Part shown: piece by piece, positions 1 to 64,000 of the stretch | How the letters are laid out: every line of letters begins with the position of its first letter | Position numbering within the stretch: the stretch's first letter is position 1 | Source: Methylacidiphilales bacterium | GTDB lineage: Bacteria; Verrucomicrobiota; Verrucomicrobiia; Methylacidiphilales; UBA1321 | Length of the DNA: 64,000 nucleotides | NCBI GenBank assembly: GCA_026225555.1 | Contig: JAMFSY010000007.1 | Span: forward strand, 1 to 64,000 | Direction of reading: 5' to 3' | The notes under the pieces: generated by a model | Seen by the model: only the letters and a program-made list of their open reading frames with translations | Told to the model about the DNA's origin: nothing | The model's database searches: none | Program-made: the position numbers and the translations under genes

Positions 1-1764
1 ATGAATCTCGACACCATCGGCCAGATGTCATGCAACCCCGCCATTGGCGGATTGGCCAAGGGACAGATCGTGCGCGAGATCGATGCGCTAGGTGGGGAAA
101 TGGGGCTTAACACCGACGCGACCGGTATTCAGTTTCGCATGCTCAACGCGTCCAAGGGAGCCAGCGTTCGCGGTCCCCGTGCTCAATGTGATAAGAAGGC
201 TTACCAGTTCCGGCTGAAGGCGACCTGCGAACGGCAGGAGCGACTGGACGTGAAGCAGGGGCAGATCGCCGAAATTTTAGTGCAGGACGGGCAGGTGACC
301 GGGGTCAGCACCCAACTGGGCGTATCCTACCGGGGCCGAAGCGTGGTGGTGACCACGGGCACATTCCTGCAGGGGCTGATGCATGTCGGATTGAGAAATA
401 CTCCCGGCGGACGCATGGGCGATAGTGCCAGCGGGCTTTCGGCCTCGCTCAAGAATTTGGGATTTGAACTGAAGCGTCTGAAAACGGGCACCCCGCCCCG
501 TTTGCTTAAGAAGAGCCTCGATTTTAGCGGGATGGATTTGCAGCAAGGTGACATTCCGCCCAAACCTTTCAGTTACCTGGCCGACACCCTGAAGAAGGGC
601 CGCGACGATATCTTCACCCTTAATGAATGGCGGGACGGATTGTTCCACGTGGAACAATTGGCCTGTGCCATTACTTATACGACCGCCCAAACACACGAGA
701 TCGTCCGATCGAATCTCGACAAGTCGCCCCTTTATTGTGGTCGCATTGAAGGGATCGGGCCGCGCTATTGTCCTTCCCTGGAAGACAAGGTGGTGCGGTT
801 CGCCGATAAAGAGCGGCATCAGCTTTTCCTCGAACCCGAGGGGCGTCATACGGACGAGTATTATATCAACGGGTGCTCGACCAGCCTTCCTTTTGAGGTC
901 CAACTGGCCTTCATCCGTTCCATACCTGGCCTGGAAAGGGCGGAGATTATGCGCGCCGGTTATGCGGTCGAGTATGATTTCAGTCCCCCTACCCAGCTCC
1001 AAAGTTCCTTGGAGACCAAACGCGTCAGTGGCCTTTTCTTTGCCGGTCAGCTGAACGGGACCTCCGGTTATGAAGAAGCGGCGGCACAAGGATTGATCGC
1101 CGGGATCAATGCAGCGCGAAAGATTCAGGATAAAACCCCGCTCATCCTGGGCCGAGACCAGGCCTATATCGGGGTCCTGATCGACGATTTGGTTACCAAA
1201 GGAACCGAAGAACCCTACCGGATGTTCACGTCGCGGGCGGAACATCGGCTTTCCCTGCGCCATGATAATGCCGATTTGCGCCTAACTGAATTGGGTGCGG
1301 CAATCGGCCTGGCCACGCCGGAACGATTGCGGAAGCTTCAGGCCAAACAGGAAGCCTTGGTCGAGACCCGCCGGTTGCTCGCCACGCTCAAATGCGACGG
1401 TCAGCCTTGGGCGCATCGGCTCAAGCGTCCGGAGATTTCGTGGGCGGCCCTGCCCGATCCCTTTCAATCGGTCGATGCGGAGATCGCTTCGCAAATCGAA
1501 ACCGAGATCAAGTATGAAGGCTACCTGCGCCGTGAGCAGGCCCACATTGATCGCAATCGCGCCGACGAGGATCGGACGATTCCGGACTGGATCGATTTCG
1601 ACATTGTGCCCGGTCTCAAAGCGGAGGCGAGGGTTAAGCTTAAGACCATCCAGCCTCGCACGTTTGGTCAGGCGGGGCGTATTTCGGGAATCAATCCCAC
1701 GGACATCGCGCTGCTTCAAGTTCACGCCAAGCGGGGCAAGACGGCTGCGGCCCTGATCAAATGA
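1..1764 (+). CDS. mnmG: tRNA uridine-5-carboxymethylaminomethyl(34) synthesis enzyme MnmG (5' truncated by window start)
   Basis: DTIGQMSCNPAIGGLAKG, THEIVRSNLDKSPLYCGRIEGIGPRYCPSLEDKV and NGTSGYEEAAAQG motifs; N-terminal FAD GxGxxG segment missing, so the true start lies upstream of the window. Confidence 0.96.
   Translation: MNLDTIGQMSCNPAIGGLAKGQIVREIDALGGEMGLNTDATGIQFRMLNASKGASVRGPRAQCDKKAYQFRLKATCERQERLDVKQGQIAEILVQDGQVTGVSTQLGVSYRGRSVVVTTGTFLQGLMHVGLRNTPGGRMGDSASGLSASLKNLGFELKRLKTGTPPRLLKKSLDFSGMDLQQGDIPPKPFSYLADTLKKGRDDIFTLNEWRDGLFHVEQLACAITYTTAQTHEIVRSNLDKSPLYCGRIEGIGPRYCPSLEDKVVRFADKERHQLFLEPEGRHTDEYYINGCSTSLPFEVQLAFIRSIPGLERAEIMRAGYAVEYDFSPPTQLQSSLETKRVSGLFFAGQLNGTSGYEEAAAQGLIAGINAARKIQDKTPLILGRDQAYIGVLIDDLVTKGTEEPYRMFTSRAEHRLSLRHDNADLRLTELGAAIGLATPERLRKLQAKQEALVETRRLLATLKCDGQPWAHRLKRPEISWAALPDPFQSVDAEIASQIETEIKYEGYLRREQAHIDRNRADEDRTIPDWIDFDIVPGLKAEARVKLKTIQPRTFGQAGRISGINPTDIALLQVHAKRGKTAAALIK
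641..656. promoter_or_regulatory. candidate parS (ParB-binding) site within mnmG
   Basis: Perfect 16-bp palindrome TGTTCCACGTGGAACA, two symmetric substitutions from the canonical TGTTTCACGTGAAACA. Confidence 0.8.
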
Positions 1765-2108
1765 AGGAGCTTACTTGGGAGGCTCTGGTTGAGCGGGCTC
1801 AGCAAATCGTTACGACCACCCTCGCCGAACTGCCCGTGGAAATCCGGGTCGAGGCCCAAGGCGTCCCTTGCCTCTTTGAGCCTTATTGCCTGGACGATCC
1901 CGAGATCCTTGGCATCTACGGCCACTTTTCTCCCGGCGAAGTCTCCGAGGCCAACGGTCCCATCGTCCTCTACCTGGAAACGATCGCGGACTATTGCCTG
2001 GAGGAAGACGAGGAGTTCGACACCGAAGTACGGCTCACCTTCCTCCACGAGCTGGGGCATCATTTTGGTTGGGATGAAGGCGATTTAGAGGAGAGGGGAC
2101 TAGGTTAG
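1761..2108 (+). CDS. metallopeptidase family protein (zincin-like, HExxH)
   Basis: LTFLHELGHHFGWDEGDLEERGLG; ATGA overlap with the mnmG stop. Confidence 0.8.
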   Translation: MKELTWEALVERAQQIVTTTLAELPVEIRVEAQGVPCLFEPYCLDDPEILGIYGHFSPGEVSEANGPIVLYLETIADYCLEEDEEFDTEVRLTFLHELGHHFGWDEGDLEERGLG

Positions 2109-2131
2109 CTTAAGTCTGGGTCAAAATCGAC

Positions 2132-2166
2132 TTGCAATTCTTATTATACTTAGGTATAATAAGACC
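2132..2166 (+). promoter_or_regulatory. sigma70-like promoter (TTGCAA-N17-TATAAT) overlapped by a perfect 10-bp inverted repeat
   Basis: TTGCAA 2132-2137, TATAAT 2155-2160; inverted repeat CTTATTATAC-ttag-GTATAATAAG at 2140-2163. Confidence 0.65.
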
Positions 2167-3258
2167 ATGGCCCATTCGCTCAATCGCCAGAGCCGCGTCG
2201 GAAGGGGCGCGCCGCGTGACTTGCCGAATCGCTTTGAGAAGCTGGCGATGGATCTCGATCCCGACGTAGTCCAGCACGATCCCGAGGCCGAAGGGGAGGC
2301 GATGCCGAATCCCAAGACGACTTTTTTGGAGGATCACTCCGAATCGATCGTGGTGCGAAATAACAGTCCCGACATCGGGTTTGGCGCATCGATCAATCCG
2401 TACCGCGGTTGCGAACATGGTTGCGCCTATTGTTATGCGCGGCCCACACACGAATATCTCGGCTTCTCCGCGGGCCTCGAATTCGAAACGAAAATCATGG
2501 TGAAGCGCCGAGCCGGCGAGTTGCTGCGACGCGAGCTCTCGAATCCAAAGTGGCAGCCGCAGGCCCTCGCGATGAGCGGCGTGACCGATTGTTACCAGCC
2601 CGCCGAGCGCCAGTTTCGCATCACCCGTTCGTGTCTCGAAGTGCTGGCCGAATTCCGCAATCCGGTTTCGATCATCACGAAGAATTTTCTGGTCACGCGC
2701 GATCTTGATTTGCTGAAGGAACTCGCGAGCTTCGACGCCGTCCATGTCTTCCTTTCCATCACCACGTTGAACACCGAACTGGCGGCGAAGATGGAACCGC
2801 GGGCGAGCCGTCCCGCCTATCGTCTGCGCGCGGTGGAGATGCTGGCGAAGGCGGGCGTGCCGGTTGGGGTGATGGTTGCGCCCATCGTGCCGGGACTCAA
2901 CGACCGCGAGATCCCGTCCGTGCTTGAAGCGGCGAAATCGGCCGGAGCGAGAGATGCGGGCTACACGATGTTGCGTCTGCCCCACGGCGTGAAGGATGTT
3001 TTCCAGGACTGGTTGAAGGTCAATTTCCCCGAGAAGCTGGAGCGCATTCTCGGCACCGTGCGGGCAGTGCGCGGCGGCAAGTTGAACGTCAGCGATTTCG
3101 GTTCGCGCATGCGCGGCGAGGGGCCTTATGCCGAACAGATCCACCAAATGTTCCACGTCTTTCGCGAGCGCCTCGGCTTCGGCGCGCGCATGCCCCAATT
3201 ACGCACCGAACATTTTCGCCGACCGGGAGACCAGCAACTTTCGTTGGGGATTATGTAG
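2167..3258 (+). CDS. PA0069-family radical SAM protein
   Basis: NPYRGCEHGCAYCYARPTHEYLGFSAGLEFETKI radical SAM CxxxCxxC motif; N-terminal GRGA...NRFE. Confidence 0.88.
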   Translation: MAHSLNRQSRVGRGAPRDLPNRFEKLAMDLDPDVVQHDPEAEGEAMPNPKTTFLEDHSESIVVRNNSPDIGFGASINPYRGCEHGCAYCYARPTHEYLGFSAGLEFETKIMVKRRAGELLRRELSNPKWQPQALAMSGVTDCYQPAERQFRITRSCLEVLAEFRNPVSIITKNFLVTRDLDLLKELASFDAVHVFLSITTLNTELAAKMEPRASRPAYRLRAVEMLAKAGVPVGVMVAPIVPGLNDREIPSVLEAAKSAGARDAGYTMLRLPHGVKDVFQDWLKVNFPEKLERILGTVRAVRGGKLNVSDFGSRMRGEGPYAEQIHQMFHVFRERLGFGARMPQLRTEHFRRPGDQQLSLGIM

Positions 3259-3290
3259 GACCTGCTGAAAAAGATTTACTCTTAAAATTT

Positions 3291-3382
3291 CGGTCATCCT
3301 GAGCCTGTCGAAGGATCAGTTCTGCCTCGGTAAACGCAAAGAGGCAACCGACCCCGATCCTACGACAAGCCCAGAATGACCG
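3291..3382. repeat. REP-like nested inverted repeat (copies of TCATCCTGAGCYTGTCGAAGGATC)
   Basis: Arm 3292-3317 GGTCATCCTGAGCCTGTCGAAGGATC; opposite arm 3356-3381 GATCCTACGACAAGCCCAGAATGACC; inner stem TGCCTC 3323-3328 / GAGGCA 3341-3346. Confidence 0.75.
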
Positions 3383-3396
3383 ACTTTTTCGAGCAA

Positions 3397-4347
3397 TCAA
3401 AAACGCTTCTCCAAGACACGTCCACTGGAGAAAGTCACCGCGCTGGCATCGCGCTCGGTGAACCACTGCTCGTAATAAGTGCGTTGCAGGGTGAATTTTC
3501 CCGCGCCGGCGGCGAGCAAAAGCGCCAGCGCGCCGATTCCATCGAAGTAACGATCGTTTCCCTCCTCGCGAAACCAATCGAGAAAGGTGCGCGCATCGCC
3601 GCGGGCCGCGCAGGCCCAGAGCAGCTCCTCCCAACCCGCCGTGGCGCGAAGCAACACGGGTGTCACTCGAAAGGGATGTTCAAAACGCGGGCCAAGATGG
3701 CACCCGTCGATGCTCACGATTACGCGCAGGCGATCTCCCGGTGGATCCTTGCGGAAAAGTTCAGCCAGGGCGCGGGTGAGCCGATGAAAATCCTCCAGGT
3801 CATCCCATTCGACCAAGCCCTCCACATAGGCGTGCAGGCTCCCGCACAAAAGTGGCGCGAAGCGGAAAGGCGTGGCCGCCACCGGGTGCAACCGATGCAA
3901 CGCCTGAAGCCAAACCAAGGCAAACTCAATGGAGTGTTCGCCCGCATGAGCCTGCGGGCCAAAGATCCGCGCGGGCGGGGCATCGCTCGCCAGGAAGTCC
4001 ACGGTTTCGCGAGCGCATACCGCGCGGCCCAAAGGCGTGACGTAATCGCGCCGGTCGAGGTTCCATTCCAAGGGCGAACGGTGTCCCACACCGAGAATCA
4101 AATAGGTCTCGGCCAAGGGAGCTTCGAGCAGAGGCCGGAACGCGGCGGCATAAGCTCGCGAACTTACCCGAAAATCGATGTGAGGCGTGATGATGCCAGG
4201 AAGCGACGCTCCGGAAGGCGGCGGAGGAAGCGTTCCAGCGGGACAAAGGGCGAGGGCATCCCGGAAAAATTGGAGAGCTTTCGAGCCCTCCGAGGGATAA
4301 CAGTCGGGATGATGTTGAGCCCGGAGGACGGTGCCAGCCATGCCCAC
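3397..4347 (-). CDS. MEMO1 family / AmmeMemoRadiSam system protein B-like protein
   Basis: GIITPHIDFRVSSRAYAAAFRPL, LILGVGHRSP, AHAGEHSIEFALVWLQAL. Confidence 0.82.
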   Translation of the reverse strand: MGMAGTVLRAQHHPDCYPSEGSKALQFFRDALALCPAGTLPPPPSGASLPGIITPHIDFRVSSRAYAAAFRPLLEAPLAETYLILGVGHRSPLEWNLDRRDYVTPLGRAVCARETVDFLASDAPPARIFGPQAHAGEHSIEFALVWLQALHRLHPVAATPFRFAPLLCGSLHAYVEGLVEWDDLEDFHRLTRALAELFRKDPPGDRLRVIVSIDGCHLGPRFEHPFRVTPVLLRATAGWEELLWACAARGDARTFLDWFREEGNDRYFDGIGALALLLAAGAGKFTLQRTYYEQWFTERDASAVTFSSGRVLEKRF

Positions 4348-4487
4348 ATTCTAGCGTAAAAGTGCCAGTTTGCGGAACTTTTTCGTGGCAAGATGCGTAA
4401 GATGGCCCTATCTTAGCTTACGGCAGAAAGTGCCGCTTGGTGCCTATGAGCATGCACTTTCTACCATATGGGAGGCATATTTAACCT

Positions 4488-5885
4488 ATGAGAATCGATA
4501 AAATCCTCATCGTTGATGACGAAGATGAAGTCCGGCGCATGTTGGTCGACTACCTTACAACCCAAGGGTATACAGCTCTCGGCGTGCGTTCGATTCTCCA
4601 AGGTTCCGAGGCCATTCGAACCGATACTTTTGATCTGGTTATCGTTGATCTGCGTTTACAAGACGGCAGTGGCTTGGACTTACTGAAGCAATTAAAGCAA
4701 TTGTCTCCCAAAACCTACGGCATTTTGATGACCGGGTACGCCACGATGGAGACGGCGGTCGAAGCCATTCGGATCGGCCTGCTTGACTACATGATCAAGC
4801 CGATCCTTCCCGCGCAGCTGGATATCGTGCTGCAACGGCTCGAGTCGGTTCGGCAGCTGGAAAGTGAAAATTCCTATCTCCGCCAACAGCAGCAGACCGA
4901 AGTCGGCGGCAGCGGCGGGGGTGGAATCGTCTGGGGCCGCAGCGGCCTCATGCAGGACATTCTCGAGATGGTGAAGAAGGTCGCGCAAACGCAGGCGACC
5001 GTTCTCATTCAGGGCGAAAGCGGCACGGGCAAGGAAGTCGTGGCCCACGCCATCGTGGAAAACAGTTCCCGCGCGAACAAACCGTTCGTCAAAATCAATT
5101 GCGCCGCCGTGCCGGAGACGTTGCTGGAAAGCGAATTCTTCGGACACGAAAAGGGCGCGTTCACCGGTGCCGTTTCCCGGCGGGAAGGCCGCTTTGAAAC
5201 GGCCAACGGCGGCACGTTGTTGCTCGATGAAATCGCCGAGATTCCGATGAGCCTTCAGGTGAAGTTGCTGCGCGTATTGCAGGAACGCGAATTCGAACGT
5301 GTCGGCGGCAATAAAACCGTGCGGGTCGATGTGCGCCTGATCGCAAGCACGAATCGCGATCTGCAGGACGCGGTGCGCCAGGGCATTTTCCGTGAGGATC
5401 TTTATTACCGGCTTAACGTTATTCCCATCGCGCTGCCGCCGTTGCGGCTTCGCGGCACCGACCTGGACGATCTGGTTGAATATTTCGTTTCCCATTTTGC
5501 GCGCAAGCACGGGAAAAGCATTCAGGGCGTTTCACCCCGCGCGATGGAACGGCTGCGCGCGTATCGCTGGCCCGGCAATGTCCGCGAATTGCAGAACACA
5601 CTGGAACGCGCGGTGATCATGGCGAGCTCCGATGGCCCAGTCGAGGTTCCCGAATTTGCGGTGCAGGAGAAGGCCGCTTTCGGAACGTTGAACGTGGCCG
5701 ATACGTTGCCGACGGTCGATGAAATGGAACGCCGTCTCATCGGGCACATGCTCCTTCAGACCAACAATAATAAAACGCGCGCGGCGGAGAAGCTGGCCAT
5801 CAGCCTGCGCACGTTGCGGAATAAATTACGCTCCTACCGCACCGCCGGCTTCGATACCGCGAAGCCCGAGACGTGGGTGGCTTAG
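4488..5885 (+). CDS. sigma-54-dependent response regulator (REC-AAA+-Fis HTH, NtrC family)
   Basis: REC IDKILIVDDEDEVRRML; GESGTGKE, GAFTGA, RLNVIPIALPPLR; C-terminal Fis-type HTH. Confidence 0.95.
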   Translation: MRIDKILIVDDEDEVRRMLVDYLTTQGYTALGVRSILQGSEAIRTDTFDLVIVDLRLQDGSGLDLLKQLKQLSPKTYGILMTGYATMETAVEAIRIGLLDYMIKPILPAQLDIVLQRLESVRQLESENSYLRQQQQTEVGGSGGGGIVWGRSGLMQDILEMVKKVAQTQATVLIQGESGTGKEVVAHAIVENSSRANKPFVKINCAAVPETLLESEFFGHEKGAFTGAVSRREGRFETANGGTLLLDEIAEIPMSLQVKLLRVLQEREFERVGGNKTVRVDVRLIASTNRDLQDAVRQGIFREDLYYRLNVIPIALPPLRLRGTDLDDLVEYFVSHFARKHGKSIQGVSPRAMERLRAYRWPGNVRELQNTLERAVIMASSDGPVEVPEFAVQEKAAFGTLNVADTLPTVDEMERRLIGHMLLQTNNNKTRAAEKLAISLRTLRNKLRSYRTAGFDTAKPETWVA

Positions 5886-5946
5886 TCAGTCTTTCAAACC
5901 GTTTCTCCATGATCAGGACGCTTCGCCAAACGGCGGAGGGAGATCG

Positions 5947-7407
5947 TTAATGCGCCTTGGCCAAGGCGCTCATCTCCGCATATTCATTGTCCTCGAAAAC
6001 CGCACGGTCCCAATCGTCGCCGAGGATCTTGAATTGCTCCTTGGCCACGTCCCAGTGTTCGCCCTGCACGGCGTTCTTGGCGAAAAGGCTCCGATAATGG
6101 AAGCTGTTGGGAAGGCGCTCGAGGTAGCCCCGATACACTTTCTCCAGCGACCCCCAAATCGCTGGCTGCGCATAAACAAGCGGATCGCGGCCGCCTGCAT
6201 CGCTCATCGATTCCGCCAGGACCAGCGGAATCTTGGCGGACCAATTGTCGCTCGTCGCGCATTCCAGGCCGAAGGCCGCGACGTCCTCGTCCGAGCCGTA
6301 CCAGCGTGGCAGCAGGTACCAGCGCTTTTGCATATAGATTCCGAAGTTGTCCGGATCCGCCTGAATGCCGCGCTGAAACCAAAGTTCCATCTGATCGCGA
6401 GGCTCTTGTTTGCCGAGGACGACGGTCATCATTGCGCTCGCGATCATGGGGGTGTCCTGCGGTGCCTTTGCGTAGCTTTGGGTCAGGATCTTCTCGGCTG
6501 CGTCGAGACGTTCGCCGAAAAGCTGCCATCCGCTGGAGGTCACGGTATCGGCGTAGCCGCCGCCCCGTGCACACCACGCCTCATCGACATAGAACTCGCC
6601 ATCCAGGATATCGGCGGTGGGATTATCTCGATCGGCTGCCGTGAAAGCCCGGTCCATACCCTCCGAAACGGCCTTAAGTGTGTCGTCATCATCCTGCACC
6701 GCTTTGAGCAGATTCGATCCCTGAAAATAGAGAAAGCGGTCCGGGAAATGAGCCTCGATAAGATGCTGGTATTCCGCCGCAACTCGGGCGGCAAGATCCG
6801 GCAGGGCGGCGAGACTTATGTGCAGCTTCGGGTGGGCTTTGACGCTGATAAGATTGTTCATCGCCGCCCTGTATCCCGCGAGCTTGAAGAGCGGCGGGTA
6901 TTCGGTGGCGCCATAATCGATCATTTCACGGGTGATCTTTTGCGCTCCCGCTTCGGTTGTGCTGTAGCTGCCTGCGAAGAGGTTGTCGTCGTAAAAGACC
7001 TGCCAGCTCGAATCGTGGTTGCCCTCGCGAAGGAGATTGTCGGCATGGTCACTCAGCTGCGGCCACAGGCATTCACCATAAAAGTCGTCCCACACGACAA
7101 GATAAGCCGCGAGGCGAAGTGCCGCGCGGGCCTCGTCATCGGAAGGCCGTGCGACCGGACTCTGTTTGGCGTAAGCAGCGAGTGCGTCGTCGCGCACCTT
7201 TTGGTAAATGTCCTGATCGTGCTTCATCCGCGCAGCGAGCACGTCGGCATCGGGGAGGGGTTTTAACTTCCGCGGCGGCGGGCAGACTTCCGCCCTCGAG
7301 GCGCTGCCGCTTTCCCCCGCAAACCAGTTTAGATACGCAAAGGCGGCTCCGCAGACCAGCGCGGTTCCGACCACCACGATCCCGGCGAGAAAAAGGATCC
7401 TCTTCAT
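5947..7407 (-). CDS. membrane-anchored/secreted protein of unknown function
   Basis: Start inside the longer ORF at MKRILFLAGIVVVGTALVCGAAFAYLNWF (hydrophobic N-terminus); no recognised catalytic motif. Confidence 0.7.
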   Translation of the reverse strand: MKRILFLAGIVVVGTALVCGAAFAYLNWFAGESGSASRAEVCPPPRKLKPLPDADVLAARMKHDQDIYQKVRDDALAAYAKQSPVARPSDDEARAALRLAAYLVVWDDFYGECLWPQLSDHADNLLREGNHDSSWQVFYDDNLFAGSYSTTEAGAQKITREMIDYGATEYPPLFKLAGYRAAMNNLISVKAHPKLHISLAALPDLAARVAAEYQHLIEAHFPDRFLYFQGSNLLKAVQDDDDTLKAVSEGMDRAFTAADRDNPTADILDGEFYVDEAWCARGGGYADTVTSSGWQLFGERLDAAEKILTQSYAKAPQDTPMIASAMMTVVLGKQEPRDQMELWFQRGIQADPDNFGIYMQKRWYLLPRWYGSDEDVAAFGLECATSDNWSAKIPLVLAESMSDAGGRDPLVYAQPAIWGSLEKVYRGYLERLPNSFHYRSLFAKNAVQGEHWDVAKEQFKILGDDWDRAVFEDNEYAEMSALAKAH

Positions 7408-7436
7408 GCGAATTGGCGGAGCTTTATTTCGTCTGC

Positions 7437-8861
7437 TCAGCTCAACCCGGCGCGCAGCGCCTGCAAAGTCAGGCGCACGCCAAAGCCGGTCGCGCCGCCT
7501 TCGAGATAGGCGGGCGGCTTGGTCGTCCAGGCGGTCCCGGCGATATCGATGTGCACGAAGGGAGTTTCCTCCGCCCACAGTTTGATGAAACTCGCGCTGG
7601 CGCAGGCGCTGCCTTCGCGAAAGCTGGTATTCTTCGCCGTGGCGATTTCGGAAAGAACCGCCTCTTTATATTCCTCATCGATCGGCAGGGCCCAGACCCG
7701 TTCGCCGGTCAATTGACCCGCGGCGATGAAGGCCGCGCGCCATTTTTCATCCGAGGTGAACAAGCCGGCGCGCTGATGGCCGAGCGCCATGATACATGCG
7801 CCGGTCAGCGTGGAAAATTCGATGATGGCCGAAGGCTTGTGCGTCAGGCGCGCATGGGCGATGGCATCGACCAAAATGATGCGGCCTTCGGCATCGGTGT
7901 TGAGCACTTCGATGGTCTTGCCGTCGCGCGTGGTGATGATATCGCCGGGCCGGTAGGCATCCGGTCCGGGCATGTTCTCGGCGGAGGGAATCAGGCCGAC
8001 GAGATTGATCGGCAATTTCAATTCGGCCGCCGCGAGCATCATGCCGAGGACCGCGAGGCCGCCCATTTTGTCGAACTTCATCTCATCCATCTGCGCGCCG
8101 GGCTTGATGGAAATGCCGCCGGTATCGAAGGTCACGGCCTTGCCGATAAGTGCGAGGGGAGTCTCGCGTTTGCCTCCGCCGCGATATTCGATTTGGATGA
8201 GGCGCGGCGGATGCACCGAGCCCTGGCCCACGGCGAGGATGCCGCCGAAGCCGTCGCGCTTGAGCGCGCGTTCGTCCCAAACTTTAACGGTGAGACCGTG
8301 TCCCTTTGCAAGTTCCTGCGCCTTCTCGGCGAGAATGGCGGGGGTGAACATATTGCCGGGAAGATTGCCGAGCCCGCGGATTGTGTTGATGATCGCGCCG
8401 ACCTTCTCGGTCTCGACGGCGGCGAGGCGGGCCTGGGTGACCTCGTTCTCCTTGACCAGTACCTGCAACCGCGCGAGCACGCCGCGCGTCCGCTTGGTCG
8501 CGTCCTTGCCGAAGCCTTCGAATTTGTAGCTGGCGAGCAGCGCACCCTCCACCGCCGGGCCGACGTGTTCGGGGAAAGCGGTCAGATCGAGCGCGATTTC
8601 CTTGCTGCCCAGCTTCAACAGATGCTTCACGCCCGCGCCCGCCGCGCGGCGCAGCGTATCGGGCTCGATCTTCGCCTTGTCGCCGAGGCCGACGACCAAC
8701 GTCCGCTGGCCCTTGTCGCGCAGCAGCACGTGGCCCAGCGTCGCGCCATCGAATTCCTCCGCCGGAACACCCGCCGGTAACGGGCTCCCCTTCGTGAAGA
8801 AGGTGATCAGGTCGGGATTGCCGATTGCGGAAGAACGGACGTCGAGCTTAAGAGAGGGCAT
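7437..8861 (-). CDS. pepA: leucyl aminopeptidase (M17 family)
   Basis: NTDAEGRIILVDA M17 signature; VTFDTGGISIKP; DEMKFDKMGG. Confidence 0.95.
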   Translation of the reverse strand: MPSLKLDVRSSAIGNPDLITFFTKGSPLPAGVPAEEFDGATLGHVLLRDKGQRTLVVGLGDKAKIEPDTLRRAAGAGVKHLLKLGSKEIALDLTAFPEHVGPAVEGALLASYKFEGFGKDATKRTRGVLARLQVLVKENEVTQARLAAVETEKVGAIINTIRGLGNLPGNMFTPAILAEKAQELAKGHGLTVKVWDERALKRDGFGGILAVGQGSVHPPRLIQIEYRGGGKRETPLALIGKAVTFDTGGISIKPGAQMDEMKFDKMGGLAVLGMMLAAAELKLPINLVGLIPSAENMPGPDAYRPGDIITTRDGKTIEVLNTDAEGRIILVDAIAHARLTHKPSAIIEFSTLTGACIMALGHQRAGLFTSDEKWRAAFIAAGQLTGERVWALPIDEEYKEAVLSEIATAKNTSFREGSACASASFIKLWAEETPFVHIDIAGTAWTTKPPAYLEGGATGFGVRLTLQALRAGLS

Positions 8862-8883
8862 AAGTGGTAGCAGAATAAAACTC

Positions 8884-8966
8884 CGTCATGCCGGGCTTGT
8901 CGAGGGAGCAGTTAGTGAAAGGCTAAGCTCTAACCATCCGTCATCCTGAGTTTGTCGAAGGATCAG
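8884..8966. repeat. two direct copies of the TCATCCTGAG..TTGTCGAAGGATCAG REP-like unit
   Basis: 8884-8911 CGTCATGCCGGGCTTGTCGAGGGAGCAG and 8939-8966 CGTCATCCTGAGTTTGTCGAAGGATCAG. Confidence 0.65.
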
Positions 8967-9009
8967 CTTCCGGAATACGTCCAGATGGGGAAACAGGCAG
9001 CGTTTATTT

Positions 9010-9057
9010 AGCTGTAGCGGCGGTCTATCACCGCGGTCATAGATCGCCGCTACAGCT
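9010..9057. repeat. near-perfect 19-bp inverted repeat (hairpin)
   Basis: AGCTGTAGCGGCGGTCTAT 9010-9028 / ATAGATCGCCGCTACAGCT 9039-9057, one G/T wobble. Confidence 0.75.
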
Positions 9058-9096
9058 GAGAATCACGGACGCGAAGGGACTCGCGTCCCTACCTGA

Positions 9097-10419
9097 TCAA
9101 TGATGCCCGTCAGCCGCCGGCACCGGCGCGAGGCCGACGATCTCGCGGTAATCGGCGGGGAGCAATTTCTCCACATCGACGCCGCGGAACTGGTAGAGGC
9201 TATGGATCGTTTCCTCGAGCAGATTGTTGGGGCAGGAGGCACCAGCGGTGATGCCGACGACGACGTTGCCTTCGGGCAGCCAGTCGTGGCTGATCACTTC
9301 CTGCTGCTGGTGCTGGTCGTAATGGGAAATTTCCTTGGGCGAAATCAGCTTGTCGGAATTCTTGATGAAGTAGGTGGGCAGCATCGCCTCGCCCATTTCG
9401 GCCAGGTGCGAGGTGTTGCTGCTGTTGTAGCCGCCGACGACGAGCAGCAGGTTCATCTTTTCATGGCTGAGCATGTCGGAGAGAGCGTCCTGCCGTTCCT
9501 GCGTGGCGCCGCAAATCGTATCGGCCTTTCGGAAATGCTGATCGAGATTTTCGCGGCCGTACCGGTCGCCCATCGCCTGCTCGAAGCGGCGCTGCACTTC
9601 TTCCGTCTCGCCCTTCATCATCGTGGTCTGGTTGGCCACGCCCACGGAGACGAGATGCTGATCGGGATCGAAGCCGGGTGAATAGGCGCCTTCAAATTTC
9701 TTCAGGAATTCATCCTTGTTCCCGCCCTTGCGGATGTAATCGCAGACGTAATCCGTTTCCGCGAGGGTGAAGACGACGAGATAATGGGTGCCGCCCTTTT
9801 CGCTGATCGCCTGGGAGACGGTGGCCTTCGTTTCCTCGTGCCAGGCTTTGCCGTGGATGATGGAGGTGGTACCCCGCTCGCGATATTGCTTCACGCGCTT
9901 CCAGACGCTCATCACGTCGCCGCAGGTCGTATCGACCTGAAAACAGCCGATTTCCTTGAGGCGATTCAGCACTTTCACTTCCGCGCCGAAAGCGGGGACA
10001 ATGACCACGTCCTCCTGCGTCAGGCCGTCGAGATCGTAAACACCGCGCGTCTCCTTGAGCTGCTTGATGCCCATGTCGCGGAGCTGGTCGTTAACCTCCG
10101 GGTTGTGGATGATTTCACCCAAAAGATAGATATTCCGGCCTGCGTAAGCCTTGGTCGAGGCATAGGCGAGATTGATCGCGCGCTCCACGCCGTAGCAAAA
10201 GCCGAACGCCTTCGCCAATTTCACCGTGAGGCCGTTGGCCGAGAGGTACGACTTGGTGTGGCGGAGATATTCGACGACGGGACTGCGGTAATGGCTCTCC
10301 ACCTGCTCCTGCACGAGCTTGGTCAGCTCCGGGGTGCGGAGGTTCATGCGCTTCTTCGGCGCGAGGCCACTGGCGGTGATAGGCGTGGGGAGCGCTGCGG
10401 TCTGGGAATCGTCGGACAT
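9097..10419 (-). CDS. ispH: 4-hydroxy-3-methylbut-2-enyl diphosphate reductase, long N-terminally extended form
   Basis: LAKAFGFCYGVERAINLAY, GEIIHNPEVNDQL, TTCGDVMSVWKRV, VVGGYNSSNTSHLAEM. Confidence 0.94.
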   Translation of the reverse strand: MSDDSQTAALPTPITASGLAPKKRMNLRTPELTKLVQEQVESHYRSPVVEYLRHTKSYLSANGLTVKLAKAFGFCYGVERAINLAYASTKAYAGRNIYLLGEIIHNPEVNDQLRDMGIKQLKETRGVYDLDGLTQEDVVIVPAFGAEVKVLNRLKEIGCFQVDTTCGDVMSVWKRVKQYRERGTTSIIHGKAWHEETKATVSQAISEKGGTHYLVVFTLAETDYVCDYIRKGGNKDEFLKKFEGAYSPGFDPDQHLVSVGVANQTTMMKGETEEVQRRFEQAMGDRYGRENLDQHFRKADTICGATQERQDALSDMLSHEKMNLLLVVGGYNSSNTSHLAEMGEAMLPTYFIKNSDKLISPKEISHYDQHQQQEVISHDWLPEGNVVVGITAGASCPNNLLEETIHSLYQFRGVDVEKLLPADYREIVGLAPVPAADGHH

Positions 10420-10505
10420 CCCCCCAATATGGCGTGTCTTTAAAAGAGGGCAAGATTGCGTTACGCCCTGAGATGACCAGCCTTCTGGAGGAGAAAATCC
10501 CCTTC

Positions 10506-11051
10506 CTAGACTTCTTCCGCCACTTGGATGTGCTTTAGCCCGCGATAACGTCCGTTATAATCGAGGCCGTAACCGACGACGAATTCATCGGCGATCTTGA
10601 AACCGATCCAATCGGCCTCGATGGGCAACTCGCGGTTGCGCTGCTTTTGCAAGAGCACGCAAATTTTCACTTCCTCCGCGCCGAGCTGGTGCAATTGACG
10701 CACCAATTTGGCCAGGGTGAGTCCGGTATCGAGAATGTCGTCCACCACCAGGATGCGGCGTCCGGCGAAGGATTCTCCCAGGGCTTCCAAGCCCCGGATT
10801 TCGCCTGTGCTTGCCATGCCGGCATAGCTGGCCAGCCGGATGCAGGAGATCTCCGTCTCCAGGTCGACCTCGCGCAGCAGGTCGGTCAGGAAGAAGAGCG
10901 CGCCATTCATCACGCCGAGAAAGAGGGGCCGCTCGCCGCGGTAATATTTGGTCACGGCCACGCCCAGTTCGCGCACGCGGGCTTGAATGCTCTCCTGCGA
11001 GATTAGGATTCGTCCGGGTGTAATGGTGGTTGGCGTCGTCGTCGTTGGCAC
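10506..11051 (-). CDS. hpt: hypoxanthine phosphoribosyltransferase
   Basis: PRPP loop RILVVDDILDTGLTLAKL; VGYGLDYNGRYRGL. Confidence 0.93.
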   Translation of the reverse strand: MPTTTTPTTITPGRILISQESIQARVRELGVAVTKYYRGERPLFLGVMNGALFFLTDLLREVDLETEISCIRLASYAGMASTGEIRGLEALGESFAGRRILVVDDILDTGLTLAKLVRQLHQLGAEEVKICVLLQKQRNRELPIEADWIGFKIADEFVVGYGLDYNGRYRGLKHIQVAEEV

Positions 11052-11163
11052 CTATGAAGCAAAGGCGGGAAGCGGGCGCTCGACAAGCCTGGACGTTGTC
11101 AATGAAAACGGACACCGTGCGGCCGCTGGACGGAACTCATCGACAATCCCCTATTTAATATAG

Positions 11164-11898
<735 letters not shown>

Positions 11899-11979
11899 AC
11901 CTGGGTAGGGACGCGAGTCCCTTCGTGTCCCATTCTAAAAGTGGGACGGCAAGAGGCTGCCGTTCTTACCTGAAGAAAA

Positions 11980-13005
11980 ATGCGCATCCTTCTCATCAAG
12001 CCGAAGCACATCGGCGATTCGCTGATCCTGACGCCGACCCTCGTAGCGATCAGGCGCGCGCAGCCCGATGCGGAGATCTGGGTCGTGGTGCGTCGCGGTT
12101 GCGAGGGCATCCTGGCCGGCTGCCCGGAGATCGACCGCATTCTCACCATCGCGCCGGTGGATCAGCACGAGCGGCGCCTCTCCGATTTTTGGCTTGGCCT
12201 GGGCACGGCGCTTCGACTGCTGAGCGTCAGGTTCGATTATGTTTTCGAATTGGGCGACGGTCATCGCGGCCGCATGCTGGCCTTGCTCAGCCGGGCCGCG
12301 CACCGTTACTCCGTGCGACCGGTGACTCCGTTGAAATCCCGCGAGGAGCGTGGCTTCGATGCCATCTCCACTTTCGATTGGGAAACGAGCCATCGCGTGG
12401 AAAAGGATTTCTATTCCGTTAGCGAATTCTTCCCGCTGGCGGAGCCGATTCCGCCTTTGCGTTTCGACCGGCAACGGACCCGCCCTTGGGCTCCGGCGGA
12501 AGGGCTCTCCGATTTCTGCGTGATGCAGATCGGCAAACGGCAGAGCGTGGGCCGCTGGCAGCGGGAACGCTGGGAAGAAGTCGGCCACTGGCTGCTGGAA
12601 CACGTGGGCCCGATCGTGATCGCCTCGGGCACGGGCGAGTCGGAGACCGAGGAAGCCGCCTGGTTGCGCGACCGGTTGGGGCCTCGCGCACTTGCTACTC
12701 TGGGGCAGGCCGATTGGGCGCAGATGGCGGCCTTGCTCTATCGGGCGCGGCTCTACGTCGGACTGGACACGGCGACGATGCATCTGGCTGCAGCATGTGG
12801 TTGCCCAGTGGTGGCGCTCTTCGGTTCCACCTACGAAGGCCATTGGCGACCATGGCAATCGGTCTATCGTATCGTGACCGATTCCGAAGTTCCACCGACC
12901 GGCGAGGGCAAAGAGAACTTGGCGCAGGCCAAGCAGCGATCGATGACAGGCATCACGTCCGGCAAGGTGATCGCCGCCTGCGAGCAATTGCTTTCCCTGA
13001 AATAG
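11980..13005 (+). CDS. glycosyltransferase family 9 (heptosyltransferase-like)
   Basis: MRILLIKPKHIGDSLILTPTLVAIRRAQPDAEIWVVV; YVGLDTATMHLAAACGCPVVALFGST. Confidence 0.92.
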   Translation: MRILLIKPKHIGDSLILTPTLVAIRRAQPDAEIWVVVRRGCEGILAGCPEIDRILTIAPVDQHERRLSDFWLGLGTALRLLSVRFDYVFELGDGHRGRMLALLSRAAHRYSVRPVTPLKSREERGFDAISTFDWETSHRVEKDFYSVSEFFPLAEPIPPLRFDRQRTRPWAPAEGLSDFCVMQIGKRQSVGRWQRERWEEVGHWLLEHVGPIVIASGTGESETEEAAWLRDRLGPRALATLGQADWAQMAALLYRARLYVGLDTATMHLAAACGCPVVALFGSTYEGHWRPWQSVYRIVTDSEVPPTGEGKENLAQAKQRSMTGITSGKVIAACEQLLSLK

Positions 13006-13012
13006 CGCTCCG

Positions 13013-14050
13013 TTACCCGTCCTGCCCGAGAAAGGCGAGGGTGCGTCGAATGGCCTCGTCGAGTTTCACCCGAACTTCCAGCCCAAGTTCCGTTCGCGCC
13101 CGGGCGAGATTGGGCAGGTAAATATTTTGCGGGCCGTGCGGCAGCGCCGACTGGATCGTGACTTCGGGTTTCGATTCGCAGGCGTCGGCAATGGCGCGCG
13201 CGAGCCCGGACGTACTGATGATTTCATCGGAACCGATGTTATATGCGCGCCCCTTTTCGCCCCGCGCAAGAATGCCGAGCAACCACGTCAACAAATCGGT
13301 GGGGTAAAGATAGGAACGCAGGGCCGTGCCATCGCCACGGACCAGAATCGGGCCGCCGTGCCGGGCATCCCGCAGGAAATTTCCCGCCGCATAATGGGCG
13401 TCGAGCGGCAGGTGCGGACCCAGAAAAGCGAAGGCGCGGACCGTGGTGTAATCGAGATCGGACGCAGCGCAGAGGGCTTCCGCCTCGCGCTTGGCGCGGG
13501 CATAGGGCGTGAGCGGTGTTGCCGTTTCAGCCTCCTCCTCGCGCGCTCCTGGAAGTTGGCCGGCCAACGCGCCGTAAATCGCGCCCGAGCTAATATAGAG
13601 CATCCTTTTCGCTCCGCTGCGACGACTCAAATCGAGCATACGTCGCGTTCCCTCGACCATGGCGCAGCAGCGCGCTTCCTCTTGCGCTGCGCTCTGAATG
13701 CCGAGCGTATCGGAAGCCGCGTGGAGGATGAAATCGTAACGCGTGGAGCTCGCCGGAAAGTCAGCCACGTCGCCCGCCAGGAAACGTAGCGCGGGGACGG
13801 CGGACAGCTCGGGATACTGGTCCAGAAATCGCGCCGGATTTCGCGAGAGGATGGTGAGATCCAATCCCAAACCGGCTTGCGCATCGGCGTGAAGCAGCGC
13901 GCCCAGCAGCCACTTCCCAAAAAAGCCGGTGCCCCCAGTCAGGAAAATCCGGCCGCCCCGAAGAGCCCCGAAATCGCCCGCGGCCTGCCCCGCGATTTCG
14001 TCGAGATCGGTGGCGGAAAGATTGAACCAGGATTTTTGGGATTTGCTCAT
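13013..14050 (-). CDS. NAD-dependent epimerase/dehydratase
   Basis: RIFLTGGTGFFGKWLL nucleotide-binding motif; YARAKREAE (YxxxK). Confidence 0.9.
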   Translation of the reverse strand: MSKSQKSWFNLSATDLDEIAGQAAGDFGALRGGRIFLTGGTGFFGKWLLGALLHADAQAGLGLDLTILSRNPARFLDQYPELSAVPALRFLAGDVADFPASSTRYDFILHAASDTLGIQSAAQEEARCCAMVEGTRRMLDLSRRSGAKRMLYISSGAIYGALAGQLPGAREEEAETATPLTPYARAKREAEALCAASDLDYTTVRAFAFLGPHLPLDAHYAAGNFLRDARHGGPILVRGDGTALRSYLYPTDLLTWLLGILARGEKGRAYNIGSDEIISTSGLARAIADACESKPEVTIQSALPHGPQNIYLPNLARARTELGLEVRVKLDEAIRRTLAFLGQDG

Positions 14051-14078
14051 CGCGGCCGAATCGCTCTACTACTCGCGA

Positions 14079-15770
14079 ATGATTGCGCCAGAAGTCCGTG
14101 AGGGAAGCAACCGGGAAACGGCGCGCCTCGTTTTATTGAGGAATAATCTCCTGGTCTCCGCGCTGATCTTTTTCATCCTGGAGTTGTGGCGGCCCTGTTT
14201 TTTTCTCACCGATGATAACCTCGATGGCGGCCTGCCCTTCTTTTCCGAAGTGGGGCGGCATTTGCTAAGCGGCCATTCGCCGTTTTACTCCGATTATCTT
14301 TTTGGCGGCCATTATAATCTCCTGCGCGATCCGGGTTACTTTTGCTGGCATCCTCTTTATCTGATCGTCTCGCTTCTCGCGGGCACGCCGTGGCATCTGC
14401 TGATTATCGATGTCGATGCCTTCGTGCTCTTCATGCTCTGCACGGCGGGATTCGTTAATCTGGCGTGGTATCTGCGGCGCGAACTGGCGCTGACGATCAG
14501 CGACGGGTGGATCATGTTTTACACCATGAGCTTCACCTACAGCATGATCGCGATCACGACCGGATCGAGTTGGCTGACTTTCATGGGTAACGAGAGCGCA
14601 TTGCCGTGGCTGGCGCTTGGAATTTTACAGCGTTCCTGGTGGCGCGGCACGGGCCTGGTCGCGATCTTTTCGCTGCACCAGATTTTGGGTGGGCATCCCG
14701 AGCCGGCCATTTCCAACACGATCTTTCTCTCGTTCTTCGCCTTGGGGATTAGCTTTATCCGCCGCTCTGCGCAGCCGCTCGGATGCTGGATCGCCGGCTA
14801 CACCCTGGCAGTGTTGATCATCCTGCCGCTACTCGTGCCGATGTTCAGCGGCTTTTTTGCCAGCGTCCGCTCGCATGGAATCGATATCTCCGAGATGGAG
14901 ACCAACAATATTGATCCGGGTCTTTTCCCCACGTCTCTTTTTCTCGGCATGGCCCTGTGGCTCATCCATTCACCGCCGGAATTTCACACAACCTACACGC
15001 TGGCATTGGGCAGTTGCGCCGCCGCCTGGTGCATCCTTCCCGCCATGATCGATCGGGCCCATTGGCGGAAGATCGATCAGGTGGTGGTGGTGGTGCTCAT
15101 CTTCATCGTCGTGCTGATCTGCCGTCCCCGCTGGATCAGCGAAATCATGATCCGACTGCCGTTGCTTAGATCGATGCGGTGGCCCTTTCGCGAATTCATT
15201 CAGTTCCAGTTCTTTTTTCATTTCCTCCTTCTGCTGCGGACTCCCGGCTTGACCTCCCGGTTCCAGCGTTCGGTGGCGCTCCTGAGCACGGCTTTGCTTG
15301 TGATTCCGCTCGCTCTCTATGTCCTGCCGCCGACGCTCAACGCCATGGCCATGGACCGGAAGCTCCTCTTTTCCGGCGGGTTCGATCGGTATTGGAGCCA
15401 AGTGAGGCCCTTCTTCCAGCCGGGGGACCAAGTCGCGGTGATCATTCCGTTACGGCTCTATTCCGATAATCACTTCGAAGTGCCCTACAGCCTGCTTTCC
15501 TCCCACAATTATTCATGTATGACCCATGTCATCAATATCTGGGGCTGGTCGCAGACGCCTCCGTCGGATCAGCTTTACGCCCGGACGCCAGTCGTCTACC
15601 CCTTTGGCGCCTACATGCCGGAACAAAAGGCGGCCCTGATGGCGGAATTGCCGGGGCTGAAGTTCATCACGCTGGAAAGCTTCAAGCCGCTGAAAATCAC
15701 GCTCAGCTCGCGCGACGGGCCAACAATCGACCTGACGCCTTATATCCCACCGGAAATCGAGAAACCCTGA
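14079..15770 (+). CDS. polytopic membrane protein (paralogue of 51473-53131)
   Basis: Many hydrophobic segments; ELWRPCFFLTDDNLDGGLPFFSEVGRHLLSGHSPFYSDYLFGGHYNLLRD. Start placed at 14079, not 13929, to avoid the divergent gene. Confidence 0.8.
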   Translation: MIAPEVREGSNRETARLVLLRNNLLVSALIFFILELWRPCFFLTDDNLDGGLPFFSEVGRHLLSGHSPFYSDYLFGGHYNLLRDPGYFCWHPLYLIVSLLAGTPWHLLIIDVDAFVLFMLCTAGFVNLAWYLRRELALTISDGWIMFYTMSFTYSMIAITTGSSWLTFMGNESALPWLALGILQRSWWRGTGLVAIFSLHQILGGHPEPAISNTIFLSFFALGISFIRRSAQPLGCWIAGYTLAVLIILPLLVPMFSGFFASVRSHGIDISEMETNNIDPGLFPTSLFLGMALWLIHSPPEFHTTYTLALGSCAAAWCILPAMIDRAHWRKIDQVVVVVLIFIVVLICRPRWISEIMIRLPLLRSMRWPFREFIQFQFFFHFLLLLRTPGLTSRFQRSVALLSTALLVIPLALYVLPPTLNAMAMDRKLLFSGGFDRYWSQVRPFFQPGDQVAVIIPLRLYSDNHFEVPYSLLSSHNYSCMTHVINIWGWSQTPPSDQLYARTPVVYPFGAYMPEQKAALMAELPGLKFITLESFKPLKITLSSRDGPTIDLTPYIPPEIEKP

Positions 15771-15813
15771 AGGCTTGCTGAGCTTTCCCTACCCTTTATG
15801 ATGCAGAGGAAAC

Positions 15814-16803
15814 GTGGAAACTGAACCTTCTTCCTGCCTGGCCCCGGCGTCCCGCCCGATCATTCCGGCGAGCGAGCGGCTGATCAGCGTCGTGAGTGGA
15901 TGCTATAACGAAGAGGAAAACATTCGCGAATGTTACCTCCAGGTCAAAAAGGTCTTCGCGGAAATCGGGCGGTACCGTTACGAACATATCTTCATCGATA
16001 ACGGCTCGAAGGACCGGACGGCCGCCATCCTGCGGGAGATCGCGGCGGAGGATAAAAACGTCAAGGTCATCCTCAATGCGCGAAACTTCGGCCACATCCG
16101 TTCCGGTTATCACGCCATGCTTCAGGCGCGGGGCGACGCGATCATCAGCCTCGTTTCCGATTTGCAGGATCCGCCGGAACTGATCAAGGATTTCATCACC
16201 AAATGGGAGGAAGGCTTCCTCATGGTCATCGCGGTGAAGCAGGAGAGCGAGGAGTCGATTATCTTCTTCACCATCCGCCGCGCCTATTACGAACTCGTCG
16301 CGCGCCTGGCGGAAATCGAGCTGAATAAAAACGCCACCGGCTTCGGTCTTTATGACCGGCGCTTTGTCGAGATCCTCAAGGAAATCGACGATCCCTATCC
16401 CTATTTTCGCGGGCTCGTTTCGGAAGTCGGCCTGCCCTCCACGAAGATCCACTACATCCAGCCCGCGCGAAAACGTGGGATCACGAGCAATAACTTTTAC
16501 CGGCTCTATGATATGGCGATGCTTGGCATCACCAATCACACGAAGGTGCCGTTGCGGCTCGCGACGTTGCTGGGTTTTGCGATTTCGATTATCAGTTTCT
16601 GCGTGGCGATCATCTATGTCGTGCTCAAGCTGTTGTTCTGGCAGCAATTCAGCTTGGGACTGGCGCCGCTGGTGGTGGGACTCTTTTTCTTTGGGTCCGT
16701 GCAGCTCTTCTTCATTGGAATTCTCGGCGAATATATCGGAGCGATTCACACGCAGGTACTGAAGCGGCCCCATGTGGTGGAGCTGGAGCGAATCAATTTT
16801 TAA
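15814..16803 (+). CDS. GT2 family glycosyltransferase (GtrB/DPM1-like) with C-terminal TM segments, GTG start
   Basis: ISVVSGCYNEEENIRECYLQVKKV; LVSDLQDPPELI; two C-terminal TM segments. Confidence 0.92.
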   Translation: METEPSSCLAPASRPIIPASERLISVVSGCYNEEENIRECYLQVKKVFAEIGRYRYEHIFIDNGSKDRTAAILREIAAEDKNVKVILNARNFGHIRSGYHAMLQARGDAIISLVSDLQDPPELIKDFITKWEEGFLMVIAVKQESEESIIFFTIRRAYYELVARLAEIELNKNATGFGLYDRRFVEILKEIDDPYPYFRGLVSEVGLPSTKIHYIQPARKRGITSNNFYRLYDMAMLGITNHTKVPLRLATLLGFAISIISFCVAIIYVVLKLLFWQQFSLGLAPLVVGLFFFGSVQLFFIGILGEYIGAIHTQVLKRPHVVELERINF

Positions 16804-16830
16804 GCCGCGAACGCGGAGTGATTCGCGTCT

Positions 16831-17655
16831 CTATCTTTCCGAGCGCAGGAAAATCCGGCTGTAGCCTTCCGTCAGCAAATAGAGCACAAAGAAGAGCAGC
16901 GGAATCCAGAACGTGACCGGCCGGTTCGTGATGAACCCGAGCAGGATGCCCGCCCACGTACCAATCACGCCGAGAATAACGGAAGCGATCATGCCCGCCC
17001 AAAAAGAGCGGCAAAAGCGGAGCGCGATTCCCGGTGGCGCGATGACGAGCGTGAAGACCAGGAGAATACCGACAATCTGGCTTGCCAGGGTGACCGAGAT
17101 GGCGAGGACGACCATGAACGCAATCGACAAGGCCTGAAGCGAGAGGCCGCGCGCCTCCGCCAGCCGGGGCTGCGTGCTGGCAAAAAGCAGGCGGCGCGAA
17201 AAGCAGGCCAGCGCGGCGAGGCTGAGCAGCGCAAGCACGGTCATCTCGCGGATCTGCACATCCGAGACGCCCAGGATATCGCCGAACAAAATTGCCCGCG
17301 CCTGGCCCGCGAAACCCGAATAGAAACTCAGGAACAACGTGCCGAGCCCCAGGGACATCGAGAGGACAACCCCGATGGCCATGTCGCGCCGATGGACTTT
17401 GTCGCCCGTGAAGCCCATGAAAACGCCGGAACCAGTGGTGAGCAGGAGCATTCCTTCCAGCGGGCTTAGCCCCAAAATGGCCGCGCCCGCCGCGCCGGCG
17501 AAGCCGATATGGGCGAGGGCGTGCGCGGCGAAACCACTATCGCGAATGACGACGAAGTAGCCGACGATGGCGCCGAGAATGGCCGCGATCGTGCCCGCGA
17601 TGAGCGCGTTCTGGGCGAACTCGTAACCGAGATCGGTCAGGAGCGTGCTAATCAC
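16831..17655 (-). CDS. metal ABC transporter permease (ZnuB-like)
   Basis: Polytopic; FAAHALAHIGFAGAAGA; clustered with ATPase and metal-binding SBP. Confidence 0.9.
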   Translation of the reverse strand: MISTLLTDLGYEFAQNALIAGTIAAILGAIVGYFVVIRDSGFAAHALAHIGFAGAAGAAILGLSPLEGMLLLTTGSGVFMGFTGDKVHRRDMAIGVVLSMSLGLGTLFLSFYSGFAGQARAILFGDILGVSDVQIREMTVLALLSLAALACFSRRLLFASTQPRLAEARGLSLQALSIAFMVVLAISVTLASQIVGILLVFTLVIAPPGIALRFCRSFWAGMIASVILGVIGTWAGILLGFITNRPVTFWIPLLFFVLYLLTEGYSRIFLRSER

Positions 17656-18439
17656 AACAGGCCGCCTCGGTGACGTTGCCTTCCCGCGAAACGATGAAGA
17701 CGCGATCGTGCGCGCGCACGACGTCGATGGGAAATTTGTAGAGATGGGAGAGCGATTCGGAATTCACCACCTGATCGATGTTGCCGAGAAGCGCTCCGCC
17801 GCCCGCGATATAGAAAACGCGGTCCATGACGTGGAGCAATGGATTCATATCGTGCGCGACGAAAAGGATCGTGGCATTCATCGCGCGCTTCACTTCCGCG
17901 ATGCACTCGATGAGCAGCGCCTGATTTTTCGGATCGAGGCTGGCCAGCGGTTCATCGAGGACGAGCATCTTCGGCTGGCCAAGTAGCGCTTGGGCGAGCA
18001 TGACCCGCTGGCGCTCACCGCCTGAGAGAACAGAGAAGGGCCGGTCCGCATAAGTCGATGCCTGGGTGATTTCCAAAACGCGATCGACTTCCGCGCGCGA
18101 CTCCCGAGTGGACCAGGGAACGCCCCATTTCTCGCCGCGCCATGCGGCATGGACCAGCGCCCGGGCGCTCAATGCCGTGCTTTCGAAACCGACGTTGCCC
18201 TGCGGCATGTAACCGATCTCGCGCGAGGCCTTCACCGGTCCCTGGCCAAAGATCGAAATCGTTCCCTGGGACGGACGAAGCGTGCCGAGCAGACAGCGCA
18301 TGAGCGTGGTCTTCCCGGCCCCGTTGGGCCCGAAGACCCCGATGAATTCACCCGCGCGAATCTCCGCGTTGACCCCGGAAAGAACGGTCGTCTCCCCAAA
18401 GGAAACACCCAGGTCGGAGATAAGCAGGGCCGCAGACAT
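17648..18439 (-). CDS. metal ABC transporter ATP-binding protein (ZnuC-like)
   Basis: Walker A GPNGAGKTT; LSGGERQRVMLAQAL; LVLDEPLASLD. Confidence 0.93.
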   Translation of the reverse strand: MSAALLISDLGVSFGETTVLSGVNAEIRAGEFIGVFGPNGAGKTTLMRCLLGTLRPSQGTISIFGQGPVKASREIGYMPQGNVGFESTALSARALVHAAWRGEKWGVPWSTRESRAEVDRVLEITQASTYADRPFSVLSGGERQRVMLAQALLGQPKMLVLDEPLASLDPKNQALLIECIAEVKRAMNATILFVAHDMNPLLHVMDRVFYIAGGGALLGNIDQVVNSESLSHLYKFPIDVVRAHDRVFIVSREGNVTEAACCD

Positions 18440-18451
18440 GCGAGGTTGAGA

Positions 18452-19324
18452 CTACCTGCTTTTTGCCGGAAGGGCAGCCTGAACCGCGTTTAATTGCTGC
18501 AACATCCAGGCGACGTAACTCTTCTGGTCGGGTGGCTGCGTTTCCGTCACGCCAATGACCGGAATGCCCGCCTTCTTCGCAATTTGCTGAATGCGTTCGG
18601 TCGTCGGATCGGTCACCTGGCTATTGTAGAAAAGAATCTTCGCCGTCCGGGTCGTGAGCGTTTTCTCAAAGACCGCGGTCTCGTCCGCGCTCGGCTCGGC
18701 GTCGTTCATGATCTTCACCTGGAAATCGTAATTGAGCATTTTCAGCCCGAGCGCATCGGCCATATAGCCGAAAACCGGCTCGGTTGCGGTCACCTCGGTG
18801 CCGGCGACGACAGCGTTGATTTCCGCGATCTTGTCGAGCTCCGGCTTCATGGCGGCCTGGAACTTTTCGAGCTGTTTCTGATAAGCGGCGGCGTTGGCGG
18901 GATTATCCTGGGAAAGCACGGCGACCAGTTTTTCGGCCAGCGCGGGCATCGTTTTCGGGGCGTACCAGATGTGGGGATTGTCGCCGTCCTTCGCTCCGAC
19001 CAAATCAGCTACATCGATGACGACGCGGGTCGGCTTGCCTTTCGTCCCAAGCAGCTTGTCCATCCAGCCGTCGTAACCGATGCCGCTATAAATCACGATA
19101 TCGGCGTCCGCCACTGCTGCTGCGGTGCTCGCATTGGTGGTGAATTCGTGCGGGTCCTGGTTCGGATTGGTCAGGATGCTGAGGACTTTTGCATCGCTTC
19201 CCGCCATTTGTCGGGCAATGCCGCCGTAGAAATTTTCCGCCGCAACAATGTGCAGCGCGGCGGCGGAGGGGAGAATTGAACTCGTGAAGAAAGCGAGAGA
19301 GGCAACGAGGAGAGGAGTTTTCAT
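18452..19324 (-). CDS. metal ABC transporter substrate-binding protein (ZnuA-like)
   Basis: Signal peptide; VAAENFYGGIARQMAG; NPNQDPHEFTT; DNPHIWYAPKTMP. Confidence 0.92.
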   Translation of the reverse strand: MKTPLLVASLAFFTSSILPSAAALHIVAAENFYGGIARQMAGSDAKVLSILTNPNQDPHEFTTNASTAAAVADADIVIYSGIGYDGWMDKLLGTKGKPTRVVIDVADLVGAKDGDNPHIWYAPKTMPALAEKLVAVLSQDNPANAAAYQKQLEKFQAAMKPELDKIAEINAVVAGTEVTATEPVFGYMADALGLKMLNYDFQVKIMNDAEPSADETAVFEKTLTTRTAKILFYNSQVTDPTTERIQQIAKKAGIPVIGVTETQPPDQKSYVAWMLQQLNAVQAALPAKSR

Positions 19325-19413
19325 AAGCGTGTCGGGGTCGATTTTAAAGAGGCAAAGGATGGGGCATTTCGGGCAGGGAAAATAACAGGTCGCTTGGCGG
19401 AGGATGCCTCAAA

Positions 19414-19491
19414 TGCAAATAGTTTGCAAATAGTTCTTGTCAGGATTCGATGCCGCCGCTAGCCGTAAAAGTCTTATGCAAATAACTTGCG
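19414..19491. promoter_or_regulatory. candidate Fur/Zur-family operator region (7-1-7 inverted repeats)
   Basis: TGCAAATAGTTTGCA 19414-19428; tandem TGCAAATAGTT x2 19414-19435; TGCAAATAACTTGCG 19477-19491. Confidence 0.6.
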
Positions 19492-21689
19492 TCTACTTGG
19501 CGACGGAATGGAAGAAGTTCACGGCCTTCTTTTTGACCGGTTTCGTTTTGACTTTGACGGGCAGCCTTCCGGCCCAGGATCTGGTCACGAATGCCCCTAG
19601 CGGAATGGCGCCGCCATCTTCCAGTCCGCCTCCGGTGCAAATGGAAAAGATCACCGTCGTCGGCAAGCTGGATGAGACTCGGCAGGAAATCGTGCCGAGC
19701 TTGGGCGCGACGGTTTACACCATCGACCAGACGCAGATTGAAAACCTGACCCAGGGGAATAACGTTCCCTTCAGCAAACTCCTGCTCCGTTTTCCCGGCG
19801 TCAGCCAGGATTCGGAAGGCTCCGGCAGCCTCCACATTCGCGACGATCACGCCAACGTCCAGTATCGCATCGACGATGTGCTCATCCCGGAAGGCATCAC
19901 CGGCTTCGGCGAGGAGTTCGATACCCGTTTCGCCGACCGGGTCGACCTGATCACCGGCGCGCTTCCGGCGCAGTACGGTTTTCGCACCTCGGGCATTATC
20001 GATATCCACACAAAGAGCGGAATCGTCGCGCCCGGTGGCGATGTGGAAATGTATGGCGGCAGCAACAGCGAGCTTCGGCCGAGCTTCGAGTACGGTGGGT
20101 CGCAGGGAAAGTTGAACTACTACTTCTCCGGCAGCTACCTGCAGGACTCGCTCGGCATCGAGAATCCGACCTCGAGCACGAGCGCGATTCACGACAAGAC
20201 CGACCAGTACAGGGGTTTCGCCTATCTTTCGTACATCATCGACGACACCAGCCGGCTCAGCCTGATTGCGGGCGAGGCCTACAATCAATTCCAGATTCCG
20301 AATACACCGGGCCAGGCTCCGGGCGTCGATGGCGCGGAGAATCCTTTCACGATCCCCGGCGTCACCTCGTTCGACTCCGCATCGTTGAACGAGAACCAGG
20401 GCGAACAGAATAATTACGAGGTCCTCGCTTATCAGAAGACGATCGACGATTTCAATTTCCAGCTCGCCCTCTTTAACCGTTACAGCAACGTTTTCTTCCG
20501 CCCCGATGAACAGGGAGATCTCTTTTTCAACGGCGTCGCGGGCCGGTTGGATCGCAGCATCATGTCGAACGGATTGGAATTCGATACCAGTTACGTGATC
20601 AACGATTATCACACCTTGCGCGCGGGCGTGATGTTGAACGCGCAGGGCTCCTCACAGACAGCGGACACCACGGTCATCCCGGAAGACCCGGCGACAGGCG
20701 CGCAAAATGGCAATCCGTTCAGCGTCCTCGATCACAGTTATCAGACGGCTTACAGCTACGGCATTTATCTGCAGGACGAGTGGAAGGTCACCAAGGCGCT
20801 GACGCTTAATTTCGGCGGGCGTTTCGATATCTACCAGAGCAGCGAAATCCGGCAGAACCAGATCAGCCCGCGCATCAATGCCGTCTTCAAGATCGACAAG
20901 AACACGACGATGCATGCCGGTTATGCGAGCTACTTCACGCCGCCCCCGCTGGAAGATATTCCAGAGGGTAGCATCAGCCAGTTTCTCAACACGACCAACG
21001 CGGCGACCCCCGGGCTGCCCAACGATTCCGTCAAATCGGAGCGGGACCATTATTTCGACGTGGGCATCGTCCATAATTTCACGCCGGAATATCAGGTCGG
21101 TCTCGATGGCTATTACAAGATCGCGCAAAACCTGATCGATGATGGCCAGTTTGGCGCGGCGCCGATTCTCAGCGCGTTCAATTACGCCACAGGCCAGATC
21201 GCCGGGGTGGAATTGAGCCAGAGTTATACCAAGGGCGCGTTCTCGGCCTACGCGAACTTTGCGGTCGAGGAAGGACTGGGAGAAAAAGTGAACTCGGCGC
21301 AATCAGTTCTCTTCAGCGCGGACGATTATAACTATATCGCGAACCACTATATCTATCTGGATCACAGCCAGTCCTTCACCGGTTCGGCGGGCGTTTCCTA
21401 TCAGATCCTGGAGACGCGGCCTTACCTCGAATTGATTTGCGCGAGTGGTCTGCGCACCGATATCGACAGCGCGCCGAACGGCGGTTCCCTGCCCGCCTAT
21501 GACACGGTCAACCTGGGTTTCGTGCAAACGTTCAAGTTTGCCGGGATGAGCAATCTTTCCGCCCGTTTCGATGTGGTGAATCTTTTTGACCAGATTTACG
21601 AATTGCGGGACGGATCGGGGGTTGGAGTTTTTGCGCCGCAATTTGGTCAGCGCCGAAGCTTTATGGGCGGTGTGACCTACTCGTTTTAA
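19476..21689 (+). CDS. TonB-dependent receptor
   Basis: Signal peptide, plug VPFSKLLLRFPGVSQDSEGSGSLHIRDDHANVQYRIDDV; C-terminal aromatic Phe (VTYSF). Divergent from the znu-like operon. Confidence 0.9.
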   Translation: MQITCVYLATEWKKFTAFFLTGFVLTLTGSLPAQDLVTNAPSGMAPPSSSPPPVQMEKITVVGKLDETRQEIVPSLGATVYTIDQTQIENLTQGNNVPFSKLLLRFPGVSQDSEGSGSLHIRDDHANVQYRIDDVLIPEGITGFGEEFDTRFADRVDLITGALPAQYGFRTSGIIDIHTKSGIVAPGGDVEMYGGSNSELRPSFEYGGSQGKLNYYFSGSYLQDSLGIENPTSSTSAIHDKTDQYRGFAYLSYIIDDTSRLSLIAGEAYNQFQIPNTPGQAPGVDGAENPFTIPGVTSFDSASLNENQGEQNNYEVLAYQKTIDDFNFQLALFNRYSNVFFRPDEQGDLFFNGVAGRLDRSIMSNGLEFDTSYVINDYHTLRAGVMLNAQGSSQTADTTVIPEDPATGAQNGNPFSVLDHSYQTAYSYGIYLQDEWKVTKALTLNFGGRFDIYQSSEIRQNQISPRINAVFKIDKNTTMHAGYASYFTPPPLEDIPEGSISQFLNTTNAATPGLPNDSVKSERDHYFDVGIVHNFTPEYQVGLDGYYKIAQNLIDDGQFGAAPILSAFNYATGQIAGVELSQSYTKGAFSAYANFAVEEGLGEKVNSAQSVLFSADDYNYIANHYIYLDHSQSFTGSAGVSYQILETRPYLELICASGLRTDIDSAPNGGSLPAYDTVNLGFVQTFKFAGMSNLSARFDVVNLFDQIYELRDGSGVGVFAPQFGQRRSFMGGVTYSF

Positions 21690-21705
21690 AGCAGCTAGAC
21701 AGTTA

Positions 21706-21722
21706 CTAGGTATATTACCTAG
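21706..21722. promoter_or_regulatory. perfect palindrome CTAGGTA-tat-TACCTAG
   Basis: 7-3-7 inverted repeat between the TonB receptor and the kinase. Confidence 0.5.
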
Positions 21723-21738
21723 CGGGTGCGGCAAAAGG

Positions 21739-23748
21739 GTGGTATCTGTAAAGATTGTGAGCGTGGAAGACAAAACCCTCGGTCCGGCTTGGACCGAGGA
21801 GGAGCGTCTTAACGCCTTGGACCGTTACCAGATTCTCGGTACGCCGCAGGAAAAAGAGTTCGAGGATATCGCGAGAATGGCGGCGCAAATTTGTCGCGCG
21901 CCAGTTTCGGCCATCAACTTCCTCACGGCGGACAAACAATGGTTCAAGGCGGAGGTTGGCCTCGGCTTGCGGGAGACCCCGCGCGACGTGGCGATTTGCT
22001 CGCACGCGATCCTGCAAAAGGATCTCTTTATCGTCCCCGATGCGAGCCAGGATCCCCGGTTCCAGAACAACCCTTTGGTGGCGGGCGATCCGCACCTGCG
22101 CTTTTACGCCGGGGCGCTGCTTGAGACCCCGGACGGCCTGCCGCTTGGCACCATGTGCGTGCTCGATTACGAGCCGCGAGTCTTCACGGAAGAGGAGTCC
22201 TTCGCACTCAAGATGCTCGCCCGGCAGGTCATGACCCAGCTCGATTTGCGCCGCGCGTTGCGGGAAAAAGAGCGAAGCGAGGAGCGCCTGACTCTCGCGC
22301 TCGAATCGTCCGGCTTTGTCGGAACGTGGGACTGGGACATGACGAACGATCGCGTTTTCGCCGATCCGCGATTCGTGGCTATTTTCGGGGGAGAACCAGA
22401 GTGGGTTACTTCAGGATCGACCATTTCCGAGTACATCAAGGCGATCCATCCGGACGATCTCGAACGGGTGACGGCCAGCATCAAGCTCGCCCGGAAGACG
22501 GGAGAATTTTTCCAGGAGGAATATCGGCTGGTGCAGAAGGATGGCTCCATTCGCTGGATCGATGCGCGGGGCCGCTGCCAGCGGGATGAGGCGGGCCGGG
22601 CCATCCGCTTCCCCGGCGTCGCCGTGGATATCACCGACCGCAAGCGTAGTGAGCAGCAGGCCCGCGAGCTGGCCGACCGGCTGCACTTTATGGCCGAGTC
22701 GATGCCCCAGAAAATCTTTACCGCCCGGCCTGACGGTGATGTCGATTATTTCAATTCCCGCTGGATGGAATTCACCGGTCTGCCCTTCGAATCGATCCGC
22801 GATTGGGGCTGGAAGCAATTCATTCACCCCGACGATATCGAGGAAAACATGCGGCGCTGGAAAGAGGCCCTGGAGAACAACACGCCCTACGAGAACGAGC
22901 ATCGTTTCCGGCGGCACGACGGGGTCTACCGCTGGCATCTTTCGCGCGCCCAGCCGATGTGCAACGAGGAGGGCGAAGTGTTGATGTGGATCGGCACCAA
23001 TACCGATATCGACGACCAGCGCCGGTCGAACGAGAACCTCGAAAAAATCGTGGCGGAGAGAACGTCGCGGCTGCAGGCCTCCATCGCGGAGCTGGAATCC
23101 TTCTCCTACAGCATTTCCCACGATATGCGCGCGCCGCTTCGTTCGATGATGGGTTTCGCCGAACTGCTCAAGGCCGACTATGGGGGCCAGCTTGATGAGA
23201 CAGCCAACCATTATCTCGACCGCATCCGCACCGCTAGCGGGCGCATGGATGAACTTATCCAGGACGTGCTCAGTTTCAGCCAGGTCAGCCGGTTGGGACT
23301 CACGCTGGAGCCGGTCAATGTCGACCGGCTGGTGCGCGAAATCCTCGAGAGTTATCCCCACCTGCAAGGGCCTGATGTGGAAATCGTCATTGAAGAGGAA
23401 CTCCCCTGCGTCATGGCGCACGAGGCGGCGCTGACCCAGTGTGTTTCGAATCTTCTCGGTAACGCGATCAAGTTTGTCGCGCCGGGAATCAAGCCGCGGG
23501 TAACGGTTCGGGCGGAAAAGGGCAAAGGTCGGGTCAAATTGTGGGTCGAGGACAATGGCATCGGCATTGCCTCGCATGAGTACGAAAAGATCTTCGATAT
23601 TTTCCATCGGCTCGACCGCCAGCACGACGGCACCGGGATCGGCCTCGCGATTGTCAAAAAGGCGGCCGAAAAAATGGGCAGCACCGTCGGCCTTGAATCC
23701 GAGGTGGGCCGGGGTTCCTCCTTCTGGCTCGATCTCCAACAGGCTTAG
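21739..23748 (+). CDS. sensor histidine kinase (GAF-PAS-PAS-HisKA-HATPase)
   Basis: GAF ICRAPVSAINFLTADKQWFKAEVG; two PAS/PAC repeats; FSYSISHDMRAPLRSM H-box; DNGIGI; GTGIGLAIVKK. Confidence 0.93.
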   Translation: MVSVKIVSVEDKTLGPAWTEEERLNALDRYQILGTPQEKEFEDIARMAAQICRAPVSAINFLTADKQWFKAEVGLGLRETPRDVAICSHAILQKDLFIVPDASQDPRFQNNPLVAGDPHLRFYAGALLETPDGLPLGTMCVLDYEPRVFTEEESFALKMLARQVMTQLDLRRALREKERSEERLTLALESSGFVGTWDWDMTNDRVFADPRFVAIFGGEPEWVTSGSTISEYIKAIHPDDLERVTASIKLARKTGEFFQEEYRLVQKDGSIRWIDARGRCQRDEAGRAIRFPGVAVDITDRKRSEQQARELADRLHFMAESMPQKIFTARPDGDVDYFNSRWMEFTGLPFESIRDWGWKQFIHPDDIEENMRRWKEALENNTPYENEHRFRRHDGVYRWHLSRAQPMCNEEGEVLMWIGTNTDIDDQRRSNENLEKIVAERTSRLQASIAELESFSYSISHDMRAPLRSMMGFAELLKADYGGQLDETANHYLDRIRTASGRMDELIQDVLSFSQVSRLGLTLEPVNVDRLVREILESYPHLQGPDVEIVIEEELPCVMAHEAALTQCVSNLLGNAIKFVAPGIKPRVTVRAEKGKGRVKLWVEDNGIGIASHEYEKIFDIFHRLDRQHDGTGIGLAIVKKAAEKMGSTVGLESEVGRGSSFWLDLQQA

Positions 23749-23750
23749 GA

Positions 23751-24188
23751 ATGATGACTATGAATGGGTCCGTTATTTATGTGGAGGACGAGCCCGACGA
23801 TGCTTTCTTCATGAGACGGGCCTTCGAGGCCAGCGCGCCGGGATGTGAACTCAAGATCTTCACCAACGGGCGGGACGTGCTGGAGTTTCTCGATGCGGAG
23901 CGGCCCGTCCGCAAAGTTCCCGCCAAGCCGCGCCTCATCCTGCTCGATGTCAATCTGCCCGGCCGGTCCGGCATTGATATCCTGCGGGAAATTCGCGCCA
24001 AGACCCCGGACGAGAAGCTTCCCGTGGTCATGTACAGTTCCTCGAATCAAACCGTCGATATCGACCGGGCTTACGCGCAGGGTTGCAGCGGTTACCTGGT
24101 CAAACCGCGAACGACGGAAAAGCTCAAGATGATAGTGCTCGCGCTGGTCGGATTTTGGATCCGCGATAACCAGTATCCTTTGAAATAA
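23751..24188 (+). CDS. stand-alone response regulator receiver (Rcp1-like)
   Basis: VIYVEDEPDDAFFMRRAFE; LILLDVNLPGRSG; GYLVKP. Confidence 0.93.
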   Translation: MMTMNGSVIYVEDEPDDAFFMRRAFEASAPGCELKIFTNGRDVLEFLDAERPVRKVPAKPRLILLDVNLPGRSGIDILREIRAKTPDEKLPVVMYSSSNQTVDIDRAYAQGCSGYLVKPRTTEKLKMIVLALVGFWIRDNQYPLK

Positions 24189-24355
24189 GGCCTGCTCTTT
24201 TAGGCGGGCTTAGGTCAAAAAATCTCCAGACGCACACAAGCCGCGTCTTTTTTGGACTGCCTTATGCTTAGGCAGGGTTGAGGGAAAACGGGCAGCATGG
24301 GTCCCCGACCGATGCTACTTTGCCAAAGGGCCTCGTGGACTCCGCTAAAGAACAC

Positions 24356-25987
24356 ATGGAAAGTCAGCATCAAGACGAACTGCTGCGCGTGGGAGAAGAG
24401 AGCTTTTTTAGCGTCTTCAAATACGCCGCTATCGGCATGGCTTTGGTTGCGCCCGATGGCCGATGGCTCAAGGTCAACCCGGCGCTCTGCGCGTCGATCG
24501 GCTATTCCGAAGAGGAACTGCTGCACCGGACCTTCCAGGATATTACGCACCCCGACGACCTTGAGGTGGACCTGGAAAATGTGCGGCAACTCCTCGCCGG
24601 CAAAATCTCCAGCTACCATATGGAGAAGCGCTATTGTCACCGGGACGGCCACGTGGTGTGGGCTTTGTTGAGTGTCTCCTTGGTGCGCGACGAACGGGAG
24701 GAACCGCTCTACTTCATCTCCCAGATCCAGGACATCACGGAGCGAAAGAAAATTGAGCTCGAGATTCATAAAGCGCGGGTCGCCGCAGAAAATGCGAGCC
24801 GAGCCAAGACTGAATTCCTGGCCAACATGAGCCACGAAATCCGCACCCCGCTCAACGCCATCATCGGCCTGACGGATCTTCTCACCGGCACCAAGCTCAC
24901 GGCGGAACAGAGAGACTTTCTCGAAACCATTCATGCCAGCGGCGAGAATCTGCTGACCATCGTGGACGACGTGCTCGATTTCTCCAAAATCGAATTCGGG
25001 AAGCTGGAATTTGACAGCCATCCCTTCCATTTGCCCGATTTGATCGAGAGCGTCGTCGGGATGTTGGATTTCCGGATTACCAGTAAGAAGCTCGGGTTCA
25101 CTTCCCATCTCGAAAGCGGAGTGCCGGCCGATTATCTCGGGGATGCCACCCGCATCCGGCAGGTGTTGATCAATCTCCTCTCCAACGCGATCAAGTTCAC
25201 CGAACAGGGCCAGATCAGCCTTGAGGTCGGTCCCGGCGCCATCCAGCCCGGGGACAAGGACGGCACGCAGCGGCTGCTCTTTCGCGTTCGCGATACCGGG
25301 ATCGGGATTCCGCCCGAGCGCATGGAGCGCCTCTTCAAGATTTTCAGCCAGGTCGATGCCTCGACCACCCGGCGCTACGGCGGTAGCGGACTCGGGTTGG
25401 CGATCTGCCAAAAACTGGTCGATCTCATGGGCGGGACCATCCGCGCCGAAAGTCAGCCGGGGCACGGTTCGGTTTTCAGCTTTGAAATTCCCCTCACCCT
25501 TGCGGCCCCCGGAAAGACTGCCAATCGCCATCGTGCCGTCTCGAACAGCTCATCGTCCGCCGCCGTTGTCTCGGGTGCGCCTTCCAAGCCTCCGCTGGAA
25601 ATTCTCGTCGTGGAAGACAACCTGACCAACCAGAAGGTGGCCAAACAAATGTTGAAGCGCCTCGGTTACGAGGCCGATATCGCCCGCGATGGCGTCGAAG
25701 CGGTGCATGCCGTGGAGAACAAAGGCTACGATCTCATTCTCATGGATGTGCATATGCCGCAGATGGACGGCCTGGAGGCGACGCGGCGGATTCGGGGGAA
25801 GGTCTACCCGCACGGCGCGCCCAAAATCATTGCCCTGACCGCGGACGTGTTGAAGGGCGAACGGGAAGTTTGCCTGGATGCCGGGATGGACGATTATCTG
25901 ACCAAGCCCATCAAGATCGAGGTGCTGAAAACCGTGATTGAAAATCTGCCGAAGCAGAAATCCATGACGGCGGACAGGCAAGCTTAG
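24356..25987 (+). CDS. hybrid histidine kinase (PAS-HisKA-HATPase-REC)
   Basis: [72 protein letters not shown]. Confidence 0.94.
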
Positions 25988-27030
25988 CGCGCCAGATTTC
26001 CCGCGAGCAAATGCTCCTCCATTTGATGGCGGAGATCCGCGACGATCTCAAAGGAGTGGAGCCGGGCGGCGTGATCGAAGATTTGCGCGGTGACAAGGAT
26101 CTCATCCACGCCGGTCTCGGCGAAGAGCGTCTCAAGGCCGAGCCGAACGGTCTTCGGCGAGCCGACGATCGATCCACTCAACTGGTGGGTGACGTAGGCC
26201 TCCTCGCTGGGGGACCAAAGCCCGTTCATCGTTTCCACCGGAGGCTGAAGCGGCTGGGTGCCGCGACGGATGTGCATGAGAAACTGCTGTTGGAGCGAGG
26301 TAAAAAGTCGCTCGGCTTCGTGGTCCGTATCGGCCGCAAAAATATTCACGCCGATCATCGCGTACGGTTTATCGAGCGACGCGGAGGGCCGGAATTGGTC
26401 GCGATAAACTTCCAGGGCGGCGAAGAGCGCGTCGGGCGCGAAGTGCCACGCAAAGGCGAAGGGCAGGCCGAGTCGTGCCGCCAGTTCCGCGCTAAACGTG
26501 CTGGAGCCGAGCAGCCAGATGGGAACGTTCAATCCTTCGCCAGGGATGGCGTGGACCGCGCGGCCGGGAACGGAGGGACTGAAATAGGAGCGCAATTCCT
26601 CAAGATCCTGTGGGAAAGTATCGCCGCTGCGGATCGGATCGCGGCGCAGGGCCTGCGTGGTGCGCGGATCCGTGCCCGGCGCGCGCCCCAGGCCGAGATC
26701 GATCCGGCCTGGAAAGAGCGATTCGAGCGTCCCAAATTGTTCGGCGATCACCAGGGGTGAATGATTCGGCAGCATAATCCCGCCGGAACCCACCCGGATG
26801 CGCGAGGTGCCCGCCGCGACATGGCCGATGACGACGGAGGTCGCCGCGCTGGCGATGCCGGTGAAGTTATGATGCTCGGCCAGCCAGTAACGGTGGTAAC
26901 CCCACCTCTCGGCGTGCTGGGCCAGATCGAGCGTGTGCCGAAAGGAATCGGCCGCCGTCGAGCCGCGCAGGATGGGCGAAAGATCGAGGATGGAAAAGGG
27001 AGGCAGGGAAGAGCTCATAGTTCGCTTCAC
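25984..27030 (-). CDS. LLM class flavin-dependent oxidoreductase (luciferase-like)
   Basis: [77 protein letters not shown]. Confidence 0.93.
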
Positions 27031-27099
27031 ATCGAACTTAAGCCCGATCCGGTCCCGGTCAAGGTCGGGAGGGATTAAGGAAGCCTGTTGGCGGCGACC

Positions 27100-27846
27100 T
27101 CAAAACGGCATCGGGAAATTCAGATCCTCGGGCCGCCCCTTGGTCGCCAGCAAGCGAACCTGACCATGAGATGAGCTGGCGCGGACGACCCAGTCGGCCT
27201 TCTGCACGGTCTCGGTCGTGCCCTCCTGCAAATCGGCGATATCGCTCGCTTTCAGAACATAGAGCATCGCCATTTGTTTGCCATTTTGCAGGCAGATCAT
27301 GACCACGGGATGGCCATTCCAATTGACCACGCTTGAGCCGATCATGCCCATTCCCATGGAAGCCGGCGGCGGCGGCAATTGCAGCCCGACCTGTTGCGCA
27401 CCGGGCTGCCGGTTGATCCAGTTGGCCACGGAGCTGGCGTTGAAACAAACGAACTGCAGCGGCGGCATCTTGTCCGAGAACGAAATTGCCTGCTGCGCGA
27501 GCAGGTTCATGGGACGCGGCGCGGGCGCCAACCAATGCCAGGAGAAAAGTCCCAGGACAAGCATGGCGGCGATCGCTGCAAGCGCGGCAGGCAGGCGCGG
27601 ACGCGGAAAGGGAATGATCGACGGGGCCACGCGATAACCGAGGAGGATATGGTCCTTCAGATCGGAAGGCACCGGCACGTCCTGGATTTTGGCGGAGATC
27701 ACCGCATCGAAGCGTTGCATGTCCGCAAACCAGGCCGCCAACTCCGGATCGGCGGCGACTTCGCGCAGGGCTTCGGCGAAAAGGGGATCGTCCGCATCCT
27801 GCGGGCGATAGGATTCGAGCAGTAATTTCAGGGAGACCTTATCCAT
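27100..27846 (-). CDS. putative anti-sigma factor (single TM)
   Basis: Translationally coupled to the ECF sigma factor; single TM segment LPAALAAIAAMLVLGLFSWHWL. Confidence 0.65.
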   Translation of the reverse strand: MDKVSLKLLLESYRPQDADDPLFAEALREVAADPELAAWFADMQRFDAVISAKIQDVPVPSDLKDHILLGYRVAPSIIPFPRPRLPAALAAIAAMLVLGLFSWHWLAPAPRPMNLLAQQAISFSDKMPPLQFVCFNASSVANWINRQPGAQQVGLQLPPPPASMGMGMIGSSVVNWNGHPVVMICLQNGKQMAMLYVLKASDIADLQEGTTETVQKADWVVRASSSHGQVRLLATKGRPEDLNFPMPF

Positions 27847-28420
27847 CGATGCCTCCTTCCCGTTTGGGCTGCGGCATAGGCACGATTTTGCCCGCGTCTC
27901 CCACCCGGTCCTCTTCCAGTCGCTGGCGGAGCATTTGCTTGCCGCGGGCGAGGCGCGACATCACGGTGCCGATGGGCAAATCGAGCGTGGCGGCGATCTC
28001 CTTGTAGGAAAGCTGATCGAGGTAAAAGAGCACAAGCGGCATGCGAAAATTTTCGTCCAGGGTCTGGAGCACCAGCAAGACGGCCTTGCTATCAAGATGG
28101 ATGGCGTGATCGACATGGATAGGAGGCAGCAGGGGCTCGGAAAATTCCAGGCTAGTTTGCGGATGGGCCGTTTCCCGGCGGCGGGTGCGCAGGAATTCAC
28201 GATGCAGAATGGTGAAAAGCCACTGCTTGCGCTTGGAATCGTCGCGTAATTGGTGGCCCTTGGTGTGCGCCAGATAAAAGGCCTGCTGGGTGATATCGCA
28301 GGCGTCGGGGTGATTCCCGCACAGGCTGAAGGCGAAGCGATAAGCCGCCTGGTAGTGCGCCTCGACGAAAAGAACAAAGCTCTCCGGCCCGGAGGCTGAA
28401 TCTGGAGCGAAGTCTGCCAT
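27839..28420 (-). CDS. ECF-type RNA polymerase sigma factor
   Basis: Region 2 AYRFAFSLCGNHPDACDITQQAFYLA; region 4 LDQLSYKEIAATLDLPIGTVMSRLARGKQML. Confidence 0.93.
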   Translation of the reverse strand: MADFAPDSASGPESFVLFVEAHYQAAYRFAFSLCGNHPDACDITQQAFYLAHTKGHQLRDDSKRKQWLFTILHREFLRTRRRETAHPQTSLEFSEPLLPPIHVDHAIHLDSKAVLLVLQTLDENFRMPLVLFYLDQLSYKEIAATLDLPIGTVMSRLARGKQMLRQRLEEDRVGDAGKIVPMPQPKREGGIDG

Positions 28421-28615
28421 GGATCGAAGAGGAGCGTTTTTCTACACGCAGGTGGAAAAGACGAAGCGTGAGCAGGAAAAGCCTAGAACCGCCCCGCTCA
28501 AAAGGAAAGGCCCACTACGGGGATGCAGAATGACGGAGAGGCCACCTTTAGAAGAGAATCAATCTGTTATATGTCAGAATATCTTGTCAGATTCCTCTTC
28601 CTCGCGCTTTTGGCG

Positions 28616-28667
28616 TTGACAGGCGCAACGGTGTAGCTTACAAAGCCAAAATAGCAATGACTGCTAT
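28616..28667 (+). promoter_or_regulatory. sigma70-like promoter TTGACA-N17-TACAAA followed by inverted repeat ATAGCA-atgac-TGCTAT
   Basis: -35 28616-28621, -10 28639-28644, inverted repeat 28651-28667. Confidence 0.55.
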
Positions 28668-28742
28668 AGATCAAGAGAGTCTCTGCCTGACCTTCTCGTC
28701 GAATTTCAAAAATTCACTCCACCCCACGTCCCGATAAATCCC

Positions 28743-31295
28743 ATGAAAACGAAAGCATTTCTAACTCTCCTGGCGTTGCTTTGTGTCGGAAGCCTGCAGT
28801 TTGCCCGCGCGCAAACCGTGATCATGTCGGATCAATTCCAGCAGACGAGCGGACAAAACAGTGCCCAGAATTGGAAAGTAGTGGTCGATGGCGCCACGGT
28901 AACGACGCCTTCAAATGGGCTGACCTCCAGCTTGCCCAATTCCTACCTCAATTCATCGATCATCACGTATCAGGCTGCGCCTGAAGTCTCCATCTATAAT
29001 AACTATATGGCCCTGCAACTCGCCCTCGGCTCGCTGGGTTCGCCCACCGGCGGGACGCGGCAATATGTCAGCCCCGCCTATGCGGTCACGACGACCGGTC
29101 ATGACCGGCGGGCGCAAATCCAGTTCGGCATTCGCCTGCAGAATATCGTGGCGGATGACCTCAGCGTCACCTTGGAAGAGCTGGATTCCACCGGCGCCAC
29201 CATTGGCTGGCTCACGGGCGGCTTGGACTTTAACAGCCCGAGCGCACCCGCCTTTAACTTCATTCGTGTTGTCCCAGCCACGAACTGGAGGACTTACTTA
29301 AAATTTGGCGAGTTCCGCGATGCGACCGCCAGTGTGAAAGTCCACATCATCGTGAAGAATAACAGCAATCATACGGGCGTGGTGACAGTGAGTATATTCT
29401 CCATTACCTCGAGCACCGACACCAGTTATCTGATGGATGCCTATTCCGGCTATCAGGGAAATGTCATTCCCGGTACAAGCGGCAGCGTGAAGGTGAATCT
29501 CTACGATATGAGCGGCACCTCGGGGGTGACCTTCAATGTGACGGACCAGAACGATATCGCCCTTTCGCCGCAACCGACCGTCACCTATGATTCGACGGGG
29601 ACCGTCGCCACGGTTCCCTTGCCGCAACGCGGATTTTATAAGATCAAGGTCGCGCCGCCCTCCGGCGTGGTGACAGTCAACGCTGCCGCCGTTGTCGATT
29701 CATCGGCTCCCGCGACGACTTCGCCTTATGGCATGTTTTCGTGCGACACGTCCAATCTCATGGAATACACGGCGGGCAGCCGCTGGGGCCGATTCTTTGT
29801 TGAGACCCAGTATCTTCTCAGTTATGTCGGTGGGACCGTCCAGACGAGCTTCACCTCACGCAAGGAAGGTCACGCGGAGAGTCCGGCCGTCGATGTACCC
29901 GACATGACGCTGCTTTTGCCCGACGCCACGATCCATCAACAATGGGAAGCCTGCCTGGGCGGTCTGCCGCAATTCATGGCGAGCGTGCCCTCGGGTGCAA
30001 CCTTTCAGGTTGGGAAGAATTATCCGCCGCTGGACTGGACGCAATTCAAGGAAATGGTGGAGTATGTGGTGAGCAATCTTCCTCCCACCGTGCGGGACCT
30101 GGAAGTCATCAACGAGCCTGAATTCAATTGGCTCGGGAATTCCGCGACGAAGAATTCGGACATCAATATGTACTTCAAGACGGTGCATGATGCCGTGGCC
30201 GAACTGCGCTCGGAGGGTCTATTGCAAAATCCGAACCTGAAGATCATCGGGCCGAGCTTTGCCCATTTCTATTCACCTCCTTCCAATTACAACGACGGGC
30301 AAGTGACGCTGCAGAATGCGCTTTTTGCCGGCGGACAATTCACGGGAGACACGGGCCTTCTTACTTACGTCGATGAGATTTCGATGCACGGCTACAATGA
30401 CTCCACCGCCGTGCAGGAGCCGGAAGCCCAGTTCTATGACCGCATCTATCAATGGGAAAATTATGAGCGCAACACGGCCCATGCCCCAGGCCTGACCACG
30501 GATGGAACGACCACCGGACCGCTCAAGCCCATTCACATGACGGAATATGGATTCGAGCTCGGCACGGGCGCCGGGCAAGTGTCGGAATTGACCCGGGCGG
30601 ATTATCTCCCTCGCGCGATGATCATCGCCAAGGCGATGAACTACACCGGCATTGGTGGCGGCATCCCGTTTCAATCGATCATGGACTTCGATCTCTATGA
30701 CCGCTCGCTTCTGCCCTGGGTCATGATCGACCATGACGCCTATAGTCCCACGCCCACGTATGTCAGTTACACCACCGCGGCCAAAAATCTGGATGACTCG
30801 GATCAGGCGGGGCCGTATCTGAATAATGTCCCGACCCTGCCCAGTGACGCGGGCTGCAATTATCAGTGCGCGACGTTCCAAAATTCATCCACGCTGTTTT
30901 CCGAAACGTGTTTGTGGAATTCAAGTACGACGGGCGCGACGCTCGCGATGCACATCCCTTACACCGCCTCGTTCACGGGGGTCGACAGCATGGGACGAAC
31001 CTTGACGGTTCCTGGCGGGGGTGTGTTGACCCTTTCGACTTCGCCGGTCTTTCTGCGGGGCTATAAATTCTTCGCGGGCACGGTGACCTCAACGATCACG
31101 GTCCCTCATGCCACCACGATTCCCACCACGAGCCTGCCGCCCTTCTCGGACATTCTCTGCCCCACGACCTTCACCCTTCAGGGCGCGACGCCCACCTTCA
31201 CGCTCAAGGCTCCCACCGCTCCCGGCACCTACAGTATCATGGCGAAAAATGGGTCCACCTCCGTCTGGGCCTGGTATAAGGTTGTGGTTAATTAG
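28743..31295 (+). CDS. secreted glycoside hydrolase-like protein
   Basis: Signal peptide MKTKAFLTLLALLCVGSLQFARAQ; DLEVINEPEFNW (NEP motif, clan GH-A-like) and PIHMTEYGFE as possible nucleophile motif. Confidence 0.65.
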   Translation: MKTKAFLTLLALLCVGSLQFARAQTVIMSDQFQQTSGQNSAQNWKVVVDGATVTTPSNGLTSSLPNSYLNSSIITYQAAPEVSIYNNYMALQLALGSLGSPTGGTRQYVSPAYAVTTTGHDRRAQIQFGIRLQNIVADDLSVTLEELDSTGATIGWLTGGLDFNSPSAPAFNFIRVVPATNWRTYLKFGEFRDATASVKVHIIVKNNSNHTGVVTVSIFSITSSTDTSYLMDAYSGYQGNVIPGTSGSVKVNLYDMSGTSGVTFNVTDQNDIALSPQPTVTYDSTGTVATVPLPQRGFYKIKVAPPSGVVTVNAAAVVDSSAPATTSPYGMFSCDTSNLMEYTAGSRWGRFFVETQYLLSYVGGTVQTSFTSRKEGHAESPAVDVPDMTLLLPDATIHQQWEACLGGLPQFMASVPSGATFQVGKNYPPLDWTQFKEMVEYVVSNLPPTVRDLEVINEPEFNWLGNSATKNSDINMYFKTVHDAVAELRSEGLLQNPNLKIIGPSFAHFYSPPSNYNDGQVTLQNALFAGGQFTGDTGLLTYVDEISMHGYNDSTAVQEPEAQFYDRIYQWENYERNTAHAPGLTTDGTTTGPLKPIHMTEYGFELGTGAGQVSELTRADYLPRAMIIAKAMNYTGIGGGIPFQSIMDFDLYDRSLLPWVMIDHDAYSPTPTYVSYTTAAKNLDDSDQAGPYLNNVPTLPSDAGCNYQCATFQNSSTLFSETCLWNSSTTGATLAMHIPYTASFTGVDSMGRTLTVPGGGVLTLSTSPVFLRGYKFFAGTVTSTITVPHATTIPTTSLPPFSDILCPTTFTLQGATPTFTLKAPTAPGTYSIMAKNGSTSVWAWYKVVVN

Positions 31296-31322
31296 CACAG
31301 GCACAGACGAAGGCGGCGTGGC

Positions 31323-32288
31323 TTACGCGCCTTCGATCTCGGCGATTTCCACTTCGGACAGGCGGAAATCGGATGCGCCCATGATCTCCTCGACCTGTCT
31401 GGCGTTGCGGGCGCCGACAATCGCTCCCGTCACCACCGGCTTGCGTAGGGTCCAGGCAATGGCAACTTGTCCGGGAGTGAGCTTGCGGCGGGCGCCGACC
31501 TGGCGAAGACGTTCGACGAGAGCCAGGTTGACGGAAAGTTGGGGCTCTTGAAACGCGGGGTTACGCTTGCGCCAATCATCTTCCGGCAGGCTCGCCGCCC
31601 GTTCGCGGGTCATTGCGCCGGTCAGCAGACCGGAGGCCATGGGCGAGTAGGCGATGACGCCGATGTTTTCGCTTTCACAAAAAGGCAGCACGTCCTTTTC
31701 GATATCGCGCTTGATCAGGGAGTAGGGCGGTTGAAGCGAGGTGACGTCGGCAACGGCCTGGGCTTGCCGTAATTCTTCGGCGCTGAAATTACTCGCGCCG
31801 ATCCAGCGGACCTTGCCCTCTTTTTGAAGTTTGGCCAACTCGGTCCAGCCTTCCAGTGTCTCGGCCAGGTCATCGGCGGGCCAGTGAATTTGATAAAGGT
31901 CGATGGTCTCGGTCTTGAGGCGACGCAGGCTGTTTTCACATTCCTGGCGAATGGAGGCGGCCTTCAGCGAGTAATCGACCTTGCCGTCTTTGTCCCAGAT
32001 CATTCCGCACTTGGTGAAGACGTAGGGGCGATCTCCCGACCACTCGGCCAACGCCTTGGCCACGACTTCCTCCGAATGGCCGAGACCGTAAATGGCCGCG
32101 GTATCGATCCAGTTGATGCCGAGTTCGAGGGCGCGATGAATGGCGGCGATCGAATCGCCGTCGTTTTGCGAGCTCCAGCCAAATTGCCAGGGGCCGCCCA
32201 CTGCCCATGAGCCGAAGCCGATGGCGGTGATGAAAAGATCAGAAGTTCCCAGTCGCTTTTTCGACAATTGAGGAGTGGATGTATTCAT
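31323..32288 (-). CDS. aldo/keto reductase
   Basis: IDTAAIYGLGHSEEVV; TIDLYQIHWP; RWIGASNFSAEEL. Confidence 0.93.
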   Translation of the reverse strand: MNTSTPQLSKKRLGTSDLFITAIGFGSWAVGGPWQFGWSSQNDGDSIAAIHRALELGINWIDTAAIYGLGHSEEVVAKALAEWSGDRPYVFTKCGMIWDKDGKVDYSLKAASIRQECENSLRRLKTETIDLYQIHWPADDLAETLEGWTELAKLQKEGKVRWIGASNFSAEELRQAQAVADVTSLQPPYSLIKRDIEKDVLPFCESENIGVIAYSPMASGLLTGAMTRERAASLPEDDWRKRNPAFQEPQLSVNLALVERLRQVGARRKLTPGQVAIAWTLRKPVVTGAIVGARNARQVEEIMGASDFRLSEVEIAEIEGA

Positions 32289-32290
32289 AA

Positions 32291-32503
32291 TTAGATTTTG
32301 GTTTTGCTCCGTTTGAACGGAGATAGTTTCTCTTCGGGTCCGCTGTAAATCCATGATTCAAAGATAACCGGTGTTTCGAGGCCTTCCCGGGTGATAATGA
32401 CACAGCGGGCCGCATCATCCACCGAGGGGACTTGCTGGAGATTCTTACGCGAAGATCCACGTTTTGCCCCGGTTTTTCTCAATTCCACAATGGCCGTTTT
32501 CAT
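32291..32503 (-). CDS. small hypothetical protein (70 aa)
   Basis: ORF MKTAIVELRKTGAKRGSSRKNL..., stop 2 nt before the aldo/keto reductase ATG; colinear with the cluster. Confidence 0.4.
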   Translation of the reverse strand: MKTAIVELRKTGAKRGSSRKNLQQVPSVDDAARCVIITREGLETPVIFESWIYSGPEEKLSPFKRSKTKI

Positions 32504-32597
32504 GGGGATATTATCCGATTCGTGCTTTCTCCTCACAACGGAGTTTACCGGCACTTTTCGGGCAAGATCGGGTGTTTTTCGCTTCAAGATGGGCATA

Positions 32598-33212
32598 TCA
32601 ATGATTGGCATGGGGATGGAGATCGAATAGGGCGAGCCCGGTTTCATCATCGTGCTCCTTGACCAGCGGGTCCGGCCACGCGGTGAGGAAGACTTCCAAG
32701 GTGGGCCATACATGGGCTTCGAGAAGATGGCCTCCCCGGGTTTCGCCGGTGGGAAGGCCGATCACGCCGTGAACGTGGACCTGCGGTTTTCCGGCCACCA
32801 GGCCGATGTCGCCCAACAGGGAACAGACCTCGACCTGCCGATCCACGGCGATATCGCGGTAAGCCTTTTGTTCCGCATCAAACCAGCCGAAGAGCGCGCG
32901 TTGAAAAGCCCCGATGCCGCTGATTTGCGCGGCCTGGATCTTTTCCCGTTCGGCCCATTCGGTGAGCCCGGAAAGAACCTCGTCGCCCTTGGCGAAGACG
33001 AGCGCATAGGTCGTCTCGCCCGTGGGGCTTTGGTGCAAAACCCGCGCCTGGAGGCCGGGCGCGAGGCCGCGTCGGGTTTCCGGCCCCGGTTTCGTGTAAG
33101 CGGGAGCCACCGTGGTCGCCGCCAAAACGGAGCCGTGCGCCGCCGCGAGATAACCGCAAGTGGCGAGTCCCGCGCCAAGCCAATGACGGCGGGAAATGGG
33201 AGATGGATTCAT
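32598..33212 (-). CDS. PPC/DUF296-domain protein with Tat-like signal peptide
   Basis: SRRHWLGAGLATCGYLAAAHGSVLA; TYALVFAKGDEVLSGLTEWAEREKIQAAQISGIGAFQRALFGWFD; VHVHGVIGLPTGETRGGHLLEAHVWPTLEVFLT. Confidence 0.78.
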   Translation of the reverse strand: MNPSPISRRHWLGAGLATCGYLAAAHGSVLAATTVAPAYTKPGPETRRGLAPGLQARVLHQSPTGETTYALVFAKGDEVLSGLTEWAEREKIQAAQISGIGAFQRALFGWFDAEQKAYRDIAVDRQVEVCSLLGDIGLVAGKPQVHVHGVIGLPTGETRGGHLLEAHVWPTLEVFLTAWPDPLVKEHDDETGLALFDLHPHANH

Positions 33213-33234
33213 CGTGATCCTTCAGGTTGGGGGG

Positions 33235-33582
33235 TTAATGACGGACATCGATTTTGGTGAGCAGGCTGACATCGAGTGGGCCCGCGAATTTTGGAAGCGC
33301 TTCCAGCAAGCGGCGAAAATGGGGAGATGCGGCGTGCCGCTTGAGGTCTCTTTTGCTGGCCCAAAGTTCGTAAAAGTAAAAGGTCTCGGCTTCCTCTGAC
33401 TCGTAGAGATCGTAAATCAGGCAGCCCTGCTCCGCGTGCGTGGGCGCGACCATGCCGCGTAAAAGAGTCTTCAGCGGTTTCGCCTTGCCCCGTCGTGCGG
33501 CGACGCGGGCGATGACCCAGACGCCACGGGATTTCGTGGAGAGAGGCTTTCCAACGGGTCGGGCTTTTATGGATGAGCTCAT
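33235..33582 (-). CDS. putative antibiotic biosynthesis monooxygenase (ABM) / quinol monooxygenase
   Basis: GVWVIARVAARRGKAKPLKTLLRGMVAPTHAEQGCLIYDLYESEEAETFYFYELWASKRDLKRHAASPHF. Confidence 0.85.
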   Translation of the reverse strand: MSSSIKARPVGKPLSTKSRGVWVIARVAARRGKAKPLKTLLRGMVAPTHAEQGCLIYDLYESEEAETFYFYELWASKRDLKRHAASPHFRRLLEALPKFAGPLDVSLLTKIDVRH

Positions 33583-33621
33583 GGGTAAATGTTCCATGGA
33601 GTGTCGGATGCCGAAAGGGAC

Positions 33622-33654
33622 GAAGCGGGTGTTTTGGAGATGAACTTGGGTACT
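33622..33654 (-). promoter_or_regulatory. 33-bp conserved motif upstream of the ABM monooxygenase gene (copy B)
   Basis: 26/33 identical to 36196-36228; 39 nt before the proposed ATG at 33582. Confidence 0.6.
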
Positions 33655-33692
33655 ATTCGAGGCATCGAAATCTGTCGTTTTTCTTCCGGCGT

Positions 33693-34121
33693 TCATGGGC
33701 GATGAGGTGCGATGAAGTCCTCGGGAGTGCCATCCTCGGGATTGACGAAAACGATGTCTCTTGGCTCTCGTCGGGGGATATCGAACGAGAGGAAGACGAC
33801 CGGCTCTTCCAGAATATCGGGCAGGGCATGCACCGTGCCCCGTTTGAAAAAGAGCAGTTCGCCGGGGCCAAATTCCGTCTTCGTTTTGGGATCTTCCATC
33901 CAGAAAGTTCCGCGTCCCGAGAAAACATAGAGATACTCATCGGAGGCGACATGATAATGAGGCGGCGTGGCCTGATAGACACGAAAGACGCGCGCGCTGG
34001 AGGCGGGCTCGTTCGTCATGTAGTGGTCCAGCAAAAGCGTCGCGGCCTCGGGAGGAAAGGCCTCCGCAATCTTCGCCACATCGAAGTGCCCGGTGGAGCG
34101 GGATTCTTTTTTTGCGCTCAT
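33693..34121 (-). CDS. cupin domain protein
   Basis: PPHYHVASDEYLYVFSGRGTFWM...FGPGELLFFKRGTVHALPDI. Confidence 0.88.
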   Translation of the reverse strand: MSAKKESRSTGHFDVAKIAEAFPPEAATLLLDHYMTNEPASSARVFRVYQATPPHYHVASDEYLYVFSGRGTFWMEDPKTKTEFGPGELLFFKRGTVHALPDILEEPVVFLSFDIPRREPRDIVFVNPEDGTPEDFIAPHRP

Positions 34122-34142
34122 ATCAGATTCATCATTGGCGGG

Positions 34143-34889
34143 TCAAATCAATGCCTGGGACATCGGGCGCATCTGGACTTCGATAATGCGTGAACCGGGC
34201 GACTGGGTGCAGGCCAGCAACACGACTTCCGCCACGTCACTTGCTTCCAGCATTTCGGATTTTTCGACACCCTCCACCGTGCGGCCTTTGCCGATGGCAA
34301 ATTCGGTTTTCACTCCGCCCGGACAGATCACGCCGACTTTGATCCCGCGCGTGCGAAGTTCTTTGTCCAGGGCCTGGGCAAAGCCGACCTGGGCGAACTT
34401 GGTCGCACAATAAACCGCTTCTCCTCCAATGCCGTATTTGCCCGCGATGGAGGAGATCATGAGCACCGTTCCAGCGCCCCGCGCGATCATGACCGGAACG
34501 GCATGTCGCGTGAAAAGAAAGGTGGAGCGCATGTTGGTATCCATCATCTCGTCGTAATCCTCCACGCGCGTTTCGACCAATTCCTTGTAATTTCCGATGC
34601 CGGCGTTGTTGATCAGGATGTCCACTTTTCCGAAGGACTTGATCGCGGTCTCAATCACTTTGCTGGCGGTCGATTCCTGGCGGGCATCCCCGACCACAAA
34701 CTCGGCGCGCGAGCCCAGCGCCTGGACTTCCGCCCGCAGATTTTCCAGCCGATCCGGCCGCCGGGCCGTGAGGATGAGATGCGCTCCTTCACGGGCCAAA
34801 GCGCGGGCGGATTCCTGGCCAATGCCAGAACTTGCGCCGGTGATGACGGCCACTTTGCCGATTAACTTTCCTTGGTTTTCGTTTTTCAT
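34143..34889 (-). CDS. SDR family oxidoreductase
   Basis: AVITGASSGIGQESARALA; INNAGIGNY; YCATKFAQVG. Confidence 0.93.
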   Translation of the reverse strand: MKNENQGKLIGKVAVITGASSGIGQESARALAREGAHLILTARRPDRLENLRAEVQALGSRAEFVVGDARQESTASKVIETAIKSFGKVDILINNAGIGNYKELVETRVEDYDEMMDTNMRSTFLFTRHAVPVMIARGAGTVLMISSIAGKYGIGGEAVYCATKFAQVGFAQALDKELRTRGIKVGVICPGGVKTEFAIGKGRTVEGVEKSEMLEASDVAEVVLLACTQSPGSRIIEVQMRPMSQALI

Positions 34890-34907
34890 AATCGTTTTTT
34901 CAATCAA

Positions 34908-36155
34908 TCAGGATTCCGGAATGAGAGGATCCTCGATGGGATCGAAGGAAGGCTTTCCTTGTTTCGAGCCGGTAAAAAGAACCACGAGACCCGTCGCGGA
35001 AAGGGCCGCGCCCAAAGTCCAGACTCCCGTCCAGTGCCAACGGTCCCACGCATAGGCGCCGATAGTCGAACCCAGCGCGCCTCCGACGAAATAGGAGACC
35101 ATATAGATGGAGGTGAATCGGTTTCGAAAGGCGGGCGCCAGACTCATGACCCGCGCTTGATTGGAAATGTGATTGGCCTGCGCGCCCGCATCCATGGCGA
35201 AGACTCCCAGCGCGAGCCAGATCAGAGAGACGTGGGCCAGGCCCATGATGAGAAAGGAAAGAACCATGACCGTCAGCGCCAATCCATTGACCGTGCGGAC
35301 GCCCAGCCGATCCGAGAAATGCCCGGCGAACGGAGCCACCAGCGCGCCCGCAATCGCGACCAGACCGAAAAGCCCCACCATACCTCCGCCATAATGCTCC
35401 GGCCGGTTGGCCAGATAAAACGCGAGTGTCGTCCAAAAGACGCTAAAGGCCCCGAAGCTTAAAGCTCCGAGCAGCGCCGAGGAACGAAGGAGAGGCTCGC
35501 GCGCCAAAAGAGCAGGCAGAGAGGCGAGGAGCCGGAAGTAAGAAAGGCGTTCCCGGTGATGCGGCAGGCGAGGGAGATAAAGGAACAGCAAAAGACCCGT
35601 CAACAGCGTCAAACCCGCGCCAAATTGGAAGACCGCGCGCCAGCCAAACCAGGCTCCGAAAAATCCCGCCGCGCTACGGGAAAAAAGAATGCCTACCAGC
35701 AGCCCCGACATCACGGTGCCCACGATCCGTCCCCGGCTTCCCGGCGAGGCAAAACCGGCGGCATAGGCCACCGCGAGGATGGGAGTGACCCCGGTCAGGC
35801 CGACCAGATAACTGCTGAAAATCGCGGACGAAAGCGTGGGAGCAAAAGCGATTCCCAGCATGAGGAACGCCGTGGCGACTGTGGTCAATACCAGCAATCC
35901 GCGACGTTCCACGCTATCGCCGAGTGGAACCAAAAAGAAGAGGCCGCTCGCGTAACCCAACTGGGTCGCCGCCGCCAGAGAGCCCGTCGCCGAGGGAGCG
36001 GCATGAAACTCCTGGCCGATTTCCGGCAGCAGAGACTGGTTGTAATAAATATTGGCGACGGTCAGTCCGGCGGAGGCCGTGAGCAGCCAGATGACTCCCG
36101 GGCTCAGGAGTGGCGTCTCGCTCTCGGGATGAAGCAAAGGTTGGACGGAGGCCAT
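34908..36155 (-). CDS. MFS transporter
   Basis: About 12 TM segments; LGYASGLFFLVPLGDSVERR; GHFSDRLGVR. Confidence 0.92.
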   Translation of the reverse strand: MASVQPLLHPESETPLLSPGVIWLLTASAGLTVANIYYNQSLLPEIGQEFHAAPSATGSLAAATQLGYASGLFFLVPLGDSVERRGLLVLTTVATAFLMLGIAFAPTLSSAIFSSYLVGLTGVTPILAVAYAAGFASPGSRGRIVGTVMSGLLVGILFSRSAAGFFGAWFGWRAVFQFGAGLTLLTGLLLFLYLPRLPHHRERLSYFRLLASLPALLAREPLLRSSALLGALSFGAFSVFWTTLAFYLANRPEHYGGGMVGLFGLVAIAGALVAPFAGHFSDRLGVRTVNGLALTVMVLSFLIMGLAHVSLIWLALGVFAMDAGAQANHISNQARVMSLAPAFRNRFTSIYMVSYFVGGALGSTIGAYAWDRWHWTGVWTLGAALSATGLVVLFTGSKQGKPSFDPIEDPLIPES

Positions 36156-36195
36156 GCCCTAACCATTCCATTGCTGGCGGAGTAGGCAAAGTTCT

Positions 36196-36228
36196 GAAAA
36201 GGGTATTCCGGGGATCAACTTGGGTACT
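36196..36228 (-). promoter_or_regulatory. 33-bp conserved motif upstream of the MFS gene (copy A)
   Basis: 26/33 identical to 33622-33654; two GGGTA-like half-sites 21 bp apart; 40 nt before the MFS ATG. Confidence 0.6.
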
Positions 36229-37114
36229 TTTCCAGGAACCAGTCCCGAAATTCGCCAGGACTTGTGCCGGTGCTCCGGCGGAAAAAGCGGCTGAAGTAGG
36301 AGGGATCCTCGAATTGGAGCGAGATGGCAATTTCGGCGACATTCAAGGAGGAATGGACGAGCAGCCGCTGGGCCTCGAGCAGCAGGCGGTCCCGGATGAG
36401 TTCACCTGCCGTCCGCCCGGAATGATGCAGCACCGCCTCGCTCAAATGGCCGGAGGTGACTTTGAGAAGCTTCGCGTAATCGGAGACCGAGCGCAGGTGG
36501 CAAAAATGCGTTTCCAGGGCCATGCGAAACTGGTGAACGATGGCCTGGGTTCGCCGCGTCGCCACCGGACTCTCCGGCTTGGCTCGCCGATAAAATCGGG
36601 CCGCGGTCAGGAGCAGAAGATGAAAACGCAACCGCAACATTTCTTCCCGGTCTTCCTCTCGGGCGGCCGCTTCGGCGGCGAGATCGTTCCAGAGCGCATC
36701 CATTTGGTTTGCCTCTATTGGCGGAACACTCAGGAGCGGCGGTCCCTCGGTCGAATACCAAAATGGAAGACGAAGCAGGGAACTGGGTGGCGGTTCCGCG
36801 CCGTCGTAAAAAGCCTGCGTAAAGCAGGCCATCGGACCTTCCAAAGCCGGCTCCGGCACCCACGAATGGACCTGTCCCGGACTGACGAAAACCAAGGTCG
36901 GCGAGACAATGGAATAATCCTGAAAATCGGAGAAAAAGTGTCCGCGACCGTTGAGCCAGAAAACTTCGTGGAAATCGTGCCGGTGCAGACGAAGCCGCTT
37001 CGGCACGCGCCGGGTCGAATCCTCAAAGCGACCAATAAAAAACGGCGCGCCCTGAGCCGCTTCGGGCCCATATTCGAGAAGGGGATAGACCGGAATTTTT
37101 CGGGGCTGGGGCAT
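36215..37114 (-). CDS. AraC family transcriptional regulator (cupin-HTH)
   Basis: N-terminal cupin RLHRHDFHEVFWLNGRGHFF; LKVTSGHLSEAVLHHSGRTAGELIRDRLLLEAQRLLVHSSLNVAEIAISLQFEDPSYFSRFFRRSTG. Confidence 0.95.
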   Translation of the reverse strand: MPQPRKIPVYPLLEYGPEAAQGAPFFIGRFEDSTRRVPKRLRLHRHDFHEVFWLNGRGHFFSDFQDYSIVSPTLVFVSPGQVHSWVPEPALEGPMACFTQAFYDGAEPPPSSLLRLPFWYSTEGPPLLSVPPIEANQMDALWNDLAAEAAAREEDREEMLRLRFHLLLLTAARFYRRAKPESPVATRRTQAIVHQFRMALETHFCHLRSVSDYAKLLKVTSGHLSEAVLHHSGRTAGELIRDRLLLEAQRLLVHSSLNVAEIAISLQFEDPSYFSRFFRRSTGTSPGEFRDWFLEKYPS

Positions 37115-37167
37115 TTTCTTTTAAAGAATCCCAACGCTCGGATCTTTAAATAAGCTTATCATATTCG

Positions 37168-37185
37168 GGTCGTTTGGAAACGACC
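37168..37185. repeat. perfect inverted repeat GGTCGTTT-gg-AAACGACC
   Basis: 8-2-8 palindrome between the tetR-like and araC-like genes. Confidence 0.55.
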
Positions 37186-37217
37186 TGTTGCTGACGTCGG
37201 GCTGCGTGAGGAGCGCT

Positions 37218-37877
37218 CTATCTTTTTTGGGCGAGATACCCTTCGATGAGAAGGGTCAGTGCTTCGCCGAGGCTTTCCTCGATATCTCTGGGGGGCGCAC
37301 ATTTCTTCGACTGATTCGAAGGCTTGGGTTTCTCCGCCATTTCGGAAAGACCAAAGAAAAGGGCCCAGGAATATCTCATCATTTTCTCACCTTCGCCGGG
37401 GCGCAACTTGGGCAGCCTTCCAACGATAATTCTATCGGTCTCTTTGATGAGGGGCGTTATTTTTTGCTGAAATTCCTCATGGGCGCGACCGGAATCTTCG
37501 GAGAGACTTTTAAGCAGCCGGATCAATCGCTGGGAAGTGGCGCTATTTTTCAAGGAATCGCGAATGGCGCCCGCCATTTTTGGGGCGGTGACCGGTTCGG
37601 AGAGTTTGTTGAGCCGGGACATCACATCGATCAGCATCTTCTCTATCACCTCTCCCAGGAGCGTCATTAAAATGGCGCTCTTGTTATTGAAATAGAGATA
37701 AACGGTTCCCTTCGCCAGGCCCGCCCGCCGCGCCAGCGCACTGATGGTAAAGTCCTTGGCCGAACTGATCACGGCCAGTTCCGCCGCGGCTGCTTCCAGG
37801 ATCAATTGCCTCCGCTCGTCCTTTTGTTCCGGACGATCGGCGCGCTTGTAGGTTGCGCGTGCTTTTTGCCGAGCCAT
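37218..37877 (-). CDS. TetR family transcriptional regulator
   Basis: DERRQLILEAAAAELAVISSAKDFTISALARRAGLAKGTVYLYFNNKSAIL. Confidence 0.93.
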   Translation of the reverse strand: MARQKARATYKRADRPEQKDERRQLILEAAAAELAVISSAKDFTISALARRAGLAKGTVYLYFNNKSAILMTLLGEVIEKMLIDVMSRLNKLSEPVTAPKMAGAIRDSLKNSATSQRLIRLLKSLSEDSGRAHEEFQQKITPLIKETDRIIVGRLPKLRPGEGEKMMRYSWALFFGLSEMAEKPKPSNQSKKCAPPRDIEESLGEALTLLIEGYLAQKR

Positions 37878-37926
37878 GAGCAGGAAGCTATTGCCATCAT
37901 CGCCTCTAGTCGATGCAAAACCTTGA

Positions 37927-37998
37927 TAATGACCGATGGTCATTAGGAGTTGACTTCAAGGCGCTGCTGCCTACCGTCAGCTAATGACCATCGGTCAT
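37927..37998. promoter_or_regulatory. two palindromic TetR-type operators
   Basis: TAATGACC-GAT-GGTCATTA 37927-37945 and ATGACC-ATC-GGTCAT 37984-37998 in the divergent intergenic region. Confidence 0.75.
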
Positions 37999-38027
37999 CT
38001 ACAGGCCCAAAACGGAAATCGAGCTTT

Positions 38028-39011
38028 ATGAAAACAACTTCCCTCTATCGGCTGCTGCTCTTCGCGAAAATCGCGCTCTTCCTCGCAGTCGTGAACCTTT
38101 TCGGAGACGATCAGGGCCCGCTCACGCCGCCGACTTCGTCGGATGGGATAACGGTGGACCAGAAGGACTACCGCGGTGTTTCCATGAAGACTCCGAGCCT
38201 CTCGATCCGGGAGGACGTGAACCTTGATTACACTTATGTCGGCGACGCCGATCTCAAGTCGGGCGCGACCGGCCACATGGGCGAGCAGACGGCGCAGTTT
38301 GGCTATGGCTTGAAAGTTCCCATCAGCGAAAACCTCTCCTTCCAATGGAGAATCAATTACAACCGGCTCGATTTCAGTCAGCCCGCCGGTTCTCCCTTGC
38401 CTGATAATCTTCAAACCCTTTCCACCAGCCTGGGCGCGGCATATAAGCTTTCGAGCGAGTGGGCCCTCTTCGGGGCGGTGATACCCCGGCTCGAACTGAT
38501 CGATAATTGGAATCAGATTGAATCCCAGGAATTCCAGTTGGGCGGGGCCTTGGGCGCCACCTATGATCCCAATCCCCACTTGTCCCTTCGCTTTGGTGTG
38601 GCGGTCAACCCCGGCGCCATTGGCACTCCGGTGCTGCCGGTCCTTGGCCTTCGCTGGCAATTTGCCGAACCATGGACTCTTCAATTTGGATTTCCTCGAA
38701 CCGCCATCGACTATCAGCTTCTGCCCAATCTTCGACTCTCCCCCCTTGAGATCGGTTTCAACGGCGGCTCCTTCCACACCGGCAAGAGCTATGGGGGCTC
38801 GGTCGGGATGGCTCAATTGAACGATCGAAAGCTGGACTACAACGAAATTCGGGTGGGCGCAGGCGCGGATTACGCGGTGATGAAGAACATCCACGTGGGG
38901 TTAACCGCCGGTGCCGTGGTTTATCGCGAATTCGATTTCAAGGATGCGAGTTACAGCCCGAAGGCTGAGCCCGCTCCTTATGTGCAACTCGGCGTCAAAG
39001 TCGGGTTCTGA
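38028..39011 (+). CDS. outer-membrane beta-barrel-like protein (DUF6268-like)
   Basis: N-terminal hydrophobic signal, alternating beta-strand pattern, C-terminal YVQLGVKVGF. Confidence 0.65.
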   Translation: MKTTSLYRLLLFAKIALFLAVVNLFGDDQGPLTPPTSSDGITVDQKDYRGVSMKTPSLSIREDVNLDYTYVGDADLKSGATGHMGEQTAQFGYGLKVPISENLSFQWRINYNRLDFSQPAGSPLPDNLQTLSTSLGAAYKLSSEWALFGAVIPRLELIDNWNQIESQEFQLGGALGATYDPNPHLSLRFGVAVNPGAIGTPVLPVLGLRWQFAEPWTLQFGFPRTAIDYQLLPNLRLSPLEIGFNGGSFHTGKSYGGSVGMAQLNDRKLDYNEIRVGAGADYAVMKNIHVGLTAGAVVYREFDFKDASYSPKAEPAPYVQLGVKVGF

Positions 39012-39042
39012 AATCGTGGCTATTTGGTGAAATAAGGGTAGG

Positions 39043-40107
39043 GTGGAATCTATTACTGCGCGCGCCTGTATTCGTTCGATTTCGAAAAGCACGATGAAAG
39101 AGGCGGCTCGTCCGGCTGCAGTCGACTCGGGAATCGAGCTAAAAACAGGCAAGGACCTTATTTCGGCAACCAAGCCTTACGCGGTGGACCATGCCCTGAC
39201 GAGTTGGTGGCATGTTCTTTCCACGGGCACGCTTTTGCTTTTGGCGCTCATGGCGACGTTCTTGAATCTTCCCTTCGCGGCCAAGCTGACTTTCAGCATC
39301 TTCGCGGGGCTGCTCTTGCTGCGATTATTCGTCATCTACCACGATCAGCAGCACCACGCCATCCTGTCGAAATCGCGGGTGGTGGGTCTTCTGATGCGCG
39401 GGTTTGGAATTTTCGCGCTGAGCCCCAGTTGCATCTGGACTAGCTCGCACAATCATCATCACAAGCACAACTCCAAGATCAAGGGAGCCCACATCGGATC
39501 GTTTCCGATCATGACCAAGGCTCAATATTTGAAATCGTCGAGCATGACCAGGTTCGCCTATCTCTGCGCGCGGCATCCTTTGACCATCCTCTTCGGTTAC
39601 GTCACCGTTTTTCTTTACGGAATGTGCCTCAAACCGTTTCTCACCAAGCCGCGGGAACATTTCGACTGCCTCCTTGCGCTGGTCTTGCACGCCGGGATCG
39701 GCCTGGCGCTGATCCACTTCTTTGGCTGGCAGGCTTGGGTGCTCGCCCAAATCATCCCTCACTTCATTACCTACGCGATTGGCACTTATCTATTTTACGC
39801 CCAGCACAATTTTCCCGGCGTCTCCTTTTACGATAAGGCTGGCTGGACCTACGAAAAGGCGGCGTTGGAATCCTCCAGCTACATGAAGATGGGCCCAATC
39901 ATGGCCTGGTTCACCGGCAATATCGGATATCACCACATCCATCACCTGAATGCGCGCATTCCCTTTTATCGATTGCCGGAAGTGCAGAGAGAAATGCCGG
40001 AAGTGCGGCATCCCAAAACGACTTCGCTGAATCCTTTTGAAATGAGACGATGCCTCCAGCTGAAAGTTTGGGATGTGGAGGCGCAGCGAATGGTTGGCCT
40101 TCCCTGA
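39043..40107 (+). CDS. fatty acid desaturase family protein
   Basis: His boxes HDQQHH, HNHHHKH, HIHHLNARIPFYRLPE; hydrophobic segments. Confidence 0.9.
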   Translation: MESITARACIRSISKSTMKEAARPAAVDSGIELKTGKDLISATKPYAVDHALTSWWHVLSTGTLLLLALMATFLNLPFAAKLTFSIFAGLLLLRLFVIYHDQQHHAILSKSRVVGLLMRGFGIFALSPSCIWTSSHNHHHKHNSKIKGAHIGSFPIMTKAQYLKSSSMTRFAYLCARHPLTILFGYVTVFLYGMCLKPFLTKPREHFDCLLALVLHAGIGLALIHFFGWQAWVLAQIIPHFITYAIGTYLFYAQHNFPGVSFYDKAGWTYEKAALESSSYMKMGPIMAWFTGNIGYHHIHHLNARIPFYRLPEVQREMPEVRHPKTTSLNPFEMRRCLQLKVWDVEAQRMVGLP

Positions 40108-40161
40108 CGGAGCTCCTTTTGGCTCCCACTGCTCACGCCTCCCAAGAGAACGATTACCCAT

Positions 40162-41160
40162 ATGTTTACCATTTCCGAAATTGCCAGGCTGGTGGACGGT
40201 GAAGTGATAGGAGACGGCGCGATCTCCATCACGGGTATTGCCGCTGCCGATAGCGCGGGCGCGGGGGACCTTACTTTCGCGGAGAAAGAGAGCTACTTCG
40301 CCGCGGCGGAACAAAGCCTGGCCAGCGCGATTCTCGTGCCCGGCGACTTCAAGTCATCGCAAAAAATTCTGATCCGGGTAAAAGATCCGCGCGTTGCCCT
40401 GGCCAAGGCGCTGCCGCTCTTCTTTCCCCCGGAGCCTCGTGAACCAGGCATCCATCCGAGTTCGGTTATCCATCCCACGGCCCAGATCGATCCCACCACC
40501 CATGTCGGCCCTCATTGCATCATCGAATCCGGAGTGCGATTGGGACAGCGCACCGTGCTCATGGGAAATAATTCCGTGGGACGTGACACTAAAATCGGCG
40601 ATGACGTCGTTCTGCATCCCAACGTGGTGATTTATGCCAAAAGTCAGATCGGCCATCGAGTCGCCATTCATGCCGGAACAGTGATCGGCTCGGATGGATA
40701 CGGATATGTATTTGACCAGGGCCGCCACCGCAAAATGCTTCAGATTGGCCAGGTGATCATCGGGGATGACGTGGAGATCGGAGCCAATACCGCCATCGAT
40801 CGCGGGGCCCTTGGTTCCACGATCATCGGTAAGGGCACGAAGATCGATAACCTCGTGCACATCGCGCATAATGTGGTGATCGGAGATCATTGCCTCGTCA
40901 TGGGACAGGTCGGATTTGCCGGCAGCACGCACCTGGGAAACTATGTCGTGGTCGCCTCGCAATCAGGTATCGCCGGGCACCTGAAAATCGGAAACCAGGC
41001 CACCATCGGCGCGAAATCCGGCGTGATGCGCGACATTCCCGACGGCGAGACCGTGCTGGGCTACCCCGCCGCACCGGATAAACAGGCAAAACGCCAATGG
41101 ATCGCCATGGCGAAACTGCCCGAGGTCATTCGGCGACTAAGAATTTTGGAGAGTCGGTAA
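40162..41160 (+). CDS. lpxD: UDP-3-O-(3-hydroxymyristoyl)glucosamine N-acyltransferase
   Basis: Left-handed beta-helix hexapeptide repeats; IGSDGYGYVFDQGRHRKMLQIGQVIIGDDVEIGANTAIDRGALGSTIIGKGTKIDNLVHIAHNV. Confidence 0.95.
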   Translation: MFTISEIARLVDGEVIGDGAISITGIAAADSAGAGDLTFAEKESYFAAAEQSLASAILVPGDFKSSQKILIRVKDPRVALAKALPLFFPPEPREPGIHPSSVIHPTAQIDPTTHVGPHCIIESGVRLGQRTVLMGNNSVGRDTKIGDDVVLHPNVVIYAKSQIGHRVAIHAGTVIGSDGYGYVFDQGRHRKMLQIGQVIIGDDVEIGANTAIDRGALGSTIIGKGTKIDNLVHIAHNVVIGDHCLVMGQVGFAGSTHLGNYVVVASQSGIAGHLKIGNQATIGAKSGVMRDIPDGETVLGYPAAPDKQAKRQWIAMAKLPEVIRRLRILESR

Positions 41161-41170
41161 AATCTTCGCC

Positions 41171-42907
41171 TCAGTGCCCCGCGTACGCGACGCGCCAGAT
41201 GGTGCCGTTGCCGTCTTCGCTGATGAGCAGGGCTCCATCATGGGCGACGGCCACGCCGACGGGCCGGCCCCAGACGCTGCGCTCGTCCACCACGAAGCCG
41301 GTAAGGAAGTCATCGTACTCTCCGGTGGCGACGCCGTGGTCGAGGCGCACGCGGATGACTTTATAGCCGGTGCGCGAATTGCGGTTCCACGAGCCGTGCA
41401 GCGCCGCGAAAATATCGCCGTGATACTCGGCGGGGAAGGCGGCCGGACCGGTTGCCGTCGGCGGATAGAAGGTCATCTCCAAGGAAGCCGAGTGCGCCTG
41501 CAGCAGCACATCCGGGACGATCGCCTGACCCGCGAGATCGGGGCGCTCGCCGGCGTGGCGGGGATCTTCATGGTTGCCCAGGTAATACCAGGGCCAGCCG
41601 TAATAGCCGCCCTCTTTCACGTGGGTGATGTAGTCGGGCACCAGATTGTCGCCCAGGGAATCGCGCTCATTCGTGGAAGTCCACAATTCACCGGTCGTCG
41701 GGTCCACGGCAATGCCCACGCCGTTGCGAATGCCGGTGGCGAAGGTGTGGAGGGGTTGATGGCCTTCCGGATCGGTGACGAGAATGTCGGCGCGATTGGT
41801 TTCGGCGTCCCAGCCCGCGCCGCGACCGTGGACGGCCTCCCATTGATGAGCATCGTCGACACTCTTCTTGCTCATGGTTTCGGCGACGTTGGATCCCGAT
41901 CCGACCGAGATGAACATGCGCTTGCCGTCCGGAGAGAAGGCGACGTCCCGCGTGCTGTGGCCGCCGTGGCTATCGGTCAGTTTGGGTACGATGACTTGGG
42001 CGGGGCCGCTGGCTTTGAGGTCGCCATTGTGATAGGCGAAGCGGACCACCGCGTTGTTGTTCGCCACATAAATCCACTGGGGATGAGCGCCCGGTGGATA
42101 GAAAGCGATGCCGAAGGGCCGGTCGAGATTCTCGGCGAAAATCTGATTTTCCGAGGGAGTTGCCGCTCCATCGGCGGCGCGCAGGACCCGGATGCGCTTC
42201 GCGGCGGTTTCGGCGAGGAAGATGTCGCCATTCGGGGCGAGACGGAGGACGCGCGGATTCGATAGGCCGGAGGCATATAGCTGGACGGTGAATCCCGGTG
42301 GGACGGACAAGGTGGCACCGGCTGGTTGCTTCACCACTTTGGGGCCATTTCCAGAGGAAATCGTGCTATAGGGGGCGGGCAAATCCGCCAGCGTCAGGTG
42401 ATGCTGAACGCCCGGCGCGGCATGATGCCAGTCGCCCGCATCGGTGCTCGGTGCAGTAGGCGCGGAGGCGGCTGGAGCCGCGGGGGGAGGGTTGGCCGGT
42501 GCCTTCAACGTCGAGAGATAGGCAATCAGATCGGCACGATCTTTGGCGCTGGCGACGGAAACCGGCATGGAGGTCCCGGGCACGGCTGTTCCCGGGTTGG
42601 CGAGGAAATGGTCCAAGGTCGGGGCGTCCCAAGTGAGCCCCGAGCCAGTCAGGGCTGGGGTGTAATTGAAGCCGGGATTGCTCGCGGCGCGTCGGCCCAA
42701 AAGACCCACGAGGCTGGGCCCTTGCTTTTCAATCACGGCATCGCCGGGTCCCGAGCTATCGGCATGACAAATGGCGCAACTTTGCTGAAAGAGGACTTTT
42801 CCCTGGCCTGGGTCACCCTCCGGCGAAACCTGGGCCGCCGCGTTGCCGCTGAGGCCGATACCGGCCAAAAAAATTCCGAAGACCGAGGCGCGCGTGAGGG
42901 ATTGCAT
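41171..42907 (-). CDS. cytochrome c / PQQ-dependent sugar (sorbosone-type) dehydrogenase fusion
   Basis: CAICH haem motif near the N-terminus; beta-propeller GFTVQLYASGLSNPRVLRLAPNGDIFLAETAAKRIRVL, RNGVGIAVDPTTGELWTSTNERDSLGDNLVPDYIT. Confidence 0.9.
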   Translation of the reverse strand: MQSLTRASVFGIFLAGIGLSGNAAAQVSPEGDPGQGKVLFQQSCAICHADSSGPGDAVIEKQGPSLVGLLGRRAASNPGFNYTPALTGSGLTWDAPTLDHFLANPGTAVPGTSMPVSVASAKDRADLIAYLSTLKAPANPPPAAPAASAPTAPSTDAGDWHHAAPGVQHHLTLADLPAPYSTISSGNGPKVVKQPAGATLSVPPGFTVQLYASGLSNPRVLRLAPNGDIFLAETAAKRIRVLRAADGAATPSENQIFAENLDRPFGIAFYPPGAHPQWIYVANNNAVVRFAYHNGDLKASGPAQVIVPKLTDSHGGHSTRDVAFSPDGKRMFISVGSGSNVAETMSKKSVDDAHQWEAVHGRGAGWDAETNRADILVTDPEGHQPLHTFATGIRNGVGIAVDPTTGELWTSTNERDSLGDNLVPDYITHVKEGGYYGWPWYYLGNHEDPRHAGERPDLAGQAIVPDVLLQAHSASLEMTFYPPTATGPAAFPAEYHGDIFAALHGSWNRNSRTGYKVIRVRLDHGVATGEYDDFLTGFVVDERSVWGRPVGVAVAHDGALLISEDGNGTIWRVAYAGH

Positions 42908-43093
42908 GATGAACAGGTTGATTGTTTCCCGGGACGGTGGAGCTCATTGTCGGCAACTGGGCACGGTGAAGCCCCCCTTCCGGTGAGCGGATACATTCGG
43001 GTGGAACTTCACCTAAAAATCCGCGGTGGGCAACCGCCGATCGCTTGATCCGGGTGAAAATTTTCGGATTCCACCCTTCGCTCCCGCCGCTGG

Positions 43094-43384
43094 CTAGCTG
43101 GGCACGGGCGGGCTCTTGGGCGATTTCAGGGAGGAGGTGATCCCCAGCCGGGTCCGGCGCGTCTGTCGGAGGATATATTTCTTCTCCTCCTTGAGTGGCG
43201 GGGTGCGATCAAGAGGAAGCTCCTTTATTTTCAGGAAATATTCCAGCGGCTGCCAATCCTCCATGCCCTGCTGCCAGCCGAAATCGGTCAGGCGGTAGAC
43301 GCCGTTTTCGAACGCTCTTTTCAGGCGCTCGAGATCGATGACGCCGAGGTAGGCGCCATCCCGGTTAACGTGAATCATTCTCAT
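43094..43384 (-). CDS. small GYF-2-like domain protein
   Basis: MRMIHVNRDGAYLGVIDLERLKRAFENGVYRLTDFGWQQGMEDWQPL. Confidence 0.6.
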   Translation of the reverse strand: MRMIHVNRDGAYLGVIDLERLKRAFENGVYRLTDFGWQQGMEDWQPLEYFLKIKELPLDRTPPLKEEKKYILRQTRRTRLGITSSLKSPKSPPVPS

Positions 43385-43745
43385 GGTGGTGGAGGAGGCA
43401 GGGTTGGGTTTATTGGGTCTGGGGTTCAGTCCCGATCCGAAGTCTCTTTCTTGGTATCGGCCTTTTTTCGCCGACCTAGATGCATTAATCCGCCGGCCAG
43501 CAGGATCTGGCTGTCCAACGTGGTGGCCACATTCATCGTGCCGTTGCCGGTCAAGGTGCCTTTCGTTTGCTCATCTTGAGGACACGAGTTATGGCGAAAG
43601 GCATGCTGTGACATTCTTTGATGGGGTTATAGGATGCCTCTTGGGACAACCAAAAATGTTTAGAGTCTTGAGTAGATAATGGCAAAAAGTAGTCAATTCA
43701 AAAAGAGCATAATCTTCCTAGTGTCCCAAAATCGAAATTGATTAC

Positions 43746-43808
43746 GGCATATTTGTCGTCTTAAAACGCATTTTTCCTAAGGCACGTTAGAATGCGGACA
43801 AATATGCC
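43746..43808. repeat. nested hairpin with perfect 12-bp outer stem in an AT-rich island
   Basis: GGCATATTTGTC 43746-43757 / GACAAATATGCC 43797-43808; CGCATT/AATGCG and CTAA/TTAG inner stems. Confidence 0.6.
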
Positions 43809-44223
43809 CAATGCTTCTCGATCTTTTGGAAAATAAAGGTAATAAATTCCTGTAGTCGTCAAAATTCTCTGTCTATCTAGGCAATTTCATCTTGTGCCGG
43901 TTGCGTCAAATGTGTTACAGACTCTTTTCATGCACTTTGCAATCTTATGTTGGTAGAAGAAAATATTTCCTGCGTAAACTAATTGGCGTTAATAATAAAA
44001 TGATGCGCCTTAGGGCAAGTCTTTCTCTCACCCGTTTTTTAATGAAATCCCGTCACCTCAGGGCCTTCCAAGAGTATGCTAATCGGTTGGCCGTTTTTCA
44101 GCCGAAGGCGGCCCGATGAGTCTTCGGGCGCGGCGGGGTTTATTTGGGAAAGCGAAAGTCTTAACGACGCTCTTTGATGGGTGTTTTTAAAGCCAGCTAC
44201 GACGGCCTCCGGCGGATAATTTC

Positions 44224-46287
44224 ATGACCACCTCGCTTTCCTCGACCGCGCCTTACGCCACCATGGTCCTGCTGGTTGATGACCAGGCGCTCGTGGCGGA
44301 GGCGGTGCGGCGTATGCTGGCCCATGAGGAAGACATCAATTTCCATTATTGCTCCAACAGCGAAAAGGCTCTCGCCCTGGTCAATGAACTCAAGCCGACC
44401 GTCATTCTCCAGGATCTGGTCTTGCCGGGGATCGATGGGTTGGACCTGCTTCGGCTTTACCGGGCAAATCCGGCGAGCGAAAATGTGCCGGTGATTGTTC
44501 TCTCCGTGAAGGAGGAGCCCAAGGTGAAGGCGAAGGCCTTTGAGCTGGGGGCCAATGATTATTTGGTGAAGCTGCCGGATCGCGTGGAATTCCTGGCCCG
44601 CATCCGGTATCACTCCCACGCCTACTTGAATCGGGTCCAGCGCGACGAGGCCTACCGGGCCCTGCGTCAAAGCCAAAGCCAGCTTCAGGACAACAATACA
44701 GCACTTATCTCCCTGAATCAGAAACTCGAAAAGGCGACCGAGGCCAAGTCGGAATTCCTCGCCAATATGAGCCATGAAATCCGGACGCCGATGAATGGCG
44801 TCATCGGCATGACTTCCCTGCTGCTCGATACTTCCCTGAACCCGGAGCAGCGCGAATTCGTGGAAACGATCCGGCTTTCCGGTGACAGCCTGCTGGGCAT
44901 CATCAACGACATTCTCGATTTTTCCAAGATCGAGTCGGGCAAGGTGGAACTGGAAGCTCACCCCTACGATTTACAGGATTGCGTTCATCAGGCGGTGAAG
45001 CTTCTGGCACCCAAAGCGGCGGAAAAAAAATTGGACCTCATCGTCCGGTTCAATCCGCAGGTGCCCCCGGTGGTGATCGGCGATGTAACGCGGCTGCGGC
45101 AAGTCCTGGTTAACCTCATCAGCAATGCGTTGAAGTTCACCCTCAAGGGGGAAGTGGTCGTAGCCGTTTCCCTGGATGGCCGCACGGAGAAGGGGGACCT
45201 CCGCCTTCGTTTCAGTGTCTCGGATACGGGGATTGGGATCTCGGCGGAGAAGCACAAGAAGCTGTTCCAATCGTTCAGCCAGGTCGATGCCTCGACCACC
45301 CGGCAGTTTGGCGGCACCGGGCTGGGGCTCGCGATCAGCAAGCGGCTCATCGAGCTGATGGGCGGCTCAATTGGCGTGGAGAGCGAGGAAGGGAAGGGCT
45401 CGCGCTTTCACTTCACGATTACGGTTCGGCCCGGAGCCGATGCAGCGGAACCAAGTCCGGCGCCTTACCTCCGGGGCAAGCGCGTGCTGCTGGTCGAAGA
45501 CAGCGCCGCGCAACGGCAAACTCTTGCGCAATGGGCCCATACCTGGGGAGTCGAATGGACGGAGGCAAAAGACCTGGCCGAAGCCGGGGAAACATTGAGC
45601 GCCGCCCCAGTTCCCTTTGATCTCTTGCTGCTGGATCAGGAATTGATGGATTCCGCCGTGGATTCCACCCAGCAGCTTGCCCTTTTGCGCGCCTTGCCCG
45701 GAGCCAGGGAGGCCAAGATCATCCTGCTTTCTTACGCGCGACTCCGTGCCCCGGAAGCGGCCGCGCTCGGTGTGGCCGGCTTGGTGAACAAACCGATTCG
45801 CTCCTCGGCACTTTTCGAGGCCATGGCACGGGCCGTGGGTGCGTATGAGGAGACGAAGCATCGCAAGGCCACGCCCCTTTTCGATCCTCTGATGGCGACA
45901 CGGTTTCCCCGCCGGATTTTGATCGCGGACGATAACCTCATCAACATCAAGGTTGCGGCCACGATGTTGAAGCGGCTTGGCTACACCGCGGACAGCGTGT
46001 TGAACGGATTGGAAGTCCTGGAGGCCCTGAAAACCAAGGTTTACGATCTCATCTTCCTCGATATGCAGATGCCGGAACTCGACGGTTTCGAAACGGCCCG
46101 GCGCATCCGCAAAACCTGGGCGGACCAGGAGACCGAGCGGCCGCGTCTGATCGCCCTGACAGGAACCGCGATGCGGGGCGATCGCGAGCGATGCTTCGAA
46201 GCGGGGATGGATGATTACATGACCAAGCCCATTCGCGTGGAGGATATCGTCGCGGTTTTGGAGTTTTGCGGAGCGAGAAATATTTGA
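44224..46287 (+). CDS. hybrid histidine kinase with N-terminal receiver (REC-HisKA-HATPase-REC-REC)
   Basis: [19 protein letters not shown]...[80 protein letters not shown]. Confidence 0.94.
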
Positions 46288-46434
46288 CCTTGTTCGCGGG
46301 CGCCGAAGCGTCTTTCCACGTTGTCTCGAACCAAAGACCCCCGACCCGCGTGAATGCAAGTTGTCACTGGGAAGGCTAGAGGCTAGACCGGGACGTGCAA
46401 TTCGAACGCCACAAATGAAGGAAACCGGCCTCTT

Positions 46435-49062
46435 TTGAAAAGGCGTCTTGATTTTCAACCGCGACCGTTCGTCGCGGCGGGGTTTGTCGTGGTCGTCACC
46501 GTGCTGTTGGCTTTTATCGCCCAGAAACTTCTTTGGAAGTATGCCCTCAAGGAATCGGAGCGCGATCACTTTGCGGAAATGGATCGCGATTCCTTCCTGC
46601 TGGGCGCGCGCATTCGCGGGCGGGCCAACGACATGTTCTTTCTCAAACGGGTGGCTGAGCAGGACCTTGCCCACAATCCGAATGCGCCGCTGGCCAGCGA
46701 TAATCTGCGTAGCGCCGTCACGACGATGATGCTGGCTCGCAGCCAGTATGATCCCGTGCGTCTCCTCGATCTCTCCGGTCACGAAATCTTTCGCTACAAC
46801 TGGACCGGCGGCGATCATCCGCTGGAGGAAGTGCCCAAGGAGAAATTGCAGGACAAGTCGAAGCGGCCCTTTTTCAAGGCAACCCTGGAAGCGCCGACCG
46901 ACGCGGCCGTGTTTTCCCCGTTGAATCTCGACGTGGAGAACGAACAAATCATCCAGCCGCCCAAACCGGTCGTGCGAGTCAGCGGGCAGGTCCTCGGCCC
47001 GGATGGAAAACCGAGGGCCCTGCTTGTCCTGAATTATCTCGGCGATCAGCTCCTGCGCGAGCTCAAGCTGGACGCTTCCCGCCAAACGATGTTGCTGAAT
47101 AGCGATGGCTATTGGCTGGTCGGACCTGACGCCCGTTCGGAATGGGCCTTCGAGTTCCCAGAGAGAAGGGCCGAGTCGATGCCCCAACGTGATCCAGCCT
47201 TGTGGCAAAGGATTAGCTCCAGGAGGTCGGGCAGCTTTGACCTCGGGGATAGCCAATATTGCTTTCTGAAGATAGATCCGGTTGGGACGGTTTCCGATTA
47301 TCCGCCCTTGCGCATGCCGATTCGGGGCGCGGAAAAGCTCAAATGGATCCTGTTGGTCAAGGTGCCGAACGCGCTCATCTGGCATAAGGTCCACCTCCTT
47401 TGGGTCGCTCTTTGGGCGACTTGCACGGGCATTATTTTCACCCTCGCGCCCATGACTTGGTTCGGGCTCTCATCACTCCGACGGCGGCAAATGGCCATGG
47501 TCGAGATGCAGGAGCTGACTCGCAAGGCCCAGGCCGCCGAGCGCGCCAAGGGCGAATTCATGGCGGTGATGAGCCACGAGATTCGCACGCCGATGAATGG
47601 CGTCATCGGCATGACGAGCATTCTGGCCGATACCGAACTGAGCGAAACCCAGAGAGACTGCGTCAATACCATCCATACCAGCGGCGAGGTGCTTCTCACG
47701 GTCATCAACGACATCCTCGATTTCTCCAAGATTGAATCGGGCAAGATGACCCTGGAACGGCGGCCCTTTCATTTGCGGCAATGCCTGGAGGAATCCATCG
47801 ATCTTTTCGTCGCCAGGGTCCGCGAAAAGAAACTTGAGCTGGCCTATCTCATCGCGCCGGACGTTCCCGCCAACCTGGTCGGGGATTCCAATCATCTGCG
47901 CCAAATTTTTACCAACCTGATTGGGAACGCCATCAAGTTCACCGAGAAGGGCGACATCGTCGTCAACGTCCAATGCCAAAGCCGAGACGAGCGGGGCTAC
48001 CATCTTCTCTTCTCCGTCACCGACACCGGGATCGGTATTCCCAAGGAGGGCATTGCCCGTCTCTTCCAATCCTTCCATCAGGTCGATAGCTCCACCACGC
48101 GCCGGTATGGCGGCACGGGTCTGGGTCTGGTCATCAGCAAGCGGCTGGCCGAGCTCATGGGCGGTTCGATGTGGGTCGAAAGTGAGCCAGGAATTGGCTC
48201 GACCTTTTTCTTCACCGCGATTCTCGAGGCAACTCCGGTCACGGGTGGGATTGAGTCGCAACACGAGCCGGCTTCGCTCAAGCCCAGCCACGTTCTGATT
48301 GTCGATGACAACGCCGCCAACCGGAATGTGCTCGAGATGCAATTGAAGGCCTGGGGCATGTTCTCGGCCTCCGCCTCCTCAGGACCGGAGGCGCTCGAGA
48401 AAATGGGGGGAAACGTCTTTGACGTCGTCCTGCTCGATCTGCAAATGCCGGACATGGATGGAATCACCCTCGCGCGGGAAATCCGGAAGAGCTCCGACGT
48501 CCCGCTCATTCTTCTCTCTTCCACCGGCGACCGGGAGATCGGTGAGACGGGCGATCTTTTCGCGTTTCAAATCCTCAAGCCGATCAAGCAATCCCTGCTC
48601 TTCGATGCCTTGAGCGAGATCAGCGGAATCAAAAGGAAAAGTACCCGCAAAACAGTCGCAAAGCGTTTCGATTCCGGCATGGCGGCCCGTCATCCCTTGC
48701 GCATTCTGCTGGCTGAGGATAACGCCATCAATCAGAAGGTGGGCCTCATCATGCTGGCGAAACTTGGCTACAAACCCGACTTGGTGGTGAATGGCCGCGA
48801 GGCCGTCGCCGCCGCGGACAAAACCCGTTACGACCTCATCCTCATGGACGTGCAAATGCCGGAAATGGGCGGGGTCGAGGCCACTCGATTGCTGCGGGAA
48901 AAGTTTGACGAAAACTGCCCCTTCATCGTGGCTCTTACCGCGGAGGCCCTCGAGGGTGACCGTGAAAGATTTCTCGCTCTGGGATTCGCCGGCTACCTCA
49001 GCAAGCCGCTTCGGCCCCAGGATCTTCAGGAAATGCTCCGGATGGTCATCGACGAGCAATAG
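46435..49062 (+). CDS. hybrid histidine kinase (membrane, periplasmic sensor, HisKA-HATPase-REC-REC), TTG start
   Basis: N-terminal TM, extracytoplasmic domain, second [37 protein letters not shown]; two REC domains. Confidence 0.93.
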
Positions 49063-49192
49063 CGGTCCTTCACCGCCGAAGCTGCGTCAGGGGAATTTCA
49101 TTCTCGCTGAGGCAGTTCCACGCAATCGGATTCCCGGCTCATTGCTTTCCCGGCCACGAGGCGGATGCTTCAATCATGTAAAACAGCAGCCG

Positions 49193-49355
49193 ATCAGTCG
49201 CCGAAGTTCCGGTCCCTTCCTGGACTGGGACACGGGGGAACCGAACTCCCCTCGCACGGGCGGGGGGACGGGGCTCACCGGGGCGGGTAACCGTTCCTGG
49301 GGATCACTTCCAAGATCCAGCCCGACAGCTAACTCCGCAGGCATTTGGGAGGGCG
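49193..49355 (+). ncRNA. ydaO/yuaA (c-di-AMP) riboswitch candidate
   Basis: GCCGAA 49200-49205, GGGGGAACCGA, GGGTAACC, CCCGACAGCTAACTCCGCAGGC 49321-49342; hairpin GGATC-ACTTCCAA-GATCC whose loop pairs with tail TTGGGAG 49345-49351. Confidence 0.85.
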
Positions 49356-49465
49356 ATTTCCTGGGGCATTGCGAGTGCATGTTTCCATGGTCGCTCCGAA
49401 AAAAACGCGTCCGGTTCGCCGTCGGGAAAACCGCCGGGCGGACCGGGCTCACATCGGAGTCAGTT

Positions 49466-51334
49466 ATGTTTGCTCAAGTCATCAGTAATCAAGCCATCAC
49501 GACCTGGTGGCCGGTATGGCCGTTCGAGGATTCCCATTTTTCATGGTGGGTCTTGGGCGGGTACGTTTTCATTGCCGGGGTAGTGCTGACTTTGCTTAGC
49601 CCCGTTCTGCTCGGCCTGGTCCTGATCGATGAGAAGGAGGTCGGCGTGGTGATCAAGAAATTCGGGCGCAGCCAGCTTCCCCCGGGACAGCTGATTGCGT
49701 TGCAGGGGGAGGCTGGTTTCCAGGCGGACACTCTCGCGCCCGGACTGCATTTCGGTTACTGGTTTTTCCAGTATCGCGTGATGAAGGTGGCCATGATCCG
49801 CATCCCCGCCGGTGAAATCGGGCTGGTGCTTTCCCATGCGGGCGCGCCGATTTTATCCGAGCGCATTCTCGCGAAGGCGGTGCCTTGCGATAATTTCCAG
49901 GATGCGCGCGCCTTCCTGCTCAACGGCGGTGAGAAGGGCCGGCAAGTGGCCGTCCTTACGGCGGGCACCTATCGGATCAACACGGCGATCTTTAATGTGA
50001 TCACGTCATCGTGCGCGCTTAATTACGACCTGGTTCCCGGTCAGCTTCATGTCTATTCCGTCCAGCCCGATGCGGTGGGAATCGTGACCACGCTGGATGG
50101 CCGTCCCATCGATCCCGGTGAGATCGCCGGCGAACTGGTCCCCGCGCATGATAACTTCCAGAACGCGCAGGCGTTCCTGGAGAACGGCGGCGGCCGCGGC
50201 TTGCAGGAGCAGATTCTGCTCTCGGGTACGTGGAACCTGAATCCCTGGTTCGTCGCGGTCGAGCAGGTTTGCATGCTGGAAATCCCCATCGGCCACGTGG
50301 GCGTGGTCATCTCTTACGTGGGCCAGGCGCATGTGGATGTCAGTGGCGCCGAGTTTCGTCATGGTGACCTGGTGAACCCGGGCCACAAGGGCGTGTGGGT
50401 CGCGCCGCTTTATCCGGGCAAGCACCCGGTCAATCCGCGCGTGATGAAGGTGGAACTCGTGCCCACGACAAACATCGTGCTCAACTGGGCGAACCGGACT
50501 GAGTCGCACAAGTTCGACCAGAAGCTCTCCAGCATCACGGTGCGCTCGCACGATGGCTTCGCCTTCAACCTGGATGTCGCGCAGATCATCCACGTGGGCG
50601 CGCTCGACGCGCCGAAGGTCATCTCCCGCGTCGGCTCGATGCAAAACCTGGTCGATCACGTGCTCCAGCCCATCGTGGGGAATTATTTCCGCAACTCCGC
50701 GCAGAATTACACCGTGCTCGATTTTCTCGGCGGACGCACCGCCCGTCAAACCGAGGCGGCGGAATTCATTCGCGAAGCGCTCTCCGCCTACGATGTGCAG
50801 GCGGTCGATACGCTGATTGGCGATATCACCCCGCCGGCGGAATTGATGAAGACGCAGACCGACCGCAAGATCGCGGAGGAGGAACGCAAGACCTACGAAA
50901 TTCAGGAGGCCGCGCAGAAGCAACGCCAACTTCTCGTGCGCGAAACAGCCGTGGCCGATATCCAACAGCAGGTCGTCGCCAGCGAGCAGGGCGTTCGCAT
51001 CGCCGAGCTCGACGCGAATGCCTCGGTCAAGGCGGCCACGGGTGAGGCGGAATCGATTCGCCTGCGCGCCCTGGGTCAGGCCGAAGCGATTCGTGCGACC
51101 GGTTTCGCTCAGGCGGAAGCCTATCGCGCCGGTGTCGAAGCGCTGGGCGCTCCGAGTTTCGCGGCCCTGCAACTGATGCAAGTCGTCGGGGAACGCGGTG
51201 TGCGTATCGTGCCCGATGTCTCGGTCACCGGAGGCGCCACCGGCAGCGGTCTGATTGATGCGCTGCTTGGTGTCACGTTGAAGGACCGTCTGGTCGCGGA
51301 GCCTGCCATCGCCCACGACCCGGCTCAATCTTAA
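49466..51334 (+). CDS. SPFH/band 7 (flotillin-like) membrane protein with internal duplication
   Basis: N-terminal TM; LIDEKEVGVVIKKFG; coiled-coil Ala/Glu-rich EAIRATGFAQAEAYRAGVEALG; ATG at 49466 downstream of the riboswitch. Confidence 0.82.
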   Translation: MFAQVISNQAITTWWPVWPFEDSHFSWWVLGGYVFIAGVVLTLLSPVLLGLVLIDEKEVGVVIKKFGRSQLPPGQLIALQGEAGFQADTLAPGLHFGYWFFQYRVMKVAMIRIPAGEIGLVLSHAGAPILSERILAKAVPCDNFQDARAFLLNGGEKGRQVAVLTAGTYRINTAIFNVITSSCALNYDLVPGQLHVYSVQPDAVGIVTTLDGRPIDPGEIAGELVPAHDNFQNAQAFLENGGGRGLQEQILLSGTWNLNPWFVAVEQVCMLEIPIGHVGVVISYVGQAHVDVSGAEFRHGDLVNPGHKGVWVAPLYPGKHPVNPRVMKVELVPTTNIVLNWANRTESHKFDQKLSSITVRSHDGFAFNLDVAQIIHVGALDAPKVISRVGSMQNLVDHVLQPIVGNYFRNSAQNYTVLDFLGGRTARQTEAAEFIREALSAYDVQAVDTLIGDITPPAELMKTQTDRKIAEEERKTYEIQEAAQKQRQLLVRETAVADIQQQVVASEQGVRIAELDANASVKAATGEAESIRLRALGQAEAIRATGFAQAEAYRAGVEALGAPSFAALQLMQVVGERGVRIVPDVSVTGGATGSGLIDALLGVTLKDRLVAEPAIAHDPAQS

Positions 51335-51355
51335 GTTGTCGAATAGTATCGCCGG

Positions 51356-51392
51356 GCACCCGCGTTCAATCCGCGGGTGCATTATTCTGTTT
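51356..51392 (+). terminator. rho-independent terminator-like hairpin after the SPFH gene
   Basis: GCACCCGCG-ttcaatc-CGCGGGTGC followed by attattctgttt. Confidence 0.6.
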
Positions 51393-51472
51393 CAGCCGGA
51401 GCAATTTTATCTCGGATGCGGGGGATTTTTCCTATCGGCAACTCCACCCGGCGCTGCTACTCCTCTGACTCG

Positions 51473-53131
51473 ATGCATCCACAGCGTTCTCTGGCCTCGT
51501 TGATGAAGAGGCATCTGATTCTTTGTCTGGCGATTCTATCTTTGCTGGAGATTTGGCGGCCGCACTACTTTTTAACCGATGATAATCTCTCGGCGGGATT
51601 TCCCATTTTGGTGGAGATCGGGCGGCATCTCAAAGAGGCGAAATCTCCTTTCATCTCCGACCATATCTTTGGAGGTCATTATGACTTGTTGAGGGATATC
51701 GGATTTCTTTGCTGGCATCCCTTCTGTATCCTTCCGAGCTTGTTGGCCGACACGAGAGCCGAGTTTTGGATGATGGATATCACGGCTTTTCTTTTCATCC
51801 TGCTCGCGACGGTGGGATTCACCCTTTTGGCCTGCGAGTTGCGCCGCGAATTTAATCCGACTCTTCCGGATCTCTATCTTACGTTCTATACGTTTAGTTT
51901 CCTTTTCAGTACCTATATTCTGACGGTAGGGCCCAGTTGGGGTAATTTTTTGGGAAATCAAAGCGCCCTGCCCTGGCTTGTCCTCGGCATTTTAGATAGA
52001 AAAATGATGCGTGGCACCGGCTTGGTCATTCTCTTCACCATTCATTCGATTTTCGGTGGCTACCAAGCGCTTAGTCTTTCCAGTGGCATTTGCCTGACCC
52101 TTTTTGCCCTCGGCATCTCTATTTATCGGCTTTCTCCCGCGCCCCTGTTCGCCTGGTGTGCGGGCAATATCCTTGCCTTGCTTCTTTCCACCCCTTTTCT
52201 TTTTCCCGCCATTTGGGGATTTATCCATTCATCCCGGGCGGGAGGGTTTTCCCAGGATGACTGTTCCCTCTTTTCCATTCCTATTTCAATTTTCCCCCTT
52301 TCGCTTTTTCTCGGAAATTGGACGGCGATTTTGGCGAATTTGACCGGGAGCTTAAAGGAGGCTCTCTCCTTCCCTTACCTGCCGACGCTTCTGGCCTGTG
52401 GGGCGGCTTGGTGTGTCCTGCCCGCTCTCGTCGGTTCCCGTCGCTGGCGTTTTCCGGAAGCGCTGTGTCTGGCAATAGCGCTTCTTCTGATGGTGCTCAT
52501 TATTCGCCCCAATGCGATCGCGCTAGCCATGCATCACACGCCGTTCCTGAGATCCTTGCGTTGGCCGTTTCGTGAATCGTTGCAGTTTCTATTCTTTATT
52601 CACTTGTTTCTTCTGATTCGAGTACAGGAACAATTCATCCGTCTGCGGTCGGTTATATCCCTATTAAGTCTGGCCGCATTTATCTTGCCGCTTCCGTTAG
52701 GCAGGGCTCCCAGCTTCAACGCCCTCTCCATGGATCGACAGGAAGTTTTATCGGGAAAGGCTGAAATTTTTTGGAATCAAGTAAAGTTGCGACTTAATCC
52801 ACATGATCAGATTGCCACCGTTATCGACTCCGATCCATGGGCGAAAAATATTGAGAAAATTCCATATAGCCTTTTAGGCACGGCCAATTTCCCCGCCCTT
52901 TATCAGGTCACCTCTGTTTCCGGGTATTCGATGACGTCTCCAGCTGATCAGATGCCAATCAAGACGATTCCCTTCTTTTGGTTTGGCGCTTATAGCGAAA
53001 AACAGGTTGCGGCTATTTTGCAGGAGAAGCCGGAATTAAAAATAATCGAGCTCGTCAGTGCGACGCCCTTGAAAATCATGCTTATCGCTGGGGGAAAAAA
53101 AACCGATCTTACACCTTACCTGACTCCATAA
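51473..53131 (+). CDS. polytopic membrane protein (paralogue of 14079-15770)
   Basis: EIWRPHYFLTDDNLSAGFPILVEIGRHLKEAKSPFISDHIFGGHYDLLRDIGFLCWHP; many hydrophobic segments. Confidence 0.8.
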   Translation: MHPQRSLASLMKRHLILCLAILSLLEIWRPHYFLTDDNLSAGFPILVEIGRHLKEAKSPFISDHIFGGHYDLLRDIGFLCWHPFCILPSLLADTRAEFWMMDITAFLFILLATVGFTLLACELRREFNPTLPDLYLTFYTFSFLFSTYILTVGPSWGNFLGNQSALPWLVLGILDRKMMRGTGLVILFTIHSIFGGYQALSLSSGICLTLFALGISIYRLSPAPLFAWCAGNILALLLSTPFLFPAIWGFIHSSRAGGFSQDDCSLFSIPISIFPLSLFLGNWTAILANLTGSLKEALSFPYLPTLLACGAAWCVLPALVGSRRWRFPEALCLAIALLLMVLIIRPNAIALAMHHTPFLRSLRWPFRESLQFLFFIHLFLLIRVQEQFIRLRSVISLLSLAAFILPLPLGRAPSFNALSMDRQEVLSGKAEIFWNQVKLRLNPHDQIATVIDSDPWAKNIEKIPYSLLGTANFPALYQVTSVSGYSMTSPADQMPIKTIPFFWFGAYSEKQVAAILQEKPELKIIELVSATPLKIMLIAGGKKTDLTPYLTP

Positions 53132-55227
53132 TCTCGGGGCTTTGAATCCGCGAGGCTATCCAAGGCGCTCATACGGGCGTTGAGCCGCGCGGTCATTGTT
53201 TCCGTAAATTCCACGGCGGCTTCATCCCAGGTCTGCCATTTGCCATAAGAGCCCGGATCTCCGCTTGGGACCTCGCCATGGGCCGTACCGAGGGCGTGCC
53301 AGAGAGTGTAATAGCTATTGGAGGCAATGGGACGGGGGGAAATAGAGTTAAACGTTGCGACAGCATCCTTGATTTTTCCTCCTTGAAGATCGCTTCGGGC
53401 TCGAACTAATTTTTCCTGCCACGAAGTTCTATCGGGTGGATTTGCCTTCACAAACGACTCGAAGGGGCCAGGGCCAAGACGTTCCCAAAGAACGGCGTTC
53501 AGCAAGGAGTAATGCTGGCTGGAGGGTTGGGAAAGGAAGTCTTGGATCGTGCTCGTGGGAAGCAATGCAATCCAATTTGAAAAGTAGTTGAAGAAAGGCT
53601 CGGACCATTCCGTGGCGTCAGATTGCGAGAGAAGTGCCAGGCTTTCGCTGGGTCGGCCGAGAAGAGTGCTATAACAAAAAGCTCTTATGATTTGATGATG
53701 TTGCAAAAGGAGATCGCGCGATTTCTCGATTTCCTTTCGATTTCCCGGAGTGAGAGTCCAACTGCCTGGCTGCTTTCGCTCCCACAGCATGCCGTCTTCG
53801 TCGCAGCAAATGAATGCCATATCGGGAAGATGAGTCAGAGTCATAATCCAACAAAAGTTATTTCTATCCAAAAGGACATAGTTGACCTTTAAATGCTCCG
53901 CCGCCTGCGCGAGCGCTTCAGGTTCATTCCAGAGGAAGAAAAAATAACGTTTGGATTCATCCGAAAAATGGGCGAGACCGCTGTCTAGAAGAGGATGAAA
54001 ATCGCCGTTCTGGCCGAACGATAAGTAGGCCCCCTCGCCATGGCTGCATAGCACCGATACAGGCTGGCCTTTTGCAACTGGGATTTGGTCAACGATATTC
54101 GGTGCATAGGGGTTGGCATAAGTTGCCAAATACTTTTGGCTTTTGAGATCGCCATAAATAGACAATAGGTTGAAAGACCCAGCAAACAACATGAAGTTGC
54201 ATAGGAGGCATAGCCCCATGTTTTTGGCTAAAACGATAAGCCGTGGACGCACGGATCTTTGAATTGAAATCTCCCGCGAGGAGTAAACAAAGAGGAGGGA
54301 GATGGCCAGGATGCCAGCGAATCGAAAATGTTTCAGCGCCATATAAAACGAAAAGATGGAGAAGAGAAGCAGCCAGAGTGGCGTCCGCCGGGAGGTTAGG
54401 AATGCAAAGGCCAAGAGCATTCCCGCTACGATGACGAGCGCGTCGGTTATTGAAGAAAAATCCGTGATGGGCCACATTTCCGGCGAAAGCGCGGTTGATC
54501 CAGGGTCGAAGGCCTGAAGAAAGGGAAAGAGAAGGCGGCTCGGACCGTAGGGATTTATGATGGTGGCCAGTGCTGCTAAAATCATGACTAGAAAAGCTCT
54601 TTCCCATAGGACTTTTTCAGTGAGCCTTTTTCTATTGGAGACCAGTTCGCACCCCACCCACAGAACGAGTGCAAACAAGCCAATAACAAAACTGCTATGA
54701 ACGTTTGTCCACGCAAAAAAGATCAAGAACAGACGGATATAGAAGTTTGGAGAAAGCTCTTCAAAGCGTGATTTGGCGAGCAAGACCATCATCAATACCA
54801 ATAGTAATTCGCCTGCGAGTTCGGGACGTTCCTCCAGTCGACTCTTCATAAGAATTCCGGCTGCGAAATAACTTAAAATGGAAAGAATGTCGAAGGCTGG
54901 ATACTTTTTCCCAGAATTGACGATGGGCAGAAAAATAATGAGTAGGTAGACGGCGGAAAAGAGAATCCACAGAACGGGAAATCCGCCGATCTTATAGATA
55001 AGAGCCAGGATAACTTCATAGCCTGCGTATTCATCGAAATAAGGAGTGGCCGGCAAGGAGAAGGAAGCGGCGGGCTGGGTCGGCAGGCTGAAAGTATGAA
55101 GGATGTGGAAGCCTTCCGAAAGCTGCCACCAAATATCGACCTGGGTGATCTGAAGCGAGCAAAAGATGATGTAGACGAAGACGTAACTCGCTAATAAAAC
55201 TGACAGGGTCCTGCTTAACGCGCTCAT
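53116..55227 (-). CDS. polytopic membrane protein of unknown function with a soluble C-terminal region
   Basis: MSALSRTLSVLLASYVFVYIIFCSLQITQVDIWWQLSEGFHIL; start at 55227 avoids overlap with the ABC-F gene; 3' end overlaps the convergent gene by 16 bp. Confidence 0.72.
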   Translation of the reverse strand: MSALSRTLSVLLASYVFVYIIFCSLQITQVDIWWQLSEGFHILHTFSLPTQPAASFSLPATPYFDEYAGYEVILALIYKIGGFPVLWILFSAVYLLIIFLPIVNSGKKYPAFDILSILSYFAAGILMKSRLEERPELAGELLLVLMMVLLAKSRFEELSPNFYIRLFLIFFAWTNVHSSFVIGLFALVLWVGCELVSNRKRLTEKVLWERAFLVMILAALATIINPYGPSRLLFPFLQAFDPGSTALSPEMWPITDFSSITDALVIVAGMLLAFAFLTSRRTPLWLLLFSIFSFYMALKHFRFAGILAISLLFVYSSREISIQRSVRPRLIVLAKNMGLCLLCNFMLFAGSFNLLSIYGDLKSQKYLATYANPYAPNIVDQIPVAKGQPVSVLCSHGEGAYLSFGQNGDFHPLLDSGLAHFSDESKRYFFFLWNEPEALAQAAEHLKVNYVLLDRNNFCWIMTLTHLPDMAFICCDEDGMLWERKQPGSWTLTPGNRKEIEKSRDLLLQHHQIIRAFCYSTLLGRPSESLALLSQSDATEWSEPFFNYFSNWIALLPTSTIQDFLSQPSSQHYSLLNAVLWERLGPGPFESFVKANPPDRTSWQEKLVRARSDLQGGKIKDAVATFNSISPRPIASNSYYTLWHALGTAHGEVPSGDPGSYGKWQTWDEAAVEFTETMTARLNARMSALDSLADSKPRDYGVR

Positions 55228-55381
55228 GTTTCCGTTAAGTTTTAGACGCCGCCGAATGCTTGGCAATAGTCCAGCCGGTGCGTGGGCGGCGGATATGAAG
55301 GGCGGATCCGAGTCCTTGCGCGCGAAAGAACTCGCGGCGAAGCTTGCGGTGACGCGCAACCCTCCGTAGAATGGTTCGCTT

Positions 55382-57349
55382 ATGCTTACCCTGTCCGAAA
55401 TCGGCAAGAGCTTTGGCTCGCGCACGCTGTTTGAAGATGTCTCCCTGAGCATCAATCTCGGCGAGCGGATCGCGCTGGTCGGGCCGAATGGCGCAGGCAA
55501 GTCGACCTTGTTCTCCATCATCCTCGGCTTGACGGAGCCCGACAACGGCACCGTCGTGCTCGATAAACACACCACGCTTGGGTATCTCGCGCAGGAAACG
55601 GCCGCGATTGGGGAGGAAACTGTGCTGCAGCTCGCCACCGCGATCACGCCGGAGCATGGACGGCTGCAGCAAATTCTCGCCAAGGGCGCGGCGAGCGGCG
55701 AGACCGATACCGAGGAGTATCACGACGCGTTGGCGAAATACGCGGAGCTCGGCGGCTACCAGCTCGAGCCCAAGGCCAAGCGCATCCTAAGCGGGCTCGC
55801 CTTTCGCGATTCCGATTTCGACCGGCCCGCCCGCACGATGAGCGGCGGCTGGGTCATGCGGGCTCACCTCGCCAAGCTTCTGGTCATGGAGCCTGATCTC
55901 CTCATGCTCGATGAGCCGACGAATCACCTCGACCTTGAATCGCTCGGCTGGTTCCAGAATTATTTGATGTATTACCCCGGCGCGATCCTGATGATCTCGC
56001 ACGATCGCGCGTTTCTCAACGAGCTGGTCGATAACATCTTTGAGATTCGCCACAGCCAGGTCCATCGCTACCGCGGCAATTACGACGCCTACGTCGAACA
56101 GAAAAAGCAACGCCAGGAAATCCAGCTCGCCGCTTACAAAAACCAGCAGGCCGAGATCCAGAAGCTTCAGGAGTTCGCCGACCGCTTCCGGGCCAAGGCG
56201 AGCAAGGCATCGCAGGCGCAAAGCAAGTTGAAGCAGATCGAGCGCATGGAAAAAATCGAGGCGCCCGAATCGCACGAAAAGAAAATCCACATCAAATTTC
56301 CGCAGCCCGTGCGCAGCGGCCAGCGCGTCATCACGCTGAACAAGATCCATCATGCCTACGACTCACTTGTCGTCTATCGCGGCATCGATTTGGAGATCGA
56401 GAAGGGCCAGCGCATCGTGCTCGTCGGGCCGAATGGCGCGGGCAAATCGACCCTCCTGAAAATTCTCGGCGGCGTGCTGCCTGTGCAACAGGGCGAACGG
56501 AAACTCGGCCATAATACCGAGGTCGGCTACTCCTCACAGAATCGCGGCGAGATGCTGAATCCCACTCGCAACGTTTTGCAGGAGGCACTCAGCATCCCCG
56601 CCCCGCTGCCTGAGGTCACCACCCGCACCATCCTCGGTTCCTTCCTTTTCCAGGGAGACGATGCGTACAAGAAAGTTGGCGTTCTCTCCGGCGGAGAAAA
56701 GACCCGTCTCGGCCTGGTGAAGCTCCTGCTCAATCCGCCGAACTTGCTCCTCATGGATGAGCCGACGACCCACCTCGACATGGCGAGCATCGACGCGCTG
56801 ATCGAGGCGTTGAAGCAATATCAAGGCACGCTTGTTTTCATCAGCCATGACGTTTACTTCATCCGCGCGCTTGCCCAGACCGTGCTGCATATCAGCGCGG
56901 GCCAGTTGACGCCCTACTCGGGTGATTACGATTATTATCTCGATAAATCGGGTGCGCGTTCCGAGAAACAGGGTCTCGTCGCCGGCGAACAGTTGACCGA
57001 TTCACGTCCCGCCGAAGCGCCCGCCGCACCGCGCGCCCTCACCGGTTCGCCGGTCAAGACGAAGGAGCAAAAGCGTCGCGAAGCCGAGGAACGCCAGGCC
57101 GTTTCCGCGGCAAAGAAAAAAGCGCAGGCGCATCTGGAAGCGATCGAAAAGCAGATCGCCGACCTGGAGGCCCGACACAAGGAACTCCTCGTCAAACTGG
57201 AAGCCCCGGAGACCTATCAGCCCGGCGGCGACGCTGCGAAACTCAACCGCGAACTCGGCGAACATGCCGCCCGTATTGCCGCCCTCAACGAAGAGTGGGA
57301 AGACGCCACGGCCGACGTCGCGGCGTTGAATCCGCCTGCGGCAGTTTAA
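55382..57349 (+). CDS. ABC-F family ATP-binding cassette protein
   Basis: Two Walker A (GPNGAGKST) and two LSGGE-type motifs (MSGGW, LSGGEKTR), LLMDEPTTHLD, no TM segments, C-terminal coiled coil. Confidence 0.93.
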   Translation: MLTLSEIGKSFGSRTLFEDVSLSINLGERIALVGPNGAGKSTLFSIILGLTEPDNGTVVLDKHTTLGYLAQETAAIGEETVLQLATAITPEHGRLQQILAKGAASGETDTEEYHDALAKYAELGGYQLEPKAKRILSGLAFRDSDFDRPARTMSGGWVMRAHLAKLLVMEPDLLMLDEPTNHLDLESLGWFQNYLMYYPGAILMISHDRAFLNELVDNIFEIRHSQVHRYRGNYDAYVEQKKQRQEIQLAAYKNQQAEIQKLQEFADRFRAKASKASQAQSKLKQIERMEKIEAPESHEKKIHIKFPQPVRSGQRVITLNKIHHAYDSLVVYRGIDLEIEKGQRIVLVGPNGAGKSTLLKILGGVLPVQQGERKLGHNTEVGYSSQNRGEMLNPTRNVLQEALSIPAPLPEVTTRTILGSFLFQGDDAYKKVGVLSGGEKTRLGLVKLLLNPPNLLLMDEPTTHLDMASIDALIEALKQYQGTLVFISHDVYFIRALAQTVLHISAGQLTPYSGDYDYYLDKSGARSEKQGLVAGEQLTDSRPAEAPAAPRALTGSPVKTKEQKRREAEERQAVSAAKKKAQAHLEAIEKQIADLEARHKELLVKLEAPETYQPGGDAAKLNRELGEHAARIAALNEEWEDATADVAALNPPAAV

Positions 57350-57351
57350 GC

Positions 57352-57858
57352 TTAATTCTGCGCGTTAGCCGCGATGGAAATAAGCCGGAAGTTTTGGCGA
57401 AAAGGTGATTCCGGAGCGGGCGCGTAGCCATAGACGGCGTCTACTTTCGCCCCTTGCTTGAACGAATTGACCACTTGCCAAAGATGGAGTGGCACGACTA
57501 AACCGATTCCCTGCCCGGTCGTATCTTTGATGACGATGCGGGAATGATCATTTGGATAAGAGATCGATCCGCTAACGATCCTCGGTGATTGAGCTGCAGC
57601 CATGTGTTCAAGCAGGGGCCAGTAAACCGTGGAAAAGATCCTCGTGCTCGTCGAATTGTAGGGAAAGGAAATCCCCAGGATCACCAGGGAGAGTTTCGAG
57701 GGATTGTCCTTGTCGCTCCGAGCGTAGGCATGATCAAACGAGTAAGTATAGATCCATGCCAGCGCACCCAGGAGAATCACGCTGACAATTGATCGGTGGA
57801 GCCACGCCTTTTTCACGATCGAATCGTAGAGCTTCTCTTCTACGAAGAGCAACTTCAC
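57352..57858 (-). CDS. membrane-anchored hypothetical protein
   Basis: Single N-terminal TM SIVSVILLGALAWIYTY; no recognised domain. Confidence 0.55.
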   Translation of the reverse strand: MKLLFVEEKLYDSIVKKAWLHRSIVSVILLGALAWIYTYSFDHAYARSDKDNPSKLSLVILGISFPYNSTSTRIFSTVYWPLLEHMAAAQSPRIVSGSISYPNDHSRIVIKDTTGQGIGLVVPLHLWQVVNSFKQGAKVDAVYGYAPAPESPFRQNFRLISIAANAQN

Positions 57859-57915
57859 TCTTCCTTTATCGAAGCCACTCTTTCGACAAAGTCAGGATGA
57901 TAGATAGATTGATGA

Positions 57916-60633
57916 ATGTCCTGGTCAGTGGAAATGCGCGGCAAAAGCATCTACCTGCCGCAGATCGATCTTTGGTGTGATGCCCATGTGCCCGTGCCTT
58001 GTTCGTTTGTTTCGCATGCGCATTTCGATCATCTGGCCGCGCACCGAAAGATTATCACGTCGGAAGGCACGCGCCGGTTGATGGCCACGCGGCTTCCCGG
58101 CGAACGCGAGGAGATCGTGCTGCCTTTCGGCGCGTCCTATGCCTTCGATGCCGGGACGGAGCTGAGGCTTTATCCCGCCGGACACATCTTCGGCTCCGCC
58201 ATGCTGCATGCGACCCGCGAGAGCGAATCTTTTCTCTACACCGGCGATTTTAAATTGCGGCCGGGACATTCGGCGGAAAAATGCGAACCGCCGCGTGCGG
58301 ATGTGGTCGTGATGGAAACAACCTTCGGTCTGCCGCGCTATGTTTTTCCGTCGATCGAAAAAGTCCTCGCCGACATCGTCCACTTTTGTCAGGACGCGAT
58401 TGAAGATGGGCAGGTGCCTGTTCTCTTCGGCTACTCGCTCGGTAAAAGCCAGGAGCTTCTTTCCAGCCTCGCGGAAGCAAAGCTCCCCGTCATGCTGCAC
58501 CCTCAGACCCTCAAGATCACCAGGGTCTACGAAGAACTCGGCCAGACTTTCTGCCCCTACGAGCCCTTCACGCTCACCGAAGTTTCCGGGCATGTCGTGC
58601 TCTGTCCGCCACAGGCCGCGCAATCCGCCTGGCTGCGTAAAATCAAGGCGCGACGCACGGCTGCGATTACCGGTTGGGCGGTCGATCCCGCGGCCGTTTA
58701 TCGTTATCAATGCGACGCCGCCTTTCCGCTCAGCGATCACGCCGATTATGCCGATCTGCTGCGCTTCGTGGAATTGGTGCAGCCTAAACGGGTGCTTACC
58801 GTCCACGGTTACGTCAAAGAATTCGCGCGCACCCTACGCGAAAAGGGAATCGAGGCATGGGCACTGGGAATCGATAATCAGCTGGAGATTTCACTGACGC
58901 AACTAAATCACCGGGCTCTCGCCACGCCTGTTCCGAAGGCGCCGCCAGTCGTCCGGCAAACTCAGGAAGGCGTCGTTGGTAAGGAAGACCTGCTTGCCTT
59001 CGCCCAAGTTGCCGAAAAGATTCGCGCGACAATGAAAAAGCTCGAAAAAGTGGAGTTGTTAAAAAATTATTTTGCCAAACTCCCACCCGAAGCACTCGGT
59101 GCGGCGGCGCTTTCCTTCACCGGCCGGCCATTCCCGCCGAGCGAGGGCCGCGCATTGAATTGTGGCTGGGCGATTCTCAAGGCGGCCCTGCTCGGTGTCT
59201 CCGGCACGAGCGAGGCCGATTACCGTTCAACTTACCATCGCTACAGCGACAGCGGGGACACGGCGGAGGCCATTCTCCAAGGCCGCACCACGCCTTCACC
59301 CTGGCCGGTTTCTCACCTGCCCGCCTTCTTCGATTCGTTGGCCGCGATGCGCGGGCCGTTCGACAAAAGGGATCTCTTGCGAGATCGGTTGGCGCAGCTT
59401 GATCCCCTTGCGGCGAAATATTTGATCAAAATCATCACGGGAGATTTGCGCATCGGTTTGAAAGAGGGGCTGGTCGAAGAAGCGCTCGCCGCCGCATTTG
59501 CCCGTCCGCCCGAAGCGATTCGCGAGGCCAATATGTTAAGCGGCGATCTCGCGGCCACCGCGCGCGCCGCGCGCGAAGGCACGTTGGAGAAAATGGAGCT
59601 CCGGACCTTCAATCCCATCCACTTCATGCTGGCGAGTCCTGAGCCGACGGCGCAGGCCATCGTGGAGCGCCTGGCCGATCCCATTTGGGTCGAGGAAAAG
59701 TATGACGGTATTCGCTGCCAGTTGCACAAGGAGGGCGAGCGGGTGGAGCTTTATTCGCGAGAACTGCGGTGCATTACGGATCAATTTCCCGATCTCACCG
59801 CGCGGGCCCGGAAAATTCCGGCCGACTTCATCGCGGATGGGGAGCTGCTCGCGTGGCAGAATGGACGCGCGCTGCCTTTCGCGGAACTGCAAAAACGGCT
59901 GGGGCGAAAAGGGGGCGACGATTTCTTTCTGGGTGCGGAAATTCCGGTGTCGTTTTCGCTTTACGACCTGCTTGGTCTGGAGGGAAAGAGCCTGCTCAAA
60001 TTATCGCTCCGCGAACGCCGGGCGCGCCTCGATGCCATCCCGCTCGTTTCCGGGATCGAGCGGGCGCCTTATCGATTGGTCAGCGGTGCAACGGCGATCG
60101 AGGCGGCGTTTCTTCAGGCGCGCGAGCGCGGCAATGAAGGTCTGATGGCGAAGGACCCGGAATCCATTTATCTTCCGGGCCGCCGTGGACTGGCCTGGCT
60201 GAAATTGAAAAAAGCCTACGCCACGCTTGATGTCGTGGTGGTCGGCGTCGAGTGGGGCCACGGCAAGCGCAAGAACGTGCTTTCCGATTACACCTTCGCC
60301 GTGCGCGACGAAGAGACGAACCGGCTCCTCCCGGTTGGCAAAGCCTACTCGGGCCTGACCGATGCGGAGATCGCACATTACACCGAGCATTTCCTCCAAA
60401 GCACGCTGGAGGAACGCGGGTGCTATCGTTTGGTACAGCCGGAAGTCGTGCTCGAGGTCGCGTTCGATACCATCCAGCGCAGCGACCGGCACGCCTCGGG
60501 TTATGCCCTCCGCTTTCCCCGTATCCTGCGCATCCGCGATGACAAGACCGTGCGCGAAATCGATACGCTGGCCTATTGCCGGGAATTGGCCGAGACTGCC
60601 GCGCAGGGCTGGAAATCGATGCCCGCGACGTGA
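57916..60633 (+). CDS. fused ligase-associated MBL-fold exonuclease (SNM1-like) and ATP-dependent DNA ligase
   Basis: N-terminal SHAHFDHL, YTGDFKLRPG, SDHADYADLL, VLTVHGY; C-terminal ligase motif I EEKYDGIRCQ, FIADGELLAW, GLMAKDPES, WLKLKK; continuous 905-aa ORF. Confidence 0.92.
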   Translation: MSWSVEMRGKSIYLPQIDLWCDAHVPVPCSFVSHAHFDHLAAHRKIITSEGTRRLMATRLPGEREEIVLPFGASYAFDAGTELRLYPAGHIFGSAMLHATRESESFLYTGDFKLRPGHSAEKCEPPRADVVVMETTFGLPRYVFPSIEKVLADIVHFCQDAIEDGQVPVLFGYSLGKSQELLSSLAEAKLPVMLHPQTLKITRVYEELGQTFCPYEPFTLTEVSGHVVLCPPQAAQSAWLRKIKARRTAAITGWAVDPAAVYRYQCDAAFPLSDHADYADLLRFVELVQPKRVLTVHGYVKEFARTLREKGIEAWALGIDNQLEISLTQLNHRALATPVPKAPPVVRQTQEGVVGKEDLLAFAQVAEKIRATMKKLEKVELLKNYFAKLPPEALGAAALSFTGRPFPPSEGRALNCGWAILKAALLGVSGTSEADYRSTYHRYSDSGDTAEAILQGRTTPSPWPVSHLPAFFDSLAAMRGPFDKRDLLRDRLAQLDPLAAKYLIKIITGDLRIGLKEGLVEEALAAAFARPPEAIREANMLSGDLAATARAAREGTLEKMELRTFNPIHFMLASPEPTAQAIVERLADPIWVEEKYDGIRCQLHKEGERVELYSRELRCITDQFPDLTARARKIPADFIADGELLAWQNGRALPFAELQKRLGRKGGDDFFLGAEIPVSFSLYDLLGLEGKSLLKLSLRERRARLDAIPLVSGIERAPYRLVSGATAIEAAFLQARERGNEGLMAKDPESIYLPGRRGLAWLKLKKAYATLDVVVVGVEWGHGKRKNVLSDYTFAVRDEETNRLLPVGKAYSGLTDAEIAHYTEHFLQSTLEERGCYRLVQPEVVLEVAFDTIQRSDRHASGYALRFPRILRIRDDKTVREIDTLAYCRELAETAAQGWKSMPAT

Positions 60634-61028
60634 TGAAGCTTCCCCCGCAAATCGAAATGGAAGGCCTGATCGCCTACGAACAGGTCGGCGCGTTTGAGGA
60701 CTTGCAGCGCAAGCGCCTGCCGGCGATTTATGGCGGGCTGACGCTACTATTTGTCATCTGCGGCGGCGCGATGCTGCTGGCGAATCTTCCGGCCGGGGCC
60801 CTTTTATGCCTCGGGATCGCCATCCTGTTTCCGCTTTGGGCCGGGTTTGAATGGTGGCGGCTGCGGTTGCGCTACCAGGAGAATCTGCGACGGCTCGCGG
60901 AGCTGGAAAGCCAGTACGGCGACCAGGTGCCATGGCTCCAGGTCGAACGGCATTTCGCCGCGTTGGAGCAATTGCGGGCGGACCTGGCCGAGGAGAAGCA
61001 GAAAGCCGAAGAGCGCCGCGCTAAATAA
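60633..61028 (+). CDS. small two-TM membrane protein
   Basis: TGATG overlap with the ligase stop; LPAIYGGLTLLFVICGGAMLLANLPAGALLCLGIAILFPLWAGFEWW, C-terminal coiled coil. Confidence 0.65.
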   Translation: MKLPPQIEMEGLIAYEQVGAFEDLQRKRLPAIYGGLTLLFVICGGAMLLANLPAGALLCLGIAILFPLWAGFEWWRLRLRYQENLRRLAELESQYGDQVPWLQVERHFAALEQLRADLAEEKQKAEERRAK

Positions 61029-61191
61029 TCCCGCGACAGAGCCAGCGAAGCAGGGACCAGGCACTATGCCCGGCGTAGAGAAGATGATCTCCAAAAAGAA
61101 ACATCCCCAGCAGGATGAGCCCGACCACGATGGAAAGCACTGTCCAAGCCTGAATATAGCGGGGGGAATAAGGCAGGGGCTCGTTGCTCAT
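61021..61191 (-). CDS. 56-aa single-TM protein not in the ORF track
   Basis: MSNEPLPYSPRYIQAWTVLSIVVGLILLGMFLFGDHLLYAGHSAWSLLRWLCRGII; 8-bp convergent overlap with 60633-61028. Confidence 0.5.
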   Translation of the reverse strand: MSNEPLPYSPRYIQAWTVLSIVVGLILLGMFLFGDHLLYAGHSAWSLLRWLCRGII

Positions 61192-61249
61192 AATGAGAAC
61201 GAATTAGCACAGGATGCGCGGCCGCGCAATCAACGTTTGCCTCAGGCGC

Positions 61250-63142
61250 TTAGGCGGCGGCCTGCGGGTAAATGCTTTGCCGCGCCGCCATGGCGGTGAA
61301 AACACCCCGTTGGCCAAGGAGCTCGTCGAAGTGGCCCTGCTCGATCACACGTCCTTTTTCCAGGACCAGAATCTGGTCCATCGAGCGGAGGGTGGAAAGG
61401 CGATGGGCCACGCAGATCACCGTGCGATTCTCGGCCAGGTGATCGATGGCCTTCTGCACCTCGGCCTCGGACTGCGAATCGAGCGAGGCTGTGGCCTCGT
61501 CGAGCACGAGAATGGGCGCGTTGCGCACAAAGGCCCGGGCAATCGCGATGCGCTGGCGTTGGCCGCCGGAAAGCCGGAGCCCGCGTTCGCCCAGCTGCGT
61601 ATCATAGCCTTGGGGCAGCGCCGTGATGAAGTCATGCGCGTAGGCTTCCCGCGCCGCAATGATGATTTCCTCGCGGGTCGCACCAATTTTCCCGAACGCG
61701 ATATTTTCCGCCACCGTGGTGTTGAAGAGGAGGATGTCCTGGCTGACCAGCGCGAGGTGAAAGCGAAGATCCGCCAGCGCGGCCGTGTTGATCGGTTTGC
61801 CGTCGATCTCGATCTGCCCGGAAGTCGGATCGTAGAAGCGGAAGATGAGGTTGATCAGCGAGCTCTTGCCCGAACCGCTTTCACCGGCGAGGCCGAGGCG
61901 CTGTCCACGACGCAGGCTCAAGTTGAGGTGATCGAGCACGGCCCCGTCGCCATAGGAAAAGCTTACATCGCGAAAGTCGAGCGAGTTGGTGAACGCCGAT
62001 AGCGCGACGGGATGTTCCGGTTCGCGTACGGAGGGCTGCAACTTGAAGATGGCCATGAGCCGCTCGGTGGCCAGTCCCGCCTGAGTGAAGTAGACTTGGA
62101 TGCTGCCGAGTTTCTTGAACGGCGTGAAAAACATCACCAGGGCGAGGAGAAAGGAGCCAAGGATCTTTACGCCGATGTTGGCCCAGATGGCGTAAAGCAG
62201 CACCGCGCCCATGCCGAAGGCGTTGAGCGTTTCGATAATCGGGTTCAGCGTCGCCCGCGCCTGCACGGTCTTGAGCAGGAAACGGTTCGCGCGATCGCCC
62301 GCGGTGCGGAAAAGCTTCGCATGTTCGTTGCCCAATTCGTAGGCCTTGGTCACGCGCACGTTCTGGAACGATTCCATGGCGATGCCCGCCTGATTGATCG
62401 AGGCCACATTGTCCTGGCGTCCCTGCGCCTTGATCTTGCGGCTGATGACGCGCGTGGGGATGATGCAGAGCGGCGCAAACGCGAGCGCGATGATTGTCAG
62501 CTTCCAATCCATCGCGAGCAAGCCGATGAACAGGCAGAAGATGGTCGAGGGTTCCTTGACGAGATCAGAGAGGCCGAGGCGCAGGCAAGAATTGACCGCA
62601 CTGGTGTCGTCGTTGATCCGGCTCATTAATTCGGCCGTGGTCGAGCGATGGAAAAAATCGAGCGAGAGCGAGTTGATTTTGCGGAAGAGGTCTTCCTTGA
62701 TGTCGTTGGAAATACGCTGGCCCGCCCAGGCCATGAGATAGGTGGTGGCGTAACTCATCAGGCCGCGAAAGCCACTGAGCAGTGGCATAAGCAACAGGCC
62801 GCCAAGCACCTGTTTCCAATCGAGATTACGATGGACAAGCGGCAGCCACGGATCGACGGCGAGATAAAGACGCTCGTTGATCTCCTTCATCGCGGAATGC
62901 AGCCCATGCATCGTGGGGCTCTCCTGCGCCTCCCGGGCAGCGGCTTCCTGCCGGGCCGCATCGGTGACTTTCTGGACGTGGGCAGGATCGTCCAGCCGGT
63001 TCAGCATCAGGTAGACGCCACCGAGGGTGAGGCCGTTGGAAAGACCGAAGATGAATCCAAAAAAGACGCCGACGACAAAGCGAAACCAATAGCGGCGGAG
63101 ATAAGGCCAGCCAAAGTGAAAAATTCTAAGCGCGTCCGTCAT
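61250..63142 (-). CDS. ABC transporter permease/ATP-binding protein (MsbA-like exporter)
   Basis: TM domain plus GESGSGKSSLINLIFRFYDPTSG, LSGGQRQRIAIARAF, LVLDEATASLD; start at MTDALRIFHF. Confidence 0.93.
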   Translation of the reverse strand: MTDALRIFHFGWPYLRRYWFRFVVGVFFGFIFGLSNGLTLGGVYLMLNRLDDPAHVQKVTDAARQEAAAREAQESPTMHGLHSAMKEINERLYLAVDPWLPLVHRNLDWKQVLGGLLLMPLLSGFRGLMSYATTYLMAWAGQRISNDIKEDLFRKINSLSLDFFHRSTTAELMSRINDDTSAVNSCLRLGLSDLVKEPSTIFCLFIGLLAMDWKLTIIALAFAPLCIIPTRVISRKIKAQGRQDNVASINQAGIAMESFQNVRVTKAYELGNEHAKLFRTAGDRANRFLLKTVQARATLNPIIETLNAFGMGAVLLYAIWANIGVKILGSFLLALVMFFTPFKKLGSIQVYFTQAGLATERLMAIFKLQPSVREPEHPVALSAFTNSLDFRDVSFSYGDGAVLDHLNLSLRRGQRLGLAGESGSGKSSLINLIFRFYDPTSGQIEIDGKPINTAALADLRFHLALVSQDILLFNTTVAENIAFGKIGATREEIIIAAREAYAHDFITALPQGYDTQLGERGLRLSGGQRQRIAIARAFVRNAPILVLDEATASLDSQSEAEVQKAIDHLAENRTVICVAHRLSTLRSMDQILVLEKGRVIEQGHFDELLGQRGVFTAMAARQSIYPQAAA

Positions 63143-63269
63143 AGGGCAAGCTGACAGGCTAGTCCGGGTCGCGCGGAAGAACAAGTCCGTGCAGATCGCG
63201 CGGGGCCGCGGGGAATCTTCTCGATTCCGTCGTCGCTTTTTTGTCAAATGGACGTTCCGTCCCTTCCCC

Positions 63270-64000
63270 ATGCCCGATTCCTCGTTTTCCACTCCGCCCC
63301 AGAAAGTCCTCGTCACCGGTGCCGCCGGTTTCATCGGGTCCCGCGTGTGCGCCTTGCTGCATGAACAAGGTTACGCGGTCACGGGGCTGGACAGCTTCAA
63401 TGACGCTTATGATGTGCGCCTGAAGGACTGGCGCTGGGCGCAATTGGAAAAACGGCCGGGCTTGGAATTACACCGGCTTGATCTTGGCGACGTGGCGGGG
63501 CTGACCTCGCTTTTCGAAAAACAGGCCAGCGGTGGGTCGGCGCCGTTCGATGCCGTCATCAATCTCGCGGCGCGGGCCGGTGTGCGCGCCTCGGTGGAAT
63601 TTCCCGCCGTATACGTGGAGGCGAACGTCAGTGGCTCGCTCAATCTTCTGGAGATGTGCCGAAAGTTCGGCGTGAAGAAATTCGTCCTGGCCTCAACTTC
63701 GAGTCTCTACGGCAAGGAGCATCCCACGCCCTATCGCGAGGACATGAATACCGACCATCAACTCTCGCCCTATGCGGCGACGAAGAAGGCGGCTGAGGCC
63801 ATGGCCTACACCTACCATTTTCTGCACGGGCTCGACATCAGCGTGCTACGCTACTTCACAGTTTACGGCCCCGCCGGCCGGCCGGACATGACGCCGCTGC
63901 GTTTCACCCAGCGCATTCGGGAGGGAAGGAAGATCACGGTATTCGGCGACGGCTCGCAATCGCGCGACTTTACCTACGTGGACGACATCGCCCGGGGAAC
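63270..64000 (+). CDS. NAD-dependent epimerase (UDP-glucuronate 4-epimerase-like), truncated at window end
   Basis: Translated from sequence: MPDSSFSTPPQKVLVTGAAGFIGSRVCALLHEQGYAVTGLDSFNDAYDVRLK...SPYAATKKAAE...FTVYGPAGRPDM. Confidence 0.9.
   Translation, partial: MPDSSFSTPPQKVLVTGAAGFIGSRVCALLHEQGYAVTGLDSFNDAYDVRLKDWRWAQLEKRPGLELHRLDLGDVAGLTSLFEKQASGGSAPFDAVINLAARAGVRASVEFPAVYVEANVSGSLNLLEMCRKFGVKKFVLASTSSLYGKEHPTPYREDMNTDHQLSPYAATKKAAEAMAYTYHFLHGLDISVLRYFTVYGPAGRPDMTPLRFTQRIREGRKITVFGDGSQSRDFTYVDDIARG

Follow-up and report, generated by a model that had tools for sequence, protein, structure and literature searches.

Proteins in which a nuclease is fused to a LigB-type DNA ligase have already been published, 13 of them from an Antarctic Dry Valley metagenome (PMC10140301, 2023). 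That study aligns its fusions to Opitutus terrae OTER_RS15935, and a passage in it credits the first report of such a fusion, in O. terrae, to Ejaz & Shuman 2018. The ligase half of one Dry Valley homologue was active with both ATP and ADP and its nuclease half was insoluble, and the damage repaired by the bacterial LigB pathway is stated there to be unknown (PMC10140301). The Dry Valley fused genes lacked Lhr or phosphoesterase neighbours, contigs and not whole genomes having been considered in that work (PMC10140301). The O. terrae and Dry Valley fusions have the same layout as the gene studied here, which lies in a stretch of 64,000 nucleotides (the window) from a Methylacidiphilales bacterium: an N-terminal RMMBL-type nuclease, a linker and a LigB-type ligase. 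We take the O. terrae fusion to have a helicase and a phosphoesterase beside it, whereas the window's genome has neither.

Two other systems are close. Both catalytic modules of the window gene are clear full-length homologues of components of the ligase-associated LigB cluster (TIGR04120-TIGR04123), but in the window nuclease and ligase form one polypeptide, both score below the equivalog cut-offs, and the helicase and the phosphoesterase PdeM are missing from the genome. LigD, the ligase of non-homologous end joining (NHEJ) with its phosphoesterase and polymerase, also combines end processing and sealing in one chain, but with another processing domain and another class of ligase, and the window's genome encodes a separate LigD together with Ku. 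The single-polypeptide nuclease and ligase of the original prediction is real, although its architecture was not new. The window gene is a further instance of the published fusion, to which the present analysis adds the genome-wide absence of the partners and a nested pattern of repeated loss. Newness seems to lie in this loss pattern and not in the fusion; a literature search that took in few subscription journals found no description of it.

The gene is a single intact ORF of 905 amino acids on the forward strand, running from an ATG to its stop without an internal stop codon, as had been predicted. Its features and the ORF that follows it are:
57916..60633, + strand, fused nuclease-ligase gene (stop codon 60631-60633)
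57916..58875, + strand, MBL/beta-CASP nuclease module, residues 1-320 (TIGR04122, RMMBL, alignment of 86 homologues, model pLDDT 93.5)
58879..58968, + strand, flexible inter-module linker of ~30 residues, 322-351 (pLDDT <50 in the AlphaFold model)
58996..59490, + strand, ligase N-terminal DNA-binding domain, residues 361-525 (Pfam PF04675)
59626..60210, + strand, ligase adenylation domain, residues 571-765 (Pfam PF01068)
59698..59700, + strand, predicted nucleotide-accepting lysine K595 in EEKYDGIR (aligned to motif I)
60271..60546, + strand, ligase OB-fold domain, residues 786-877 (Pfam PF04679; motif VI RFPR at 866-869)
60633..61028, + strand, small ORF whose ATG overlaps the fusion stop by one base (TGATG)

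The RMMBL match (residues 271-315) lies N-terminal to DNA_ligase_A_N (361-525), A_M (571-765) and A_C (786-877) within this one ORF, and all four Pfam matches exceed their gathering scores. Residues 6-318 match TIGR04122 with 215 bits and residues 361-891 match TIGR04120 with 335 bits, each over full length. The corresponding NCBIfam equivalog cut-offs of 325 and 400 bits are not reached, so the domain search proposed earlier establishes clear homology but makes both modules divergent homologues and not curated family members. We read the former region as a putative ligase-associated, TIGR04122-like MBL/beta-CASP nuclease and the latter as a putative TIGR04120-like, LigB-type ATP-dependent DNA ligase. 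All nuclease motifs quoted at the outset (SHAHFDHL, GDF, SDHADY, VHGY) were found, with SHAHFDH at residues 33-39, GDF at 110-112, SDHADY at 273-278 and VHGY at 296-299. The ligase, recognised from EEKYDGIR (residues 593-600), is complete, with its N-terminal, A_M and OB domains and the ATP-ligase motifs. The small downstream protein is possibly co-translated with the fusion, given the one-base overlap. It resembles a membrane protein, and a similar-looking small ORF lies behind the fused gene of a congener (L167), with no significant BLAST match.

An AlphaFold model built on 27 fused homologues contains two confident modules (mean pLDDT 86.9) and, at residues 322-351, a stretch with pLDDT under 50, consistent with a disordered linker of some 30 residues between the modules. 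The linker predicted at 58920-58990 agrees with this stretch and ends just before the ligase N-terminal domain at 58996. The pTM of the full model is 0.53, so that the model does not fix the relative placement of nuclease and ligase. Its best structural matches are the archaeal DNA ligases 3rr5, 3gde and 2cfm. The nuclease modelled alone has a pLDDT of 93.5 and a pTM of 0.90.

Across 86 aligned nuclease modules, comprising fused, nuclease-only and split forms, MBL motifs 1-4 and beta-CASP motifs A-C are conserved as in TIGR04122-type exonucleases. The motif residues (D22; H34, H36, D38, H39; H90; D111; E134; H275; H297 in the window protein) do not vary, except that one sequence lacks its N-terminus. 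Among 70 aligned ligase modules only that of genome G224 departs from the conservation of K595, D597, G598, R600, E643 and the later motifs: all 34 split ligases and 35 of the 36 fused ones have the motif I lysine, which is replaced, by leucine, only in G224. The LigB features, ATP-ligase motifs with the catalytic lysine, an N-terminal DNA-binding domain and an OB fold, are all present in the window protein.

The label 'SNM1-like' given to the nuclease proved imprecise. The SNM1A/B/C (DCLRE1) proteins carry a valine at motif C, and most other MBL/beta-CASP enzymes a histidine (PMC4678830, PMC7458816). The window nuclease shares with SNM1A, Apollo and Artemis the MBL/beta-CASP fold, the compact size and motifs 1-4, A and B, but it has an RMMBL match, and H297, a histidine in 86/86 homologues, aligns with the valine of SNM1A. 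Strictly speaking, therefore, it does not belong to the SNM1 proteins. Searches of PDB sequences with the N-terminal half returned SNM1A, CPSF73, aCPSF1, Ints11 and Apollo, SNM1A being the first match, and those with the C-terminal half returned archaeal and eukaryotic ATP ligases. Foldseek with the nuclease alone placed archaeal CPSF (CPSF/FttA), CPSF73, Ints11 and RNase TTHA0252 at the top and Apollo/SNM1A slightly lower; the query TM-scores, near 0.7, are similar for the two kinds of match.

Motif C and the fold neighbours would also fit an RNA substrate. The main substrate of the nuclease half might be RNA, whether plain, in R-loops or at RNA-containing ends; the ligase would then seal DNA once the RNA is removed, and the nuclease-only genes described below would be RNases. 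The histidine at motif C, as in CPSF73 and RNase J, the RMMBL match and the order of the Foldseek matches all speak for this. Changing the motif C valine of SNM1A to histidine leaves its DNA/RNA preference unaltered, however (PMC4678830), so the motif is not diagnostic and does not settle DNA versus RNA. The compact size of 330 residues, the first sequence match to SNM1A and the steady association with a DNA ligase and repair genes also argue against an RNA substrate, which we regard as unlikely but worth keeping in mind.

A relative is found in 64 of 289 genomes of the phylum. The survey of fused versus split forms called for earlier gave 27 genomes with the nuclease-ligase fusion, including the window's and G085, whose copy runs into a contig end. 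In two further genomes the ligase of the fusion is dead (G224) or truncated (G216); 21 genomes of the fused-type clade are nuclease-only, and others in families f4, f11, f14, f23 and f26 carry TIGR04120/TIGR04122-type genes that are separate and distant. Homology to the Verrucomicrobiota fused proteins extends across both modules, the gene of G099 matching along its whole length. Within the window's genus, one congener has the fusion (G289/G341, 76%) and two have the nuclease only (G290, 74%; G291, 75%). Public contigs contain further fused Verrucomicrobiota genes, as well as split pairs in Dormibacterota/Chloroflexota with ligases 45-53% identical. At L056 (7974-11626) and similar loci of these two phyla the split nuclease and ligase lie ~1 kb apart with no helicase or PdeM seen nearby, and the fused ligase is closer to theirs than to the split ligases of Verrucomicrobiota. 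Two loci carrying these genes have the public titles Betaproteobacteria (L040, BOG_genome_mining.10) and Rhodospirillales (L071,.22); since the former is identical with genome G289, a congener of the window, its title appears to be mistaken.

One branch of the nuclease tree parts the fused-type and nuclease-only sequences from all split ones (support 96/90 with 86 sequences; 87/90 with 103). The nuclease-only sequences are scattered, and well-supported branches force at least six changes of state with 86 sequences and seven with 103; holding them as a single clade is rejected (p-AU 1e-77). The ligase tree is congruent with the nuclease tree in broad outline, with several deep forks lacking resolution. 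Four fused sequences (L044, L045, L046 and L070) are not placed by it, and a single origin of the fusion is therefore not proven. Gain and loss cannot be told apart by counting changes of state, and one large clade of nuclease-only genes near the poorly resolved base is possibly a lineage that was never fused. We nevertheless consider repeated loss of the ligase from a single fusion more probable than that these two families fused several times over, always in one order, and synteny, that is change in place at shared loci, speaks for loss.

Such change is seen in family f6, where the locus has an AI-2E family permease, often with DoxX, upstream, and DUF3108 followed by a methylpurine-DNA glycosylase downstream. 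Between these flanking genes lie nuclease-ligase, helicase and PdeM in G010 and G099, and nuclease-ligase alone in G045. In G224 the locus holds a nuclease fused to a dead ligase (DoxX is upstream, the permease was not seen), and in G140 a nuclease alone, the genus-mates G261 and G085 being fused. The gene of G224 (L121, 4074-6344) has an intact nuclease and a ligase in which the catalytic lysine (K595L), R615 (R615A) and the motif III glutamate (E643T) are replaced and which lacks its C-terminus with the whole OB domain; this would make it a natural dead-ligase intermediate. The window's genus shows comparable states: G341 has the fusion together with helicase and PdeM, the window has the fusion only, and G291 has a nuclease-only gene beside a retained downstream epimerase that is 79% identical to the window ORF 63189-64000. 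In sum, the ligase module is missing at seven or more places of the nuclease tree, in some cases demonstrably at one and the same locus, with the nuclease itself intact. In family f65 of the same order, fused and nuclease-only genes are found within one genus of small genomes (G317 and G331 versus G315 and G312), which is another place of ligase state change. We also observed that the DUF3108 gene is conserved directly downstream of the nuclease(-ligase) at f6 loci, and that the surroundings of L122, L126, L128, L120 and other f6 loci are rich in repair genes, with a UvrA-type gene and the methylpurine-DNA glycosylase. In tblastn searches for ligase remnants behind nuclease-only genes only the nuclease C-terminus matched; a weak 32-aa match in L085 (20 bits), lying in a gene that reads as DUF3108-type, was taken as chance.

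These states raise the question whether the window gene is itself a decaying remnant, with its partners gone, the ligase half heading for loss as in G290 and G291, and only the nuclease mattering. Two nuclease-only congeners at 74-75% identity and the dead, truncated ligase of G224 (K595L, E643T) are in line with this. Yet the alignment shows all catalytic residues of the window ligase to be intact, and relative to the closest fused relative (76%) the ligase is no more diverged than the nuclease (divergence ratio 0.91), so that the window ligase does not look relaxed and decay appears improbable. The ligase/nuclease divergence ratios of genomes with partners (0.7-1.6) and without them (0.8-2.3) overlap, so we claim no general relaxation of the ligase where the partners have gone.

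As predicted, neither partner lies in the flanks, and the wider search then recommended found none in the window's whole genome (4.09 Mb, 94% complete): the best score was 60 bits for the ligase-associated helicase (TIGR04121, cut-off 850 bits) and 20 bits for PdeM (TIGR04123, cut-off 150 bits). The four-gene pathway with a DEXH/Lhr-type helicase and PdeM is accordingly not encoded there. The congener G341 has helicase (677 bits) and PdeM (129 bits) as a pair that follows a TypA-like GTPase block; contig 123 of the window's genome has the same block followed by a different gene, read by eye as carA, which indicates that the absence is not just incompleteness. Conceivably the fusion still works in a full LigB pathway in which a different helicase and a different phosphoesterase, encoded in the genome, replace the partners. 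The genome does have several DEAD/DEAH helicases, from which the 60-bit score comes, but nothing near the TIGR04121 family or, at 20 bits, PdeM. Moreover several lineages have lost the two partners jointly, a pattern more suggestive of a lost functional step than of replacement; we consider substitution rather unlikely.

Among 29 fused-type genomes, 20 have both helicase and PdeM, nine have neither and none has one alone. Both are kept by 19 of the 27 fused genomes, several as a fused-helicase-PdeM operon. Fusion thus did not cause partner loss, the two being separate events, and on this point the original prediction needs correcting. PdeM occurs in 24 of 289 genomes of the phylum, each with nuclease and ligase sequence (19 fused, the truncated G216 and four split), and neither PdeM nor a full ligase-associated helicase was found in the nuclease-only genomes (0/21). 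Helicase frames of 1,400-1,500 aa in other families (G008, G266 and others) were set aside by length and score as generic long Lhr. In G216 (L092, 2732-4510) the fusion ends before the ligase adenylation domain while helicase and PdeM are present, which breaks a strict order of loss; the truncation may be real, or an assembly error or chimeric contig.

The weakest explanation, a sequencing or assembly artefact that joined two genes by a lost stop or frameshift at the junction, is practically negligible and was counted as already refuted, since a 76% identical full-length relative, some 30 more of the same class at 43-66% and, overall, full-length fused homologues in over 30 separate assemblies, among them several genomes on a single contig, exclude both chance and sequencing error.

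We favour, with a probability of roughly 0.7, a two-headed repair enzyme of the LigB pathway whose partners have been lost as part of a class-wide erosion. The MBL/beta-CASP nuclease, with two metal ions, would trim or resect a damaged or blocked strand end, probably from the 5' end. The LigB-type ligase, having adenylated itself at K595, would then be allowed by the flexible linker to encircle the resulting nick and seal it. Most simply, the fusion would have arisen once, in an ancestor of these Verrucomicrobiia genes in which helicase and PdeM were then present. In the window's lineage both partners would have been lost, the fused enzyme acting without them beside ordinary Ku/LigD end joining. 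Across the class, helicase and PdeM would go together and the ligase would go in other lineages, while the nuclease is kept, implying that it has a job of its own. Against this reading we count that we found no published demonstration of nuclease activity for any member. The idea of a 'streamlined' end-processing and sealing enzyme fits the window, but close relatives of the same genus lack the ligase, so the stand-alone fusion may be a step of erosion and not an optimised final state.

In the Verrucomicrobiia a four-enzyme repair pathway, fused at the nuclease-ligase step, may thus have been dismantled repeatedly and in a nested manner, helicase and PdeM persisting only with the ligase and the ligase only with the nuclease. 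The nuclease would then have an independently selected function and the window would represent the middle state, an autonomous nuclease-ligase; we give this wider reading about even odds. Genomes with nuclease-ligase only or nuclease only are natural separation-of-function variants that show which parts depend on which, and they point to the nuclease as the core of the pathway.
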